NCBI RefSeq assembly: GCF_001642835.1
Contig: NZ_LXEI01000001.1
Location: 62,001-126,000 of the forward strand
DNA: 64,000 nt
Source of the DNA: Pseudotamlana agarivorans
GTDB lineage: Bacteria > Bacteroidota > Bacteroidia > Flavobacteriales > Flavobacteriaceae
Direction of reading: 5' to 3'
The translations under genes and the position numbers were made by a program. This document shows positions 1-64,000 of this stretch, in pieces; the first letter of the stretch is position 1; each line of letters begins with the position of its first letter. The notes under the pieces were generated by a model that searched no databases, was not told where the DNA came from, and saw nothing but the letters and a program-made list of their open reading frames with translations.

Positions 1-1470
1 TCTATGATTGGTTTTCATACTTCTATATCCCCCTTCTAAATTACCGTCTTCATGGAGCTGGGCCATCATAAAAATATTGTTTTTAGATTTTTCTTTAGGA
101 TACAAATTGATTAAGGTAGATCCGCCGTGCTCGGAAATCATACGTCCTTGCCAGTTTAATGCTTTTATTGGCAATACATTTGGCACGGCATATTTATTTG
201 TAGCATCTAACAACATATCTCCTTCTGGGAATCTAACACAACTAACTAAGTAATTATAACCTTCTCTTGTTGGAAAAAGTGGCACCCCATGACTTCTGGT
301 ACTCACTAATACAGGATAGGCCCTAAGCCCTGCATGACGCAGCATCGAAGTTAGCATTAAGTTTATTTCGGCTACATTACCAATTTGTTCTTTATAAGCT
401 TTTTTAACTCCTTTATCTGTGTAATACCCATAATATTCATTCCACTTCATTCTAGACTTTACAAAGTCAAAAATGAGATAAGCTCTTTTTAAAGGGTCGG
501 AAACCGAACCAATTAAAGCATCAATATCTTGTTCATAATAGCCAGATTTACCTAATTCACCACCGAAACTTGAACTTTCATAAATATTTTTCACCACATC
601 TTCCCAGCTCGTAGAGTAATAATTAATTGGTCGATTAGGATATTTAACATAGGACAACTCATATTTAACTGCCGATCGGTAGTTATTTATGTTATTCACA
701 AAAGGTTCTTCTTTTAAGGCAGGTATATTGGATAGATCAAAAATAGTCACATTCTTTTCAAAATCTACTTTTTCAGATTGAAAGGTCGTTCCTCCTGGAT
801 TACGCCCTTCACCTCTTGATTTCTGATAGTAAATAATATTACCACGTCGTTTTTCGGTAATAGGTCGAACTGGGAAGTACCCTTTAAAATTGCTTTTATA
901 CACAAAGTATTCTGGAGCTTCAAACTCTGCTTCTAGTTTTTTAATAGGAATATCAGCTTGAAAAACGAACTCATCAATATTTGAAATAAACGGTGAATCG
1001 ATACGATATCGAAATTCAATGACACAGCCAATTTTTATATTTGGCATGGTAAACTTTTGTTGCACCCAATAGCTAGACAATTCTGTTTCAAATATATTAT
1101 CCTTATCAAGCTTAACCTCCTCTACTTTACCATTTTCCAAATAATAGGTATAAGCTTTTAAACTGCTAATTTCTTCTTTTACGCCACCACTTTGATAAAG
1201 ACCTATTTGTTTTGTGGCATAGTTAAAACCTTCTTGGCTATAAATTTTAATACGTTCATGCACTTCGGTTATTACTTTAAATCCATCTGCCTGAAAATAT
1301 TGAAAATGTGTTTTTCTATTTTTATATAAATAGGCTGCTACTGCAGATGAATCTATAGGGTTAACGGTTTCTTCAAGTTCTTCTTTTGAGACTTTACCAA
1401 AACGGTAATCTTGAGAAAACAAGGATACTGAAATAAAGAAAGTTAATACGATGGTTAGAATAATTCTCAT
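1..1470 (-). CDS. DUF3857 / transglutaminase-like exported protein (C-terminus beyond window)
   Basis: An uninterrupted reading frame of 490 codons runs from an ATG at 1470 off the left edge, so the C-terminus is missing. The N-terminus (MRIILTIVLTFFISVSLFSQ) is a signal peptide, so the protein is exported, probably to the periplasm or outer membrane. The fold matches the Bacteroidota DUF3857 plus transglutaminase-like family. The transglutaminase core looks inactive: around residues 364-370 the sequence reads GNVAEIN where active relatives have GDCxG, and the histidine motif is replaced by GYNYLV, while the Asp region (LLDATNKY) remains. It is coupled to the upstream gene by a TAATG overlap, and that gene encodes a related protein with the Cys and His intact. 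Substrate unknown; a structural or binding role is more likely than catalysis. Confidence 0.85.
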   Translation of the reverse strand, partial: MRIILTIVLTFFISVSLFSQDYRFGKVSKEELEETVNPIDSSAVAAYLYKNRKTHFQYFQADGFKVITEVHERIKIYSQEGFNYATKQIGLYQSGGVKEEISSLKAYTYYLENGKVEEVKLDKDNIFETELSSYWVQQKFTMPNIKIGCVIEFRYRIDSPFISNIDEFVFQADIPIKKLEAEFEAPEYFVYKSNFKGYFPVRPITEKRRGNIIYYQKSRGEGRNPGGTTFQSEKVDFEKNVTIFDLSNIPALKEEPFVNNINNYRSAVKYELSYVKYPNRPINYYSTSWEDVVKNIYESSSFGGELGKSGYYEQDIDALIGSVSDPLKRAYLIFDFVKSRMKWNEYYGYYTDKGVKKAYKEQIGNVAEINLMLTSMLRHAGLRAYPVLVSTRSHGVPLFPTREGYNYLVSCVRFPEGDMLLDATNKYAVPNVLPIKALNWQGRMISEHGGSTLINLYPKEKSKNNIFMMAQLHEDGNLEGGYRSMKTNHR

Positions 1471-3383
1471 TATAGGTTGGTTTTAATTAAGGCAATTTTA
1501 GAGTTATCTAGTTTTGATACTTCTTTACAAAAATTTCTGAAATCGCTATAGTCTTCTTTAGGATAAACTCCATCGTTTACTACTAGCTCACGCTTATAAA
1601 TGATCTTGTTTTCATGTATAGATTCAAGTGACATCTTATAACTTCCAAATTTGTTTTCAATCGTCAAGTCTTTCGGTTTAGATTCAACCTGATAGCCACT
1701 CGGTAGCATAATTTCAACCTCATCAACATCTTTAAAACCTCTACTAATTTTTACAGGCCATTTTCTACTTCTATATCTGTCAGGTATTGCGGTGTACCTG
1801 TTAAACACATTTAAGGTTAATAGAATCCGTTCACCTACTTTTTTGGCATAACCTCCGGCTTTGAAGCGGATATCTTCTGTAAAAGCCACATCCGTTTTAT
1901 TGTTTTCGATATGCATATTCTCAATAGCCAATTTGTTGATATAGCTCCAGCGATGCTTATAAGCTTTATCCAATTCGCGATTGGTTTCTGTTTCTAAGTT
2001 ATATTTATCATCATATTGAATGCCCTTAGAAACTATTTGGGCTTGTGCTTCAATAGCTCCAGCGTCTAACACTTTATAACTCCCTTTAATGTATTGTGAG
2101 TTTTCTTCTGTATTGTACTTTTTTGTGTGTTTAATGACTCCACCTTCGGGAGTCACTACCAATACATCTCTGTCGTCTGTAAAATCGCCAATAAAACCAA
2201 AAGGTAATTTTTGGCTGGTACATTCTAGCCAAATATCGCCTTCTTCATTAGGGATATTAAGAATAGCATGATTACCCTGCATTGCCGCAAAATCATTTTC
2301 TAGATTTCTTTTAGTAGCTCCAGCGTAAACCACAGTATAATAGGAAGGAATCCCTGCGGCATCTAGAAGCGCCATAGTGTAATTTGTTAGACCTTTACAG
2401 TCGCCATAACCCAAAGCATCAACTTCTGATGCATTAAAAGGTTTCCACCCTCCAATACCTACTTGAACACTGATATATCGGGTTTTGTTTTGAACATATT
2501 CGTATATTTTTTTTGCTTTGGCCAGCTTGTTTGGTTCGTCTTGAACCAGTTTAACGATCTCGGCCTTTTGACTCTCAGATAAATCATGCGTATCTGCAAT
2601 TAAGTCGTGATACATCCAATTACCAAAATCCTTCCAACTATTAACTTTTGTAAAAACCCCTTCTAAATTAAATTCTGACAAGGCAAATAAAACCTGTGGC
2701 GCTATTTCAAAGAATTCTGGCCCATAAGTTTCCGATTTAAAAGCTTTGATGTGGTTTGCTTCATATTGAAGCCCTCCTTCATGTTCTTGTTTTACGATAT
2801 TGAAATCTTGAAAATTTCTTTCCTTAAGTCTCAATGTCATTTCTGATGAGTAGTTTATGTTGTAATTACTTTTTTCTACACTTACCAAATAATCGGAAAC
2901 AGGCATAAAGGATCTGATGAATGCAGTACTTTCATTAACGTATTCGTAGTTAAACTCAATGGTATAAGGGTAATTTACCGGCGTATATTCGAAATACTTC
3001 ACACGAGAATCTGAGTAAAGTGTACCACCTCCAACTGCACTAACATCGTTAAAGTCTCCTTCTTTTATTTTATCGATTTGATCTCCCAATGCATCAAAAA
3101 CCAAAACTTCAAGATTCTTAATTTTTGTGCTACTATCATAAGCAGCAAAAGTTCGCACATGTTGATCACCACGCTTGTTCAAAACAGTGATAATTTTCCT
3201 GCCTTTAATATGCATGTCGTTTACCGATTTTAAATCGACATTAACTTGGTCTAATCGAATTACGGCATTCGCATTTTCTTTCAGTTCGGCAGGGATGGTT
3301 ATCGAAGTATATAGGCTCTCTTGCCCGAAAACCAATAACGTTGTGAATAGAATACAAATATTCACACAAAATTTTAAATTCAT
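1470..3383 (-). CDS. DUF3857 and transglutaminase-domain exported protein
   Basis: 637 aa with an N-terminal signal peptide ending near VFGQ. The N-terminal half is the DUF3857 beta-rich domain. A transglutaminase-like core follows, with Cys329 in GDCKG and His372 in GNHAI. The third position is Glu387 (WLECTSQ) rather than the usual Asp, a variant that may still be active. The C-terminal third is a beta-rich domain typical of this Bacteroidota family. The stop codon shares one base with the ATG of the next gene (TAATG), so the pair is probably translated together and may act together. Such proteins are widespread in Flavobacteriaceae, but their substrates are not established; protein crosslinking or peptidase activity at the cell surface is only an inference. 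Confidence 0.88.
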   Translation of the reverse strand: MNLKFCVNICILFTTLLVFGQESLYTSITIPAELKENANAVIRLDQVNVDLKSVNDMHIKGRKIITVLNKRGDQHVRTFAAYDSSTKIKNLEVLVFDALGDQIDKIKEGDFNDVSAVGGGTLYSDSRVKYFEYTPVNYPYTIEFNYEYVNESTAFIRSFMPVSDYLVSVEKSNYNINYSSEMTLRLKERNFQDFNIVKQEHEGGLQYEANHIKAFKSETYGPEFFEIAPQVLFALSEFNLEGVFTKVNSWKDFGNWMYHDLIADTHDLSESQKAEIVKLVQDEPNKLAKAKKIYEYVQNKTRYISVQVGIGGWKPFNASEVDALGYGDCKGLTNYTMALLDAAGIPSYYTVVYAGATKRNLENDFAAMQGNHAILNIPNEEGDIWLECTSQKLPFGFIGDFTDDRDVLVVTPEGGVIKHTKKYNTEENSQYIKGSYKVLDAGAIEAQAQIVSKGIQYDDKYNLETETNRELDKAYKHRWSYINKLAIENMHIENNKTDVAFTEDIRFKAGGYAKKVGERILLTLNVFNRYTAIPDRYRSRKWPVKISRGFKDVDEVEIMLPSGYQVESKPKDLTIENKFGSYKMSLESIHENKIIYKRELVVNDGVYPKEDYSDFRNFCKEVSKLDNSKIALIKTNL

Positions 3384-3457
3384 TCTTGGGTGTTAGTTAA
3401 TATGTTGGCTTAACAGTAAATGGTTGGTTTACTGCTGTACATTACCTGAAAATTATA

Positions 3458-3982
3458 CTATTTTTTTAAGAGAGAGGTATTGGATAATTTTCGCACGGCC
3501 AATATAAGAAAACAAGGTACAAATACATACATAAATTCGCTGAAAAGCACTTTTAAACCCCAATTGGTAAAAAATCGCTTAACACCAATAGGCGACACTT
3601 TTATAGGTCGAAATGAAAAAAAATAACGTGAATTATCAAAAGGAATAAAGAAACCAACGCCTTTGCCTCCAGTAGTCATCGCATCTAACAATCCATGAGA
3701 AAGCGTGGCGAGAAAAATAACCAAAAACCAAATAAGTTTGTTTTTTCTACCTAAAGTGAGCATTAAAATAAATGCCCAAAATAAGGCAAACAAGATGGAA
3801 TGCGAACATCCGCGATGGCCTAAAGCGTGTTCATAAGGAATTCCAAAATGAAAAGCCAAAACATCTAAATCGGGTAGTATGGCTGAAAAAATTGCACACA
3901 GCAATAACCACTTCAAATCCTTTTGATCTATAATTTTGGATAAGGTATACCCTACCATACCATGTCCAAATATGGAAGCCAT
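3458..3982 (-). CDS. YdjM/DUF457-family membrane-bound metal-dependent hydrolase
   Basis: 174 aa. The sequence begins MASIFGHGMVGYTLSKI and carries the His/Asp-rich pattern of the YdjM (DUF457) family: an early His, a PDLDVLAFHFG segment (about residues 37-47), HRGCSHS (about 56-62) and a later THGLLDAMTTGGKGV-like segment with predicted metal ligands. Hydrophobic stretches between these motifs indicate about four membrane helices. The family is annotated as inner-membrane metal-dependent hydrolase, but a substrate is not known. Its start overlaps the dtd stop (TAATG), so it is the last gene of the rsgA-dtd-ydjM group. Confidence 0.8.
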   Translation of the reverse strand: MASIFGHGMVGYTLSKIIDQKDLKWLLLCAIFSAILPDLDVLAFHFGIPYEHALGHRGCSHSILFALFWAFILMLTLGRKNKLIWFLVIFLATLSHGLLDAMTTGGKGVGFFIPFDNSRYFFSFRPIKVSPIGVKRFFTNWGLKVLFSEFMYVFVPCFLILAVRKLSNTSLLKK

Positions 3983-4434
3983 TATTCTTTGTTTTTTGAA
4001 TCGATGATAATAGTAACAGGACCATCGTTAACAAGAGCCACTTTCATATCGGCTCCAAACTTACCGGTTTGAACGGTTTTTCCTAAATCGGAATTCAGTT
4101 GTTTTACAAAAGCTTCATACAGGGGAATTGCAACGTCCGGCTTTGCTGCTTTAATGTAGCTGGGGCGATTTCCTTTTTTGGTAGCCGCATGCAATGTAAA
4201 CTGACTCACCACTATAACATCTCCTCCAACATCCTTTAGAGAAGTGTTCATAACGCCTTGATCATCTTCGAAAATACGCAGGTTCACAATTTTATTCGAC
4301 AACCATTTAATATCGTCTAAAGTATCGTCGTTCACGATACCCAATAAAACTAATACGCCTTGATTTATTTCCGCTACTTTTTCGTTATCAATGGTAACAC
4401 TGGCTTCAGCAACCCGTTGAATTACTATTTTCAT
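3982..4434 (-). CDS. dtd: D-aminoacyl-tRNA deacylase
   Basis: 150 aa, full length for Dtd. The enzyme hydrolyses D-aminoacyl-tRNAs (and Gly-tRNA-Ala) in the cytoplasm, preventing D-amino acids from entering protein. Both family motifs are present: SQFT at residues 77-80 (following GDVIVV) and NDGPVT at 136-141, which together form the chiral pocket across the dimer. The N-terminus MKIVIQRV is typical and fixes the start. It overlaps the rsgA stop by four bases (ATGA) and the next gene's start by one base (TAATG), so it lies in a tightly coupled three-gene operon. Confidence 0.97.
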   Translation of the reverse strand: MKIVIQRVAEASVTIDNEKVAEINQGVLVLLGIVNDDTLDDIKWLSNKIVNLRIFEDDQGVMNTSLKDVGGDVIVVSQFTLHAATKKGNRPSYIKAAKPDVAIPLYEAFVKQLNSDLGKTVQTGKFGADMKVALVNDGPVTIIIDSKNKE

Positions 4435-5381
4435 ACCTTATCCCAAATATCGGTTCTATAATGCTCGTCTTCACCTTCAATAATTTGCAAATAACTACGG
4501 TATCGTGAATATTCAATATCGCCATCCTCTAAAGCTTGCTTCACGGCACATTGCGGTTCTTGAACATGCAGACAGTTATTAAACTTACAATCCTGTTTGA
4601 GTTTAAAAATTTCAGGAAAATAATCGCCAACTTCTTCTTTATCCATATCTACAACACCAAAACCTTTAATACCTGGGGTATCTATAATTTTAGCTCCGAA
4701 ATCTAGGTCAAACATTTCAGCAAAGGTTGTGGTGTGCTGCCCTTGCATATGTTGGGTTGAAATCGCTTTGGTTTTGATATTCAATTCAGGCTCTATGGCA
4801 TTCACAAGAGTAGATTTCCCCACTCCTGAATGTCCGGAAAACATGCTCACTTTATCTTTCATGAGCGCCTTGACCTTATCAACATTTTTACCTGTTACTG
4901 CCGAAACACCAACGCATTCATAACCTATTTTTCTGTAGATATGTGCTAGGTAACGAACTTCGTCTAAAGTCTCTTGATCGTAAACATCAATTTTATTGAA
5001 AAGTAAAACGGTTTTAATCGAATAGGCTTCTGCAGTAACTAAAAACCGGTCGATAAAACTACTTAGTGTAGGAGGATTATTAATGGTAATCATTAAGAAA
5101 ACCTGATCTAAATTCGCTGCTATGATATGAGTTTGCTTAGATAGGTTTACCGACTTCCGAACAATATAATTACTTCTATCATGGATATTATAAATAACAC
5201 CCGACTCCTGATTATTATCGGTTTCAATTTCAAAATCTACAATATCACCAACAGCAATGGGATTGGTGCTTTTAATGCCTTTTAAACGGAATTTACCTTT
5301 GATACGACATTCGTAAACATGCCCCAATTCGTTTTTAACTGTGTACCAGCTTCCTGTAGATTTATATACTTGTCCTGTCAT
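4431..5381 (-). CDS. rsgA: Ribosome small-subunit-dependent GTPase A
   Basis: 316 aa. RsgA is a circularly permuted GTPase that assists late maturation of the 30S subunit. An OB fold occupies roughly residues 1-75. The GTPase motifs occur in the permuted order G4 (NKID, 129-132), G1 (GHSGVGKST, 183-191), switch region (QGQHTTT, about 213-219), G3 (DTPG, 234-237). A C-terminal zinc site is visible as Cys265, Cys270, His272 and Cys278. It is the first gene of the rsgA-dtd-ydjM group. A weak -7-like element (TTAATTTG) lies near 5399-5406. Confidence 0.97.
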   Translation of the reverse strand: MTGQVYKSTGSWYTVKNELGHVYECRIKGKFRLKGIKSTNPIAVGDIVDFEIETDNNQESGVIYNIHDRSNYIVRKSVNLSKQTHIIAANLDQVFLMITINNPPTLSSFIDRFLVTAEAYSIKTVLLFNKIDVYDQETLDEVRYLAHIYRKIGYECVGVSAVTGKNVDKVKALMKDKVSMFSGHSGVGKSTLVNAIEPELNIKTKAISTQHMQGQHTTTFAEMFDLDFGAKIIDTPGIKGFGVVDMDKEEVGDYFPEIFKLKQDCKFNNCLHVQEPQCAVKQALEDGDIEYSRYRSYLQIIEGEDEHYRTDIWDKV

Positions 5382-5651
5382 TTATTAACTCTATTACTGC
5401 AAATTAACAACTTTTAAGCAAAAGAAATAACAATATTCTTTGATGATTGACCTTTAACTGTTGACCTTGGACTGTTGACGGTTGACTATTGACCTTTGAC
5501 AAATTGTACGTCCCGCCAAACTTTTAACTTATTTTACCTTTTTGTTGAACTGGAAACATGAGTCCTTGCCCCCTCGAGGGGGTTGGGGGTGTTCTTTTAC
5601 AATTTTAAACACCCCTATAATCCCCTCAAGGGGATAATCACACCTGTGCTT
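5382..5651. repeat. putA-rsgA intergenic gap with two repeat types
   Basis: No gene is seen. At 5447-5500 there is a degenerate tandem repeat of TTGAC-headed units starting at 5447, 5461, 5475, 5482 and 5489, all spaced by 7 or 14 bases. At 5567-5633 there is a GC-rich imperfect palindrome: a CCCCCTCGAGGGGG unit, then GGGGTGTT pairing with AACACCCC, then a second CCCCTCAAGGGG unit. The GC-rich element lies just beyond the putA stop and resembles elements in the metF-metH and cys gaps. It may act as a transcript-end structure, but there is no clear U run. Confidence 0.6.
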
Positions 5652-8600
5652 TTAATAAAACTTTGGTCGCTCTTCAGGGTTATAAGCTACGCCCATTAAG
5701 TTTCCGTAACGGTGGTAGTTATGTGAATAACTCTGTTCTATTAAATAATTTAACAACTCAATACGCCCACTATTTCTAGGTTCATTTTGATAAACAGGAA
5801 TCGCGTTTTGATGACATCTAATTAAAAAGTGATCGGATAAAACGCCTAAAGCTCTAACACAAGTAAAATCTTTTGGATGATGTTTTAAAGCGTTTCCACA
5901 GGTATCTTTAATTAATGGAATATCTAAAAACTCAGCAATAAACTCAATTTTATCAATATGTTTTTGAGGCGTGTGTACATCATAAAGTAGTAAAATCTCT
6001 TTATATTTCGTGTAACTACAAATATTAGATTGCCCACGAAGATTTACATAATCGATTTTTTTACTAAACAGTTCATCATACCATTTTTTATAATCGGCTT
6101 TCCAATCGGTTACCTTAGAATGGATGTTTGTAAACTGAAGCACATAATTGATACCCCCAGCCTTCATTCCGAAACCAAAACAAGATGCCTTAATACCTCC
6201 AAAAGGTTGCCTTTGTACGATAGCCCCTGTTGTAGATCGGTTTACATATTTGTTTCCAGCTTCAATATGCTCGTTCCAATACTCGATTTCATTATGATCT
6301 AAAGACTCTAAACCTGCTGTTAAGCCATAGTCCACACTATTAGCAATTTCTACAGCTTCTTTTAAGTCTTTAGCCTTTAACACAGAAAGTATAGGTCCAA
6401 ACAACTCATTTTGAAATGGGTAATCATCGGTTGTTACGTTCCAAATCACACCAGGTGTTAACATGTGATTTCCGTTTAATTTAGGTTTGACTAACCATTG
6501 ATCGTCCGGAGTATTTCTAATAACATGCTTTAATTTCTCAGATAATTGAACGGCTAACGGTCCGATTTCCGTGGCATAATCCCAAGGATTTCCAAAAGTT
6601 TTACTTTTAGTAGCATCCTTTAAAAGCGCTTTAAATTCCTTATCGTTAAACACATCTTCTGTTAAAATTAACAATGAAGTTGCCGAACACTTTTGACCTG
6701 CATTACCAAAAGCAGATTGTACAATATTGATAGCGGCTTGTTCTTTATCGGCTAAGCTTGTAACAATGGTACTATTTTTACCTCCTGTTTCAGCATATAA
6801 ATTTAACTGCGGATTTCTCTCTAAAAGAAAGTGCGCTGTTTCTGTACCACCTGTTAAAATAACGGCATCAAAAACATTTCCAGTTGTTAAAAAGTCATCA
6901 AGAATAGACTCTTCACAAGGTAAAAAGTATAACGCATCTTTAGGAATACCAGCAGCCCATAAACACTTACAAGTTAAATACGCACAAGCTGAAGCATTCG
7001 TTGATGGTTTTAATATCACTTTCTTACCAGCCGCTAACGATGCTAAAGCGCCACCAATAGGAATCGCAATTGGGAAATTCCATGGAGACAATACTAAGTT
7101 AATTCCAACATCTTCACTGGTAAATTCTTTAGCAATGTCCAAGCTACTTTCAGCATAGAAATTAGCAAAATCTATAGCTTCAGAAACCTCAACATCAACC
7201 TCTTTAACGGTTTTACCAAGTTCGGCTACAGCCACACCAATTAAATCGGCTCTCTTTTTTTCTATTTCTACAGCTGCTTTCTTTAAAAGTTCTGCTCTTT
7301 TTTCAACGCTATAATTTTGCCATTCAGTAGTGGTATCAATAGCTTTTTGGTAATCTTCCTTAACAGACATTTCATAATCCCAAGGTGGTGTACCAGACCA
7401 GTTACTTACTTTTACAGTATAGCGCTCATTATCATCTAAAACACCAACAACTGGAATGGTTTTTCCAATGATATTTTCTGGAGTTTCCCAGTCGGTTTTA
7501 ACTTTTTGAGCCCACTCGATATTTTGTGGTAAATTCCAATCGGTATTAGGCACATTATGGAAACCTTCCATAATTTGAGGTACATCGTTATTTCTATCCT
7601 GCTTTCTACTAGGTGTGGTATTTAAATTTTGCATTAAAGACAACGAATGCAAAAATTCATCTTTTAATTCATGCCATTTCTCCGAGCCCACTTGTAAATC
7701 ATAACCTTCTTTTAAAAAGTTTCCAGGCTGGGTTCCTTCATCCAGACGTCTTACTAAATAAGCTATCGCAGCATTATATTGATTTTCCTTTACTGTTGGT
7801 GTGTACAATAACAAGTGTACTTTTTCTGCTAACAGATTGTCTACCGTTTGATTCGCCATACCTTCTAGCATTTCAAAATCCACACAATCTTCAAGCTGAT
7901 TTTCTTTCACCAAATTTAAGGCGTAAGAGATGTCGAAAATATTATGAGACGCCACCCCTACATTTACAACACGAGCAGAATCGGTTGTTAACATTTCAGA
8001 CAGAATCTTTTTATAGTTAGCATCGGTTTCAGGCTTTGTGCTATATGTTGCTAATGGCCAATCTTCAATAGAAGATTCGGTCATTTCCATTTCCATATTA
8101 GCACCTTTTACTAATCTTACTTTTATAGAAGACCCTCCATTATTCACACGTTTTTGAGCCCAAGTAAAAAGCTTACGGTAATAGTGAATCATTTCAGGAA
8201 TATATGCTTGAAGTACGATTCCTGCTCTAATATTCTTATATGCTGGTAAAGACAACGTTTTGATAAAAACATCAAAAGTGATTTGTAAATCCTTGTACTC
8301 TTCCATATCAAGATTTACAAATTTTTGTACACCCGTTTCTTTTTCTATGCGTAAGATTTCATCATAAAACATGGCTAATCTAATTGATAGTTTTTCAACA
8401 GTATCTTCATGAGCCAGTGATGAGATTTGAGAAAAAATAGTAGAAACCTTAATAGAAATGTAATTAACATCCTTTCTATTAAGCAAAGCCAAATACCCTA
8501 AAATTCTTTTTTGAGCATCATCCTCTCCAATTAAAGCTTCTCCAATAAGGTTAACATTTAAGGTGATATTTTGTTCTTTTCTTTTCTGAGCGTGCTTTTT

Positions 8601-8972
8601 AAACTTAGAACTATTGATGAAAAACACCACATCACTAGAGGTTGCTTGAATTTTTTTAAGCATCACCGACACACTAAGCGAAGGCAACAGTTTGCCGGCT
8701 ACGGTAAAAGATTTTAGCATGGCGTTTTCTACCGGTGTAAACAACGACTCGTAATTCTTTTTGGTATTTAAAAGGTAAATAACATGATCGGCAACCTTTT
8801 TGTAATTTTTAGAACGAAAGGCAACATCCATCATTTGAATTAAAAAATGCTTACTCTCGGGCTCGTCAATAATTGTTTTGAGGCGATCTGCAAAAGGATT
8901 TTTTTTCACTCCACTTTGATTGCCCTGTAGCTTTTCGGCGAGTTTTAATGTATTTTCTACCGCTTTATCCAT
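5652..8972 (-). CDS. putA: Bifunctional proline dehydrogenase / L-glutamate gamma-semialdehyde dehydrogenase
   Basis: 1106 aa. It oxidises proline to glutamate in two steps, FAD-dependent proline dehydrogenase then NAD-dependent P5C dehydrogenase, with the intermediate probably channelled. The PRODH barrel covers about residues 90-440 (RLVKGANMEMEM, later YLVRRLDEG). The aldehyde dehydrogenase domain covers about 530-985, with LSPWNFPIAIPIGGALA, catalytic Glu728 (AETGGKN) and nucleophile Cys762 (GQKCSA). About 110 further residues at the C-terminus are typical of the Bacteroidota form. No DNA-binding RHH domain is seen at the N-terminus, so it is not the autoregulatory enterobacterial type. 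It stands alone between two non-coding gaps. Confidence 0.96.
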   Translation of the reverse strand: MDKAVENTLKLAEKLQGNQSGVKKNPFADRLKTIIDEPESKHFLIQMMDVAFRSKNYKKVADHVIYLLNTKKNYESLFTPVENAMLKSFTVAGKLLPSLSVSVMLKKIQATSSDVVFFINSSKFKKHAQKRKEQNITLNVNLIGEALIGEDDAQKRILGYLALLNRKDVNYISIKVSTIFSQISSLAHEDTVEKLSIRLAMFYDEILRIEKETGVQKFVNLDMEEYKDLQITFDVFIKTLSLPAYKNIRAGIVLQAYIPEMIHYYRKLFTWAQKRVNNGGSSIKVRLVKGANMEMEMTESSIEDWPLATYSTKPETDANYKKILSEMLTTDSARVVNVGVASHNIFDISYALNLVKENQLEDCVDFEMLEGMANQTVDNLLAEKVHLLLYTPTVKENQYNAAIAYLVRRLDEGTQPGNFLKEGYDLQVGSEKWHELKDEFLHSLSLMQNLNTTPSRKQDRNNDVPQIMEGFHNVPNTDWNLPQNIEWAQKVKTDWETPENIIGKTIPVVGVLDDNERYTVKVSNWSGTPPWDYEMSVKEDYQKAIDTTTEWQNYSVEKRAELLKKAAVEIEKKRADLIGVAVAELGKTVKEVDVEVSEAIDFANFYAESSLDIAKEFTSEDVGINLVLSPWNFPIAIPIGGALASLAAGKKVILKPSTNASACAYLTCKCLWAAGIPKDALYFLPCEESILDDFLTTGNVFDAVILTGGTETAHFLLERNPQLNLYAETGGKNSTIVTSLADKEQAAINIVQSAFGNAGQKCSATSLLILTEDVFNDKEFKALLKDATKSKTFGNPWDYATEIGPLAVQLSEKLKHVIRNTPDDQWLVKPKLNGNHMLTPGVIWNVTTDDYPFQNELFGPILSVLKAKDLKEAVEIANSVDYGLTAGLESLDHNEIEYWNEHIEAGNKYVNRSTTGAIVQRQPFGGIKASCFGFGMKAGGINYVLQFTNIHSKVTDWKADYKKWYDELFSKKIDYVNLRGQSNICSYTKYKEILLLYDVHTPQKHIDKIEFIAEFLDIPLIKDTCGNALKHHPKDFTCVRALGVLSDHFLIRCHQNAIPVYQNEPRNSGRIELLNYLIEQSYSHNYHRYGNLMGVAYNPEERPKFY

Positions 8973-9432
8973 AGATTTTCAGTTTAAATAAAATGACTTC
9001 CTAAGCCAAGTTGGGTGTATTAACTTTTAAATTTATAAGCAACGCACTATGCTCTACAACAGTAAAATATATTAGCGATACCTATGCTATGTAACCTGAA
9101 TTTCAGTTCGGCAAATTAAAGTCTTTTAAAGTGATTTTATTTAGCGGTAAAAAAATATTAACATATTTTTAAATATTTTAAAAAAATTAAGCTAAATCCT
9201 CACTATAACAATTAATTTTAAACCATTACAAGTGCGAAATATAAAAAACTATTATTTGAATCTGAACCATATCAATTAAATTTTAAACACATTTACGTTT
9301 ATTAATTAGATTATTTCCATAAAGCGTAAAAACAAAAAAACACCTTAATAATCAGGTGTTTTGAAATTATTACAGAACATCTGGGATTGTATGCCCCTTA
9401 CTCTTGTAATAAAAAAGAAAGTAATAAACAGA
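8973..9432. other. Intergenic region upstream of putA
   Basis: About 460 bases with no gene recognised on either strand. It holds a weak -7-like element for putA (TTAATTTG read on the minus strand, 9112-9119) and the terminator of the gene at 9433-9948 (9334-9362). The rest is very AT-rich, with no other structure noticed. Confidence 0.5.
9334..9362 (-). terminator. Rho-independent terminator after the 9433-9948 gene
   Basis: On the minus strand AAAACACCT and AGGTGTTTT form a 9-bp stem around an 8-base loop. The stem runs into seven T residues (A run at 9334-9340 on the plus strand). It lies about 70 bases beyond the stop of the gene at 9433. Confidence 0.8.
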
Positions 9433-9948
9433 TTAGAAACGCTTCCCTAGCCCAACACTGAGCCCCCAGGTCACATACTCTTCTTTAAAATCAAAGTTCA
9501 ATGCTGGTAATAATAACCAAGATTCACCCAAATCGATTTTATACTCTGTAGCTAATCGCATCACAAATAAGTTCTTGTTTTCTTCAAATTCTATAGCGGG
9601 ACCAGCCATTACTCCCCAATGCTCAGAAAGCTCGTAACCTGCAAGCACGCCTATTAAAAGTGCGCGATTACGCTCTAGGTCTTCCCTGTTGAATTTCACC
9701 AAATAATTGGCGAGCTCTAAATCTAAAACAGCTCCTACAACCCATTTTTCATTTAATTCTCGAAAATAGTCCACACCAATAGTTGGCACAAAAACAGCCT
9801 TTTCTTTTTCACCTTCTTCATATGCACTAGGTATGTGGGTATAGCCAAAAACAAGGTTTACTTGATTCCTTTTTTCTTCACCTTCTTGGGCTGACAGATG
9901 TAATATAATGAGTAGTAAAAATAGAGCGGTAAGTATTGTTCTTTTCAT
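9433..9948 (-). CDS. Exported outer-membrane-barrel-like protein of unknown function
   Basis: 171 aa with a clear signal peptide (about 20 residues ending LHLSAQ). The mature part alternates hydrophobic and polar residues in strand-like blocks (for example VNLVFGYTHIPSA and WVVGAVLDLELANYLV) and ends LSVGLGKRF, a terminal-Phe pattern common in small outer-membrane beta-barrels. No named family was recognised. It is a single-gene unit with its own downstream terminator and lies downstream of the aromatic operon terminator. A small porin-like or scaffold barrel is an inference only. Confidence 0.7.
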   Translation of the reverse strand: MKRTILTALFLLLIILHLSAQEGEEKRNQVNLVFGYTHIPSAYEEGEKEKAVFVPTIGVDYFRELNEKWVVGAVLDLELANYLVKFNREDLERNRALLIGVLAGYELSEHWGVMAGPAIEFEENKNLFVMRLATEYKIDLGESWLLLPALNFDFKEEYVTWGLSVGLGKRF

Positions 9949-10035
9949 AATTGAGGGATTAATAGGTGAACATCATGACTAATTTAGCCATAATTGATTT
10001 AACTGAAAGCTTAAAAGATAAAAAATAAACAATCA

Positions 10036-10072
10036 TAAAAAAAAGCCTTCCTGAATGGAAGGCTTTTTTTTA
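10036..10072 (-). terminator. Terminator of the aromatic amino-acid operon
   Basis: AAGCCTTCC and GGAAGGCTT form a 9-bp stem with a five-base loop. A and T runs on both sides mean it can work in either direction. It lies just beyond the stop of the DAHP synthase-chorismate mutase gene. Confidence 0.88.
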
Positions 10073-10091
10073 ATAGAAAACTCTTAAAAGT

Positions 10092-11174
10092 TTATCCGTT
10101 AAGAATTTTTTCTTGATGATTAATAGATTCCTGGTGAATCGCTTTAAACATTTTTAAAATAAACTCTTCACTTAAACCATATTGCTGTCCTTCAAGAACC
10201 ATTTTTCCTAAAATTTCATTCCAACGCTTAGACTGAAGTACCGCAACGTTTTTGTCCTTTTTTAACTGTCCGATACCGTCAGCAGCCTTCATACGTTTTC
10301 CTAACAATTCGATGATTTGGTTATCCACCACATCGATTTGTGCTCTTAAATTCTCTAAAGAATTATTGTAATCTTCTTCAGCGTTTGATTCTTTTCTAAT
10401 TTTTAAATCTCTCATGATTTGAACTAAAGTAGATGGCGTTACTTGCTGTGCTGCATCACTCCATGCATTTTCAGGATCGTAATGCGTTTCTATCATTAAT
10501 CCGTCGAAATTTAAATCTAAAGCCGATTGAGACACATCAAAAATCATATCTCTTTTTCCAGTAATATGCGACGGGTCGTTAATTAATGGAATATCTGGGA
10601 ATTTATTTTGAAATTCGATAGCCAATTGCCACTCTGGATTATTTCTATATTTTGTTTTCTCGTAAGTTGAGAACCCTCTATGGATAGCTCCAATATTTTT
10701 AACACCGGCAGAATAAATACGCTCAATACCACCTAACCATAAAGCTAAATCTGGATTTACTGGATTTTTAATTAATACAGGCTTGTCTGTACCTTTTAAA
10801 GCGTCGGCAATTTCTTGCATGATGAATGGGCTAACTGTAGAACGCGCACCAATCCACAACATATCAACGTCGTGCTCTAAAGCTAATTTTACGTGTGCTG
10901 CATTGGCAACCTCCGTACAAATTTTCATACCTGTTTCTTCCTTAACCTTTTGTAACCATTTTAAGCCTAAAGCTCCAACGCCTTCAAACATTCCTGGACG
11001 TGTTCTCGGTTTCCAGATGCCTGCTCTAAAATAGGTGACATCGGTGTCTTTTAACTCGTGTGCAATTTTTAATACTTGCTCTTCAGTTTCTGCACTACAT
11101 GGTCCAGCAATTACCAATGGATGATCTAAATTTAAATCATCTAACCATGCTCTCATTTCTTTGTTGTTTTCCAT
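10092..11174 (-). CDS. Bifunctional 3-deoxy-7-phosphoheptulonate synthase / chorismate mutase
   Basis: 360 aa. The N-terminal domain (about residues 1-265) is a type I-beta DAHP synthase, joining phosphoenolpyruvate and erythrose 4-phosphate. Visible motifs are VIAGPCSAE, FRAGIWKPRTRPGMFEG, GARSTVSPF and LINDPSHITGKRD. The C-terminal domain (about 270-360) is an AroQ-type chorismate mutase helical bundle (LRAQIDVVDNQIIELLGKRM). In this family the mutase domain also serves as the allosteric sensor of the synthase. It is the last gene of the pheA-aminotransferase-tyrA operon, ten bases after tyrA. One enzyme thus opens the shikimate pathway and commits chorismate to Phe/Tyr. Confidence 0.95.
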   Translation of the reverse strand: MENNKEMRAWLDDLNLDHPLVIAGPCSAETEEQVLKIAHELKDTDVTYFRAGIWKPRTRPGMFEGVGALGLKWLQKVKEETGMKICTEVANAAHVKLALEHDVDMLWIGARSTVSPFIMQEIADALKGTDKPVLIKNPVNPDLALWLGGIERIYSAGVKNIGAIHRGFSTYEKTKYRNNPEWQLAIEFQNKFPDIPLINDPSHITGKRDMIFDVSQSALDLNFDGLMIETHYDPENAWSDAAQQVTPSTLVQIMRDLKIRKESNAEEDYNNSLENLRAQIDVVDNQIIELLGKRMKAADGIGQLKKDKNVAVLQSKRWNEILGKMVLEGQQYGLSEEFILKMFKAIHQESINHQEKILNG

Positions 11175-11184
11175 AATTTTAAGC

Positions 11185-12036
11185 TTAACTTATTCCTTTT
11201 AATATCTCTTTAATATAATTGGTGTTTTCCATCTCACTAAAAATCGCATCAAAATCATCTTTTTTCATGAGATCTTTAAATTGCGTGAGATTATTAATAT
11301 ATTCTTCTAATGTTTCAATAACATTGGTTTTATTTTGTTTGAAAATAGGGGTCCACATTTCTGGCGAACTTTTTGCCAAACGTACGGTAGATGCAAAACC
11401 ACTGCCAGCCATATCAAAAATATCGCGTTCGTTTTTTTCTTTTTCTATCACCGTTTTCCCTAACATAAACGAACTGATATGCGATAAATGCGACACATAA
11501 GCAATGTGTTTATCATGGGCTTCAGGATTCATATAACGAATACGCATCCCTATATCGGCAAACAGTTTCAAAGCTTTTTCTTGAAGCTTAAATGTTGTTT
11601 TTTCAACTTCACAAACAATGTTAGTTTTACCCACGAACAAACCTTCTAAAGCAGCCGTCGGACCAGAGTGCTCTGTACCAGCAATAGGGTGCATCGCTAA
11701 AAAGTTCCTACGTCTTGGATGATCTTCAACAGCTTTACAAATATCAACTTTTGTAGATCCGGCATCAACAACCAATGTGTCATCAGATATTTTATCCAAA
11801 ACGGTTGGCAACAGCTTAACGGTGGCATCAACTGGAATTGAGATAATAACCAAATCGGCATTTTCTAAGTCATCTAAAGTCGCTTTTTTATCAATAATAT
11901 TAAGCTCTAATGCTTTTTCTAAAGTGCCATCTTTTCTACTGATACCGTGAATAATCGCATCTGGATTATTCTTTTTAATATCGATAGCCAAACTTCCTCC
12001 TATTAAACCAACGCCTATGGCATATATGTTTTTCAT
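11185..12036 (-). CDS. tyrA: Prephenate dehydrogenase
   Basis: 283 aa. It converts prephenate to 4-hydroxyphenylpyruvate with NAD(P), the tyrosine branch. The nucleotide-binding loop GVGLIGGS is at residues 8-15 and is followed by a Rossmann fold. Family motifs HPIAGTEHSGP (around residue 116) and HDKHIAYVSHLSH are visible. The length fits a stand-alone TyrA without chorismate mutase or ACT domain; the mutase is instead fused to the DAHP synthase encoded next. It lies two bases after the aminotransferase gene. Confidence 0.95.
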   Translation of the reverse strand: MKNIYAIGVGLIGGSLAIDIKKNNPDAIIHGISRKDGTLEKALELNIIDKKATLDDLENADLVIISIPVDATVKLLPTVLDKISDDTLVVDAGSTKVDICKAVEDHPRRRNFLAMHPIAGTEHSGPTAALEGLFVGKTNIVCEVEKTTFKLQEKALKLFADIGMRIRYMNPEAHDKHIAYVSHLSHISSFMLGKTVIEKEKNERDIFDMAGSGFASTVRLAKSSPEMWTPIFKQNKTNVIETLEEYINNLTQFKDLMKKDDFDAIFSEMENTNYIKEILKGIS

Positions 12037-12038
12037 AA

Positions 12039-13184
12039 TTATTTTACTCTTGCTATGGTTTCTTTAATGGCTTCGCTTGTAGCGCATAATGAAAACCTAA
12101 TATATCCTTCACCTTGAGTTCCGAAAACGGTTCCCGGTGTTATAAAAATATTTTTTTCTATTAAAATTTTATCGATAAACGCTTCCGACTTCACACCTTC
12201 TGGTAACTTCGCCCAAATAAATAATCCTGAAGCATTTTTATCATAAGTACAATCTAATGCATCGGCTAATTCCCAAACTAATTTTCGGCGTTCTTGGTAA
12301 ACTTTATTCAATTCAGAATACCAGGTATCAGCACAATTTAAAGCCTCGATAGCTCCTTTTTGAATTCCGAAAAACATCCCAGAATCCATATTACTCTTCA
12401 CTTTTAATATGTGATTGATATGCTCAGCCGATCCCATAACCATACCTACACGCCATCCAGACATGTTAAAGGTTTTACTTAAGGAGTTAAGCTCTAAGCA
12501 TACATCTTTTGCGCCTTCAACAGCTAACAAACTTTTTGGAGCATCGTTTAATATGAAACTATAAGGATTATCATTTATAATTAAAATATTGTGACGTTTT
12601 CCAAAGGCAACCAATTCTTCAAACACGGTTTCTGTTGGTTTTGCTCCTGTTGGCATGTGCGGATAATTCACCCACATAAGCTTCACTTTACTCAAGTCTG
12701 ATTTTTCTAAAGCCTCAAAATCTGGCATCCAATTATTTTCCGCATCCAGATTATAAAACACCCCTTTGGCGCCTAGCAGTTTTGTAACCGATTGGTAAGT
12801 TGGATACCCTGGGTTCGGAATTAAAACCTCATCACCTTCATTTAAAAAAGCCATAGAAATATGCATAATCCCCTCTTTACTTCCCATTAAAGGTAAAATT
12901 TCAGATGTCGGATTTAACTCGACAGCAAACTGGGTTTTATAAAAAGTCGCCATCGCTTCACGTAATTCTGGCAAGCCTTGATAACTCTGATATTTATGCG
13001 CATTAGGGTGTGTAAAACTTTCGGAAATCGCTTCTAAAACTTTTGCTGGAGGTGCCAAATCTGGACTCCCAATTCCTAAACTGATAATCGGTTTTCCACT
13101 AGCCGCTAGGGCTGCAACTTCCCTTAATTTTTTTGAAAAATAGTATTCTTCAACCGTTTGTAACCGATTTGCTACTTCAATCAT
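12039..13184 (-). CDS. Class I/II PLP aminotransferase, probably aromatic
   Basis: 381 aa, fold type I aminotransferase. The PLP lysine is Lys237 in SLSKTFNMSGWRVG. Other family features are SLGIGSPDLAPP near residue 37, NPGYPTYQS around 123 and the C-terminal IRFSLC. It overlaps the pheA stop by four bases (ATGA) and sits between pheA and tyrA, so the likely reaction is transamination of phenylpyruvate and 4-hydroxyphenylpyruvate. By sequence alone it could also resemble LL-diaminopimelate or aspartate aminotransferases; the aromatic role rests on operon context. Confidence 0.88.
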   Translation of the reverse strand: MIEVANRLQTVEEYYFSKKLREVAALAASGKPIISLGIGSPDLAPPAKVLEAISESFTHPNAHKYQSYQGLPELREAMATFYKTQFAVELNPTSEILPLMGSKEGIMHISMAFLNEGDEVLIPNPGYPTYQSVTKLLGAKGVFYNLDAENNWMPDFEALEKSDLSKVKLMWVNYPHMPTGAKPTETVFEELVAFGKRHNILIINDNPYSFILNDAPKSLLAVEGAKDVCLELNSLSKTFNMSGWRVGMVMGSAEHINHILKVKSNMDSGMFFGIQKGAIEALNCADTWYSELNKVYQERRKLVWELADALDCTYDKNASGLFIWAKLPEGVKSEAFIDKILIEKNIFITPGTVFGTQGEGYIRFSLCATSEAIKETIARVK

Positions 13185-14008
13185 AACTTCGCATTTTTAT
13201 ATTCTCCTAACACTTTAAAAGCATCGCCCATAATATCAATAATGGCTTTGGCTTTCTTAAAATCTTCGTAACTCTCAAATGTAACATCTACGAAAAACGC
13301 GTATTTCCAAGGCGTTTCAATGATTGGAAGGGATTGAATTTTAGTTAAATTCAACCTACAATCGCTCATTACATTTAAAATCGTTGCGAGACTCCCGCGT
13401 TTGTGGTTGGCTTCAAATTTCACTGAAGCTTTATTTATTTCATGTTCTGGCACAGCCGAATTCTTTCGAGTTACAATAACAAAACGTGTTTCGTTATTTT
13501 TAATCGTTTGAATACTCTCTGCTAGGATATCTAAATCAAAAATTTCTGCTGCTGCAACACTAGCAATCGCGCCAATACCCTTAAGTTGCTTTTCTTGAAT
13601 ACGTTGTGCCACTTCGGCTGTATCCTTATCTTCAACCAACTTAATATGTGGATATTGTCTGAAAAACTTTTTACATTGTAACAAGGCCATAGGGTGCGAG
13701 TACACTTCTTTAATATCATCTATACGCTGCCCTTTTAAAGCCATCAAATTATGCTGAATATCTAAGTAGTGCTCCCCAACAATGTGTAAAGCATTTTTAT
13801 CGATTAAAGCATAATTTGGAATTATAGAACCAGCAATCGAGTTCTCTAAAGCCATGACTGCGGCATCACTTTCTTTGGTTAGCAATGAATCTACAACGCT
13901 ATCGAAAGTCATACATTCGATAGAATTTACTGGATTTTCAAAAAATTGTTGGGTAACAATATGATGAAAAGATCCTTTTACACCTTGTATGGCAACTGTT
14001 TTAATCAA
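13181..14008 (-). CDS. pheA: Prephenate dehydratase
   Basis: 275 aa. It converts prephenate to phenylpyruvate. The catalytic TRF triplet is at residues 174-176 (NNETRF). An ACT domain covers about 195-272. The usual effector motifs GALV and ESRP are here GSLA (205-208) and QSLP (225-228), so classic phenylalanine feedback may be altered. The start is TTG: an in-frame stop lies just upstream and the next ATG, at residue 33, would remove the first conserved strand (VAIQGVKGSFH). It is the first structural gene behind the Tyr/Phe attenuator. Confidence 0.94.
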   Translation of the reverse strand: MIKTVAIQGVKGSFHHIVTQQFFENPVNSIECMTFDSVVDSLLTKESDAAVMALENSIAGSIIPNYALIDKNALHIVGEHYLDIQHNLMALKGQRIDDIKEVYSHPMALLQCKKFFRQYPHIKLVEDKDTAEVAQRIQEKQLKGIGAIASVAAAEIFDLDILAESIQTIKNNETRFVIVTRKNSAVPEHEINKASVKFEANHKRGSLATILNVMSDCRLNLTKIQSLPIIETPWKYAFFVDVTFESYEDFKKAKAIIDIMGDAFKVLGEYKNAKL

Positions 14009-14068
14009 TGTTCAAATTTTTATTAATATCTAGCAACACAACACTCATTTTTTTTGTAATACTTAAAC

Positions 14069-14096
14069 AAAAAAAAGTCTCGATTTTCATCGAGAC
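14069..14096 (-). terminator. Attenuator terminator upstream of pheA
   Basis: On the minus strand GTCTCGAT (14096-14089) pairs perfectly with ATCGAGAC (14084-14077) around a GAAA tetraloop, followed by eight T residues (14076-14069). It lies between the leader peptide stop (14123) and pheA (14008), so it would end transcription before the operon. Its 5' arm can instead pair with CGAGGC at 14141-14136. Confidence 0.92.
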
Positions 14097-14122
14097 TCAT
14101 ATCAATAATTTATGTTTATAAA

Positions 14123-14200
14123 TTATACATACAACGCCTCGTTTCTTTTGCTAAAAAAGAAATAGTTGTTAAAATATGTATAATATACTGTTGTTGTCAT
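14123..14200 (-). CDS. Tyr/Phe-rich leader peptide of the pheA operon
   Basis: A 25-codon reading frame too short for usual gene calling. It opens MTTT and then reads VYYTYFNNYFFF, so eight of eleven residues from 6 to 16 are Tyr (4) or Phe (4). The tail ends ALYV. The operon downstream makes exactly these two amino acids. Codons 20-22 carry CGAGGC (14141-14136), able to pair with GTCTCG, the 5' arm of the terminator at 14069-14096. A ribosome stalled on the Tyr/Phe codons would leave this segment free and prevent termination; a ribosome reaching the stop would cover it. The architecture matches ribosome-mediated attenuation as known for pheA, trp and his leaders; its use here is inferred. 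Confidence 0.88.
   Translation of the reverse strand: MTTTVYYTYFNNYFFFSKRNEALYV
14136..14141 (-). promoter_or_regulatory. Antiterminator arm in the pheA leader
   Basis: CGAGGC on the minus strand can pair with GTCTCG (14096-14091) with five Watson-Crick pairs and one G-T wobble. This pairing excludes the terminator hairpin. It sits 12 bases after the last Phe codon of the leader run, a suitable distance for release by a stalled ribosome. Confidence 0.65.
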
Positions 14201-14210
14201 AATTACGACG

Positions 14211-14240
14211 CTAAAGTAATTATTATTTCGAGAAATCAAA
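14211..14240 (-). promoter_or_regulatory. Promoter of the pheA leader and operon
   Basis: A Bacteroidota-type promoter: TTTG at 14240-14237, an 18-base spacer, and TACTTTAG at 14218-14211 (consensus TAnnTTTG, one mismatch). The leader peptide ATG is 10 bases downstream of the -7 element. Confidence 0.55.
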
Positions 14241-14321
14241 ACGCAAAAAAATATTTTTTACGCAATTATTAAAAGTTTTAAAGATTTTACAGTAAAACTT
14301 CCATTACATTATATATTCATT

Positions 14322-14329
14322 TATTTTTG
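14322..14329 (+). promoter_or_regulatory. -7 element of the gldA promoter
   Basis: TATTTTTG matches TAnnTTTG and lies 17 bases before the gldA ATG. No convincing TTTG -33 element was found at the expected distance. Confidence 0.35.
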
Positions 14330-14346
14330 AATAAATAAATTTAATT

Positions 14347-15243
14347 ATGTCCATTGAAGTCCTCGGTGTTTCAAAACTTTACGGAAATCAGAAAGCCCTT
14401 AACAACATTTCATTTCGTGTTGGCAAGCCCGAAATCGTAGGTTTCTTAGGCCCTAACGGTGCTGGAAAATCTACTTTGATGAAAATTTTAACCACATATA
14501 TTGGTGCCAACGACGGACAAGCCATTGTAAATGGTTTTAATGTTAATCAAAACCCCAAAGCGGTGCAGCAAAGTGTGGGTTACCTCCCCGAACATAACCC
14601 TTTATACCTCGAGCAATACGTTAAAGAGTATCTTACTTTTAATGCGCAAGTTTATAAAGTAAGCAAACAACGCATTGAGGAGGTTATTGAGCTTACAGGA
14701 CTTAGCCCAGAAGCTCATAAAAAAATCGGACAATTATCTAAAGGTTATCGCCAGCGTGTTGGTTTGGCCAATGCCCTCTTGCATGATCCTGACGTTTTAA
14801 TTTTAGATGAGCCTACCACAGGTTTAGATCCCAACCAACTGATTGATATTAGAAATCTCATTAAATCTATTGGAGAAACTAAAACCGTTTTTCTTTCTAC
14901 GCACATTATGCAGGAAGTAGAAGCCATGTGTGACCGTGTTATCATTATTAATAAAGGTGAAATTGTAGCGGATAAAAAGCTAAAGGACCTTAGAAATGAT
15001 GCCGAACAAGTGGTTATTGTCGAATTCGATTATCGTGTTGAAAATGCCTTTCTACTGAAGATACCTAAAGTAGAAAGTGTAAAAAACACTTACGATTTTG
15101 TTTACGAAATCACCTTTAAAACCACAGAAGACATGCGATCTCATGTTTTTGATTTTGCTCATGATAATGAATTAAAAATTCTTCAGCTTAATCAAAAAAA
15201 TGCCAGTTTAGAAACACTATTTAGGAATTTAACCTCAAAATAG
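14347..15243 (+). CDS. gldA: Gliding-motility-associated ABC transporter ATP-binding protein
   Basis: 298 aa ABC ATPase. Walker A is GPNGAGKST at residues 35-43, the signature is LSKGYRQRVGLA (about 128-139) and Walker B is VLILDEPTTG (about 147-156), with H-loop THIMQEVE after it. Length and N-terminus match GldA, the ATPase that works with GldF and GldG in Flavobacterium gliding. Those partners are not in this window, as is common for gldA. The gene is divergent from the aromatic operon. Related ABC-2 exporters share these motifs, so the motility role comes from overall resemblance. Confidence 0.87.
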   Translation: MSIEVLGVSKLYGNQKALNNISFRVGKPEIVGFLGPNGAGKSTLMKILTTYIGANDGQAIVNGFNVNQNPKAVQQSVGYLPEHNPLYLEQYVKEYLTFNAQVYKVSKQRIEEVIELTGLSPEAHKKIGQLSKGYRQRVGLANALLHDPDVLILDEPTTGLDPNQLIDIRNLIKSIGETKTVFLSTHIMQEVEAMCDRVIIINKGEIVADKKLKDLRNDAEQVVIVEFDYRVENAFLLKIPKVESVKNTYDFVYEITFKTTEDMRSHVFDFAHDNELKILQLNQKNASLETLFRNLTSK

Positions 15244-15276
15244 TTACCTTCATTAGCGATTATGATAAATATCATC

Positions 15277-15305
15277 TTTATATAAACAACTACCTACTAA
15301 TTTTG
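15277..15305 (+). promoter_or_regulatory. Promoter of pta-ackA
   Basis: TTTA at 15277-15280 (one off TTTG), a 17-base spacer and a full TAnnTTTG match, TAATTTTG, at 15298-15305. It lies 90 bases ahead of the pta ATG. Confidence 0.5.
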
Positions 15306-15394
15306 CTTCAGGAAATAATCCTTTAGCAATTTCAATTCATTCATTTAATTATAAGTGACATAAATTAACTTGTTAAACTAGTAAACAAAAAAAA

Positions 15395-17485
15395 ATGAGT
15401 AAAGGAATTTATGTAGCAACCATTGAGCCTAATAGCGGAAAATCTGTTGTTGTTCTTGGTTTAATGCGTATGCTACTAGGTAAAACAGCGAAAGTAGGAT
15501 ACTTCAGACCTATTATTGAAGATACTGAAGAAGGCGAAGTAGACAACCATATAAACACGGTGATGTCTTATTTCGAAATCGACATCAATTACAAAAAAAC
15601 ATTCGCCTTTAAGCGAAGTGAAGTCCTCGATTTATACAACAAAGGAAAATCGGGAGATGTTATAGATGAAGTTATAAGAAAATATAAATACTTAGAAGAG
15701 CGCTTTGATTTTATATTGGTTGAAGGCACCGATTTTTCTCATGAAAATTCAAGTTTAGAATTAGACATCAATACGCTTATTGCTAAAAACTTAAGCTTAC
15801 CTGTCATTCTAGTATCTCGTGGTGATAAGCCTGTCATTTCTGAAATAGCCGACAATGTACAATTGGCTTACGACACTTTTAAACAAGAAGTCGAGGTGAT
15901 CTCCATTATGGCAAATAAGGTAACACCTAGCTCGGTTACCGAGTTAAAAAAACAACTAAAAGAACGTATTCCAGAAGGCACCGATGTTTCGGTTATTCCT
16001 AATATACCAAGTTTAGCAAATCCAACCATCAAAGAAATTATTAACCAAGTGGATGGGGAAGTACTTCTTGGAAAAGACTCGCTAAACAACCAAGTTGATA
16101 GCGCTATTTTAGGAACCATGCAGTTACGCAACTTTTTAAAACACATAAAAGACAACTGCTTAATTATTACCTCTGGTGATAGAGCCGACATTCTTTTAGG
16201 TGGTATGCAAGCGCATGTTTCTAAGAATTACCCTAAAGTTGCTGGTATTGTGCTTACTGGTGGTTTAATTCCAGAAGACACCATTTTAAAATTAGTAGAA
16301 GGCCTTTCTAGTGTAATTCCTATTATTAGTGCTAAAGAAGGCACTTTTACTACGACCAATAAAATTGGAAAGATTAAAACAAAAATATACGCCGATAATA
16401 TTGAAAAGATTGAAACAGCCATTGCTTCTTTCGAAAAACATGTTGATACTGATAAATTGGCTAATGATTTAATCACCTTTAAATCTGGAATTTTCACACC
16501 AAGAATGTTTCAATACAACTTGCTTCAACGTGCCTTAAAAAACAAAAAACATATTGTTTTACCAGAAGGTTACGACGAGCGTGTATTAAGAGCTGCTGCT
16601 CGATTAATTGATGCTCATGTGGTAGACTTAACTTTAATTGGTGAAAAAGATAAAATTCAAGAGATAATTACAAGACAAGATATCCCTTTAAATTTAGAGG
16701 ATGTTAATGTGATTATCCCTCAAGAATCTGAACATTTTGAAGATTACGTCAACACTTTTTATGAATTAAGAAAGCATAAAAACGTAAACCTTCAAATGGC
16801 TAAAGATACCATGTGTGATGTTTCGTATTACGCAACTATGATGATTTACAAAGGACATGCCGATGGTATGGTTTCTGGTGCCGTTCATACTACACAACAC
16901 ACATTAAGACCTGCGCTTCAGTTTATTAAAACTAAACCAGGTGTGAATATTGTATCTTCAGTATTCTTTATGTGCTTAGAAGATCGTGTATCTATTTTTG
17001 GTGACTGTGCCATTAACCCGAACCCGAATGCAGAACAACTGGCTGAAATCGCCGTGTCTTCTGCACAAACCGCTCAAGACTTTGGTGTAGAACCTAAAGT
17101 GGCTTTATTGTCTTACTCTTCAGGTTCATCAGGAAAAGGTGAAGAGGTAGATAAAGTAAGAAAAGCAACAGAACTTGCTAAAGAAAAAGCACCTCACATG
17201 AAAATTGAAGGTCCTATTCAATATGATGCTGCTGTTGATATGCGTATTGGTAAAAGTAAATTACCAGATTCTGAAGTTGCCGGACAAGCTAGTGTGTTGG
17301 TTTTCCCTGATTTAAATACAGGAAACAATACCTATAAAGCCGTACAAAGAGAAACTGGCGCCTTAGCCATTGGCCCAATGTTACAGGGTTTAAACAAACC
17401 GGTTAACGATTTAAGTAGAGGTTGTACTGCCGACGATATTTACAGTACAGTAATAATAACAGCTATTCAAGCTCAAGATATATAA
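15395..17485 (+). CDS. pta: Phosphate acetyltransferase
   Basis: 696 aa, the long Pta form. It interconverts acetyl-CoA and acetyl phosphate. The N-terminal part is a P-loop-like domain (ATIEPNSGKSVVVLG, residues 8-22) followed by a DRTGG domain (about 220-330). The C-terminal catalytic phosphotransacetylase domain starts near 370 (RALKNKKHIVLPEGYDERVLRA) and includes SSGSSGKGE and GPIQYDAAVD. It is two bases ahead of ackA and the two form an acetate overflow/assimilation operon. Confidence 0.97.
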   Translation: MSKGIYVATIEPNSGKSVVVLGLMRMLLGKTAKVGYFRPIIEDTEEGEVDNHINTVMSYFEIDINYKKTFAFKRSEVLDLYNKGKSGDVIDEVIRKYKYLEERFDFILVEGTDFSHENSSLELDINTLIAKNLSLPVILVSRGDKPVISEIADNVQLAYDTFKQEVEVISIMANKVTPSSVTELKKQLKERIPEGTDVSVIPNIPSLANPTIKEIINQVDGEVLLGKDSLNNQVDSAILGTMQLRNFLKHIKDNCLIITSGDRADILLGGMQAHVSKNYPKVAGIVLTGGLIPEDTILKLVEGLSSVIPIISAKEGTFTTTNKIGKIKTKIYADNIEKIETAIASFEKHVDTDKLANDLITFKSGIFTPRMFQYNLLQRALKNKKHIVLPEGYDERVLRAAARLIDAHVVDLTLIGEKDKIQEIITRQDIPLNLEDVNVIIPQESEHFEDYVNTFYELRKHKNVNLQMAKDTMCDVSYYATMMIYKGHADGMVSGAVHTTQHTLRPALQFIKTKPGVNIVSSVFFMCLEDRVSIFGDCAINPNPNAEQLAEIAVSSAQTAQDFGVEPKVALLSYSSGSSGKGEEVDKVRKATELAKEKAPHMKIEGPIQYDAAVDMRIGKSKLPDSEVAGQASVLVFPDLNTGNNTYKAVQRETGALAIGPMLQGLNKPVNDLSRGCTADDIYSTVIITAIQAQDI

Positions 17486-17487
17486 CA

Positions 17488-18675
17488 ATGCAAGTATTAG
17501 TTTTAAATTCTGGGAGTTCATCCCTAAAGTATCAATTAATTTCAATGCCAGAAGAAACCATTTTATGTTCAGGAATTATTGAACGTATTGGTTTAGATGA
17601 TGCCATTTTTAAATATAAAACCGACAAAGATTCTGTTGATCTAATCACTGCTATTCCTAATCACAAAGTAGGATTAGAGTTAGTAGCAAAACAATTATTA
17701 GATGCCGAAACTGGTATTATTAAATCAACAGACGATATTGCCGTAGTAGGACATCGTGTGGTACACGGTGGAAAATATTTTAGTGATACCACTGAAATTA
17801 CCGCTGAAGTTAAAGAAAAAATAAAAGCTTTAATTTCATTAGCACCGCTTCACAACCCTGCAAATTTAGAGGGTATTGAAGTCGCTGAAGCTATTTTCCC
17901 TAACGCAAAACAAGTGGCGGTTTTCGATACGGCTTTCCATCAATCTATTCCTGAGAAAGCGTATTTATATGCGATTCCTAAAGCCTATTCAGACGAACAT
18001 AGCATTCGTTTATACGGATTCCATGGTACCAGCCATAAATATGTTTCAGAAAAAGCTACCGAATATTTAGGCGATAAAGCATCAAACGTAATTACCATTC
18101 ACTTAGGTAATGGTTGTAGTATGTCGGCTGTAAAAGACGGTAAATGTATCGATCACTCATTAGGCTTCTCCCCTGTTAACGGTTTAATTATGGGAACGCG
18201 TTCTGGTGATATCGATCAATCCATCATCTTCTATTTAGCTAAAAAGCTGAATTATTCTTTAGATGAGATCAACACGCTTTTACAAAAGAAAAGTGGTATG
18301 CTTGGTTTAACCGGTTATAGCGATTTAAGAGATATTCAAGCTGAAGCTGAAAAGGGCAATAAAGATTGTCAGCTTGCTTTAGCCATGAACACCTACCGCA
18401 TTAAAAAATACATTGGTAGCTATGCTGCGGTGTTAAACGGATTAGACGCTATCGTTTTCACAGCTGGAATTGGTGAAAACTCTGATTTGGTTCGAGAAAT
18501 GGTATGTGAAGATATGGATTTCTTCGGATTAGAATTAAACAAAGAAGAAAATGCGAAACGATCTGGTGAGATTCGTGAGATTAACTTGCCAACATCAAAA
18601 GCCAAAATTTTAGTGATTCCAACTAATGAAGAGCTAGAAATCGCAAAACAATCGGTAGATTTATTCGAAAATTAA
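17488..18675 (+). CDS. ackA: Acetate kinase
   Basis: 395 aa from the ATG at 17488. An in-frame extension upstream lies inside pta and is rejected, because the conserved N-terminus is MQVLVLNSGSSSLKYQ. It phosphorylates acetate with ATP, paired with Pta. Visible motifs are NSGSSSLK (residues 7-14), VVGHRVVHGG, GFHGTSHKYVS and FTAGIGENS. It belongs to the ASKHA fold. A strong terminator follows the stop. Confidence 0.97.
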   Translation: MQVLVLNSGSSSLKYQLISMPEETILCSGIIERIGLDDAIFKYKTDKDSVDLITAIPNHKVGLELVAKQLLDAETGIIKSTDDIAVVGHRVVHGGKYFSDTTEITAEVKEKIKALISLAPLHNPANLEGIEVAEAIFPNAKQVAVFDTAFHQSIPEKAYLYAIPKAYSDEHSIRLYGFHGTSHKYVSEKATEYLGDKASNVITIHLGNGCSMSAVKDGKCIDHSLGFSPVNGLIMGTRSGDIDQSIIFYLAKKLNYSLDEINTLLQKKSGMLGLTGYSDLRDIQAEAEKGNKDCQLALAMNTYRIKKYIGSYAAVLNGLDAIVFTAGIGENSDLVREMVCEDMDFFGLELNKEENAKRSGEIREINLPTSKAKILVIPTNEELEIAKQSVDLFEN

Positions 18676-19250
18676 TCATCTCAAAATGATTTTACATCAT
18701 TTTGTAGCATAGATTAATCCTACATTATAAACCCGCAGCTAAAAATTTTAGTTGCGGGTTTCTTTTTTGGGTATAACAGCAATCCTAAAGTTACACCAGT
18801 TTTTAGTTGAAATTACTGTAAAAGAAAATAGCTGGTTTTATATGAGGAATAAAAATAAAGAATAGCCTTAGTTATAGTTTCTTTTTATTCTGAAAGAAAT
18901 GGTAAAATATAAACTTTGGACTAAACCATAACGTTCTGCAAGTTACCTACTCGTTAAATTATTGCTGAATGTTTCATTTCAATAACAATATAAAAGCTTT
19001 TTTTAAACCAAATTTAACTTTATGACAAAAGCTATCTGCCGTGGCAATATCTTAGTCTATTAAACCACTAATACACAGGGATTAAATTGAAATGTTAAAA
19101 AAAGTAAAAAGATTTGCAATTACATAATACTTAAAAATTAATTAAAAAACAACCTTAAATTACGAATACAATAATTCAAACATGATAAAAATCATAATAT
19201 AACAACAACAAAGAACTGATATTTGCATCATAATCTAAACCCATTAACTC
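18676..19250 (+). other. Intergenic region between ackA and the YceI gene
   Basis: About 575 bases without a recognisable gene. It opens with the pta-ackA terminator. The rest is AT-rich. A weak -7-like sequence, GATATTTG, lies around 19218-19225, ahead of the YceI gene. No RNA family was recognised. Confidence 0.5.
18729..18768 (+). terminator. Terminator of pta-ackA
   Basis: AACCCGCA and TGCGGGTT pair at the base, extended by CTAAAA/TTTTAG, forming a long stem. The sequence continues into TTCTTTTTT. Confidence 0.9.
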
Positions 19251-19847
19251 ATGAATACGCAAAATATCATAAAAAGACTAGTAAGCTTAATCGTTGTAGT
19301 AGGTTTTACAATGAATTTCTCTCAAGCACAAATGTTACAGCTTGAAAATCAAGAATCACATCTTACTGTATTTGGAAGTTCTAATCTGCATGGTTGGAAA
19401 GTAGATGCTAAAACTAAAAATGGTTCTATCGGTTTTAATGATTTAGAATCTTGTGATATTACTCATTTATCACTTGCTGTATCAGCCGAAAGTTTAAAGG
19501 GAGTAAAATTAGGAATAACTGAAACAGCAACTGAGACACTAAAATCAGATCAATACAAATACATTTTATTTACTTTAAAGGAAGTGACCAATGTAACTCC
19601 TAAAGGAAATGGTCAATTTGCTGTTCAAACCATAGGCGATTTGGTCATTGCAGGAACTAGTAAAACGATACCATTAGATTTTAATGTGGACATAGAAAAA
19701 GGAAATGTAACCCTTGCAGGAAACGCAAAATTAAAACTATCTAGCTTTAACCTAACACCTCCAAAAAGGTTGATGGGAACTATCAAAGCCAAAGATGATA
19801 TTGTATTAAGATTTGAAACTAACTTCACTGAATCCCCAATATTATAA
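19251..19847 (+). CDS. YceI-family exported lipocalin-like protein
   Basis: 198 aa with a signal peptide (about 27 residues, cleaving after SQAQ). The mature part matches the YceI fold: SHLTVFGSSNLHGWKV near residues 38-53, then SDQYKYILFTLKEVT and TKTIPLDFNVDIE. YceI proteins are periplasmic beta-barrels that bind polyprenyl or other long isoprenoids; the ligand here is unknown. It stands alone with its own terminator. Confidence 0.88.
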   Translation: MNTQNIIKRLVSLIVVVGFTMNFSQAQMLQLENQESHLTVFGSSNLHGWKVDAKTKNGSIGFNDLESCDITHLSLAVSAESLKGVKLGITETATETLKSDQYKYILFTLKEVTNVTPKGNGQFAVQTIGDLVIAGTSKTIPLDFNVDIEKGNVTLAGNAKLKLSSFNLTPPKRLMGTIKAKDDIVLRFETNFTESPIL

Positions 19848-19856
19848 ACCTTAAAA

Positions 19857-19904
19857 GCCTTTACTTCTGTTATTTGAATTAGTCTATGAAGTAAAGGTTT
19901 TTTT
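19857..19904 (+). terminator. Terminator of the YceI gene
   Basis: CCTTTACTTC (19858-19867) and GAAGTAAAGG (19888-19897) form a 10-bp stem with a 20-base loop, followed by seven T residues. On the minus strand it could also end the 19938 gene. Confidence 0.75.
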
Positions 19905-19937
19905 ATGTCTAAATTTTAGATCTATCCTTACGATAAC

Positions 19938-20684
19938 CTACTCAAAAATTAATCGGCCTTTATAATCTTCTTCAACATCAACAACAGGAGGTTTATTAAT
20001 AGAAATTATATCACCCGTACCCACGATCTTTCCTATAAGTTCTAGGTGCGGGTTTATTATGATGTCATTAGAACTTCGATTATAGGCCCATACTTTTTGC
20101 ACCACCAATTCCCGACCTTCAAAACGAGAGGTTCCCGAATAAAACGACACACTCAAACTTTCTGTTTTTCCCTTCACATAAGCATTGGAAAGATTGTTAA
20201 ACACAAATTTTAAACTGCTGTTATCTACTTCCAAATAAAACTCACCATTGGTATAGGTACCTGGAGCACCATAATTTTCAGAAAACAGAGCGAGTTCTGG
20301 ATAAGTTAAAACCCCATCAGATTTAATATCGCGCTGAGTAGAACTTCTAATTTCTGTAATATTAGGAGCCGTAACATAAACAATTGTAGTATGATAGTCA
20401 CGAATAAGGTTACAACTATTAGCATCGGTAAGGGTTAATTGGCCATTTTCAACCATAGCGCTCACATCAGGCATTAAATTTTTTCCGGTTTCAATAAGGA
20501 CCTTTTGAGGCGAACCTTCTTTAATGATAAGTTCAATGTCTTTGTTTACCAATATGGTTTCAAAAGAATCCACCGTCACCTCTTTTTGAATTACTGATCC
20601 TGCTGTTTGAAAACAGTCGTTAGCCGATTCGCTATCACAAGCGAAAATCAATATACAGCTCATTATATAGAACAGTTTTTTCAT
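19938..20684 (-). CDS. DUF2807 (head GIN domain) lipoprotein
   Basis: 248 aa. A lipoprotein signal ends at Cys16 (CILIFAC). The rest is a beta-helix-like DUF2807 domain with repeated short strands (for example VDSFETILVNKDIELIIKEG and the later NNLSNAYVKGKTESLSVSF). The family is common in Bacteroidota envelopes; its function is not known, with adhesion or auto-transport of surface structures as suggestions only. It overlaps the upstream PagL-like gene by four bases (ATGA), so the two are co-translated. Confidence 0.85.
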   Translation of the reverse strand: MKKLFYIMSCILIFACDSESANDCFQTAGSVIQKEVTVDSFETILVNKDIELIIKEGSPQKVLIETGKNLMPDVSAMVENGQLTLTDANSCNLIRDYHTTIVYVTAPNITEIRSSTQRDIKSDGVLTYPELALFSENYGAPGTYTNGEFYLEVDNSSLKFVFNNLSNAYVKGKTESLSVSFYSGTSRFEGRELVVQKVWAYNRSSNDIIINPHLELIGKIVGTGDIISINKPPVVDVEEDYKGRLIFE

Positions 20685-21778
20685 AATCTTACTCCCACTC
20701 CAAATTCAACAGCTTCCGCCTTAGCGCCATGTGATTTAATACTCACTTTTCCGAAAAATTTGTTTCCAAAATATTGCTTAATACCTAACCTCAAATAGAC
20801 ACGACCTTCAAAATCGTAAGGATAATAAGCATAATACCCTAGTTGCCCGATAACCGACATCTTATTTATAAATAATTCATGACCTACAAATATACCAACA
20901 CGCTTGTAATCTTCGTCGCCCGAAACATCAACTTCAGGAAAAGCCACGCTGTAATATTCAACTAACTCTTTTAGGGCTTTGGTTATAAATACTTCGGTTC
21001 CTAATTGAAAAGCACTTTTTCTAGTGATGCGTTTATCTACAGCAAATGAAAGGTTATAAAACGGAAATTGTCCACTTCCCACCACATCATTTTCAGAAAC
21101 CCCGCTACTAAAGGTAATGTTATAGCGGAACGGCTCGGTAAACTTCTTATCATTTTCAGCCAATGTATGTTGGTATGGCAAAGGTTCCTCATCAATATTA
21201 TAGGTAAGACCTACATTGAGTAATATAGAATTGGTACTGGTATTTGGCGATTTCACACTACCGTTAGAATAGTGAATTAAGGTCAAACCAGCTTGTACCC
21301 CAAAACGATCAAACAGTCGTTCTTTTCTATAATTAAGCATCACAAAAGTACTACTTAACAATTTTGAGCCAAAAGCCACATTTCTATAGTTTTCGACTTT
21401 ATCGTATGGGTTTTCGGTATAAGCAACCCCTTGCCCAACACGAAACATGAGATGACGTTTTAAGAAATATAGATTATAATGTGCATATAAGGCTGCTAAA
21501 CTCCCCAGATACTCATTTTTCATGTTTTGATACACATAAGTTACCCCAAAATCTGGATAATTATAACGCTGTTCCCAGTCTTCAAAACCGAACGTTTTTC
21601 GATTCCAACTTAACATATAGCCTTCAGGGTGCCCCGTAATTAAATGGGCTATATCCGGATTATGTTCAGCAATATTTCCGTAGAAATAACTTAAATCAAT
21701 GGTAGAAGTATGTTTTTTTTCTTGTGAGAATCCAACAGAAAAAATCAAGCAACACAAACAAGCATAAAGAAACTTCAT
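20681..21778 (-). CDS. Acyloxyacyl hydrolase / PagL-like lipid A deacylase family protein
   Basis: 365 aa outer-membrane barrel with a signal peptide ending near VGFSQ. The motif HYSNG at residues 169-173, followed by SPN, matches the PagL-type active site (His169, Ser171). The third catalytic residue of PagL, a Glu 12 positions after the Ser, falls on Asn183 here, so activity is uncertain. It is longer than classical PagL (about 150-190 aa), as usual for Bacteroidota members. It lies 34 bases after metF, possibly by read-through. A lipid A remodelling role is inferred from the family. Confidence 0.72.
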   Translation of the reverse strand: MKFLYACLCCLIFSVGFSQEKKHTSTIDLSYFYGNIAEHNPDIAHLITGHPEGYMLSWNRKTFGFEDWEQRYNYPDFGVTYVYQNMKNEYLGSLAALYAHYNLYFLKRHLMFRVGQGVAYTENPYDKVENYRNVAFGSKLLSSTFVMLNYRKERLFDRFGVQAGLTLIHYSNGSVKSPNTSTNSILLNVGLTYNIDEEPLPYQHTLAENDKKFTEPFRYNITFSSGVSENDVVGSGQFPFYNLSFAVDKRITRKSAFQLGTEVFITKALKELVEYYSVAFPEVDVSGDEDYKRVGIFVGHELFINKMSVIGQLGYYAYYPYDFEGRVYLRLGIKQYFGNKFFGKVSIKSHGAKAEAVEFGVGVRL

Positions 21779-21812
21779 TTACAGACTTCTAAAACGACAA
21801 ATGTAAATGAAA

Positions 21813-22769
21813 TTAAAATAAAGCCGACGCTATCGACTGTATGTTGTCGCTCTTACCCATAGAATAATAATGTAAAAACGGCACACCAGCATCTCTCAAT
21901 TCTTTAGACTGCTGAATAGCGAATTCAATCCCTACTTCACGTACAGCCTTATTGTCTTTACAGCCTTCAACAGCCTCAATTAATTCTTCTGGTAAGTCAA
22001 TTTTAAAAACCTGAGGTAAAATTTGTAAATGGCGTTTTACAGCTATAGGTTTAATTCCCGGAATAATAGGCACCGTAATACCAATTTCACGCGCTTTATC
22101 TACAAACTCAAAGTACTTTTTATTATCAAAAAACATTTGGGTCACCACATAATCTGCTCCTGCATCTACCTTAGCTTTTAAGCGTTTTAAATCGGTATTA
22201 AGCGACGGAGATTCCATGTGTTTTTCAGGATAACCTGCTACACCCACACAAAAATCGTAATTGTGTTCTACCTGAATATCGTCATGTAGATACTGGCCTT
22301 TATTCAAATTTGAAATTTGCTGAACCAATTCGCTAGCATAGGCATTTCCGCCTTCAGTTGGTACGAAATACGATTCATCCTTTCTAGCATCACCACGCAA
22401 AGCCACCACATTATCAATGCCTAAATAATGGCAATCAACCAACACATATTCGGTTTCTTCTTTAGTAAACCCACCACAAAGCAAGTGCGGAATAGCATCC
22501 ACCTTATATTTATGCATAATTGACGCACAAATACCCACAGTTCCTGGACGCATACGCGTAATGCGCTTGTCCAATAAACCATTACCTCTATCGACATACA
22601 CATATTCTTCTCTAGAAGTTGTGACGTCTATAAATGGCGGATTAAACTCCATTAACGGATCGATATTATTGTATAAATCTTGAATGTTTTTTCCTTTTTG
22701 AGGCGGAATAACTTCAAAAGAAAATAATGTTTTTCCGTTTGCTTTTTTAATGTGATCTGTTACTTTCAT
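21813..22769 (-). CDS. metF: Methylenetetrahydrofolate reductase
   Basis: 318 aa. It reduces 5,10-methylene-THF to 5-methyl-THF with FAD, supplying the methyl group for MetH. Motifs include LFSFEVIPPQKG (residues 15-26), ALRGDARKDE, DYVVTQMFFDN and IIPGIKPI. It lies downstream of the two metH pieces. The start is preceded by GGGAGG six bases upstream, a strong Shine-Dalgarno that is unusual here and is supplied by a GC-rich repeat beginning at 22771. Confidence 0.96.
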   Translation of the reverse strand: MKVTDHIKKANGKTLFSFEVIPPQKGKNIQDLYNNIDPLMEFNPPFIDVTTSREEYVYVDRGNGLLDKRITRMRPGTVGICASIMHKYKVDAIPHLLCGGFTKEETEYVLVDCHYLGIDNVVALRGDARKDESYFVPTEGGNAYASELVQQISNLNKGQYLHDDIQVEHNYDFCVGVAGYPEKHMESPSLNTDLKRLKAKVDAGADYVVTQMFFDNKKYFEFVDKAREIGITVPIIPGIKPIAVKRHLQILPQVFKIDLPEELIEAVEGCKDNKAVREVGIEFAIQQSKELRDAGVPFLHYYSMGKSDNIQSIASALF

Positions 22770-23031
22770 AAGAGGCCTCCCTTAATCCCTCCAAAGGAAG
22801 GAAACTGTTACGGGATATGTGTTATTATTTTATACTTTTTCTTTTCTTTCTAGTTTTCCTCCCTAAGCCTCCATTGCGCGCAGTCGAAATGGGGAGGTTA
22901 GGTGTTTTCTAAAATTTGGGCGTTACCAATCCCGATAGCTATCGGGAGGTCGGGCTTTACGTTGCAAGTCCCCGCTCGTACCTCGCTGTGGGCTTTCCAC
23001 TGCAATCCCTAACGCGAGCTACTCCTGCAAA

Positions 23032-23064
23032 AGACCTTTCAGGTTTTAAAAACCTGAAAGGTCT
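23032..23064. repeat. Long hairpin repeat, copy 1
   Basis: AGACCTTTCAGGTTTT pairs with AAAACCTGAAAGGTCT around one base: a near-perfect 16-bp inverted repeat. It is duplicated at 23471-23503 with only a T/A change at the centre. Confidence 0.85.
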
Positions 23065-23213
23065 ATATCATATTAAGCCTTTCGAAATATCTAATATCGT
23101 ATAAATATTAAAGGTTTCGACAAGCTCAACCTGACAGTCTCTTTTTAAATTAACGCCGTTTCTCAACCACTTTTAACCCAAATCACAGAACAAAGTTCTA
23201 TGATGTTAATCAA

Positions 23214-23300
23214 TTATGTGAAATAAGCAACCGTTAAAGCAGTAAGTGTAAGCATCAAAAGTTGAATAAAGAAAACAATCTCTGTTCTAAGTTTTTTCAT
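23214..23300 (-). CDS. Possible 28-residue membrane protein
   Basis: A short frame from ATG to TAA between metH and metF on the same strand. It starts MKKLRTEIVFF and continues as one hydrophobic helix (IQLLMLTLTALTVAYF), giving a positively charged N-terminus and a single membrane segment. It lies in the only part of this gap that is free of repeats. No homologue is recognised and translation is unproven; it may be a chance frame. Confidence 0.35.
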   Translation of the reverse strand: MKKLRTEIVFFIQLLMLTLTALTVAYFT

Positions 23301-23470
23301 GATTCTATTTTTACTGCAATATTCTTATTTCATTCTATCCAATTCGTTAGTTTAATAAAAATTAATTGTTAAGTTAAATGCCTTTTCTTTAACAAAAAGA
23401 GACTTTTAATTAGCAATTATTCTTTTTCTTGGTTTTCCATTGCAACCCCAACACGCGTCTCTCCGATATA

Positions 23471-23503
23471 AGACCTTTCAGGTTTTTAAAACCTGAAAGG
23501 TCT
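23471..23503. repeat. Long hairpin repeat, copy 2
   Basis: Second copy of the 33-base hairpin at 23032-23064, in the same orientation. It is preceded by a shortened version of the sequence ahead of copy 1. Confidence 0.85.
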
Positions 23504-23664
23504 TAAAAACTTATCTTATAACAAAACCATTACAATGGTCAACATCATAAGCCTCAACTAATCGCTCCAGAAGAGGGAAACTGTTACGGGATATATGTTA
23601 TTATTTTTTACTTTTTTCTTTTCACTCGAGTGTTCTTCCCCTTCGGGGAAGTTAGATGGGGCTT

Positions 23665-26337
23665 CTACTCTGCTATATTAGCGTGCAACCACTTTCTAGC
23701 TTTCTCCTTAGTAATCCCTTTACGTTCGCAATAATCGGTCACCTGGTCGTCGGTAATTTTACCTAAACCAAAATATTTAGCTTCTGGATTTCCAAAATAG
23801 TAACCCGAAACAGCTGCTGCTGGCCACATGGCTAAACTTTCGGTAAGGGTAACCCCTATTATTTTTTCAACATCTAACAATTCCCAAATGGTTTCCTTCT
23901 CTAAATGATCGGGACATGCTGGGTAACCTGGCGCCGGACGAATACCTTTGTAACTTTCTTTAATTAAATCGTCGTTACTTAAATCTTCATTAGCAGCATA
24001 GCCCCAATGTTTCGTTCGTATTTGTTTGTGTAAATATTCGGCGAAAGCTTCAGCAAAACGATCGGCAATGGCTTGTGCCATAATACCATTATAATCATCG
24101 TCTTTGGCTCTATAGCTATCGGCTAGTTCTTGTGCACCAAAAATACCCACGCAAAATGCGCCCATATAATCGGTTTTTCCAGATTCTTTAGGTGCTATAA
24201 AATCGGCTAAAGCATGATTAGGAATCCCTTCGCGTTTCTTTAATTGCTGACGCAACGTTCTAAAAACAGCGATTTCCTCACCTTTTTTCTGAATAGAAAT
24301 ATCGTCATCATTTATCGAATTCGCTTCAAACAAGCCAAAAACAGCTTTTGCTTTTAAAGATTGTTTAGCTATGATTTCTTTAATCATTTCCTGAGCTTCG
24401 TTGTACATGATAGTCGCTTGCTCGCCAACCACCTCGTCAGTCAAGATATCAGGATATTTTCCGTGTAAATCCCAGCTTCTAAAAAACGGACTCCAATCGA
24501 TAAAAGGCACTAAGTCCTTTAAACTGATTTGTTTCAACATCTGAATACCTAATTCGTTAGGTTTTACAATTTCAGAGGTTTCCCAATCAATTTTATATTT
24601 TCTTTTGCGGGCTTCTTCTATAGAGATATATGATTTTTCTTTACCTCGCTTTAAAAACTTGGTTCTAAAATCATCATAATCGGCCTTCATTTTCGCCACG
24701 TATTCGTGCGATGTTTTCTTGTTCAGTAAATCACCAACAACGGTTACCGCTCTCGATGCATCATTTACATGTACTACAGCATTGTTATACTGCGTATCAA
24801 TTTTTACAGCCGTATGTGCTTTTGATGTCGTTGCCCCACCAATAAGTAAAGGCAATTTGAAATTTTGACGCTGCATTTCCTTAGCTAAGTACACCATTTC
24901 ATCAAGCGATGGTGTAATTAATCCTGATAACCCGATAGCATCTACACGTTCGCTTATAGCAGTTTCAATAATTTTTTCTGGTGGCACCATAACCCCCATA
25001 TCTACAATCTCGTAGTTATTACAAGCCAAAACAACACTCACGATATTTTTACCAATATCATGTACATCACCTTTTACTGTGGCCATTAATATTTTACCAA
25101 CAGGTTCTTGTTTGTCTGTTTTTTCAGCTTCAATAAACGGATTTAAATAAGCTACGGCCTTTTTCATCACACGTGCCGATTTCACTACCTGAGGCAAGAA
25201 CATTTTTCCCGCTCCAAATAAGTCACCAACAACGTTCATCCCGATCATTAAATGACCTTCAATAACATCAATGGGTTTTTCGGCTTCTTGTCTGGCTTGC
25301 TCGATATCTTCAATAATAAAAGCATCAATACCTTTAACTAAGGCATGAGTGATTCTATCTTGTAATGGGTTTTCACGCCAAGTTAAATCGACTCCTTTTT
25401 CTGTTTTTGATCCTTTTACGGTTTCAGCAAAATCTAATAAACGCTCGGTAGCATCATCGCGACGGTCTAAAATCACATCTTCAACATGCTCTAATAAATC
25501 CTTAGGGATATCATCATAAACCTCTAAAAGTGCTGGATTTACAATCCCCATATTCATACCAGCCTGAATGGCGTAGTATAAAAATACCGAGTGCATCGCC
25601 TCACGAACACCATCATTTCCTCTAAATGAAAACGATACGTTACTCACTCCACCACTCACACTTACATTTGGTAAATTTTCACGAACCCAACGCGTGGCTT
25701 CGATAAAATCGATTGCGTTTCTGCGGTGTTCTTCCATTCCTGTTGCTACAGGAAATATGTTTAAATCGAAAATAATATCTTCAGAAGGGAAGCCTACTTC
25801 ATCAACCAAAATATCATAAGAACGTTTTGAAATTTCAATACGACGCTCGTAATTATCGGCTTGACCAACCTCATCAAAAGCCATAACAATTACAGCGGCA
25901 CCATAACGTTTTATTAATTTGGCTTCTTGAACGAATTTTTCTTTTCCTTCTTTTAATGAAATGGAGTTAACCACACATTTTCCTTGCACCACTTGAAGAC
26001 CAGCTTCGATAATTTCCCATTTCGAACTATCGATCATAATCGGCACACGACAAATATCAGGCTCAGCAGCAATTAAATTCAAGAAACGAATCATGGCTTC
26101 CTTACCGTCAATTAATCCGTCGTCGAAATTAATATCAATAATTTGCGCACCACCATCTACTTGATGACGTGCAATATCCAAAGCTTCATCGTACTTTTCT
26201 TCTTTAATTAAACGAAGAAATTTACGAGACCCCGCTACGTTAGTACGTTCTCCTACATTTATAAAATTGCTGTTTTCGTTCAGAACTAAAGGTTCTAAAC
26301 CGGACAATTTCATGTATTTGGTTTGTTTTATTTTCAT
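23665..26337 (-). CDS. metH: Cobalamin-dependent methionine synthase, C-terminal part
   Basis: 890 aa. It carries the methyl-THF-binding barrel ([16 protein letters not shown] from residue 25, [11 protein letters not shown]), the B12-binding module (cap helices around 345-400, then DVHDIG with the cobalt-ligand His426) and the reactivation domain ([12 protein letters not shown] near 830, ending before 890). The homocysteine-binding domain is missing and is encoded separately at 26631-27644. Together they equal one full MetH. It starts by TAATG overlap with the ABM gene. The whole unit is behind a SAM-I riboswitch. Confidence 0.96.
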
Positions 26338-26618
26338 TATCTATAGTGTTCTACTGTTGGAAACGGTTCGTAAAAATGGTGTAATAATGCTTTCCATTGT
26401 AGATATTCCTCAGATTGTCTAAATCCGATTTCATGATCTTCGATTGTTTCCCAGTTTACTAATAAAATATATTTATCGTCTTGCTCTACACATTTTTTTA
26501 ATTGGTGTGAGACGTAGCCTTTCATTGATGAAATGATTTTTTCTGCTTTTTTGAAATTGATTTCAAACTCAGCTGAAAGTCCTTCCTTTATGTTTAATAT
26601 GGCTACTTCTAATATCAT
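26337..26618 (-). CDS. ABM-like (antibiotic biosynthesis monooxygenase fold) small protein
   Basis: 93 aa, a single dimeric alpha-beta barrel domain: [14 protein letters not shown], a helix with [21 protein letters not shown], then [20 protein letters not shown]. Such proteins act as small monooxygenases, isomerases or redox sensors, and many are uncharacterised. It lies between the two metH pieces, 12 bases after the first and sharing a base with the start of the second, so it is made with them. A role in methionine synthesis is only suggested by position. Confidence 0.82.
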
Positions 26619-26627
26619 TTTGCTGCT

Positions 26628-26662
26628 CTTTTAGTGAGATGCTGAAACAAGTTCAGCATGAC
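26628..26662. repeat. Hairpin repeat read into the end of metH-N
   Basis: ATGCTGAA and TTCAGCAT form an 8-bp stem with a five-base loop. It forms the last codons of the upstream gene and gives the tail HAELVSAS. This sequence type is recalled as a dispersed repeat in Bacteroidota genomes. Confidence 0.7.
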
Positions 26663-27644
26663 GGCGTGGCTTATATTTAGCGGCTAATTTTGCAATAACG
26701 CTAATATGTTCTGGTGATGTTCCGCAACAGCCACCAATAATATTTATTAAATTTTTCTTTAAATATTCTTCAATTTGCTCGCCCATTTCCTCTGGTGTTT
26801 CATCGTATTCCCCAAAAGCATTTGGTAAACCAGCGTTAGGGTGTGCTGAAATAGCAAAATCGGTTTTATTCGCAATCGCTTCCAAATGCGGTTGTAATAA
26901 ATTAGCACCTAAAGCACAATTAAATCCGATAGACAATAAAGGAATATGTGATACCGAAATTAAAAAAGCTTCGGCCGTTTGCCCTGAAAGTGTTCGTCCA
27001 GAAGCATCGGTAATCGTACCACTTAACATGATAGGAATATCGATATTGCGTTCTTCCTTTACTTCTTCAATAGCAAATAAGGCTGCTTTAGCGTTTAAAG
27101 TATCAAAAACAGTTTCAACTAAAAGTAAGTCCGCACCACCATCCATTAAAGCTTCCACTTGTTGCTTGTACGCGATGCGTAATTCATCAAAAGTAACTGC
27201 TCTATATCCAGGGTCGTTAACGTCTGGCGACATACTTGCTGTTCGGTTAGTTGGCCCGATTGAACCTGCTACAAAACGTGGTTTGTGTGGCTCTTTAGCG
27301 GTAAATTTATCGGCAACTTCCTTGGCTATTTTAGCCGACTCGTAGTTGAGTTCGTAAACCAAATCTTCCATTTGATAATCGGCCATAGCAATGGTGGTTC
27401 CCGAAAAGGTATTGGTTTCAACAATATCAGCACCAGCTTCAAAATATTTGGCGTGGATTGTTTTAATGGCTTCAGGTTGCGTGATAGAAAGCAAATCGTT
27501 ATTACCCTGCAATGGTGTAGGGTAATCTTTAAAGCGTTCGCCTCTAAAATCTTCTTCAGTAAATTTATATGCTTGTAACATGGTGCCCATGGCGCCATCT
27601 AAAACTAAAATGCGTTCTTTTAATGCTTGGTGTATACGCGACAT
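26631..27644 (-). CDS. metH: Methionine synthase, homocysteine-binding part
   Basis: 337 aa. It is the N-terminal homocysteine S-methyltransferase barrel of MetH. The N-terminal motif is [10 protein letters not shown] (about residues 15-24). The zinc ligands are Cys243 (GFNCALG) and Cys306-Cys307 (GGCCG). It must work with the B12 and folate modules encoded at 23665-26337. The last residues (HAELVSASH) come from a palindromic repeat and are not part of the family fold; the domain proper ends near KYKPR. It is the first gene after a SAM-I riboswitch. Confidence 0.95.
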
Positions 27645-27754
27645 TATATTATGTTTCTAGACGTTTTATCTAATTATAATGTCATCAAGGAAAGTTTAAA
27701 CTTGCTCCTCGTTATCTTCCTGTAAACATCCTGAAAACATATTTAGGACAAGCA

Positions 27755-27838
27755 GTAGAATGTAGCACCTTCTTTACAAGATAAAGGGTTGCCAAGGCTT
27801 CAACGGGTCTAATCCCTCTACCTTTCTTGATAACATTA
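27755..27838 (-). ncRNA. SAM-I riboswitch (S box) upstream of metH
   Basis: On the minus strand all hallmark segments of the SAM-I aptamer appear in order: TTATCAAGAAAGG, the kink-turn/P2 region with GAGGGATTAGACCC, GAAGCC-TTGGCAACC, then AAGGTGCTA. AATG and CATT close P1. It lies about 110 bases ahead of metH-N. The expression platform is unclear: an AT-rich palindrome (AAGTTTAAACTT) follows, with no U run. When SAM is plentiful the metH-ABM-metH-metF genes should be turned down. Confidence 0.95.
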
Positions 27839-27859
27839 GTACGTTAATGAACTAGCGCA

Positions 27860-27867
27860 CAAAAGTA
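27860..27867 (-). promoter_or_regulatory. -7 element of the metH operon promoter
   Basis: TACTTTTG, an exact TAnnTTTG match, lies 22 bases upstream of the SAM-I aptamer. A good -33 element was not found. Confidence 0.5.
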
Positions 27868-27914
27868 CTAACTATATTCCTTTATTCACACTAATTTCAC
27901 AAAAATTACGAGGT

Positions 27915-28805
27915 TTACTCAAATAATGTAGACGATAAATAGCGATCGCCTCTATCGCAGATAATGGCCACAATTACCCCTTCTTCGATAGTTTCGGCAA
28001 TTTTTAAGGCACAAAAAACAGCACCTCCGCTACTCATCCCAGCGAATATCCCTTCTTCTTTTGCTAAATTAATGGTTGTTTGTTTGGCATCTTCTTCCGA
28101 GACATCGACAACAATATCTACCTTTTTAGGTTCAAAAAATTTAGGCACGTATTCTGGTGACCATTTTCTAATCCCTGGAATTTTTGCTCCATCGGCAGGC
28201 TGAGCGCCAACTATGGTAATATTTTTATTTTGCTCTTTTAAGAATGTAGACACACCCGTTATCGTTCCGGTTGTTCCCATAGCAGAGACAAAATGTGTGA
28301 TGTTATGATTGGTAGCCTCCCAAATTTCAGGACCAGTCGTTTTATAATGCGCTTTCCAATTGTCTGGATTTTCAAACTGATTTAAAAGCACATAACCTTT
28401 TTCATCACGAAGTTTAAAAGCCAAATCACGAGAACCTTCAATACCAATATCGGCAGGAGTTAAAATAACCTCAGCACCATAGGCACGCATGGTTTTAACA
28501 CGCTCTTCCGTAGAATTTTCAGGCATGATTAGCACCATATTTAAGCCTAACAACCTAGCTATAAACGCTAAAGCAATACCGGTGTTTCCGCTAGTAGCTT
28601 CAACCAGAGTGCCCCCTTTTTTAATGTCGCCACGTTTTAAGGCTTCATTAATCATGTTAAAAGCGGCACGGTCTTTTACACTTCCGCCAGGGTTATTGCC
28701 TTCTAATTTTAAAAACAAACGCACCCCTTTTTTAGAAATTAGGTGCGTTGCTTCTACTAATGGTGTATTTCCTATTTGGCCAATGATACTATGCTCGTAT
28801 GCCAT
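27915..28805 (-). CDS. cysM: Cysteine synthase (O-acetylserine sulfhydrylase, CysM type)
   Basis: 296 aa. A PLP enzyme making cysteine from O-acetylserine and sulfide. The PLP lysine is Lys44 in NNPGGSVKDRA; TSGNTGIALA (about 70-79) binds the cofactor phosphate, and GTTGTITG is further along. Length and NNPGGSVKDR resemble CysM rather than the longer CysK. It overlaps the cysE reading frame by 17 bases and is the last gene of the sulfate assimilation run. Confidence 0.94.
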   Translation of the reverse strand: MAYEHSIIGQIGNTPLVEATHLISKKGVRLFLKLEGNNPGGSVKDRAAFNMINEALKRGDIKKGGTLVEATSGNTGIALAFIARLLGLNMVLIMPENSTEERVKTMRAYGAEVILTPADIGIEGSRDLAFKLRDEKGYVLLNQFENPDNWKAHYKTTGPEIWEATNHNITHFVSAMGTTGTITGVSTFLKEQNKNITIVGAQPADGAKIPGIRKWSPEYVPKFFEPKKVDIVVDVSEEDAKQTTINLAKEEGIFAGMSSGGAVFCALKIAETIEEGVIVAIICDRGDRYLSSTLFE

Positions 28806-29535
28806 TTTTTCGTGGTCTGATTTTTATTTCGGTTTGATAAGTAACCAAAGAGTCTTCTGGTACAGATTGGGTAATCCAAACGTTGGCACCAATGATGGAA
28901 TTTTTACCAATAACGATATCACCGCCTAAAATGGTTGCATTCGCATAAATGGTCACATTCTCCTCTATGGTTGGGTGTCTTTTGGTTGACGCCAAGTCTT
29001 TAGAAACTTGAAGTCCTCCAAGTGTTACCCCTTGATAAATTTTCACGTTTTTTTCTATAATGGAGCTCTCTCCAATTACAATCCCTGTTCCGTGATCGAT
29101 ATAAAACGATTCGCCAATGGTTGCTCCTGGATGAATATCGATACCTGTAATACCATGAATATATTCACTCATCATTCGAGGTAAAATATGAATATCTAAT
29201 TTATAAAGCGCATGGCTTAACCTGTAAATAGAAATGGCATGAAATCCTGGATATGCCAAGTAAATTTCCTCTAAACTGTGTGAAGCCGGATCGTTACACT
29301 CAAATGCGATGGCATCTAAATCTAACTTACGTCTTACTTCAGGAAGTTGTGTTTCAAACTGCCCCCAAAGATTTTCGCCGTCTTCGATAGACAGTTTTTT
29401 AAGGATTTTTAAAAATGTTTTTTTTAAATAAGGCTTACGGTCTTTAGCTTGTTCTTCATCGAACAGAGCATAAAACAAACGCTTAGTAAACGTTTTTACG
29501 GTGTCTTTTAAGCAAACATTATAACTTTTATTCAC
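28789..29535 (-). CDS. cysE: Serine O-acetyltransferase
   Basis: 248 aa. It acetylates serine with acetyl-CoA to give the substrate of CysM. The C-terminal left-handed beta-helix shows hexapeptide repeats (IHPGATIGESFYIDHGTG, then VIGESSIIEKNVKIYQGVTLGG) with catalytic His in DHGTG. The C-terminal tail extends into cysM by 17 bases, implying coupled translation of the two partners, which in many bacteria form a complex through the CysE tail. Confidence 0.95.
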   Translation of the reverse strand: MNKSYNVCLKDTVKTFTKRLFYALFDEEQAKDRKPYLKKTFLKILKKLSIEDGENLWGQFETQLPEVRRKLDLDAIAFECNDPASHSLEEIYLAYPGFHAISIYRLSHALYKLDIHILPRMMSEYIHGITGIDIHPGATIGESFYIDHGTGIVIGESSIIEKNVKIYQGVTLGGLQVSKDLASTKRHPTIEENVTIYANATILGGDIVIGKNSIIGANVWITQSVPEDSLVTYQTEIKIRPRKNGIRA

Positions 29536-29553
29536 AGGTTAGCTTGTTTTTAT

Positions 29554-30606
29554 CTAATTAATAGCTTGAACAACTGCTTTTGGAGCTTCTTTACGAGAAC
29601 CATCGAAACCATCAATACCACTTACTGTAGTGTATTTCAACACATACTTTTTCCCTGGATTGATAATTCTATAGGCTGCTTGACACATTAATGTTGCCTC
29701 GTGGAAACCACAAAGAATCAGTTTTAATTTTTCTGGATATGTATTCACATCTCCAATAGCAAATATACCTGGAATATTAGTTTGGTAGTTTAAGGAATTG
29801 TCAACTTTAATAGCATTTTTCTCTATTTCTAAGCCCCAATTTGCAATAGGTCCTAATTTTGGAGACAATCCGAATAAAGGAATAAAGTGATCGGTTTCAA
29901 TCTGACTTGCTTCACCATCTTTTACAACAGTTACCGCTTCAATTTTTCCGTTACCATGTAATTCTTTTACTTCAGCAGGTGTGATTAAGTTGATTTTTCC
30001 AAGTTTGGTTAATTCACCAACTTTTTCAACAGAATCTAAAGCACCTCTAAATTCATTTCTTCTGTGAATTAAAGTCACTTCTGAAGCCACATCCGCTAAG
30101 AAGATGCTCCAATCTAAGGCAGAATCTCCACCACCAGAAATTACTACTCTTTTATCTCTGTAAAATTCTGGATCTTTAATGATGTACTCCACACCTTTAT
30201 CTTCATAATCAGCGATACCTTCGATAGCAGGTTTTCTAGGTTCGAAAGACCCTAAACCACCAGCAATAGCCACTACTGGTGCGTGGTGTTTTGTACCCTT
30301 ATTAGTCGTAACAATAAAAGAACCATCTTCTTGTTTTTCGATTGTTTCTGCACGCTCACCTAAAGTAAATCCAGGTTCGAATTGTTTTCCTTGCTCTAAC
30401 AAATTGTTTGTTAAATCACCTGCTAATACTTCTGGAAATCCAGGAATATCATAAATCGGTTTTTTAGGATAAATTTCTGAACACTGTCCACCAGGTTGTG
30501 GTAAAGCGTCAATTAAATGACATTTCAATTTTAATAATCCAGCTTCGAATACTGTAAATAATCCTGTTGGCCCCGCGCCAATTATTAGTATATCTGTTTT
30601 AATCAT
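29554..30606 (-). CDS. Ferredoxin-NADP reductase-like flavoprotein (thioredoxin reductase fold)
   Basis: 350 aa. The FAD motif is IIGAGPTG (about residues 7-14) and the NADP motif is ISGGGDSALDW (about 158-168). The redox-active CxxC of thioredoxin reductase is absent, which places it with the thioredoxin-reductase-like ferredoxin-NADP reductases (YumC type). It lies next to the siroheme genes and sulfite reductase, so it probably supplies electrons to sulfite reduction through ferredoxin. That role is inferred from context. Confidence 0.88.
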   Translation of the reverse strand: MIKTDILIIGAGPTGLFTVFEAGLLKLKCHLIDALPQPGGQCSEIYPKKPIYDIPGFPEVLAGDLTNNLLEQGKQFEPGFTLGERAETIEKQEDGSFIVTTNKGTKHHAPVVAIAGGLGSFEPRKPAIEGIADYEDKGVEYIIKDPEFYRDKRVVISGGGDSALDWSIFLADVASEVTLIHRRNEFRGALDSVEKVGELTKLGKINLITPAEVKELHGNGKIEAVTVVKDGEASQIETDHFIPLFGLSPKLGPIANWGLEIEKNAIKVDNSLNYQTNIPGIFAIGDVNTYPEKLKLILCGFHEATLMCQAAYRIINPGKKYVLKYTTVSGIDGFDGSRKEAPKAVVQAIN

Positions 30607-30623
30607 CGTATGGTTACTTTTAC

Positions 30624-31205
30624 TTATTTTTCAATTAATCCTTTAGTGAACTCGTTAAGTTTTTCAACTTTTTGTTCGAAATCACCTTTTATAGTTTTTC
30701 TATATTCATTTAAGTTCTTCACTAAATCATCTACATTTTCGGGGATGACATCTTCAAAAAACTGACGTAAACGTTTTGCTGTTGTTGGCGACTTTCCATT
30801 GGTTGAAATCGCAACTTTCACGTTTCCTTTAGTAACGATTCCACCCATATAAAAATCGCAATACGGCGGATTATCGGCTACGTTTACTAACAAGCTTTTT
30901 GCTCTACAGTGTTTATGAACTTTAATATTTACTTTAGGCTTATTGGTTGTTGCGACTACAATATGTTGGCCTTTTAAATATTTTTTCTTGTATTTATCTT
31001 TAATTAAGGTGACATCACCTTTTTTCGCTAGGGCTATGGTTTCTTCGCGAAACATTTTAGACACCATCGTCACATGAGCATCAGGGCTAGATTTTAAAAG
31101 AAAGGTTAATTTCTCTTCGGCCACATAACCACCACCCACAATAAGAATATTTAAACTTTTAGCTTTTAAGAATATCGGATACAGGTTGTTTCTTTCTTCC
31201 ATCAC
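30624..31205 (-). CDS. Precorrin-2 dehydrogenase / sirohydrochlorin ferrochelatase
   Basis: 193 aa. It matches the N-terminal half of CysG or Met8: NAD-binding ILIVGGGYVAEEKL (about residues 19-32), then VNVADNPPYCDFYMGG and ISTNGKSPTTAKRLR. It oxidises precorrin-2 and, in the bifunctional family, inserts iron to give siroheme. It ends one base ahead of the neighbouring methyltransferase gene. Siroheme is the cofactor of the sulfite reductase encoded upstream. Confidence 0.92.
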   Translation of the reverse strand: MMEERNNLYPIFLKAKSLNILIVGGGYVAEEKLTFLLKSSPDAHVTMVSKMFREETIALAKKGDVTLIKDKYKKKYLKGQHIVVATTNKPKVNIKVHKHCRAKSLLVNVADNPPYCDFYMGGIVTKGNVKVAISTNGKSPTTAKRLRQFFEDVIPENVDDLVKNLNEYRKTIKGDFEQKVEKLNEFTKGLIEK

Positions 31206-31967
31206 CTAGGCTTCTTTTACTTCAGAATAAATACGACTTAAAACAGCGCGTTCCTTTACCACATCACCAATTACGATAATAGCTGGGGAAGAAAGCTCCT
31301 TTTTAGCAACAATATCTTGAATAGTTTCTATAGTACCAATACCTACCTTTTCATCTTCTCGAGTTCCATTTTGAATAATCGCAATGGCCGTATTTTGTTT
31401 GTTTTCAGCTGAAAAAATACTTACAATTTCATCCAGCTTACTCATCCCCATCAAAATCACAACCGTTGCAGTCGATTTAGCCGCTAAGGCCACATCGCCA
31501 GAAATTTGATGTTTTTTCGTGGTTCCAGTAATCACCCAAAAACTCTCTGATGCCCCACGTTTTGTAAGCGGAATCCCTTGATATGCTGGTGCTGCGATAG
31601 ACGATGATATACCAGGAACAACAAAGGTTTCTAAACCGAATTGTCTCACATAATCAATCTCCTCGGCACCGCGACCAAAAATGAATGGATCACCACCTTT
31701 TAAGCGCACTACATGTCCTTTTTCTTTCGCCTTAGCAACAATTAAATCATTAATTTGTTCTTGCTGAAACGCATAACACCCTTTACGTTTCCCTACAAAA
31801 ATAAGTTCTGCATCTTTGGCAGCATATTTTAATAAGGCTTCATTTATAAGCGCATCGTATAAAATCACATCGGCAGCCTCAATAGCTTTTATGGCTTTTA
31901 ATGTAATTAAATCTTCGTCACCTGGGCCGGCGCCTACAACAGTTAATATGGGTGTTTTTTTACTCAT
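31206..31967 (-). CDS. cobA: Uroporphyrinogen-III C-methyltransferase
   Basis: 253 aa. It methylates uroporphyrinogen III twice with SAM to give precorrin-2. Motifs: VVGAGPGDEDLITLKA (about residues 10-25), VRLKGGDPFIFGRG (about 87-100) and the GISS...GIPLTKRG region. It sits between the sulfite reductase and the Met8-like gene, completing siroheme synthesis inside the sulfur operon. Confidence 0.95.
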   Translation of the reverse strand: MSKKTPILTVVGAGPGDEDLITLKAIKAIEAADVILYDALINEALLKYAAKDAELIFVGKRKGCYAFQQEQINDLIVAKAKEKGHVVRLKGGDPFIFGRGAEEIDYVRQFGLETFVVPGISSSIAAPAYQGIPLTKRGASESFWVITGTTKKHQISGDVALAAKSTATVVILMGMSKLDEIVSIFSAENKQNTAIAIIQNGTREDEKVGIGTIETIQDIVAKKELSSPAIIVIGDVVKERAVLSRIYSEVKEA

Positions 31968-31993
31968 CTTTTTCTTTTACAATGCTGGTTATA

Positions 31994-34084
31994 TTATATA
32001 GCAGCAGTATCTTTTTCTCTAAACGCTTTTACTTTTCCTAAAAAGTCATTTGCATTATCAATATACTTTGCCGCAAACTCTTGGGTTGGTGCAAATTTAT
32101 TTATTTGATATATTAAATCAGCGAAAGTAACGCCTAAATTAATTTTTCCACTAGCTACAAACTTTTCATCAAAATCTTTAATGATTCCTGCATGTGTATT
32201 TGTTTTCGCATTATCGGCTAATAATAACGCTTTCGCGGAATTAACTAGCGATTGATAAGCGTAATAAATAGCACCTGAATACACCTTGTTATCGAAAGAT
32301 TCTTTAGCATTATCAATTTTTTCTTCACTTTCTAAAAATAAAGTGGCAATTAAATCGATCACTACACCAGCACATTCACCAACTCCAATTTCCTTAACGT
32401 ATTCTTCTTGTGTTCCCCAATCGATAAAATCTTCTGGAGTTAAATTAGACACATCTTGTAAATCATTTAATAAATCGTAGAAATAACGATCGCCAGTTTC
32501 TTTATAATACTCAACAAACTTCTTACCGTTAGCATTGGCTTCAAAATCGTTTAAGATTCTTCTTAAAGCTTCAGGTCCTCTTTTACTTGGTACTTTCACC
32601 ACTTTATCTGCAAAAGTAGCATTACCATCTCCTAAATTACCTCCACCAAGTAACACTTGTAAAGCCGGGGCAACTAATTTATCTGGCGTACGAACCGACA
32701 TCCCTTGGAAACCAATATTGGCCATATTATGTTGGCCACAAGCATTCATACATCCACTAATCTTGATAACAACATCGTCGTTTTTAAGATATTGTGGGTA
32801 TTCTGCTTTGATAACACGTTCTAATTCATCGGCAATACCTGTACTACTCGCAATACCTAAATTACAAGTATCTGTTCCAGGACAAGCTGTAATATCTACT
32901 GCTTTATTATATCCCGCTTCTACGAATCCTAATTTTTCTAATTCGGTGTAGAAAAACGGTACTAAATCTTCCTTAACAAAAGGAATAACGATGTTTTGAC
33001 GTAATGTTAAACGTACTTCACCAGCAGCGTACTTATCAATTAAATCGGCTAATAAACGTGCTTTATCGGTATAGAAATCACCCAATAAGACTTTAATACC
33101 AATCGCTACATACCCTTCCTGCTTTTGCGGAATTAAGTTGGTAGATTTCCATAAATCGAATGCTGCTTGGTCTTTTATATCAACTTGAGGTGCTTCAACC
33201 GAAACTGGTATTGAAGGCACATAAGCATCGGCATCAATAGCCACCGATTTAAACTCAATCGCATTTTGTTCTTCATCAATTAATGCTCTAAAAGCCTCTA
33301 AACCGATATCTTTTACTAAGAATTTCATACGGGCTTTAGCACGACTTTTACGCTCACCAAAACGATCGAAAACTCTTAAAACTCCTTCCATGATTGGAAT
33401 GATTTTATCGGTTTCAACAAAATCATACAACACATCGGCATGACGTGGTTGTGACCCAAGTCCACCAGCAACCATAACTTTAAATCCGCGCACACCATCT
33501 TTCACTTTAGCGATATACCCGATATCGTGTAAGTAAGACAACCCAGTATCTTCGTCTGTAGAAGAGAAAGACACTTTAAATTTACGTCCCATTTCTTGAC
33601 AGATTGGGTTACGTAAAAAGAATTTAAAAATAGCATCAGCGTAAGGCGACACATCGAAAGGTTCATTAACATCGATTCCAGCCGTTTCTGAAGCCGTAAC
33701 GTTTCTTACTACGTTACCACAAGCTTCACGAACTGTAACTTCATCTTTTTCTAATTCTGCCCAAAGCTCAGGAGTTCTATTTAAATCCACATAGTGAATT
33801 TGAATATCTTGACGGGTTGTGATGTGTAAACGACCACGAGAATATTCATCAGAAACCTCAGAAATTCTACGTAACTGATTACTTTTAAGTTTTCCGTAAG
33901 GAATCTTAATACGAATCATTTGTACGCCTTCTTGACGCTGACCGTAAACACCACGAGCCAAACGAAGACTTCTAAATTTTTCCTCATCAATTTTACCATT
34001 GTTGAAAAGCTCGATTTTTCTAGCTAATTCAATGATATCCTTCTCTACAATTGGGTTCTCTATTTCTGATCTAAATGTTTGCAT
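31994..34084 (-). CDS. Siroheme sulfite reductase with C-terminal HEPN-like domain
   Basis: 696 aa. Two ferredoxin-like half domains alternate with siroheme/iron-sulfur domains (GRLHITTRQDIQIHY near residue 82; VRLTLRQNIVIPF in the second half). The cluster and siroheme ligands are Cys401, Cys407, Cys445 and Cys449 (CPGTDTC and CMNAC). Residues from about 585 form an extra all-helical module (AKESFDNKVYSGAIYYAYQ) resembling HEPN domains, absent from E. coli CysI. Context favours sulfite over nitrite reduction. The start follows AGGAGGGG from a repeat element. Confidence 0.92.
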   Translation of the reverse strand: MQTFRSEIENPIVEKDIIELARKIELFNNGKIDEEKFRSLRLARGVYGQRQEGVQMIRIKIPYGKLKSNQLRRISEVSDEYSRGRLHITTRQDIQIHYVDLNRTPELWAELEKDEVTVREACGNVVRNVTASETAGIDVNEPFDVSPYADAIFKFFLRNPICQEMGRKFKVSFSSTDEDTGLSYLHDIGYIAKVKDGVRGFKVMVAGGLGSQPRHADVLYDFVETDKIIPIMEGVLRVFDRFGERKSRAKARMKFLVKDIGLEAFRALIDEEQNAIEFKSVAIDADAYVPSIPVSVEAPQVDIKDQAAFDLWKSTNLIPQKQEGYVAIGIKVLLGDFYTDKARLLADLIDKYAAGEVRLTLRQNIVIPFVKEDLVPFFYTELEKLGFVEAGYNKAVDITACPGTDTCNLGIASSTGIADELERVIKAEYPQYLKNDDVVIKISGCMNACGQHNMANIGFQGMSVRTPDKLVAPALQVLLGGGNLGDGNATFADKVVKVPSKRGPEALRRILNDFEANANGKKFVEYYKETGDRYFYDLLNDLQDVSNLTPEDFIDWGTQEEYVKEIGVGECAGVVIDLIATLFLESEEKIDNAKESFDNKVYSGAIYYAYQSLVNSAKALLLADNAKTNTHAGIIKDFDEKFVASGKINLGVTFADLIYQINKFAPTQEFAAKYIDNANDFLGKVKAFREKDTAAI
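32228..32240. repeat. CGCTTTCGCGGAA repeat, copy in sulfite reductase
   Basis: An exact 13-mer also found at 45000-45012 and 50064-50076. Here it is inside the HEPN-coding part of the gene. Confidence 0.7.
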
Positions 34085-34282
34085 ACAATAGCCCCTCCTA
34101 ACCTCCCCATTTCGACTGCCTTCAAAGCAGGCTTAGGGAGGAATTCTTACTCGGGCGGAGTAAGAATATTGTTAATAGTTTTATTTTTCAATACTTACAA
34201 AATATTTAAACTTTATAAGTTGTTTGGTCTGTTTGGTTTTACTCGCCTAGCTAATTCCCTTCGGAAGCTAGGGTGCTTTTCT
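34085..34282. repeat. GC-rich repeat pair between cysN and the sulfite reductase
   Basis: Start-proximal unit (34090-34187): contains AGCCCCTCCTAACCTCCCC, then a CTTACTC/GAGTAAG hairpin and GAATATTGTTAATA. Stop-proximal unit (about 34247-34282): GCTAATTCCCTTCGGAAGCTAGGG, flush with the cysN stop. The same two units in the same order bound the cysN-cysD gap at 35531-35710. On the minus strand the first unit places AGGAGG nine bases before the sulfite reductase ATG. Confidence 0.8.
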
Positions 34283-35530
34283 CTACTGAATAAACCCTGC
34301 TGCTACCGTATTGTTACTTTGCGGATCGATTAAAATAAAAGACCCATTAGTACGGTGGTTTTTAAATTGGTCGTAAAAAATTGGTTTATTTAACTTAAAA
34401 GTTACAGAAGCAATATCATTTACGCCTAAAGAGGTAGCTCCTTCTTCAATCCCTGAATAATCTGGGTGAATTTTATGATTAATCTTATCTACCTTAGCTA
34501 ATACTTTATTAACACCGTGTTGTACAATGTACTTCCCTCCAGCTGTTAAGTTAGTCGCATCCATCCAACAAACGTTAGCAGTAAATTGCTTTTCAATCGT
34601 TGGAAGATCGTCTGCTTTTACAATCATATCGCCACGACTCACATTAATATCGTTCTCTAATGTAATGGTTACAGAAGAACGTCTTGAAGCCGTTTCGTAC
34701 TTTTCATCATAGAAATAAATATCTTTTATCTTCGATTTGGTTTGTGATGGAAGCACAACAATATCATCTCCAACGCTTAAATTTCCACCGTAAACTTTTC
34801 CTGCATAACCTCTAAAATCGTGAAATTCTTCAGTTTTAGGACGGATTACATACTGCACTGGGAAACGCGGTGTACCAACGTTAAAGATATCTTTTTTATC
34901 TAATTGCTCTAAATGCTCCAATAAAGCTTCACCTTTATACCAAGGCATTTTATCAGTTTTATTTACAACATTATCACCTTTTAAAGCACTTACAGGTATG
35001 AACGTAATTTTTTGATCTTGATAATCACGTTTGCTCATTAATTCTGAAAAATCAGCTTTGATCTTATTATAAATTTCTTCAGAATAATCTACTAAATCCA
35101 TCTTGTTTATCGCTACTACCACGTCTTTAATACGTAATAAGTTATTGATAAAAAAGTGACGATTTGTTTGCTCGATCACCCCTTTTCTAGCATCGATTAA
35201 GATGATAGACGCTTGTGATGTTGAAGCACCAGTTACCATGTTACGTGTATATTCTACGTGACCCGGTGTATCGGCGATGATGTAACTTTTCTTTTTAGTT
35301 GAAAAATAGATATGCGCCACGTCAATGGTAATACCTTGTTCTCTTTCTGCAACTAATCCATCGGTTGCTAAAGAAAAATCTAAGTAGTCGTATCCACGTT
35401 GCTTACTTGTTTTTTCAATAGCCTCTAATTTATCGGTAGTTAATGATTTTGTATCGTAAAGAATACGTCCGATTAACGTACTTTTCCCATCATCTACACT
35501 TCCTGCTGTTGCTATTTTTAATACTTCCAT
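34283..35530 (-). CDS. cysN: Sulfate adenylyltransferase subunit 1 (GTPase)
   Basis: 415 aa. An EF-Tu-like GTPase that drives ATP sulfurylase. G1 is GSVDDGKS (residues 10-17), G3 DTPGHVEYTRNM (about 88-99) and G4 NKMD (about 144-147), followed by two beta-barrel domains. No APS kinase domain is fused at the C-terminus. The partner cysD is just upstream, separated by a 180-base repeat-bearing gap. AGGAGGGG precedes the ATG, unusual for this organism. Confidence 0.96.
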   Translation of the reverse strand: MEVLKIATAGSVDDGKSTLIGRILYDTKSLTTDKLEAIEKTSKQRGYDYLDFSLATDGLVAEREQGITIDVAHIYFSTKKKSYIIADTPGHVEYTRNMVTGASTSQASIILIDARKGVIEQTNRHFFINNLLRIKDVVVAINKMDLVDYSEEIYNKIKADFSELMSKRDYQDQKITFIPVSALKGDNVVNKTDKMPWYKGEALLEHLEQLDKKDIFNVGTPRFPVQYVIRPKTEEFHDFRGYAGKVYGGNLSVGDDIVVLPSQTKSKIKDIYFYDEKYETASRRSSVTITLENDINVSRGDMIVKADDLPTIEKQFTANVCWMDATNLTAGGKYIVQHGVNKVLAKVDKINHKIHPDYSGIEEGATSLGVNDIASVTFKLNKPIFYDQFKNHRTNGSFILIDPQSNNTVAAGFIQ

Positions 35531-35710
35531 AAATGAAGCCCCTCCTAACCTCCCCTGGGGGAGGAATCCTTACTCGGGCGAAGTAAGAATATTGTTAATA
35601 TTTTTTACTTAGTATTAATACTATAAAATTGTATCTATATTAAGTTTTTATTTTAATCCTTTTTATCCGCAATCTTGCTAATCCCCCTTCGGGGGCTAGG
35701 GGGCTTTACT
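35531..35710. repeat. GC-rich repeat pair between cysD and cysN
   Basis: Units matching those at 34085-34282: a start-proximal unit at 35537-35607 and a stop-proximal CCCCCTTCGGGGG unit at 35674-35710. CCTCCCC and GGGGAGG make a further hairpin within the first unit. No gene is seen. Confidence 0.8.
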
Positions 35711-36616
35711 CTAGAAATACCCTTGTTGTTTACGTTTCTCCATAGCGGCTTCCGATCTTTTATCATCGATACGAGCACCACGTTCTGAAATTGAAGAATC
35801 TCTAATCTCCTCAACAACTTTGGTAATGGTAGACGCTTCCGATAAAACGGCTGCTGTACAACTCATATCACCTACGGTTCTAAAACGCACCATTTCTTCA
35901 ATCACTTCTTCATGATCATCTCTATAAACTACTTCATCTTCAGCAGACCAAATCATACCATCTCTTAAGAATACTTTACGTTTGTGTGCGAAATAAATAG
36001 ATGGAATTTCAATATTTTCCTTCTCGATATACGACCACACATCTAATTCTGTCCAGTTTGAAATTGGGAATACACGAACATTTTGACCGTGCTCGATATC
36101 ACCATTTAACATATCGAATAACTCTGGACGTTGATTTTTTTCATCCCATTGTCCGAAATCATCACGAACAGAAAAAATACGTTCTTTAGCTCTTGCTTTT
36201 TCTTCATCACGACGTGCACCACCAATACAAGCATCAAACTTAAACTCTTCGATAGCATCTAAAAGCGTGGTAGTTTGTAGCATGTTTCTACTAGCATATC
36301 TACCAGACTCTTCTTTTACTTTGCCTTCATCAATAGAATCTTGAACGTTTCTTACAATCAATTCTAAACCTAACTCCTTACACAAACGATCTCTAAATTC
36401 GATAGTTTCTGGGAAATTATGCCCTGTGTCGATATGCATTAAAGGAAATGGCACTTTTGCAGGATAAAAGGCTTTTACCGCCAATCTTACTAATGTAATA
36501 GAATCTTTTCCTCCTGAAAATAATAACACAGGCTTTTCAAACTGTGCTGCTACTTCTCTCATAATATATATCGCTTCGTTTTCTAGCGAGTTTATATTTG
36601 ATGTGTCTTTTTTCAT
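35711..36616 (-). CDS. cysD: Sulfate adenylyltransferase subunit 2
   Basis: 301 aa from the ATG at 36616, matching the 302 aa of E. coli CysD. A 13-residue extension from a GTG at 36655 would overlap cysH and is rejected. It is the ATP pyrophosphatase subunit that forms APS from ATP and sulfate. The PP-loop is SGGKDS (residues 34-39), followed by HIDTGHNFPE and GARRDEEKARAKERIFS. It works with CysN, encoded next. Confidence 0.96.
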   Translation of the reverse strand: MKKDTSNINSLENEAIYIMREVAAQFEKPVLLFSGGKDSITLVRLAVKAFYPAKVPFPLMHIDTGHNFPETIEFRDRLCKELGLELIVRNVQDSIDEGKVKEESGRYASRNMLQTTTLLDAIEEFKFDACIGGARRDEEKARAKERIFSVRDDFGQWDEKNQRPELFDMLNGDIEHGQNVRVFPISNWTELDVWSYIEKENIEIPSIYFAHKRKVFLRDGMIWSAEDEVVYRDDHEEVIEEMVRFRTVGDMSCTAAVLSEASTITKVVEEIRDSSISERGARIDDKRSEAAMEKRKQQGYF

Positions 36617-36638
36617 CGTATTCTTTTTATCAATTTTA

Positions 36639-37259
36639 TTAAGCGTGTAAACCACACTCTCTATTTTCTAATGCTTTTGTTGGGTCGAAATATTTAAACT
36701 CGTTTGGCAAGTTATTTTCCTTTAAATAGGCATCTAATTTTTCGTCTGACCAAAAGTAAAATGGACTCACTTTTAAAACGCCATCTTTACTGAGGCTAAA
36801 AATACCAATACTATTTCTAAAAGCCGTTTGCCCCTGACGTAAATTTGTAAACCAAACTTTAGGCTTGTGTTCGGCCATCGCTCTAGCAAAAGGCTCTAGC
36901 TTTACTTGCTCAGTAAATAAAGCGTGCTCTGGCTGGTCAACGGTTGGTATCCCCATAACCACATCGCGGTGCGCCGAAGTTTGTTTTGGTACATATAAAA
37001 ACACATTTAAACTTAAATCTTTTATAACTTGTTCTGCGTGCTTATAAGTTTGAGGTGTATTATAACCGGTATCACACCATATCACTGGAACATCAGCTTT
37101 TACTGTACTCACCACATGTAAAATTGCAGCTTCGTATGGTCTAAAATTTGTTGTTACCACCGCCTCATTATTAAGCTCGTAAGCTTTAGCAATAATTTCA
37201 GCTGGTGTAGCATCTTTAAATGCGTTGTTTAATACCTCTATTTGATCTTCTGTAAACAT
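36639..37259 (-). CDS. cysH: Phosphoadenylyl-sulfate reductase (CysH family)
   Basis: 206 aa. It reduces activated sulfate to sulfite. The catalytic Cys202 is in the terminal ECGLH motif; LRQGQTAFR near residue 140 matches the substrate loop. The paired cysteines that hold a 4Fe-4S cluster in APS reductases are absent: the only other cysteine is in IWCDTGYN. By known family rules this predicts use of PAPS rather than APS, yet no APS kinase gene is seen here. It is shorter than E. coli CysH (244 aa), mainly at the N-terminus. Confidence 0.9.
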   Translation of the reverse strand: MFTEDQIEVLNNAFKDATPAEIIAKAYELNNEAVVTTNFRPYEAAILHVVSTVKADVPVIWCDTGYNTPQTYKHAEQVIKDLSLNVFLYVPKQTSAHRDVVMGIPTVDQPEHALFTEQVKLEPFARAMAEHKPKVWFTNLRQGQTAFRNSIGIFSLSKDGVLKVSPFYFWSDEKLDAYLKENNLPNEFKYFDPTKALENRECGLHA

Positions 37260-37269
37260 AATTCTTTAT

Positions 37270-37527
37270 TTATTTCCCCCATTTTATAGAGTTCCAAACT
37301 CTTTCATGGAAAAAGTACAACACCATTTTTGTTACTAATTCGATAGATCCTATCGAAAACGCTAAAGTTAATTCCCCGGTTACTAACCAAGAAATTAAAA
37401 TCGTATCTAAAGTTCCGATAGTTCTCCAACTAAGTGATTTTACAACACTTCTTAGTGGTTTTTCACTCGCACTATCTTCTTTGTACGTAGACTTTTCTTT
37501 ATTTTTCAATAACATTTGCGCAATCAT
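37270..37527 (-). CDS. DUF2061 small membrane protein
   Basis: 85 aa. The conserved part begins KPLRSVVKSLSWRTIGTLDTILISWLVTG and contains two membrane segments, ending FFHERVWNSIKWG. This is the DUF2061 family, of unknown function, often found beside sulfate assimilation genes in Bacteroidota. It is the first gene of the cys run, ten bases ahead of cysH and just downstream of a promoter with an inverted repeat. Confidence 0.88.
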   Translation of the reverse strand: MIAQMLLKNKEKSTYKEDSASEKPLRSVVKSLSWRTIGTLDTILISWLVTGELTLAFSIGSIELVTKMVLYFFHERVWNSIKWGK

Positions 37528-37547
37528 TTGTTGATGTATTACATTAA

Positions 37548-37566
37548 CCCTATCGATTTACTAGGG
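37548..37566 (-). promoter_or_regulatory. Inverted repeat overlapping the cys operon transcription start
   Basis: CCCTA and TAGGG arms separated by nine bases. It lies just downstream of the -7 element at 37571-37578 and 20 bases before the first gene. The position suits a repressor. The Rrf2-type regulator at 37688-38107 is the obvious candidate. Confidence 0.5.
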
Positions 37567-37570
37567 AATA

Positions 37571-37578
37571 CAAATGTA
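37571..37578 (-). promoter_or_regulatory. -7 element of the sulfate assimilation operon
   Basis: TACATTTG, an exact TAnnTTTG match, 43 bases upstream of the DUF2061 ATG. The -33 region is only T-rich. Confidence 0.55.
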
Positions 37579-37687
37579 CTATATTTTGTTACATAAAAAA
37601 ATTAATTTCAAATTTTTAGCATATTGAAAAAAATTCCACCAATAGCCTAAAAATTAGTATAAAAAAGCAATAAACATTAGGAATATT

Positions 37688-38107
37688 TTAGTCTTTTGGG
37701 CGAGACAAATCTGCTAAAGTGGTATTTCTGAAGACATTAAGTGTGCTATCACGTACTTGAAGCATTAATTTATTAACGCTGCAAGTATCTTCATCAACAC
37801 AGTCGTCACACTTTTCGTAGTAATTCAAGCTTACACAAGGCACCATAGCAATAGGTCCTTCAAGCACACGCATCACATCGGTCATTAAAATCTCTTCAGA
37901 TGGCTGTCTTAAATAATAACCACCATGTTTCCCTTTTTTAGAGCCTAGAATACCCGATTTGCGAAGTGTTAATAAAATACTTTCTAAAAATTTCTGTGGA
38001 ATTTGCTCATTTTTGGCAATTTCAGCAACTTGTAAAGGCGAATCTCCTTCAGTTCGCGCTATAAACGTAAGCGCTTTTAATCCGTATTTGGTTTTTTTAG
38101 ATAGCAT
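37688..38107 (-). CDS. Rrf2-family transcriptional regulator
   Basis: 139 aa. A winged-helix regulator with the Rrf2 N-terminus (MLSKKTKYGLKALTFIA) and recognition region IPQKFLESILLTLRKSGIL. Four cysteines (Cys91, Cys100, Cys103, Cys109) could bind an iron-sulfur cluster, as in IscR or NsrR. CymR, another Rrf2 member, controls cysteine genes in Firmicutes. Its place directly ahead of the cys operon suggests it controls that operon; the signal could be cluster state or a cysteine precursor. Confidence 0.92.
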   Translation of the reverse strand: MLSKKTKYGLKALTFIARTEGDSPLQVAEIAKNEQIPQKFLESILLTLRKSGILGSKKGKHGGYYLRQPSEEILMTDVMRVLEGPIAMVPCVSLNYYEKCDDCVDEDTCSVNKLMLQVRDSTLNVFRNTTLADLSRPKD

Positions 38108-38119
38108 GATGCGAAGATA

Positions 38120-38136
38120 AAGATTTTAACAATCTT
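38120..38136 (-). promoter_or_regulatory. Inverted repeat just upstream of the Rrf2 gene
   Basis: AAGATT and AATCTT arms with a five-base spacer, 13 bases before the start codon. It may be an autoregulatory site; no further support. Confidence 0.3.
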
Positions 38137-38159
38137 ATGACCAAAAAATTAATGGACAC

Positions 38160-38204
38160 AAAAAAACCGTTATATTTTGAGTTGAAACACAAAACATAAC
38201 GGCT
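38160..38204 (-). terminator. Terminator of the alginate lyase gene
   Basis: CCGTTAT (38167-38173) and ATAACGG (38196-38202) form the stem, extended imperfectly by AAAA/TTTT pairs. The minus strand continues into seven T residues. Confidence 0.8.
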
Positions 38205-38228
38205 TTAATTTTATACTTATATCGGCTG

Positions 38229-39266
38229 TTATAACGTGGTATGTGATTTTTCTAAAGCATAAAAAGTTGCTTGTACATAGTCGTTATCATCACCTGTATT
38301 GTTCTGATTATAAACACCGGCTTTAAAATACATGTATTGTCCGCCCACATTGAATCCGCTATTTGTCATATCTACCGTTTTAGATACATCAACTTTACCT
38401 TCTCTAGAAATGGTAACCGTTAAAGCATCACCTTCCACATGAATTTTATAGCTAAATTTTTCATTTAAAGCAATACCATCAGAAGGGTTAGAAGCACTAT
38501 TACTTCTAGATCCAATAAGTTCATGCCACTGTTCTGAACCATTTCCATCGGTAGGTTCGTGAGCAAAATATATAGAACCCAATTCGTTATTTGGTAATTT
38601 TCTATAATAAATACGAACAGGCTCGTCGTCGTTAGCGTGTATTTGACCAACAATTACACGACCAATATGGCTATTAGTTCCTGTAGTTGTTACATGATTT
38701 ACTGCTAAGGTCGCTGTCATTTCTCCGTCGTAACCATAAGCCGCATTGATATCGGCATTAGGTGCTGTTCCAAAAACCCAGTTGTTTTTAGTCACACCTT
38801 GAGTAGGGATACCTGTATTTGTTCCTCTTAACATTTCACGAAGTTCTACACGTGTATAAGAAGTATTTGTTGAAGTTTTATAACCTTCATTCGGACATTT
38901 AAACACCATACCACCATCGTCGGCTGTGTAAAAAAACACGTCATCTTCGTAGCCATTGTTTAAGGTTGCCACACTAATATTAAGCGCTGTACCATTGCCG
39001 TTATTTACAGGTACACTTAAATTCCAAGTTGATAAATCAAAATTTTCAGAAGGTGCTAGGTTCGGGTTCAGCTCGCCGTTATCGTTTTCCTCTTCTGGAT
39101 CAGTCTCTCCCTCTGGCTCCTTATCCTCTTCAGGTTCCGGAGTTGTAGGGGTTTCTTCTTGTTCATCTTCAACTAAATCATCAGTAGAACTACTGCAGTT
39201 AAAGGTTAAAAAGGAAACCAAAAGTAAGACAAAAAGGTAGGGCAGTTTCTTCATAGCTAAGTGCAT
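38229..39266 (-). CDS. PL7-type alginate lyase lipoprotein
   Basis: 345 aa, or 341 from the better-placed ATG at 39254. In that numbering a lipobox ends at Cys20 (LTFNC). An acidic Pro/Glu/Asp-rich linker of about 45 residues follows, then the catalytic jelly roll. All three PL7 signatures are present: RVELRE, GQIHA and YMYFKAGVYNQN; they cleave alginate by beta-elimination. The QIH form is reported mostly in guluronate-acting enzymes. The lipoprotein tether suggests the outer membrane surface. It is a single-gene unit amid sulfur genes, with no SusC/SusD or other polysaccharide genes near. Confidence 0.9.
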   Translation of the reverse strand: MHLAMKKLPYLFVLLLVSFLTFNCSSSTDDLVEDEQEETPTTPEPEEDKEPEGETDPEEENDNGELNPNLAPSENFDLSTWNLSVPVNNGNGTALNISVATLNNGYEDDVFFYTADDGGMVFKCPNEGYKTSTNTSYTRVELREMLRGTNTGIPTQGVTKNNWVFGTAPNADINAAYGYDGEMTATLAVNHVTTTGTNSHIGRVIVGQIHANDDEPVRIYYRKLPNNELGSIYFAHEPTDGNGSEQWHELIGSRSNSASNPSDGIALNEKFSYKIHVEGDALTVTISREGKVDVSKTVDMTNSGFNVGGQYMYFKAGVYNQNNTGDDNDYVQATFYALEKSHTTL

Positions 39267-39287
39267 TTATTATAAAATAAAACGGTG

Positions 39288-39315
39288 CAAAGATACAAAT
39301 AACTGGTTGACCAAT
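39288..39315 (-). promoter_or_regulatory. Promoter of the alginate lyase gene
   Basis: TATCTTTG (39295-39288) matches TAnnTTTG; a TTG-containing -33 element (ATTG, 39315-39312) lies 16 bases upstream. An imperfect hairpin (AGTCTTTGT / ACAAAGTCT, about 39334-39358) lies just above and may end the phzF transcript or be an operator. Confidence 0.45.
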
Positions 39316-39364
39316 TTGCAAGACTTCTGTTAAAGTCTTTGTAAAGTTCACAAAGTCTTATTAT

Positions 39365-40159
39365 TTAAAATGACCAATCAATGAGCATTTCGGACATGAT
39401 AACACAGTCTCCTCGAAGCAAAACCCTTTGATTATCAACAATCTCACAATGAACAACCCCGCCACGTGTCGAGGCTTGATATCCTACAAGTGTTGATTTA
39501 TTGAGTTTTTTAGCCCAAAAACTAGCTAAATAACAATGTGCTGAACCCGTTACAGGGTCTTCATCTATTCCTATAGCTGGACCAAATACTCGAGACACAA
39601 AATCGTAGTGTTCATGTTCCGATTTTGCTGTAATCACAACTATTTTTTTATGATACGATAATAGCAAACCAAAATCTGGTTTGAAGTTTTTCACATGATC
39701 TTCATCGGCTAACTCTAAAACACACCAATCTTTATCAACGTTTATAGATAAGGGTTTTTCATTTAGAAATTTCTCAAGTAACAAATCTGGTTCATTTACA
39801 GGCTCCAAGTTCCCTAAGGGGAAATTCATTTCTAGTACAGTATCCTTCTTTTCAACCTTTAAAATCCCACTTTTAGTTTCAAACTCCAAAACTTTATTTG
39901 GAACATGAAGTTTATCAAACAAGATTTTAGCCGTCGCCAAGGTAGCATGACCGCATAAATCAACTTCGTTAGTAGGCGTAAACCACCTTAATTGAAATGT
40001 CTCGCCTGTAGGCACAACAAAAGCGGTTTCCGAAAGGTTAACTTCCTGAGCTATTTTGAGATAATCCTTATCGGAAAGTTCCTGTTCCAAAATACAAACC
40101 CCAGCAGGATTTCCACAAAAAGGGGTATCTGTAAAAGCGTCAACTGTAAAAAGTCTCAT
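39365..40159 (-). CDS. PhzF-family isomerase-like protein
   Basis: 264 aa. The N-terminus VDAFTDTPFCGNPAGVC (residues 5-21), the following LSETAFV with the catalytic Glu, LCGHATLATAK, and the C-terminal half GIDEDPVTGSAHC define the PhzF/diaminopimelate-epimerase-like fold. Most members are not phenazine enzymes and have unknown substrates. It lies 12 bases after metZ, so it is probably the last gene of the met operon behind the SAM riboswitch. Confidence 0.9.
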   Translation of the reverse strand: MRLFTVDAFTDTPFCGNPAGVCILEQELSDKDYLKIAQEVNLSETAFVVPTGETFQLRWFTPTNEVDLCGHATLATAKILFDKLHVPNKVLEFETKSGILKVEKKDTVLEMNFPLGNLEPVNEPDLLLEKFLNEKPLSINVDKDWCVLELADEDHVKNFKPDFGLLLSYHKKIVVITAKSEHEHYDFVSRVFGPAIGIDEDPVTGSAHCYLASFWAKKLNKSTLVGYQASTRGGVVHCEIVDNQRVLLRGDCVIMSEMLIDWSF

Positions 40160-40171
40160 GATTAATAATTC

Positions 40172-41341
40172 TTAACCTAAAGCTTGTTTTAAATCGGCAA
40201 TAATATCATCGACATGCTCTAATCCTGCCGAAATACGCACAGAACCGTCGGTAATCCCAACAGCAGCCTTAACTTCTGGCTCTACTTTAGCGTGTGTGGT
40301 ACTTGCTGGATGCGTTACAATAGTTCTAGTATCACCTAAATTGGCTGAAAGCGAACACATTTTTATATTATCGAAAAAGGCGCGACCGCCTTCTACCCCA
40401 CCTTCTACTTCAAAGGCTACAATACTACCACCTAAACGCATTTGTTTTTTAGCAATATCGTACTTAGGGTGTGATTTTAAAAACGGATATTTCACCCATT
40501 TTACCTTTGGATGTGCCTCTAAAAACTCGGCTATTTTTAGTGCATTTTCACAATGCTTATCGGTTCGTACTGCCAAAGTTTCAAGGGATTTTGATAGCAC
40601 CCAAGCATTAAAAGCACTCATTGCAGGCCCTGTAAGGCGGGAAAACAAGTAAATCTCTCTAATTAATTCCTTTGAACCCACCGTTATGCCGCCGAGAACA
40701 CGACCTTGACCATCCATTAATTTAGTTGCCGAATGAATCACTAAATCAGCGCCATGTTTAATCGGATTTTGTAAATAAGGTGTAGCAAAACAGTTATCGA
40801 TAACCAATAAAAGTCCGTGTTTTTTACAAATAGCACTAAGTAAATCTAAATCTAAAACATCCACTCCTGGGTTGGTTGGTGTTTCGGCATAAATAAATTT
40901 AGTATTCGGTTGAATCAAACTTTCTATGGTGTCTACTTCATTAATATTAAAGTAAGAACATTCAATATTCCATTTTGGGAAATATTTGGTAAACAAACCG
41001 TGTGTAGCCCCAAAAACTGAACTACAAGATACCACATGATCCCCAGCATCTAATAAGGTTGCAAACGTTGAAAACACAGCTGCCATTCCACTAGCGAACG
41101 CATAACCAGCCTCAGCCCCTTCCATTAAACAAACTTTTTCTACAAATTCGTTCACATTCGGGTTGCTATAGCGGCTGTATAAATCACGTTGTTTCTCTTC
41201 AGCAAACGAAGCACGCATTTCCTCGGCATCATCAAACACAAAGCCTGAGGTTAAATACAAAGGCACTGAATGTTCAGAAAACTGAGTCGTTTCCGATTGG
41301 GTTCGTACTGCTAAAGTTTCAAATTTCTTGTTATTACTCAT
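40172..41341 (-). CDS. metZ: Trans-sulfuration family PLP enzyme, O-acyl-homoserine sulfhydrylase (MetZ type)
   Basis: 389 aa of the Cys/Met metabolism PLP family. The PLP lysine is in HSATKLMDGQGRVLGG; YSRYSNPNV near residue 55 and AETPTNPG are other signatures. The SATKLMDGQGR form resembles O-succinylhomoserine sulfhydrylase (MetZ). Since the operon makes O-acetylhomoserine, the substrate may be that ester; cystathionine gamma-synthase activity is an alternative. It lies 229 bases after metX-thrA. Confidence 0.85.
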   Translation of the reverse strand: MSNNKKFETLAVRTQSETTQFSEHSVPLYLTSGFVFDDAEEMRASFAEEKQRDLYSRYSNPNVNEFVEKVCLMEGAEAGYAFASGMAAVFSTFATLLDAGDHVVSCSSVFGATHGLFTKYFPKWNIECSYFNINEVDTIESLIQPNTKFIYAETPTNPGVDVLDLDLLSAICKKHGLLLVIDNCFATPYLQNPIKHGADLVIHSATKLMDGQGRVLGGITVGSKELIREIYLFSRLTGPAMSAFNAWVLSKSLETLAVRTDKHCENALKIAEFLEAHPKVKWVKYPFLKSHPKYDIAKKQMRLGGSIVAFEVEGGVEGGRAFFDNIKMCSLSANLGDTRTIVTHPASTTHAKVEPEVKAAVGITDGSVRISAGLEHVDDIIADLKQALG

Positions 41342-41570
41342 AGTTCGTTTTAATCATTTATTTTATGGCATTTCCCTATCGGGGCGGGCTATCCTCTAAA
41401 TCTTCTTTCGTCTTTTTGGAGGCGAAAAAAGGCTCCCTAATGCGCTTATCTACAAAGTTAGTTTTTTATAACCCAGCTTACTGTTTATCTAGTAAACTCT
41501 TGATATTTTCTAAACCTTCTTTGGACATATATTTTTTACACTTCTTGAGATTCCCGCCTTCGTAGGAATT
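41342..41570. repeat. Gap between metX-thrA and metZ with short repeats
   Basis: Holds a CTATCGGGGCGGGCTATCC segment like a dispersed flavobacterial repeat, and at about 41551-41570 a hairpin ATTCCCGCC...GGAAT next to the fusion gene's stop. A similar ATTCCTACGCAGGAAT palindrome lies at the argE stop. No gene is seen. Confidence 0.5.
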
Positions 41571-44500
41571 TTAATTAATGTGTTTCGATAATCGTAAAAT
41601 ATCTCCAAACACGCCTCTTGCGGTTACTTCGGCTCCTGCTCCTGCACCTTGAATGACGATAGGCTGCTCGCCATAGGATTCGGTGAAAATTTCAAAAATC
41701 GCATCCGAGCCTTTCACGTGGCCTAAGGTACTGTCTTCTGGAATGGATACCAATTTCACTTCTAGTTTTCCTTTGTCCTTGGACAAATCACCAGATAAAT
41801 CACCTACATAACGTAATACATGATCTGGTTTCTGATTGTCCTTTATTTCCTGATATTGGTCGTCTAAAACATCTAATTGGGCTAAAAACTCGGCAACAGA
41901 AATATTTTGATACGCCTCTGGAATAAGGTTTTGTACCGAAACATCTTCAAATTCATTTTGTAAATCTAACTCTCTGGCAAGGATAAGCAGTTTTCTAGCC
42001 ACATCATTTCCAGAGAAATCTTCACGCGGATCTGGTTCTGTAAAGCCTTTATCGATGGTTTCCTGAATAATCTCACTAAACGGCTTGTTTTCCACAGAAA
42101 AATTATTGAACAAGTAACTTAAAGTTCCAGAAAACACGCCACGAATTCTAGTGATATTTTCTCCCGATTCGTGTAATAATTTGATGGTATCGATAAGCGG
42201 AAGTCCTGCTCCTACTGTTGTTTCGTATAAATATTGTTTATTATTCTCCTTTAACTTTACACGTAACGCTTTATAAAAATCATGCGATACGGTGTTGGCT
42301 ACTTTATTTGAAGACACCAAGTCGAAACCTGCTTCAATAAGTGGCACGTAATTTTCGTAAAACTTCGGACTAGCCGTATTATCAACCGCGATTAAGTTTT
42401 CTAAATGATGTTTTTTTGCAAAGGCAATGATATCGGCAATCGAACTTTCGTTGTTTGTTGTTTTTATATCATCTTCCCATGTGAGCTCAACGCCATTTTT
42501 AGATAACAGTTGTTTTTTAGAATTCGCAATAGCAAACATATTTAAGTTGATGCCTTTACGTTTTTCTATATCGTCTTTAGATTTTAATATCTGATTGATT
42601 AGTGCACCACCAACACCACCGTGGCCAAAAATAACAATGTTTATCTTTTTAGAAATACCAAAAACTTCACCGTGAATCACGTTAACGGCTTTATGAAGAT
42701 CGTGTTTTTTAACCACCAAACTCACGTTTTTACCTGTTACCGTGTTATTAAATAATAGCGGTGTAATTTGGTTTTTAATTAAGGCATTGAAGGGTTTATG
42801 AAATGAACTCAGCTCAATACCAACAATGGAAATCACCGAAACATCGTCCACCACATCAATTTTATTCACGTCTTGAGAATAGAAATCACCTTCAAACTCA
42901 CGCTCTAACGCTATAACCGCCTGAGTGGCCTGATCGGAATTGATAATCAATCCGATACCGCGCTCCGAAGAACCTTGAGACACGATACTCACACTAATAC
43001 CGTAGTTACTTAAGGCCTTAAAAATTCGGGCATCAACACCAATTTTACCTAGTAAGCCGCGGCCTTCAAAATTTAAAAGCGCTACATTATCTAAAACTGA
43101 AAGCGATGTCACTTCTTTAGTACTAGGTCTTGCAGTAATTAGAGTTCCTTCATCATCAGGATTGAAAGTATTTAAAATACGAAGACTGATATTTTTTTCA
43201 ACTAAAGGGATAATGGTTTTAGCGTGTAATACGGACGTTCCGAAGTTAGCCAACTCATTCGCTTCACTAAAAGACAGCTCTCTAATTTGTTGCGCATCGG
43301 CCACCATACTTGGGTCTGCGGTATAGATACCATTAACGTGGGTATAATTTTGAAGCTCTTCAGCATCTAAATAATTTGCAATTAAAGCGGCTGTATAGTT
43401 ACTCCCGTTTCTCCCTAAAGTTGTGGTTTCATTCTTTAAGTTAGACGCGATAAATCCTGTAATGATATTCACGGCATCTTTATGCTTCTTAAAAAAAGCT
43501 TGGGTATTTTCTTTAGATAACTTGGCTAAAGGCTGTGCGTTTCCAAAAACCTCATCGGTTTTAATCAAATCACGAGAATCGGTGGCATTTGCTTTAATAC
43601 CGCGCTCGTTTAGAATGCTTGTAATAAGTTTTACCGATAGCAATTCGCCTTGAGCCAAAATATTATCCTTGGTTTTACTACTGTAATCCCCTAATAAACT
43701 CACCCCTTCAAAAAGCTTGTCTAATACAGCAAACTCTTCTGAGAAATCTACCGTTTTAGAAGGCTCGGTTTGGTAAGCTTTAAAAGCTTCTAAGGCTTCC
43801 TTATACGTTTCACCTTTGGCGGCTTTGTTTAAAATCGCTTCCAAATCGTCGGTAGCCGATCCTCTTGCAGAAACTACCACACTAATACGATCACCGGCAG
43901 CTACTTTATTTTCTATAATGGAAAGCACGGTATTTAAACCTGTCCCGTTTGCTAAAGATTTGCCTCCAAATTTTAATACTTTCATTCTTTTTCTTTTAGA
44001 ATTTGGCACAAAAATGCCTTCTATTATTTTTTCAAGTTGGTCGTACTCCATTAAAAACGCATCGTGACCATGAACCGAATTAATTTCGTTGTATGTCACG
44101 TTAGGATGCGTTAAAGCCAACTGTTTTTGAGTTTCTCTATTTTCTTCTGCGGTAAAAAACAAATCGGAATCCACACCTATAATATGAATATTAGCCTCAA
44201 TATTTTCTAACACATTGAAGTTTTCAGTTCTCCCTTTGGTAACATCAATGGTTTTAAGGAGCTGATTCATTAATTTATAAGCTGATAGCTGAAAACGTTC
44301 TTGCAACTTGTCGCCATGATGCAACAGCCAACTTTCCACATTAAAAATCTCTAAATCATCATTTTTAGACCGCTGAAAACGCTCTTTAAACGATTCCGGC
44401 GTACGGTAACATAACATGGCATGCATGCGCGCATCGTGAACCGGATGCTTCGAGTTTAATAAGAACTGCTCCTGAATCTGACAATTTGCAATAAGCCAAT

Positions 44501-44969
44501 CGGTAGATTTCCAATCGGTTGCTACCACGACCAAATGCTCGGTTAAATCTGGTTTTAAAACAGCCATTTCCCAAGAAATTCCGCCACCTAGCGACCCGCC
44601 AATGACAGCAAATAATTTTCCTGTTTTTAGCTTTTCTAATCCGATTAGAAATAGGTTGGCTATATCTCTAGCTACAAAATCCTTGTAATTATCAATAACA
44701 AATCCATCAAATCCATTTCCAGGGATATTAAAAGCCAAAATGGTGTAAAGCTTCGTATCGACCACTTTATCATCACCAATTAAATCGCTCCACCAGCCGC
44801 CTTTTCCAGCTACATGACTATTCCCCGTAAGGGCGTGGTTTACTAAAATAATGGGCGCTTCACCAATGGGTTTACCAAAAACTTGATAACTTAAATTGAT
44901 TTCCGAGTTTACCGTGTCATTTTCGGTTACAAAATCTTTAATCTTAATATGTTGCAAAGGATGCTCCAA
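41571..44969 (-). CDS. thrA: Fused homoserine O-acetyltransferase - aspartokinase - homoserine dehydrogenase
   Basis: 1132 aa in one open frame. Residues 1-325 are a MetX-type alpha/beta hydrolase: NHALTGNSH, nucleophile Ser126 (GGSLGG), Asp269 and His302 (HGHD). After a short basic linker (KRKR), residue 329 begins a normal aspartokinase N-terminus (MKVLKFGGKSLANG). An aspartokinase with ACT domains (to about 780) and a homoserine dehydrogenase (GHGGVGG near 790 to the end) follow. One protein thus makes aspartyl phosphate, homoserine and O-acetylhomoserine, missing only aspartate-semialdehyde dehydrogenase. The met operon position behind a SAM-I riboswitch suggests a methionine-dedicated copy. 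Confidence 0.93.
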   Translation of the reverse strand: MEHPLQHIKIKDFVTENDTVNSEINLSYQVFGKPIGEAPIILVNHALTGNSHVAGKGGWWSDLIGDDKVVDTKLYTILAFNIPGNGFDGFVIDNYKDFVARDIANLFLIGLEKLKTGKLFAVIGGSLGGGISWEMAVLKPDLTEHLVVVATDWKSTDWLIANCQIQEQFLLNSKHPVHDARMHAMLCYRTPESFKERFQRSKNDDLEIFNVESWLLHHGDKLQERFQLSAYKLMNQLLKTIDVTKGRTENFNVLENIEANIHIIGVDSDLFFTAEENRETQKQLALTHPNVTYNEINSVHGHDAFLMEYDQLEKIIEGIFVPNSKRKRMKVLKFGGKSLANGTGLNTVLSIIENKVAAGDRISVVVSARGSATDDLEAILNKAAKGETYKEALEAFKAYQTEPSKTVDFSEEFAVLDKLFEGVSLLGDYSSKTKDNILAQGELLSVKLITSILNERGIKANATDSRDLIKTDEVFGNAQPLAKLSKENTQAFFKKHKDAVNIITGFIASNLKNETTTLGRNGSNYTAALIANYLDAEELQNYTHVNGIYTADPSMVADAQQIRELSFSEANELANFGTSVLHAKTIIPLVEKNISLRILNTFNPDDEGTLITARPSTKEVTSLSVLDNVALLNFEGRGLLGKIGVDARIFKALSNYGISVSIVSQGSSERGIGLIINSDQATQAVIALEREFEGDFYSQDVNKIDVVDDVSVISIVGIELSSFHKPFNALIKNQITPLLFNNTVTGKNVSLVVKKHDLHKAVNVIHGEVFGISKKINIVIFGHGGVGGALINQILKSKDDIEKRKGINLNMFAIANSKKQLLSKNGVELTWEDDIKTTNNESSIADIIAFAKKHHLENLIAVDNTASPKFYENYVPLIEAGFDLVSSNKVANTVSHDFYKALRVKLKENNKQYLYETTVGAGLPLIDTIKLLHESGENITRIRGVFSGTLSYLFNNFSVENKPFSEIIQETIDKGFTEPDPREDFSGNDVARKLLILARELDLQNEFEDVSVQNLIPEAYQNISVAEFLAQLDVLDDQYQEIKDNQKPDHVLRYVGDLSGDLSKDKGKLEVKLVSIPEDSTLGHVKGSDAIFEIFTESYGEQPIVIQGAGAGAEVTARGVFGDILRLSKHIN

Positions 44970-44999
44970 TGAGTTATGTTTTAATAAGGTTTATGTTCT

Positions 45000-45012
45000 C
45001 GCTTTCGCGGAA
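45000..45012. repeat. CGCTTTCGCGGAA repeat between metY and metX-thrA
   Basis: Exact copy of the 13-mer; shares 17 bases with the copy at 32228. Confidence 0.7.
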
Positions 45013-45027
45013 TTAAAAATCTTTTAT

Positions 45028-46302
45028 TTAAATGGTTTTAAAAGCTTGAACTAAATCTGCTTTTAAATCTTCTATATCTTCAATACCCACAGACAATCTA
45101 ATCAAATCACTAGACACCCCTGCTGAAGCTTGTTCTTTTTCATCAAGTTGTTGGTGCGTTGTGCTGGCTGGATGAATAATTAAAGATTTAGTATCTCCAA
45201 TATTAGCCAATAAAGAGAACAATTTGGTGTTATCTGCTATTTTTTTTGCTGCTTCAAAACCGCCTTTATGTCCGAAAGTTATAATCCCACTTTGTCCTTT
45301 AGGCAAATATTTATCGGCTAACTTTTTATAGGCGTTACTTTCTAGTCCAGGGTAATTCACCCAAGCAACTTCATCTTGAGCCTCTAGCCATTTAGCTAGT
45401 TCCAAGGCGTTTTCACTATGTTGTTTAATTCTAACTGGTAAAGTTTCTAAACCTTGTAAAATTTGAAAGGCGTTAAACGGACTTAAAGCACCGCCAAAGT
45501 CTCTTAAACCTTCCAAAATTAATTTGAAGGTGTAAGCTGCAGCACCTAAAGCCTCATGATATACCAATCCGTGGTATCCCGCTGAAGGCTCTGTAAATTC
45601 TGGGAATTTTCCATTCGCCCAATCAAAATTACCTGCATCAATAATGGCTCCTCCTAAGGAAGTTCCTTGTCCGCCAATATATTTTGTTAACGAATGAATT
45701 ACAATATTCGCTCCGTGCTTAATAGGGTTTAGCAAAGCTGGTGTGGCCACGGTATTGTCTACAATAAATGGCACCCCCGCCGCCTTAGAATGCTCGGCAA
45801 TGGCTTCTAGATCTAATACATCTAATTTTGGATTCCCTAATGATTCTACAAAAAAGGCGCGCGTATTGTCTTTTACAGCATCCTTAAAATTATCTGGTTC
45901 AGATGCATCTACAAAGGTCGTTGTAATGCCTAACCTTGGCAAAGTCACGCTTAGTAAATTATAGGTACCACCATACAAGCTGCTAGAAGCTACGATATGA
46001 TCACCCGCTTTTAATAAAGTTAATAATCCAGTTGAAATAGCCGATGTTCCCGAAGCAAAAACCACAGCGCCAATTCCGCCTTCCACAGCCGCTAAACGGT
46101 CTTGTAAAATTTGATTGGTAGGGTTGTTTAATCGGGTGTAAATAAATCCTAATTCTTTTAATGAAAAAAGATTCGCCGCATGATCTGAATCATTGAAAAC
46201 ATACGAAGACGATTGGTAAATTGGAACCGCTCGTGTTCCGCCATTGGCTGCAAAATCATGCCCTGCGTGTAAGGCGTCTGTTGCTAATTTTTGTGTACTC
46301 AT
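45028..46302 (-). CDS. metY: O-acetylhomoserine sulfhydrylase
   Basis: 424 aa from the ATG at 46302 (MSTQKLATDALHAGHD). A longer in-frame extension starts with TTG inside the riboswitch leader and is rejected. The PLP lysine is in HSLTKYIGGQGTSLGG. Other signatures are VPIYQSSSYVF, YTRLNNPT and FVESLGNPKLDV. It adds sulfide to O-acetylhomoserine, giving homocysteine directly. It is the first gene after the second SAM-I riboswitch and precedes metX-thrA by 58 bases. Confidence 0.94.
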   Translation of the reverse strand: MSTQKLATDALHAGHDFAANGGTRAVPIYQSSSYVFNDSDHAANLFSLKELGFIYTRLNNPTNQILQDRLAAVEGGIGAVVFASGTSAISTGLLTLLKAGDHIVASSSLYGGTYNLLSVTLPRLGITTTFVDASEPDNFKDAVKDNTRAFFVESLGNPKLDVLDLEAIAEHSKAAGVPFIVDNTVATPALLNPIKHGANIVIHSLTKYIGGQGTSLGGAIIDAGNFDWANGKFPEFTEPSAGYHGLVYHEALGAAAYTFKLILEGLRDFGGALSPFNAFQILQGLETLPVRIKQHSENALELAKWLEAQDEVAWVNYPGLESNAYKKLADKYLPKGQSGIITFGHKGGFEAAKKIADNTKLFSLLANIGDTKSLIIHPASTTHQQLDEKEQASAGVSSDLIRLSVGIEDIEDLKADLVQAFKTI

Positions 46303-46756
46303 TTTTCTAATTTTTTTAGTTAATAATAATCCCCGAAATAGCGAGGATGAAAATTTCAAAGGATTCAGAAAAAATAAACATTTCTGAAAGACTTTGATAA
46401 ACCAAAAAGCCAAAATGCACGGTTTTAAGCGTGTACCTAATAGAAAAATGTTATAAAGAATTTAGAAATTATAGAAAAAATAATTTCGTTTTGTTATCTA
46501 TCCGTTAGGGTAGAATTTAGCACCTTCTTTACAGATAAAGGGTTGCTAAGGCTTCATTGGGTCTAATCCCTCTGCCTTTCTTGATAACATTTCAGTAAGT
46601 TTTTTTGAACTTTGTGAATGCAAATATTCGTTCAGAAAAAGTTAATATCCAAATTTTTTAGGGGTTATTTTAGTTTTTAAGATTTAATTATGAAAAAACA
46701 AAGTCGTAAACGCAACCTTTTTGATAATAGAACATCTTCTTTTAAAATCCCAAATT
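46303..46756. other. Divergent region holding the metY leader and the upstream lipoprotein start
   Basis: Contains the SAM-I aptamer at 46513-46594 and about 200 bases of AT-rich leader to metY. That leader includes a perfect GAAATTAT/ATAATTTC stem with an AT-rich loop around 46465-46487, which may belong to the expression platform. On the plus strand a 28-codon frame (46690-46776) overlaps the lipoprotein start. Confidence 0.5.
46513..46594 (-). ncRNA. SAM-I riboswitch (S box) upstream of metY
   Basis: Same core as the metH element: TTATCAAGAAAGG, GAGGGATTAGACCC, GAAGCCTTAGCAACCC and AAGGTGCTA, read on the minus strand. It differs from the other copy at P3/P4 positions. It governs metY, metX-thrA, metZ and probably phzF. 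The aptamer is 210 bases from the metY start, so termination or anti-termination in the leader is likelier than direct ribosome-site masking. Confidence 0.95.
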
Positions 46757-46776
46757 ATGAATGCTATTTTCAATAA
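46690..46776 (+). CDS. Possible 28-residue small protein overlapping the lipoprotein start
   Basis: ATG-to-TAA frame of 28 codons beginning MKKQSRKRNLFDNR, basic at the N-terminus. It overlaps the lipoprotein start (46757) by 20 bases in another frame. It could couple translation or be chance; no family recognised. Confidence 0.2.
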   Translation: MKKQSRKRNLFDNRTSSFKIPNYECYFQ

Positions 46777-47158
46777 AATTATCTTATTACCTCTCTTTAT
46801 TGCCGTTTTAAGCTGTGAAAAAAATGACGATTTCGATGCGTCTTTTGAAGAAGCTTCTCCAGCCCGTTGGGAACTAATCGCCACTTACATTGAGGGTCAA
46901 GAAACACAATATATGATTGAAATCGAAGATGGCATTCACTACAATTTTTCAAACAATGGCACCTTTACATCTAATCATACTGAAGGCACCAAATCTGGAG
47001 TCTTCTACATGGAAGCCAATAATTTGATTTTAAGCTTTGCAGACACTACTGATTTTGAATACAGAACCAGTGAAACACAACCATTAACATTAGCTAAAAA
47101 TACCGTTATTTCGGTGGAAGGACAACGCTATATTCATAAAAAAGCCATCTCCTTATAA
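46757..47158 (+). CDS. Small lipocalin-like lipoprotein of unknown function
   Basis: 133 aa from the ATG at 46757; an in-frame TTG start 12 codons earlier would disrupt the signal peptide. The lipobox ends at Cys20 (FIAVLSC). The mature part (ARWELIATYIEGQ, HYNFSNNGTFTS, KSGVFYMEANNLILSF) has the strand pattern of small lipocalin-like lipoproteins of Bacteroidota. It is convergent with the 47163 gene, their stops four bases apart. Confidence 0.75.
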   Translation: MNAIFNKIILLPLFIAVLSCEKNDDFDASFEEASPARWELIATYIEGQETQYMIEIEDGIHYNFSNNGTFTSNHTEGTKSGVFYMEANNLILSFADTTDFEYRTSETQPLTLAKNTVISVEGQRYIHKKAISL

Positions 47159-47162
47159 ACTA

Positions 47163-48719
47163 TTATTCGTTGGTGTTTTGCTGCATTAAATGAAACTTGT
47201 TACGAATAATCTCGCCTATCGGTTTGTTTTCAATTTTGGATTCTAACCAAGAAATAATATCTAAATATAAAAAAGCACGGCTTTGGTAAGGATCATTCTC
47301 AAACTCCTTTAATTTCTTATGTAGTTTGATAAATTCATTCTTAACCTCATGCGGATAAATATCACCCAGTCCACGTAAAAACTTAATAAACTCCTTCTGT
47401 ACCTCATATAAATCTTCCATTTTAATTAAAAACTTATAGGTACTTTTTATTAGGACGTCAAGGTTATAATCTAAGCCCGCTTCATAATGAGCCACCAAGT
47501 TTAGGATGCGCGAAAAACACAATAAGTCTTCTCGCATTTGAAGTGATTTATTACTTATAATCTTTTCCAAGTAGTAAATACATTTACGATTATCGCCGGC
47601 TCCAAAATACATGCTCGCCATTTTGTAATAAAACACCATAACGTGATGCTCATCAATACGGTCTTTAAACTTTTTTAGGCGCTCTAAAACCTCGTCTATT
47701 AAAGGTAAGCCTTCATTAAAACTTCCTTCAATAAAATGTAAATTGAATTTATTATTATAAATGAACAAAAAACTTAGGCCTTCCAAGTTATCATCAACAG
47801 GAAACCATTTTTCTCGGGTTATGGCTTCAAATCGAAATAATGCCTCTTTAAACTTTTTATACTGTCTTAAGTAATAAAGTGATTCTAACAAATAGTTATT
47901 GCCTCTTAAGAAAAACACAGGATTCAAAAGAATCATATCTTTATTTTCGTAAAACAACTCCACCCATTTTTTAGAATATTTATAGCAGGCTAAAAAATCA
48001 TGAATTAAAAAACTGTACCATAGTCGGGCTTTGTAAAGCCATAACTTTTCTCTGAATCCTAATTCGTTAATATCGAATTTTGGCAATCGGGCATTAAAGT
48101 ATTCGGTGATACGAGTGGTTTCAGCTTTATTCTTAACGTACCCAGTTTTTAAAAACTGACCGTATAATTGAAGGGATAAATTAGACAGTTTACTCGCCAA
48201 TACATTCTGGCGGCTTAATTCTTTGGCTTCAATAGATAATTGGTCGGCTCTATTATTAAGACTACGCGTGATGTATTGCGACTCTATAATTTTTTCAAGA
48301 TCAACAATTTCATAAGCCGCATTTTTTTCTTCATTAACAATAGCAAGATTCTTCGCCTTATCCAATATTTTCAAACTTTGCTTATAAAGTCCTTTATGAT
48401 ATAGAATGGTTGCAAAATCGAGCTGTTCACGAATTTGTATACGAATGTCTTGATGCGACGGGTTTAATCGTAGGCTAATTAAAATCTGCTTATACAAATG
48501 CGCCTTTAAATTAGACAGTTGTTGTTTTTTTACGATGCCTTTTTTTAATATCGCAGCTTCATCATAAACAGATAGCTTATCTAAAATATTAAATAGCATC
48601 AAAAACTTAGAATCTTCATTCACCCCCAAACGACCAACATAAAGCTTAAATTGGCGTTTTTCGGATTTAGAAAGTGACTTAATTAAAACAAATAAATTAT
48701 CTTTTTGATCTCTTGTCAT
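47163..48719 (-). CDS. Conserved helical-repeat protein of unknown function
   Basis: 518 aa, almost entirely alpha-helical with no signal peptide or membrane segment. The start MTRDQKDNLFVLIKSLSKSEKRQFKLYV is a pattern seen in a conserved but unnamed Bacteroidota protein family. The middle shows tetratricopeptide-like helix pairs (ILYHKGLYKQSLKILDKAKNLA, about 105-126). A cytoplasmic scaffold is plausible; function unknown. It has a well-formed promoter just upstream, divergent from leuA. Confidence 0.75.
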   Translation of the reverse strand: MTRDQKDNLFVLIKSLSKSEKRQFKLYVGRLGVNEDSKFLMLFNILDKLSVYDEAAILKKGIVKKQQLSNLKAHLYKQILISLRLNPSHQDIRIQIREQLDFATILYHKGLYKQSLKILDKAKNLAIVNEEKNAAYEIVDLEKIIESQYITRSLNNRADQLSIEAKELSRQNVLASKLSNLSLQLYGQFLKTGYVKNKAETTRITEYFNARLPKFDINELGFREKLWLYKARLWYSFLIHDFLACYKYSKKWVELFYENKDMILLNPVFFLRGNNYLLESLYYLRQYKKFKEALFRFEAITREKWFPVDDNLEGLSFLFIYNNKFNLHFIEGSFNEGLPLIDEVLERLKKFKDRIDEHHVMVFYYKMASMYFGAGDNRKCIYYLEKIISNKSLQMREDLLCFSRILNLVAHYEAGLDYNLDVLIKSTYKFLIKMEDLYEVQKEFIKFLRGLGDIYPHEVKNEFIKLHKKLKEFENDPYQSRAFLYLDIISWLESKIENKPIGEIIRNKFHLMQQNTNE

Positions 48720-48795
48720 AGTTATAAAAACAGATGTAAATCTCTGTTTTACAGAATGTTAAATGTTATATCAATGTGTTTAACATCGTAAAAAA

Positions 48796-48827
48796 CAAAT
48801 GTAGAATTCAATTTTTACAAAACCAAA
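48796..48827 (-). promoter_or_regulatory. Promoter of the 47163-48719 gene
   Basis: TTTG at 48827-48824, a 20-base spacer and TACATTTG at 48803-48796: a full match to TTTG-N(17-23)-TAnnTTTG. It is the clearest such promoter in the window and overlaps the likely leuA promoter on the other strand. Confidence 0.7.
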
Positions 48828-48867
48828 ATATACATTCGTAGCACAATACGAAAATATATTTTAATAA

Positions 48868-50043
48868 ATGTCTGATAATAAAGTCCAAATTTTTGATACA
48901 ACCCTTAGAGACGGTGAGCAGGTCCCAGGATGTAAACTTAACACTGAACAAAAATTAATTATAGCTGAGCAGCTTGATTATTTAGGCGTTGATATTATTG
49001 AAGCTGGTTTCCCTGTGTCTAGTCCGGGTGATTTTAAGTCGGTTGTAGAAATTTCAAAAATTGTAAAAAACGCTACAGTTTGTGGTTTAACACGCTCTGT
49101 AGAAAACGATATAAAAGTAGCTGGTGAAGCTTTAAAGCTAGCCAAAAAAGGGCGTATCCATACTGGAATTGGAACTTCCGAATCACATATAAAATTTAAG
49201 TTTAACTCAACTCAAGACGCGATTATAGAGCGTGCTGTAAAAGCCGTTGCTTACGCAAAAACTTTTGTTGAAGATGTTGAGTTTTACGCCGAAGATGCTG
49301 GTAGGACGGATAATGCTTATTTAGCACGTATCTGCGAAGAAGTGATTAAAGCAGGTGCTACGGTTTTAAACATTCCTGATACAACAGGATACTGTTTACC
49401 TAGTGAGTATGGTGCTAAAATTAAATACCTTAAAGAAAATGTAAAAGGTATCGATAAAGCGATTTTATCATGCCACTGTCATAACGATTTAGGATTGGCT
49501 ACAGCAAATTCTATTGAAGGTGTTATTAATGGTGCGAGACAAATTGAATGTACTATTAATGGTATTGGCGAGCGTGCAGGAAACACAGCTTTAGAAGAAG
49601 TGGTGATGATCCTTAAACAACACCCTTACTTAAATCTTGATACGAACATAAAAACTGAAATGCTTTACGGTTTAAGTCAGTTAGTTTCAGATAGTATGGG
49701 TATTTACACGCAACCAAACAAAGCGATTGTAGGAGCTAACGCTTTTGCTCACAGTTCTGGAATTCATCAAGATGGGGTGATAAAAAACCGTGAAACTTAC
49801 GAAATTATCGACCCTAAAGATGTTGGTGTAACCGAATCGGCTATTGTTTTAACAGCACGTTCAGGTAGAGCAGCCCTTGCATACCGAGCAAAAAATATAG
49901 GATATGAATTAACAAAACTTCAGTTGGATGAAATCTATACAAGCTTTTTAGATTTCGCCGATAAGAAAAAAGAAGTTGATGATAATGACATCCACAAAAT
50001 CATAGAAAGCAGTAGAATTTATAAAGAAATTATTTCTGCTTAA
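48868..50043 (+). CDS. leuA: 2-isopropylmalate synthase (short form)
   Basis: 391 aa. It condenses acetyl-CoA with 2-oxoisovalerate, the first step of leucine synthesis. [12 protein letters not shown] (residues 9-20) carries the metal-binding Asp and Arg; [13 protein letters not shown] (about 203-215) gives the metal-binding His pair. The barrel is followed by only a short linker domain: the C-terminal regulatory domain of classic LeuA (about 510 aa) that binds leucine is absent. Homocitrate or citramalate synthase is a possible alternative, but the adjacent leuB supports leucine synthesis. Confidence 0.88.
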
Positions 50044-50063
50044 CATGCAAATCTGTTTGTTTT

Positions 50064-50076
50064 CGCTTTCGCGGAA
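50064..50076. repeat. CGCTTTCGCGGAA repeat between leuA and leuB
   Basis: Third exact copy of the 13-mer, in the short leuA-leuB gap. Confidence 0.7.
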
Positions 50077-50100
50077 ATAGACAATTAAAAAGAGTACGAT

Positions 50101-51219
50101 ATGAAGTTAAATATTGGCGTTTTACCGGGAGATGGCATAGGACCAGAAGTTACAGCTCAGGCCGTTAAGGTTTTGAAGGCTATCGCTATTGAATTTAACC
50201 ACATATTTACTTTTGAAAAAGCACTGGTTGGGGCCGTAGCTATCGACAAAACAGGCTCGCCTCTACCGGATGAAACTATTGAAATTTGTAAAAAATCGGA
50301 TGCCGTTTTATTTGGAGCCATTGGCAACACCAAATACGACGAAGATCCTGATGCTACGGTACGTCCTGAACAAGGTCTTTTAGGCCTTCGTAAAGCCTTG
50401 GGCTTACATACCAATATTAGACCGGTTATTGCTTACGAAGATTTACTTAATAAATCCTCGTTAAAAGTAAAAGCTATAAAAGATACCAATTTGGTTATTT
50501 ATAGAGAGTTAACTGGTGGTATCTATTTTGGAGAGCAGAAACTAAGTGCCGATGGCAACACCGCATCAGACACCTGTAAATACCAACGCTTTGAAATTGA
50601 ACGCATTGCACATAAAGCATTTAAAGCCGCTCAATCACGAAAACGCAAATTAACTTTGGTAGATAAGGCTAATGTTTTAGAAAGTTCTAGACTTTGGCGC
50701 CGTGTGGTGAAAGACATTGCTAAGCAATATCCCGATGTAAACATAGATTACACCTATATCGATAATGCGGCCATGGATTTAATCATTAATCCGAGACAGT
50801 TTGATGTGATTTTAACCGAAAATATGTTTGGTGATATTCTTTCAGAAGAAGCCAGCGTTATTGTTGGGTCTATAGGTCTATTAGCTTCAGCATCTATTGG
50901 CGACGACCATGTGATGTTCGAGCCTATTCATGGCGCTTATACTAAAGCTGCCAACAAAGGTATTGCAAACCCTATAGCTTCCATCTTATCGGCAGCTATG
51001 TTATTGGATCATTTTGGGTTAGATGAAGAAGCAAATCGTGTGAGAGAAGGTGTAGACAAATCGTTAAAGCTTCATATAACAACACCTGATTTAAACAACA
51101 AATACGATCATATCAGCACAACGAAAGTTGGGGATTTTATAGAGGATTTCATTCATAATCCTGATGAAACCAATCTAAACTTTACTAATATACATTTAGG
51201 GCAATCCACTATTATTTAA
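50101..51219 (+). CDS. leuB: 3-isopropylmalate dehydrogenase
   Basis: 372 aa. It oxidatively decarboxylates 3-isopropylmalate with NAD. Motifs: VLPGDGIGPEV (residues 7-17), RPEQGLLGLRKALGLHTNIRP, DNAAMDLIINPRQFDVILTENMFGDILSEEAS, and the NAD loop EPIHGAYTKAANKGIANP. It follows leuA by 57 bases, and a terminator follows. leuC and leuD are not in the window. Confidence 0.96.
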   Translation: MKLNIGVLPGDGIGPEVTAQAVKVLKAIAIEFNHIFTFEKALVGAVAIDKTGSPLPDETIEICKKSDAVLFGAIGNTKYDEDPDATVRPEQGLLGLRKALGLHTNIRPVIAYEDLLNKSSLKVKAIKDTNLVIYRELTGGIYFGEQKLSADGNTASDTCKYQRFEIERIAHKAFKAAQSRKRKLTLVDKANVLESSRLWRRVVKDIAKQYPDVNIDYTYIDNAAMDLIINPRQFDVILTENMFGDILSEEASVIVGSIGLLASASIGDDHVMFEPIHGAYTKAANKGIANPIASILSAAMLLDHFGLDEEANRVREGVDKSLKLHITTPDLNNKYDHISTTKVGDFIEDFIHNPDETNLNFTNIHLGQSTII

Positions 51220-51270
51220 TTATTTGAGTTAGTCAACAAACAAATTAAACTAAACTAGAGAAAGTCCTTA

Positions 51271-51298
51271 AAAGCGCATTTAACCAATGCGCTTTTTT
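51271..51298 (+). terminator. Terminator of leuAB
   Basis: AAAGCGCATT and AATGCGCTTT form the stem, running into six T residues. It lies 50 bases after the leuB stop and can also act on the minus strand for the MarC gene. Confidence 0.88.
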
Positions 51299-51374
51299 AA
51301 TTTATAAACTTTACAATAGTCCTTGGTGGTTAAGATCTAAATGTTTCGTGAAGACTCTTTTCAGACCAAAATCC

Positions 51375-51986
51375 TTAGGTATTCTGAAAATAGCTACTAA
51401 TACCTGTTAAAATGTTTTGAACGGCATATGCGGCAAGAATCAAACCCATAATTTTACTAATTACTGTAATACCGTAGTCGCCTATGCGTTTTTGAAGATG
51501 ATTAGCGCCTAGTAAAATCAAACAAGTTACCGCTATAATAACCAATACCAAAAAAGTGGTTATGGTTTGTTGTTGTATGGTATACAAATGGTTATCGGTT
51601 AATAAAACCACAGCCATTATAGCCCCTGGTGAAGCAATAGATGGTATCGCTATGGGGAAAATCGTTACGTGTTTATAATCGGTAATCCCACTTTTTTCTT
51701 GTTCTGGTTTCCCGTCCCCGAAAATCATGGTCAATGCAAAAAGAAACAGGATCACACCTCCTGAAATTTGAAACGCATCTAAAGAGACCGACATACCTTC
51801 TAAAATGAGTTGTCCGATTATTATAAAAAACAACAATATAAAAAAGGCAATCATTGTGGCTCGAATAGCGACTTTCTTCTTTTTAGAAATATCTAATTCC
51901 TTGGTTGCTTCTAAATATACAGGAATAGACCCAATAGGATCGATCACTGCAAAAATGAAAAATAGTTTTGTAATATATTCTGCCAT
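51375..51986 (-). CDS. MarC-family membrane protein
   Basis: 203 aa with six predicted membrane helices. The start AEYITKLFFIFAVIDPIGSIPVYL, the ISGGVILFLFALTMIFG segment and PIAIPSIASPGAIMAVVLL match the MarC/UPF0056 family. Despite its name the family is not proven to give drug resistance; amino-acid export has been proposed for some members. It is one base after the DUF3124 gene. Confidence 0.92.
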   Translation of the reverse strand: MAEYITKLFFIFAVIDPIGSIPVYLEATKELDISKKKKVAIRATMIAFFILLFFIIIGQLILEGMSVSLDAFQISGGVILFLFALTMIFGDGKPEQEKSGITDYKHVTIFPIAIPSIASPGAIMAVVLLTDNHLYTIQQQTITTFLVLVIIAVTCLILLGANHLQKRIGDYGITVISKIMGLILAAYAVQNILTGISSYFQNT

Positions 51987-51987
51987 A

Positions 51988-52497
51988 TTATTTTATACGT
52001 ACTGCTTGTGTGGTAAATGATAAGCCTTGTTGTCCCACGGTTGAATTCATAATACCCTCAAATAAAGGTACTGAAGTATTTTGAGGTATTTTCCATTCAA
52101 ATATAAAGTTAGAACCCGTACCTCCTGAAACATCAACCTCGTCGATAATAATTTCAGCGGTTTCCAGTGGTGCTAAGAAAATCGTCTTTTCAAAATAGGA
52201 ACGCACTAAAGTACCATGCGTATCATAATAATCGGCTTTTTCAATATAAATGGTATCATTTAAACTCGTGTTTCTCAAACTTACCATAGCCGTTAAATTA
52301 TGCGTTTTGCTTTCCGATAGGCTAAAAATCTGAGAATAAATAGACAAATAGGACGCTCCTACTTGTAAACTATCCTTATGGCTGATATCAATGGTGCGTT
52401 TTGACCAATTTTCAGGATGAATGGAACTCACTTGCTGCTGCTTTTCGCAAGCCACAAAACTGAAAATAAAGACTATAAAAAGAAAATACTGCTTCAT
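51988..52497 (-). CDS. DUF3124 lipoprotein
   Basis: 169 aa. The lipobox ends at Cys17 (FSFVAC). The mature domain (YLSIYSQIFSLSESKTHNLTAMVSLRNTS, then AETAEIIIDEVDVSGGTGSNFIFEW) matches DUF3124, a beta-sandwich family of unknown role. A TATCTTTG -7 element ends four bases before the ATG, suggesting an almost leaderless transcript. It is the first gene of a pair with MarC. Confidence 0.85.
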   Translation of the reverse strand: MKQYFLFIVFIFSFVACEKQQQVSSIHPENWSKRTIDISHKDSLQVGASYLSIYSQIFSLSESKTHNLTAMVSLRNTSLNDTIYIEKADYYDTHGTLVRSYFEKTIFLAPLETAEIIIDEVDVSGGTGSNFIFEWKIPQNTSVPLFEGIMNSTVGQQGLSFTTQAVRIK

Positions 52498-52501
52498 AAT
52501 C

Positions 52502-52509
52502 CAAAGATA
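52502..52509 (-). promoter_or_regulatory. -7 element directly ahead of the DUF3124 gene
   Basis: TATCTTTG matches TAnnTTTG. Only four bases separate it from the start codon. No good -33 element was found. Confidence 0.4.
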
Positions 52510-52609
52510 GGAAAAGTGTTGAGACTATAAGACATGCCACCCTTTAGATGTTTAATACGCTCCCATTAAGTGATGGTTTTACATATTAGATTCGACAAAG
52601 GATTGATCA

Positions 52610-53296
52610 TCAATCTTTATTTAAAAACCGTTTAATGTCTTTATTCGAACCGTATACAACCAAGATATCATCTTTATACAGGATATCTTCGGCACCAGCT
52701 ACACCTTTAACGTTTGTAATATTTCTGGTTTTCCCTACGGCGCTTTTAATTTCTGTGTTTGCTATAGTGGTTAAAACCAGTAAGTTATACTGTTTTCTAA
52801 TATCGATCTGTCTAATGGTTTTTTGATCAAATTTTTCAGGAACATGAACCTCAACAATACTGTAATCATCATTCAATTCAAAAGAATCTACGACGCCCTT
52901 TAGAGACAACCTTTTTGCCCATCTTTCGGCCGATTCTTCTTCGGGATGAACAATAGCAGTAACACCAATAGCATTGAGCACCTTTTCATGCAGGCTATCA
53001 ATCGCTCGACTTATTACGCGTTTTACTTTTAGGTTTTTAAGTAATGCTGTTGCCATAATATTGGCACCAGTATCTTCACCAATAGCTACAATAACCACAT
53101 CGGTATCACTTAAGGGAAGACCAGATACTGTAAATTCATCGGTAGCATCCAAACAAATGGTATGTGACAAATCTTCTTTAAGCAAATCAACTTTTTCCAT
53201 TTTGCGATCCACACCAATCACCTCATTACCCTGTGCAGTTAATTTCTTTCCTAAGGATGCGCCAAAATTTCCAAGACCTACAATAATATATTTCAT
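52610..53296 (-). CDS. trkA: Potassium uptake regulatory subunit (TrkA/KtrA type)
   Basis: 228 aa. An RCK/TrkA_N nucleotide-binding domain opens with IIVGLGNFGASLGKKL and ends its second strand at GVDRK; a TrkA_C domain covers about 140-225. It gates the channel-like TrkH/KtrB subunit according to bound nucleotide. It lies seven bases after that gene. The single RCK copy and length fit KtrA. A GATTGAT/ATCAATC palindrome overlaps its stop. Confidence 0.94.
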   Translation of the reverse strand: MKYIIVGLGNFGASLGKKLTAQGNEVIGVDRKMEKVDLLKEDLSHTICLDATDEFTVSGLPLSDTDVVIVAIGEDTGANIMATALLKNLKVKRVISRAIDSLHEKVLNAIGVTAIVHPEEESAERWAKRLSLKGVVDSFELNDDYSIVEVHVPEKFDQKTIRQIDIRKQYNLLVLTTIANTEIKSAVGKTRNITNVKGVAGAEDILYKDDILVVYGSNKDIKRFLNKD

Positions 53297-53303
53297 GCTA
53301 TTT

Positions 53304-55052
53304 TTAATTTATGGTGATTTCTTCGCTAGGGTAGCGATAATTTTTATGTTTTATTTTTTTGAACACCGCAACTATGATGGAAAGCATACTAACCCTTCCA
53401 ATAAACATAATAGCGATAATTACAAATTTACTAATGGTATCTAAATCGCCTGTAACCCCTAAACTTAAACCTACAGTACTATATGCCGAAAAACACTCGA
53501 ACGCAATGTTTAGTAATCCCATTTCTGGATTAAAAACACTAATAATTACGATTCCAACACCGATAACCATTAAGGACAAAGCAATGGTTGCGAATGCTCT
53601 TCTCACCGAAATATCGGCTATTTCTCTTCTGTAAACTTCAATACGCTGTTTCCCTTTTGCTAAGCTTAAAATATTTAGCGTCGCTATAGCAAAGGTACTA
53701 GTTTTAATACCACCACCTGTTGATGTTGGCGAAGCTCCCACCCACATGAGTAAAATTGTGATGACTATGGTAGGAAATGCCAAATCGCCCATATCTACAG
53801 CGTTAAAACCAGCCGTTCGTGGTGTTGTAGCTCCAAATAATGCGTTTACTAATTTCCCTGACAAGGTGTGTTCAGCGAGTGTATTATGATACTCAAAAAT
53901 CAAAAATAATATAAAACCAATTACAGTTAAGGAAGTTGTAGTCACTAGAGTAATTCTACTATTAATGTTTAACACCCAAGGTTTATAGGTTCTGTTTTTT
54001 GAATTGAAAAAGAAAATCTGAATGAATTTGAATTTGATAAATCTAATGATATTAACCACAATAGGAAACCCTAAACCTCCTAAAACAAACGTGGCTACGA
54101 TAATGAGTTGCAAGGCATAGTTAAATCGGAAACCAACGTCATAGATACTATTGGATAATGTTGAAAAACCGGCATTACAAAATGCTGAAATGGCATGAAA
54201 TATTGAAAAAAATACTTGATAAGAAAAACTACTAAACAAATTCTTATCCAAGGAAAAGAAAATAAATATAGCGGCTGTCAATTCAACTATAGCCGTAATA
54301 ACTATAATATTCTTTAGGGTGCTAAATACATCGCTAATTTTATCGGAGTTGGTCATTTCCCCTAAGGTTAATTGGTTTTCATAGGTACTTCCTCCTTTAA
54401 AAAAGTAACTGAAATAGCTTGCAAAAGTTAGGATACCTAAGCCTCCAATTTGTATTAAAAACATGATGATAGCTTGTCCGAAATGCGTAAAATAAGTTCC
54501 AGTATCGACGACAATCAATCCTGTTACACAAACCGCACTTGTTGACGTAAACAAGGCATCTATGAATGACAGACCTTCATGTGTTGCCTTTGGCATCATT
54601 AATAGAAAGGAGCCTAGTAAAATAATGACTAAGAAGCTTAATATGAATATTTGTGCCGGATTAAGATAGGTTCGATGCAGATTTAGTTTTTGTTCTGAAA
54701 ACTCCCTAATAAAAGACAGGATGACAGCCAAAACGACCCATATGGGATTTTCTAAAATTAAATCAGTTTTAAATGCTTCACCGTGAAAGAGGTACATATA
54801 AAAAACACACAAGGTATAAACCACTGAAATCACATCGAAAACAGCAACCCTACGTTTTAACAGCTGCTTATTTTCAAAATATCTAGCAAAAGTTGCCGCT
54901 AAGCCTAAAGCAATAACTATGAAGTAAAACGCATCAATGATTTGTTGCGTTAATACCGTTTTCGAAAAACCAAAATCAAAAATAAAGGCGAGCATTCCAA
55001 AAACGCTCGCCCAAAATGCAATGCTATATAGTTTTTTTAAGTCGTAGTTCAT
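53304..55052 (-). CDS. trkH: Potassium transporter, TrkH/KtrB-type membrane subunit
   Basis: 582 aa. Four repeated pore loops are visible: TSAVCVTG, SAFCNAGFS, TTPRTAGFN and SAYSTVGLS, the last three with the filter Gly. About 150 extra residues at the N-terminus add membrane segments, as in Bacteroidota homologues. It moves potassium across the inner membrane with the TrkA/KtrA subunit encoded next. A TATTTTTG -7 element ends four bases before the ATG. Confidence 0.94.
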   Translation of the reverse strand: MNYDLKKLYSIAFWASVFGMLAFIFDFGFSKTVLTQQIIDAFYFIVIALGLAATFARYFENKQLLKRRVAVFDVISVVYTLCVFYMYLFHGEAFKTDLILENPIWVVLAVILSFIREFSEQKLNLHRTYLNPAQIFILSFLVIILLGSFLLMMPKATHEGLSFIDALFTSTSAVCVTGLIVVDTGTYFTHFGQAIIMFLIQIGGLGILTFASYFSYFFKGGSTYENQLTLGEMTNSDKISDVFSTLKNIIVITAIVELTAAIFIFFSLDKNLFSSFSYQVFFSIFHAISAFCNAGFSTLSNSIYDVGFRFNYALQLIIVATFVLGGLGFPIVVNIIRFIKFKFIQIFFFNSKNRTYKPWVLNINSRITLVTTTSLTVIGFILFLIFEYHNTLAEHTLSGKLVNALFGATTPRTAGFNAVDMGDLAFPTIVITILLMWVGASPTSTGGGIKTSTFAIATLNILSLAKGKQRIEVYRREIADISVRRAFATIALSLMVIGVGIVIISVFNPEMGLLNIAFECFSAYSTVGLSLGVTGDLDTISKFVIIAIMFIGRVSMLSIIVAVFKKIKHKNYRYPSEEITIN

Positions 55053-55056
55053 TGCT

Positions 55057-55064
55057 CAAAAATA
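55057..55064 (-). promoter_or_regulatory. -7 element directly ahead of trkH
   Basis: TATTTTTG, a TAnnTTTG match, with four bases to the start codon, the same geometry as at 52502-52509. No convincing -33 element. Confidence 0.35.
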
Positions 55065-55176
55065 GTTTATTCTTTTTCTCTGATGCTCATTTTTTTTAAG
55101 CTGTATGCTTGTCTATCAAAACTAAGCCTACTACAATAAATAAACAATAAAAAAACCTATTTTCAACAATTACGAT

Positions 55177-56451
55177 CTACCCAGGAAACTTATCACGAAT
55201 TTTATCTAAGCATAAATTGTGAATACTTCCTGCATGGGTGTGTTTTTTAGATGTGTCTGGAACATAAGTACCGTCTTGCACTTGTCCCCCAATTTTTTGA
55301 TAGGCTTCTCTAAAAGTTTGTCCTTCGACTACTAAGGTATTGATGTTATCTACTGTAAATAAGTATTTGTATTTATCGTCGTTGATATCGATATCCTTCA
55401 CAATAATTTGTTGGATCGAATAATTAAAAATATCCAAAATGTCTTTAATATCCTCGAAAGCTGCAATGATATTTTCTTTTAACAACTGAAAATCACGGTG
55501 ATAACCACTAGGCAAGTTGTTTGTTATTAATATCATTTCACTTTGCAAGGCTTGTATTTTGTTACATTTCCCTCGGATTAACTCAAACACATCAGGATTC
55601 TTTTTATGTGGCATGATGCTACTTCCTGTGGTTAACTCGTCTGGAAAGGAAATGAATCCGAAATTCTGACTCATATACAAACAGGTATCCATAGCAAAAC
55701 GAGCCATGGTGTTTGCCAAGCTCCCTAAAGCTGCAGCAATGGTACGCTCGTTTTTACCTCGTCCCATTTGTGCGGCAACAACGTTGTATTTTAGAGTTGC
55801 AAAGTCCATTTCTTTAGTGGTCACCTCGCGATCGATAGGAAAAGAACTTCCGTAACCAGCTGCCGAACCTAGCGGATTTTGATCTACGGTTTTTATGGCC
55901 GCATCTAATAAAAACACATCATCAATCATTAATTCGGCATAGGCTGAAAACCATAACCCGAATGATGATGGCATAGCCACTTGTAAATGCGTATAGCCAG
56001 GAAGCACCTTATCTTTATAAGTCTCTGCCTGATTGATTAAGGTATCGAAAAGTGTTTTTGTTTTGGATTTTACAGCTTGTAACTCTTCTTTAAAATACAA
56101 ATGAAGAGCTACTAAAACTTGATCGTTTCTAGAACGAGCTGTATGGATTTTTTTACCCACATCACCTAAAGACTTCGTTAATTCAAATTCAATTTTAGAA
56201 TGTACGTCTTCAAACTGTTCGTCGATAACGAAAGTTCCGGCCTCTATTTGATTGGCTAAAACCTGAAGTCCAGAAAGCAATTTCTCTAATTCTATTTCAG
56301 AAAGAATGCCAATTTTTTGAAGCATTATGGCATGCGCTCGCGATGCAATAACATCGTATTTTGCAATATGAATATCTATTTCTCGGTCGTTTCCAATAGT
56401 AAATTGCTCTATTTTTTTATCTATCGATATGCCTTTATCCCAAAGTTTCAT
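55177..56451 (-). CDS. argH: Argininosuccinate lyase
   Basis: 424 aa, somewhat shorter than E. coli ArgH (457). It splits argininosuccinate to arginine and fumarate. The fumarase-superfamily signature GSSIMPHKKNPD (about residues 277-288) contains the catalytic Ser; TARSRNDQV (about 104-112) is the family loop. It is the last gene of the arginine operon, 184 bases after argE. Confidence 0.95.
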   Translation of the reverse strand: MKLWDKGISIDKKIEQFTIGNDREIDIHIAKYDVIASRAHAIMLQKIGILSEIELEKLLSGLQVLANQIEAGTFVIDEQFEDVHSKIEFELTKSLGDVGKKIHTARSRNDQVLVALHLYFKEELQAVKSKTKTLFDTLINQAETYKDKVLPGYTHLQVAMPSSFGLWFSAYAELMIDDVFLLDAAIKTVDQNPLGSAAGYGSSFPIDREVTTKEMDFATLKYNVVAAQMGRGKNERTIAAALGSLANTMARFAMDTCLYMSQNFGFISFPDELTTGSSIMPHKKNPDVFELIRGKCNKIQALQSEMILITNNLPSGYHRDFQLLKENIIAAFEDIKDILDIFNYSIQQIIVKDIDINDDKYKYLFTVDNINTLVVEGQTFREAYQKIGGQVQDGTYVPDTSKKHTHAGSIHNLCLDKIRDKFPG

Positions 56452-56635
56452 TTTTAAAAATGTTTATGTGTTTAATCGTTTAATGGTTTAACTGATTGCC
56501 TATTCACAACATATCGGTTTGCCTTTTAAACGAAGGGCTACTATTATTCTTTTTTATTGTGGGTTTTCTTTTTGGTTTAGTTGTTTATCCTAATACCGAT
56601 TAAACAACTAAACAGTTCAACGATTCCACATATTC
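56452..56635. repeat. Gap between argE and argH with degenerate GTTTAA repeats
   Basis: Near 56471-56500 a run of GTTTAATC, GTTTAATG, GTTTAACTG units, and near 56600-56625 an inverted counterpart (GATTAAACAACTAAACAGTTCAACGATT, here described by its first and last bases GATTAAAC and CAACGATT). ATTCCTACGCAGGAAT overlaps the argE stop at 56631-56646. No gene is seen. Confidence 0.5.
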
Positions 56636-57706
56636 CTACGCAGGAATAAGGACGCGATTTAACAGTTCGATGTAAATCTGAACACCCTCTTCTATTTCAC
56701 TAATATAAATAAATTCATCAGCCGAATGTGATCTCGTACTATCTCCAGGGCCTAATTTTAACGACGAACAGCTTAACACCGCTTGATCGGATAAAGTTGG
56801 CGACCCATAAGTCGTTCTTCCCATAGCCATTCCTGCTTTTACCAAATCATGATCCATAGGAATGCTTGAAGAGTTCAAACGTAAGCTGCGAGGTATAATT
56901 CGTGTTACTGGCGCCTGACTTTGTAAAATCTCGGCAATTTCGGCATTCGAATAAGCATCGTTCACACGAACATCAACAACCATATCTACATGACCAGGAA
57001 CCACATTATGTTGTGAGCCTGCATTAATTTGAGTTACTGTTAGTTTCACATCACCTAAAGCTTCCGAGCTCCTTTCAAACTTGTAATCTTTAAACCATTG
57101 CAACGCTTCAATACTGTTATAAAGGGCATTATCATCATTTGGATGCGCGGCATGACTTGGCGTACCTTCAACCACAGCGTCAAAAACGACTAATCCTTTT
57201 TCAGCAACAGCTAAATTCATCAATGTAGGTTCGCCCACAATAGCCACATCCACTTTAGGAATGATAGGAAGCATACTGTTTAGTCCGTTTGGACCACTGC
57301 TTTCTTCTTCCGCGGAAGCGACAATAACCAAATTGTATTTTAAGTTTTCATGATTGTAAAAATAGACAAAGGTAGCCAGAAGCGACACCAAACAACCGCC
57401 AGCATCGTTACTTCCTAGTCCGTACAATTTCCCATCTTCAACAACGGCTTTAAACGGATCTTTGGTATAAGCCGAATTAGGTTTAACCGTATCGTGATGT
57501 GAGTTTAGCAATAAGGTTGGCTTGCTCTCATCAAAGTGTTTGTTAAGCGCCCAAATATTATTTTTAGTACGATTATAATCTATATTGTGATTTGTAAACC
57601 ATGCTTCGATATGCCCTGCTGTCTGTTCTTCTTCGGAAGAAAAAGACTGGGTTTCGATGAGCTTTTTTAGTAAAGCAATGGCATCTTGTGTTAACTGCTC
57701 TATCAT
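56636..57706 (-). CDS. argE: M20-family N-acyl-ornithine/citrulline deacylase
   Basis: 356 aa zinc peptidase-family hydrolase. Metal-site motifs are LLLNSHHDTVKP (about residues 71-82), GLGSNDAGG (about 94-102), AEEESSGPNG (about 130-139, with catalytic Glu) and VGEPT. The lid/dimer domain lies between. In this operon, with an N-acyl-ornithine carbamoyltransferase, it most likely removes the acyl group from N-acyl-citrulline. The acyl group (acetyl or succinyl) is not decided by sequence here. It overlaps argB by four bases. Confidence 0.9.
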   Translation of the reverse strand: MIEQLTQDAIALLKKLIETQSFSSEEEQTAGHIEAWFTNHNIDYNRTKNNIWALNKHFDESKPTLLLNSHHDTVKPNSAYTKDPFKAVVEDGKLYGLGSNDAGGCLVSLLATFVYFYNHENLKYNLVIVASAEEESSGPNGLNSMLPIIPKVDVAIVGEPTLMNLAVAEKGLVVFDAVVEGTPSHAAHPNDDNALYNSIEALQWFKDYKFERSSEALGDVKLTVTQINAGSQHNVVPGHVDMVVDVRVNDAYSNAEIAEILQSQAPVTRIIPRSLRLNSSSIPMDHDLVKAGMAMGRTTYGSPTLSDQAVLSCSSLKLGPGDSTRSHSADEFIYISEIEEGVQIYIELLNRVLIPA

Positions 57707-58485
57707 AAAAATAAGGTGGTAAACTTTTGATTTTTATTACTAATAATGCTTGGATTTCCAATGAAAACTCTAGATACACCGGCTTCAATAGCGTGGTAAC
57801 AGTTCTCCAATTTAGGAAGCATCCCATCGTGAAAAACACCTTTGTGCTTTAATACTTCGTAGGTACCAGAATCCATAAAATCGATAACCGAGTTATCATC
57901 ATCAACCTCCATAAGCACACCGTTTTTCTCAAAACAGTATACCAGTTCTACTTTATATAATTTTGAAAGACCAATGGCTAATTCTGAAGCAATGGTATCT
58001 GCATTGGTATTAAATAGTTGTCCGTTTTCATCATGCGTAATGGCACAAAAAACAGGTGTAAAATCAGCTTCAATAAGTTTATTAATGCTTGTATGATTTA
58101 CCTTTTTAACATCGCCAACAAAACCGTAGTCTATCTCTTTTACCGGACGTTTTTTTGAAGCGATACTATTAATATCTGCGCCAGTTAACCCAATAGCATC
58201 GGTACTCAAACCTTGCAGCTGAGCCACAATATTTTTGTTTACTAGTCCGCCATAAACCATGGTAATCACTTCTAAGGTTTCAGCATCGGTAATACGACGA
58301 CCATTCACCATTTGAGATTCAATCCCTAACTTTGAAGCGATGTGTGTGGCACGTTTTCCGCCGCCATGCACTAAAACTTTCTTCCCTTCTAATTCTGAAA
58401 ATTGCTCTAAAAAAGTCGCTAAAGCCTCTGGATTTTCTATAACATTCCCACCAATTTTTACTACTGATAATTTCTCTTTAGCCAT
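57703..58485 (-). CDS. argB: N-acetylglutamate kinase (or N-succinylglutamate kinase)
   Basis: 260 aa amino-acid-kinase fold. VVKIGGNVIEN (residues 8-18), LVHGGGKRATH (about 38-48) and NTNADTIASELA are the ATP and substrate motifs. It phosphorylates N-acylglutamate, the second arginine step. It overlaps argE by four bases and the carbamoyltransferase gene by eight. No N-terminal helix of the arginine-inhibited hexameric type is seen, so feedback control may lie elsewhere. Confidence 0.94.
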   Translation of the reverse strand: MAKEKLSVVKIGGNVIENPEALATFLEQFSELEGKKVLVHGGGKRATHIASKLGIESQMVNGRRITDAETLEVITMVYGGLVNKNIVAQLQGLSTDAIGLTGADINSIASKKRPVKEIDYGFVGDVKKVNHTSINKLIEADFTPVFCAITHDENGQLFNTNADTIASELAIGLSKLYKVELVYCFEKNGVLMEVDDDNSVIDFMDSGTYEVLKHKGVFHDGMLPKLENCYHAIEAGVSRVFIGNPSIISNKNQKFTTLFL

Positions 58486-59416
58486 TTTCTAATATTTTTT
58501 TAAGTACCAATTGTGCAGCGTAGGTTCTGTTATTAGCTTGCTGAATAACCAATGAGCTATCGCTATCTAAAACGGCGTCTTCTACAATAAGATTACGTCT
58601 TACAGGCAAACAGTGCATAAATTTGGCATCACCTAATTTTTCTTTTGTGATGGTCCAATTGGGATCTGTATTTAACACTTTACCATAATCGTCGTAGGAA
58701 CTCCAATTCTTCACATAAACGAAATCGGCGTCCTTAAATGCTTCCTCTTGACTGTGAACAATAGGCGTATCTTTAGTGATCTCCGGACTTAAATTATAAC
58801 CTTCTGGATTTGCAATCACAAAATCCACATCCATTTTTTGCATGGCTTGTACAAAGCTATTTCCTACGGCATGCGGTAAGGCTTTAACATGAGGCGCCCA
58901 ACTTAAAACCACTTTAGGTTTCTCTTTTTTGGTATGCTCTGAAATGGTTATGGCATCTGTTAAAGCTTGTAGAGGGTGTCCTGTAGCACTTTCCATATTC
59001 ACCACAGGTACCGAAGCGTGCTTTACGAAGGCTTTTAAAACCTGCTCGCTTTCATCTTTAACCTTATCGGTTAAGGTTGGAAAGGCTCTTACAGCAATAA
59101 TATCGCAATATTGCGACACCACTGCAGCAGCTTCTTTTATATGTTCGGCAGTGTTACCATTCATCACCGTACCATCTTCAAATTCGATTCCCCAAGCATC
59201 GCCAGAAACGTTCATCACTATAGGATCCATACCTAAGTTTAAGGCCGCTTTTTGCGTACTTAAACGTGTACGTAAACTAGAGTTAAAAAACAATAAACCT
59301 AAGGTTTTGTGTTTACCGAGTTCAACATTTTTAAGGGGATTCTGCTTTAAAGCTTTAGCTTCTTCAATCCATGTTTTGATGTTATCAATATCGTTTATGG
59401 ATGTGTAATTTTTCAT
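58478..59416 (-). CDS. argF: N-acyl-L-ornithine carbamoyltransferase (acetyl or succinyl)
   Basis: 312 aa. It carbamoylates N-acyl-ornithine. FFNSSLRTRLSTQ (residues 43-55) is the carbamoyl-phosphate site in the form of the Bacteroides-type enzymes, and HCLPVRRN (about 283-290) is their proline-loop motif. The residue reported to separate the acetyl (Glu) from the succinyl (Pro) enzyme aligns with Ala90 here (NTAEH), so the acyl specificity is open. It lies four bases after proB. Confidence 0.93.
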   Translation of the reverse strand: MKNYTSINDIDNIKTWIEEAKALKQNPLKNVELGKHKTLGLLFFNSSLRTRLSTQKAALNLGMDPIVMNVSGDAWGIEFEDGTVMNGNTAEHIKEAAAVVSQYCDIIAVRAFPTLTDKVKDESEQVLKAFVKHASVPVVNMESATGHPLQALTDAITISEHTKKEKPKVVLSWAPHVKALPHAVGNSFVQAMQKMDVDFVIANPEGYNLSPEITKDTPIVHSQEEAFKDADFVYVKNWSSYDDYGKVLNTDPNWTITKEKLGDAKFMHCLPVRRNLIVEDAVLDSDSSLVIQQANNRTYAAQLVLKKILENG

Positions 59417-59420
59417 ATTA

Positions 59421-60185
59421 CTATGCTTTTATTTTGGTAAACGCCACTTTGTTTTCCATTGCATTTAGAATGAAATAATCTTCGAGTCCGTTTACAATCC
59501 AAGTTTCTATTTTTGAGTTTTTGGCTAATGCTGCTGCTTCTACTTTTGAAGCCATACCACCACTACCATGCGTAGATTTTGAGTTTACAACCTCGGCTTT
59601 TAAAGCATCGAAATCGACAACCTCTGAAATGGTTTCTGGTTTGTTATTTTCAAATGAAGCTTTGGTATATATGCCGTTGGTATTGGTCGCTATTATAAAC
59701 AAATCGACACCTAAAAGTGATGCCGTTAACGCGCCTAGTTTGTCGTTATCACCAAATTTAATTTCGTCGGTAGCTACCGTATCATTTTCATTAATGATAG
59801 GAATATAGTTGTTGTTAACCAAAACGTTTATGGTATTCACAATGTTTGTTTTACTTTCCTTTTTCTCGAAATCGGAATAAGACAATAAACACTGGGAACT
59901 CAACAGACCATATTCCCTGAAAATTTCTTGATAAATACGAATTAAATGCGGTTGCCCAATGGATGCTAAAGCCTGTTTAACGAATAATTCTTCTCGCTGG
60001 CTTTCCAGCTTTACAAACTGTTTCGCTACAGCAATAGCTCCTGAGCTTACAATTATAAATTCGTATCGGTCTTGAAGCTGCGCGATTTGACTGGCAATAT
60101 CTTCAATTTTACCTCTAGAAATATTATCGGTTTCCTTGGTAAGCGTATTGGACCCTACTTTTAATAAAATGCGTTTTTTCTTCAT
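59421..60185 (-). CDS. proB: Glutamate 5-kinase without PUA domain
   Basis: 254 aa amino-acid kinase. ILLKVGSNTLT (residues 5-15), IVSSGAIAVA and INENDTVATDEIKFGDNDKLGA (about 117-138) are the family motifs. It phosphorylates glutamate for proline synthesis. The C-terminal PUA domain of E. coli ProB (367 aa) is absent. It lies inside the arginine operon between proA and the carbamoyltransferase. Confidence 0.94.
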   Translation of the reverse strand: MKKKRILLKVGSNTLTKETDNISRGKIEDIASQIAQLQDRYEFIIVSSGAIAVAKQFVKLESQREELFVKQALASIGQPHLIRIYQEIFREYGLLSSQCLLSYSDFEKKESKTNIVNTINVLVNNNYIPIINENDTVATDEIKFGDNDKLGALTASLLGVDLFIIATNTNGIYTKASFENNKPETISEVVDFDALKAEVVNSKSTHGSGGMASKVEAAALAKNSKIETWIVNGLEDYFILNAMENKVAFTKIKA

Positions 60186-60274
60186 TTATTTAAAACTCCA
60201 CTTGTGATAATTTTAAAAATTGATCTTACCACAAGTGGACGCTTATTTTTTTATGCTGGTATGCACAGGCATAC

Positions 60275-61471
60275 TTATCTTATTTGTCCGTTACCATGAA
60301 CATACCACTTATTGGTTACTAAATGCTGTAAACCAATAGGGCCACGTTGGTGTAACTTATCAGTACTGATTGCCAACTCACCACCTAAACCTAACTGACT
60401 ACCATCGGTAAATCGTGTTGAGGCGTTGTGATATACAGCAGCCGTATCTACATTTTCCATGAAGGTTTTAGCAACAGCTTCATCGGTAGTGATGATTGAT
60501 GCCGAGTGACCTCCTGAATATTTATTAATCATGGCGATCGTATCTTCAACTCCAGCAATTTCTCCTATAACGATTTTGTAATCTAGGAACTCTTCATACC
60601 AGATATCATCAGATTCAAACTGACTAATTTCATCGTATTTAGACGTTTTTTCATCACCTAAAATTTCAACATCAAATTCCTTTAGTTTAGAAATAAAGCG
60701 TTTCATGAAAGCTTCTTTTTCAGGAAGGTTTTCATCAATTAAAACTTTATCTACGGCGTTACAAGCTGAAATTTTTGCTGTTTTTCCGTTAATAATCACA
60801 TCCATAGCGATATCTAAATCGGCTTTAGGGTGTACATACACAAAGTTGTTTCCTCTACCACTAATAATAACAGGGCAGTTGGCGTGTTTCTTTACAAAAG
60901 CAATTAAACGTTCGCCTCCTCTAGGTACCATTAAATCAACTTTTTGAGTTGGATTTTCCAAGAAAGCTTGGGTTTCCTCTCTATTGAATTGTAAATACTC
61001 TACCCAATCGGTAGAAGCACCATTCGCTTTTAAAGCCTCGTGCCACAATTCAACAATTTTTAAGTTTGAGCGTAAAGATTCCTTTCCGCCTTTTAGTAAA
61101 ATTTTATTTCCAGATTTAAATGCGATTCCTGCGGCTTCAACTGTTACATCAGGACGAGATTCATATATGATTAGAACGGTTCCAAACGATGCTGTTTTAT
61201 TGTAAACCTGCATGCCATTGTCGTGTTTAAAAGCAAAGCGTTCTACTCCAACAGGATCGTCTTGTGAAGCTAGATGGGTTACGGACTTAATCATTTCATC
61301 GACTTTCGAATCGTCAACTTTTAAACGATCGTACATAGAAATATCATCGCCTTTGTAAGCCTCTAAATCTTCTTTATTGATATTAATTATAGTTTCTCGT
61401 TCCTTTTCTAATAGTACGCCCATTTTAAGCAGTACTGCGTTTCTTGTTTCTATAGTTAATAAAGTGTTCAT
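60275..61471 (-). CDS. proA: Glutamate-5-semialdehyde dehydrogenase
   Basis: 398 aa. It reduces glutamyl-5-phosphate with NADPH. Motifs: IYESRPDVTVEAAGIAFKSGN (about residues 108-128, here in part), LMVPRGGERLIAFVK, ISACNAVDKVLI with the catalytic Cys, and FTDGSQLGLGGELAIST. It is followed by proB after 89 bases and preceded closely by argD. No proC is seen. Confidence 0.95.
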   Translation of the reverse strand: MNTLLTIETRNAVLLKMGVLLEKERETIININKEDLEAYKGDDISMYDRLKVDDSKVDEMIKSVTHLASQDDPVGVERFAFKHDNGMQVYNKTASFGTVLIIYESRPDVTVEAAGIAFKSGNKILLKGGKESLRSNLKIVELWHEALKANGASTDWVEYLQFNREETQAFLENPTQKVDLMVPRGGERLIAFVKKHANCPVIISGRGNNFVYVHPKADLDIAMDVIINGKTAKISACNAVDKVLIDENLPEKEAFMKRFISKLKEFDVEILGDEKTSKYDEISQFESDDIWYEEFLDYKIVIGEIAGVEDTIAMINKYSGGHSASIITTDEAVAKTFMENVDTAAVYHNASTRFTDGSQLGLGGELAISTDKLHQRGPIGLQHLVTNKWYVHGNGQIR

Positions 61472-61482
61472 TTTCTTTTTTT

Positions 61483-62649
61483 TTAAATTTTTTCTGTCTG
61501 CAGTTCCTCTGCAGATTCCACCTCTGGTAACGCTTCAATTAGGGCTTCAAAAAACATATTGATATGCTCTTTCCTAACGGTTAACGGAGGTAATATTCTT
61601 AATAATTTTTTGTTTGAAGCACCACCAGTAAAAATATGATTTTCATAAATCAAGCGTTTTCTTAAGTCGCCAACTTCAAAGTCAAATTCTAATCCGAGCA
61701 TCAAACCTTTTCCTTTTATATTTTTTATATGCGGAATGGTTTTAGCGATTTTTATAAAATACTCAGACATCACTTGCACATTATCTATCAGTTTTTGGTC
61801 TTCAATAACCTCTAAAACCGATAAACCAGCAGCACATGCCAAGTGATTACCGCCAAAAGTGGTACCTAACATACCAAATTTAGCTTCTATACTAGGGTGG
61901 ATTAAAATTCCTCCCATTGGGAAACCGTTCCCCATACCTTTTGCTATCGATACAATGTCTGGTGTCACATTATAATGCTGAAAAGCAAAAAACTTACCTG
62001 AACGTCCGTATCCCGATTGCACCTCATCGGCGATAAAAAACGAGTTGTTGGCTTTACAAAGTTTATCAACTTCATTGAAAAACTTAGCCGAGCCTTGATC
62101 CAGACCGCCAACGCCTTGGATAAACTCAACAATAACAGCACATACATCCCCTTTTTCTAATTCGGCTTTTACGCCAGCAATATCGTCTAACTCAAGAAAA
62201 GTTACTTCTTGTTGCGCATTAATTGGCGCTACGATACCCGGATTATCGGTGGCTGCAACCGCAGCAGATGTACGTCCGTGAAAACCATTTTTAAACGCTA
62301 TAACTCTAGATTTCCCAGTTTTAAAGGATGCTAATTTTAGTGCATTTTCATTAGCTTCTGCTCCTGAATTACAGAAAAACAGTTCGTAATCTTTACATCC
62401 TGAAAGCGCTTCTAACTTATCGGCCAATTGAACCTGAAGCGGATTTTGGATGGCATTGGAATAAAATCCGAGTTCGGAAACTTGACGAGAAATAGCCTCT
62501 ACATATTTTGGGTGTGCGTGCCCAATAGAGATCACAGCGTGACCACCATAAAGGTCTAAATACTCTGTTCCATTCTTATCGTAAACATAAACACCTTTTC
62601 CTGAAACTGGTGTTACATCGTACAGCGGATAAACGTTAAATAATGGCAT
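61483..62649 (-). CDS. argD: N-acyl-ornithine aminotransferase
   Basis: 388 aa from the ATG at 62649 (MPLFNVYPLYDVTP). An 11-residue extension from a TTG at 62682 is rejected. It is a fold type I class III aminotransferase: FIADEVQSGYGRSGKFFA carries the PLP-binding Asp, and SIAKGMGNGFPMGG carries the PLP lysine. It converts N-acylglutamate semialdehyde to N-acyl-ornithine. A TACTTTTG -7 element upstream suggests an internal promoter in the operon. Confidence 0.94.
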   Translation of the reverse strand: MPLFNVYPLYDVTPVSGKGVYVYDKNGTEYLDLYGGHAVISIGHAHPKYVEAISRQVSELGFYSNAIQNPLQVQLADKLEALSGCKDYELFFCNSGAEANENALKLASFKTGKSRVIAFKNGFHGRTSAAVAATDNPGIVAPINAQQEVTFLELDDIAGVKAELEKGDVCAVIVEFIQGVGGLDQGSAKFFNEVDKLCKANNSFFIADEVQSGYGRSGKFFAFQHYNVTPDIVSIAKGMGNGFPMGGILIHPSIEAKFGMLGTTFGGNHLACAAGLSVLEVIEDQKLIDNVQVMSEYFIKIAKTIPHIKNIKGKGLMLGLEFDFEVGDLRKRLIYENHIFTGGASNKKLLRILPPLTVRKEHINMFFEALIEALPEVESAEELQTEKI

Positions 62650-62742
62650 AATTACATATTTATTAGTTGGTTTGTTTTTCAAAAGAAGTTTCCTTCTTTA
62701 TTAGGAGTTATGCTAACCCCTATAATTTATTTGGTTGCTGCG

Positions 62743-62750
62743 CAAAAGTA
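62743..62750 (-). promoter_or_regulatory. -7 element of an internal promoter ahead of argD
   Basis: TACTTTTG, an exact TAnnTTTG match, in the 240-base argC-argD gap and about 94 bases before the argD ATG. No clear -33 element. Confidence 0.4.
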
Positions 62751-62889
62751 ACGATTTTAGAAGGGTTTTCTGTTAATTGACTGGTTTAAAACCAACTTCA
62801 ATACATCTCACAGAAAGCCTTTACGTATCGTTTAAGATTAAACCCCTACTCTTTTGCATATATTTACCTATTCTGGGAAGTTTAGCGAC

Positions 62890-63867
62890 TTAAAAATAAG
62901 TCGCCTTTAATCCTAATCCTGTGGTTTCTTCTAAACCAAACATTAAGTTCATATTCTGAACGGCTTGTCCCGAGGCTCCTTTTAAAAGGTTATCGATAAT
63001 GCTTGTTATTAAAAGTTTCCCTTCATGTTTATGCAAGTGAATTAAACATTTGTTTGTATTTACCACTTGCTTTAAATGTAAAAAATCGTCGGCTACAAAG
63101 GTGAATTCCGCATCTTTATAATAAGCTTGATACATGGCCTTCGCATCTTCTACAGAACCTTCAAAATCGGTGTAAATCGTCGCAAAAATGCCTCTTGAAA
63201 AATTCCCACGATTTGGCATAAAAAGAATATCTGAAGCAAAATCACCCTGCAACTGTTTAACCGATTGGTTAATTTCTCCTAAATGCTGATGTGTAAAAGG
63301 CTTATAATAAGAGAAATTATTATCACGCCACGTGTAATGCGTGGTCGCAGACAATGAAGTCCCTGCACCTGTTGCCCCTGTTACGGCATTTATATGCACA
63401 TCATTATTTAGCAAATTGGCTTCAGCTAAAGGTAAAAGCCCCAACTGAATGGCTGTTGCAAAACAACCAGGATTCGCTAAATAGTTTGCGTTTTTAATAG
63501 CTTCTCTTTGTAATTCTGGCAAGCCATACACAAAGGTTTTTCCATTAAAAACTTTATCGGCTTCAAGTCTAAAATCGTTTCCTAAATCGATGATTTTAGT
63601 CTGCTCAGAAAACGTGTTAGCCTCTAAAAACTTCACCGAATTTCCATGGCCTAAACATAAAAATAATACGTCTACATTTGGATTTACGGTATCTGTAAAT
63701 TCAAAATCTAAAGACCCTACTAAATCTTGATGTACTTTACTTATTTGATTTCCTGCATTACTGGTGCTATACACAAAGTTCATTTCAGCTTCGGGGTGAT
63801 GAATAAGTAATCTTATTAACTCGCCTGCTGTGTACCCTGCGCCACCTATAATTCCAACTTGGATCAT
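62890..63867 (-). CDS. argC: N-acetyl-gamma-glutamyl-phosphate reductase
   Basis: 325 aa. It reduces N-acylglutamyl phosphate with NADPH. VGIIGGAGYTAGELIRLLIHHP (residues 3-24, here in part IIGGAGYTAGEL) is the nucleotide loop, and LANPGCFATAIQL (about 129-141) carries the catalytic Cys. Later HQHLGEINQ and FMPNRGNFSRGIFAT are family motifs. Its ATG shares a base with the argG stop (TAATG). Confidence 0.96.
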   Translation of the reverse strand: MIQVGIIGGAGYTAGELIRLLIHHPEAEMNFVYSTSNAGNQISKVHQDLVGSLDFEFTDTVNPNVDVLFLCLGHGNSVKFLEANTFSEQTKIIDLGNDFRLEADKVFNGKTFVYGLPELQREAIKNANYLANPGCFATAIQLGLLPLAEANLLNNDVHINAVTGATGAGTSLSATTHYTWRDNNFSYYKPFTHQHLGEINQSVKQLQGDFASDILFMPNRGNFSRGIFATIYTDFEGSVEDAKAMYQAYYKDAEFTFVADDFLHLKQVVNTNKCLIHLHKHEGKLLITSIIDNLLKGASGQAVQNMNLMFGLEETTGLGLKATYF

Positions 63868-64000
63868 TATTTTGAATTTACTTGTTGATAGATTTTATTC
63901 TGATTACCTAGAATTTTGATAAAGCCTTTGGCATCATCAGCGGTCCACGCTTTGTTCTCCTCACCGTAGCTTCCAAATTTCGCACTCATCAAATCATGTT
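63867..64000 (-). CDS. argG: Argininosuccinate synthase, C-terminal end (partial)
   Basis: Only the last 44 codons are in the window. The frame reads HDLMSAKFGSYGEENKAW, then DDAKGFIKILGNQNKIYQQ and the stop TAA, matching the C-terminus of Bacteroidota argininosuccinate synthases. It is coupled to argC by TAATG and leads the arginine operon as far as can be seen. The start, and any promoter, lie beyond the right edge. Confidence 0.85.
   Translation of the reverse strand, partial: HDLMSAKFGSYGEENKAWTADDAKGFIKILGNQNKIYQQVNSK

Follow-up and report, generated by a model that had tools for sequence, protein, structure and literature searches.

In E. coli, pheA is preceded by the pheL leader, which combines cognate codons, mutually exclusive RNA pairings and a terminator upstream of the structural gene, and the 2004 attenuation survey of Vitreschak and coworkers is said to have included Bacteroidetes/Chlorobi. 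PMC11802643 states that the E. coli pheA attenuator is regulated by Phe-tRNA, and also describes, after Neshat et al. 2014, the aroR-aroF system of C. glutamicum, in which the AroR leader carries Phe-Tyr-Phe and Phe availability acts on it while Tyr availability does not. Within the Flavobacteriaceae, a 2021 study of F. psychrophilum (PMC9723704) reported 64 structured 5' regions, found strong clues for leader-peptide attenuation ahead of amino-acid operons, and described an element upstream of pheA that occurs in other Flavobacteriaceae genera and has no Rfam matches; its section on 5' cis-regulatory elements contains neither a Tyr/Phe code nor alternative pairings nor spread beyond the family. 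For Bacteroides thetaiotaomicron, sORFs reminiscent of leader peptides are mentioned in PMC7366714. Among the matches listed in our literature searches, which covered few subscription journals, no paper besides PMC9723704 deals with the leader described below.

The locus analysed here lies in a 64,000-nt stretch of Pseudotamlana agarivorans DNA (the window), where a promoter-like element, a leader frame and a hairpin with a U run precede pheA, in that order, on the minus strand (Table 1). We read this arrangement as a four-segment, ribosome-mediated transcription attenuator which governs the operon through the charging of tRNA-Tyr and tRNA-Phe, possibly also of tRNA-Trp in relatives whose leaders have Trp codons, and put the probability of this reading at about 92%. 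It resembles E. coli pheL-pheA (RF01859, Phe_leader) in its leader rich in cognate codons, its mutually exclusive pairings and its terminator before pheA, and differs in mixing Tyr with Phe codons (and Trp codons elsewhere), in heading a four-gene operon with tyrA and DAHPS/CM, and in its Bacteroidetes-type promoter with a probably very short 5' UTR; the RF01859 covariance model gave 15.4 bits against the leader (E 6.3), below the gathering score of 55. C. glutamicum aroR-aroF, as described in PMC11802643, also sets Phe and Tyr codons ahead of a DAHP synthase operon, with Phe-Tyr-Phe there, whereas the present leaders average about nine aromatic codons and belong to another phylum. With the pheA 5' element of F. 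psychrophilum our leader shares the position upstream of pheA, the distribution across Flavobacteriaceae and the lack of Rfam matches, and the two are very probably the same element. A pheA 5' element in Flavobacteriaceae is already published; to it we add a code that mixes Tyr with Phe (and Trp), the RNA pairings and the wider spread, which offer an explanation for the reported F. psychrophilum element. From sequence, there is a strong case that ribosome-mediated attenuation is conserved in the family and in many other Bacteroidia. Since the mechanism is a textbook one, the surprise is limited.

Table 1. Putative attenuator elements, operon genes and neighbouring features in the window (positions counted from its first letter).
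Feature	Position	Strand	Details
Promoter-like element, Bacteroidetes sigma-A-type	14211..14240	-	TTTG (14240-14237), 18 nt, TACTTTAG (14218-14211)
Leader peptide gene, 25 codons, MTTTVYYTYFNNYFFFSKRNEALYV	14123..14200	-	eight Tyr/Phe codons
Segment 1, Tyr-/Phe-codon stretch	14155..14188	-	MFE fold: predicted pairing (1:2) with 14149-14118
Segment 2 core, CGAGGC	14136..14141	-	last Phe codon 11 nt before
Segment 3, GAGTCTCGAT	14089..14098	-	terminator 5' arm; putative antiterminator partner of segment 2
Intrinsic-terminator-like element, segments 3:4	14069..14098	-	hairpin 14098-14075, U run to 14069
pheA, monofunctional prephenate dehydratase	13181..14008	-	TTG start assumed; PF00800 over family cut-off
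PLP aminotransferase	12039..13184	-	top models DapL-like, under their cut-offs
tyrA, prephenate dehydrogenase	11185..12036	-	PRK08507.1 377.7 bits, cut-off 295 exceeded
DAHP synthase / chorismate mutase fusion (DAHPS/CM)	10092..11174	-	models all under cut-offs
Terminator-like hairpin at operon end	10036..10072	-	sequence
gldA, upstream neighbour, divergent	14347-15243	+	profile search

On inspection of the sequence, all the elements that the preliminary description had placed before pheA are present, with correct coordinates and counts: the frame of 25 codons with eight Tyr/Phe runs from 14200 to 14123 on the minus strand, and both the CGAGGC near its end and the perfect 8-bp hairpin with eight U lie where they had been claimed. 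Segment 1, as a predicted pairing partner, is an addition to that list. The Tyr and Phe of the leader MTTTVYYTYFNNYFFFSKRNEALYV are residues 6, 7, 9, 10, 13, 14, 15 and 16, so the locus has a short leader ORF with a codon run for the products of its operon and, judging from sequence, an intrinsic terminator between this ORF and the first structural gene. The hairpin, GAGTCTCGAT-GAAA-ATCGAGACTT, consists of the 8-bp core and two flanking pairs, followed by the eight U. As gldA runs divergently, it is not the terminator of the neighbour, and the possibility that it marks the end of a neighbouring gene was discarded.

The products of the operon are Phe and Tyr, and DAHPS/CM is the enzyme that starts all three aromatic pathways. 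The pheA product scored 197.2 bits against NCBIfam PRK11898.1, under the cut-off of 219; in the fusion, PRK12595.1 and TIGR01361.1 match the N part and chorismate mutase models the C part. A set of near loci was assembled from GTDB genome contigs, being the best 80 of at least 563 relatives, with PheA 74-93% identical and genera such as Tamlana, Algibacter, Flavivirga, Seonamhaeicola, Olleya and Gelidibacter, among others. Among these best 80 of at least 563, the order pheA-aminotransferase-tyrA-DAHPS/CM is kept in 78 and tyrA follows in 79. In 19 leader-bearing loci of other families, a DAHPS/CM match comes after pheA in every case, and all four genes were matched in 8, tyrA in those 8 alone, a count from which a divergent TyrA may be missing.

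Leader frames were scored, per 600 nt, by counting aromatics within the best 12 residues of any ATG-started frame of 8 to 60 codons. The leader of the window scores 8, a value reached by 2 of 5129 background stretches of 600 nt and exceeded by none; these stretches were taken on both strands, with the leader area excluded, from 77 of the 80 near loci, the three short ones being left out. With GTG and TTG starts allowed, 7 of the 5129 reach 8. A score of at least 6 is attained by 258 of them (5%), so low scores do not decide the matter by themselves. Against this background, chance was rejected as the source of the aromatic run, and the leader observation is correct, far beyond chance. All 80 near loci (the best 80 of at least 563) carry an ATG frame with 8-10 aromatics in the best 12, and in the near-locus sequences inspected (from the same best 80 of at least 563) the leader is followed by the same kind of hairpin and U run.

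In a sample of the family, with which the near loci may share species, pheA was sought in 149 genomes and matched in 130; the family and class searches combined gave 135 distinct pheA-bearing family genomes, that of the window excluded. Within 600 nt of pheA, 130 of these 135 score at least 6 and 125 at least 8. Three of the five misses do carry the leader, either farther upstream (L147, L227) or at a contig end (L140), which brings the total to 133/135; for L207 and L222, the latter with just 382 nt of upstream sequence to scan, no leader was found, and a covariance-model search of their genomes (G317, G329) was empty too. As a separate observation, at L147/L318 and L227/L319 repeated stretches lie between the terminator and pheA, the leader being about 500 and 900 nt upstream. 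The covariance model, built from 27 family sequences, gives matches in 116 of 199 family genomes, with a single match in 114; the 116 is to be taken as a lower bound because the model is tuned to the core clade and the filters were strict. It yielded 118 matches in total, 88 in genomes with a pheA match and 30 in others. For 87 of the 88, pheA follows on the same strand at a distance of 1-918 nt (median 27), and the remaining one, at a contig end, looks like a split copy of the same element. A second match in one genome (G463, E 9.6e-4) has a similar terminator hairpin, with no such leader seen there.

Concerning the promoter, the TACTTTAG box shows one mismatch against TAnnTTTG, the F. psychrophilum consensus given in PMC9723704, and lies 10 nt from the leader ATG. 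If transcription starts some 3 nt past the box, as its name of '-7 box' would imply, the 5' UTR of the window would measure about 7 nt. A TAnnTT[TA]G box is found at most 45 nt 5' of the leader ATG in 216 of the 248 leaders collected, with a gap to the ATG of 10 nt in 54 of the 248 and of 16-19 nt in 96, and inspection by eye shows similar boxes in many near loci (the best 80 of at least 563 relatives). Hence, the near absence of a 5' UTR, put forward earlier as a peculiarity of this leader, stands as a reading of the promoter spacing but not as a peculiarity, short gaps being common among relatives. F. psychrophilum 5' UTRs are likewise short, with a median of 24 nt and 5.5% of leaderless cases (PMC9723704), and that of the window is probably short, though not unique. 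As flavobacteria are said in that paper to lack Shine-Dalgarno sequences, translation would have to begin with almost no 5' UTR, ribosome and polymerase moving in step.

The pairings were analysed over all leaders. A terminator of -6 kcal/mol or lower follows 244 of the 248 (the window and its duplicate L081 included). Taking as segment 2 the stretch after the last aromatic codon, pairing of the own segment 2 with arm 3 has a mean energy of -11.0 kcal/mol, versus -5.2 kcal/mol for dinucleotide shuffles; it falls within the best 5% of 100 shuffles in 225/244 leaders (beating all 100 in 129) and outside in 19, and it beats the mean of foreign segments in 226/244. In 87 distinct triplets, 88% of the 2:3 positions pair, compared with a maximum of 84% over 1000 between-sequence shuffles, which do not keep relatedness; G-C to A-U changes occur at several positions and all six positions pair in 42 of the 87. 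The triplet positions came from separate motif searches in which the seeds for segments 2 and 3 were mutually complementary, so this test is not fully independent, while the energy and ribosome-shuffle tests are unaffected. Examples of the 2:3 pair are CGAGAC/GTCTCG, CGGGAC/GTCCCG, CGGGTT/AACCCG and CAGGAT/ATCCTG, segment 2 and the terminator arm varying in concert between clades, as for a putative 2:3 antiterminator which excludes the terminator and covaries with it.

The 1:2 pairing beats codon-shuffled leaders, with mean z values of -2.33, -1.94, -2.33 and -2.16 in four arm-sequence groups (n = 150, 37, 43 and 14), and would represent the protector pairing, as predicted against codon shuffles; when the test was restricted to the core of segment 2, the mean z was -0.29, with no signal. 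Hence, the three classic pairings (1:2, 2:3 and 3:4) can all form, and full-length minimum free energy folding keeps the terminator in 241/244. These comparisons establish, at the level of sequence, the parts of a candidate attenuator, their conservation, the joint change of 2:3 and 3:4 and a 1:2 pairing above codon shuffles.

Under the proposed mechanism, RNA polymerase would start a few bases 5' of the leader ATG and a ribosome would follow. With aromatics in ample supply, the ribosome at the leader stop would cover segment 2 (CGAGGC), the newly made segment 3 (GTCTCG) would pair with segment 4, and transcription would stop around position 14069. Under a shortage of Tyr or Phe, the ribosome would stall within the aromatic run and leave segment 2 free to pair with segment 3, thereby blocking the terminator and allowing the operon to be transcribed. 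Without translation, segments 1 and 2 would pair and the terminator would form by default. We infer where transcription starts, that the leader is translated, that ribosome and polymerase are coupled, and how the operon responds to starvation.

The geometry of the leader was modelled with a ribosome footprint. Segment 2 begins 8-11 nt past the last aromatic codon in 213/244 leaders, about where the leading edge of a stalled ribosome would end. When the mask reaches 12 nt beyond the A-site start (n=243), a ribosome placed on the first aromatic codon leaves arm 3 predicted as engaged upstream in 243 leaders, one on the last aromatic codon does so in 241, and one on the stop in 6; with an edge of 10 nt these numbers become 242, 243 and 12, and with 14 nt they become 243, 237 and 5. 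When the upstream segment is base-shuffled, arm 3 is still engaged in 2117 of 4860 cases (44%). In the model, then, a stalled ribosome frees segment 2 and a ribosome at the stop covers it. For RNA ending at segment 3 and bearing no ribosome, arm 3 is engaged upstream in 171/243, so default termination would need refolding once segment 4 is made. The leader stop codon may precede or follow segment 2, yet in the model a ribosome there leaves arm 3 free in all except 6/243. In five loci (L014, L029, L036, L054 and L076) the leader ends right after the last Phe-Ser codons, ahead of segment 2, with much of the downstream RNA sequence retained, so that these loci are natural variants probing the tolerated range of stop-codon positions. 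The preliminary description had proposed a Tyr/Phe attenuator in control of the pheA operon, in which the 5' arm GTCTCG can pair with CGAGGC, to be checked by the conservation of the leader frame and of alternative pairings in relatives. That check came out in favour of an attenuator; the pairing itself is borne out by the 2:3 energies and the joint change of both arms, and control of the operon is supported by conservation, covarying pairings and the ribosome model.

Other kinds of leader could in principle account for parts of these data. In TnaC, a nascent-peptide arrest leader, it is the peptide together with a small molecule, rather than an uncharged tRNA, that stalls the ribosome. Across the near loci (the best 80 of at least 563) the peptide shows strong conservation, including a SKRNEALYV-like C-terminal end, but Phe, Tyr and Trp interchange and the peptide varies by clade, the aromatic content and the distance to segment 2 being what stays constant; moreover, the conserved C-terminal codons share nucleotides with segment 2 and with both the 1:2 and the 2:3 pairing, so their conservation is explicable at the RNA level, and we regard an arrest element as very improbable. 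Direct sensing of an aromatic amino acid or a tRNA by a riboswitch or T-box, without translation, would fit a long structured leader with a terminator ahead of an aromatic operon, but would leave no role for the open frame, whose Tyr and Phe codons are both present in each of the 248 leaders scanned, a set selected for aromatic content. Compared with Rfam, the leader gave nothing at the gathering score and no T-box or riboswitch among the 10 matches up to E 10; on these absent matches the candidate was rejected, and the chance left to it is close to nil.

The putative attenuator extends beyond the family. In the class search of 295 genomes, pheA was matched in 78 and in 217 it was not; 69 pheA-bearing genomes belong to other families (67 from the class, 2 from the order), 63 of which entered the first scan. 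Of the latter, 36 score at least 6, against an expectation of about 3 at the background rate, and 26 of them reach 8 or more; L259 has a GTG-started frame scoring 10. Three of the six later genomes (L323, L324, L326) were counted as leader-bearing, and three were not, namely L322 (score 5), L325 (a long frame without other features) and L327 (score 3). This amounts to a leader in about 40 of these 69 genomes, and a shorter TYFW[FY]YP type with score 5 appears in four more (L091, L095, L096, L322). In one family (f13) no such leader lies within 600 nt of pheA in any of the eight pheA-bearing genomes, and several others are alike, which makes this control dispensable. In L092-L094 an open frame extends to within 5 nt of pheA, suggesting that pheA lies inside an operon there.

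Outside the class, a second search compared the PheA of a class relative (L100) with 247 genomes of the phylum, and 23 hand-chosen loci were followed. All four loci with PheA 44-46% identical (L343, L353, L354, L366) have an aromatic leader scoring 8-10 with a terminator-like hairpin after it, and the 19 with PheA 32-43% identical have no leader at a score of at least 6. Judged from these sequences, the leader goes with the pheA gene lineage, and transfer between classes is a possible reading.

Concerning the amino acids that may be sensed, every one of the 248 leaders contains both Phe and Tyr, and 139 contain Trp. These leaders, which were chosen by summed Phe, Tyr and Trp content, have 33% Phe, 22% Tyr, 3.7% Trp, 1.6% Ile and 1.0% Leu among the residues as far as the last aromatic. 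The rarity of Ile and Leu in spite of their AT-rich codons supports selection for the amino acids and not for base composition only. By combining codons for Tyr, Phe and often Trp, a leader would lend itself to acting as an OR gate. The earlier proposal of joint Tyr and Phe sensing by one leader is favoured by this codon content, and is tempered by the nearest tested case, C. glutamicum AroR, which answers to Phe but not to Tyr availability. Tentatively, then, one attenuator may read tRNA-Tyr, tRNA-Phe and, in many species, tRNA-Trp, be old within Bacteroidia and accompany pheA of this type beyond the class as well, any aromatic shortage opening the operon. What such a gate would open, again with somewhat less than even confidence, is the shared first step, DAHPS/CM, together with the genes of the Phe branch and, where present, of the Tyr branch.

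The same attenuator might instead respond to Phe alone, with the Tyr codons as bystanders or as structural elements, since TAT stretches belong to segment 1, within which the Tyr codons fall. Apart from the AroR response to Phe and not to Tyr (PMC11802643), this variant agrees with the codons just before segment 2, which by eye are often Phe, and with tyrA being matched in just 8 of the 19 leader-bearing loci outside the family. It sits poorly with Tyr making up 22% of residues and occurring in 248/248 leaders when Ile and Leu stand at 1.6% and 1.0%, with the modelled engagement of arm 3 for a ribosome at the first aromatic codon in 243/243 (edge 12), and with tyrA following in 79 of the near loci (the best 80 of at least 563); a Phe-only response is accordingly unlikely in our view.

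Further leader frames were seen in the same genome outside the window: a His-rich frame MTFIHIHHHFQICTQAK before hisG (L281), a Trp-Trp-Trp frame MNTFLNNTWWWCFRN before trpE (L282), an Ile/Val-rich frame MRKQIIQVISIIVIVIISQG before ilvD (L284) and a Thr-rich frame MTIFGTTTNITTLWGC before an aspartate kinase gene with an 815-aa frame (L285). By eye, with no background comparison, terminator-like hairpins come after the hisG, trpE and ilvD leaders; four other loci (L283, L286, L287, L288) show no such leader frames. Within the window, two SAM riboswitches (RF00162) lie on the minus strand, one at 27709-27836, upstream of a frame that by eye is methionine-synthase-like (26631-27644), and the other at 46491-46590, upstream of a PLP enzyme frame (45028-46413) that by eye is sulfhydrylase-like. 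A 1132-aa frame at 41571-44969, also on the minus strand, appears by eye to be a fusion of homoserine acetyltransferase, aspartate kinase and homoserine dehydrogenase, its kinase part being matched by TIGR00657.
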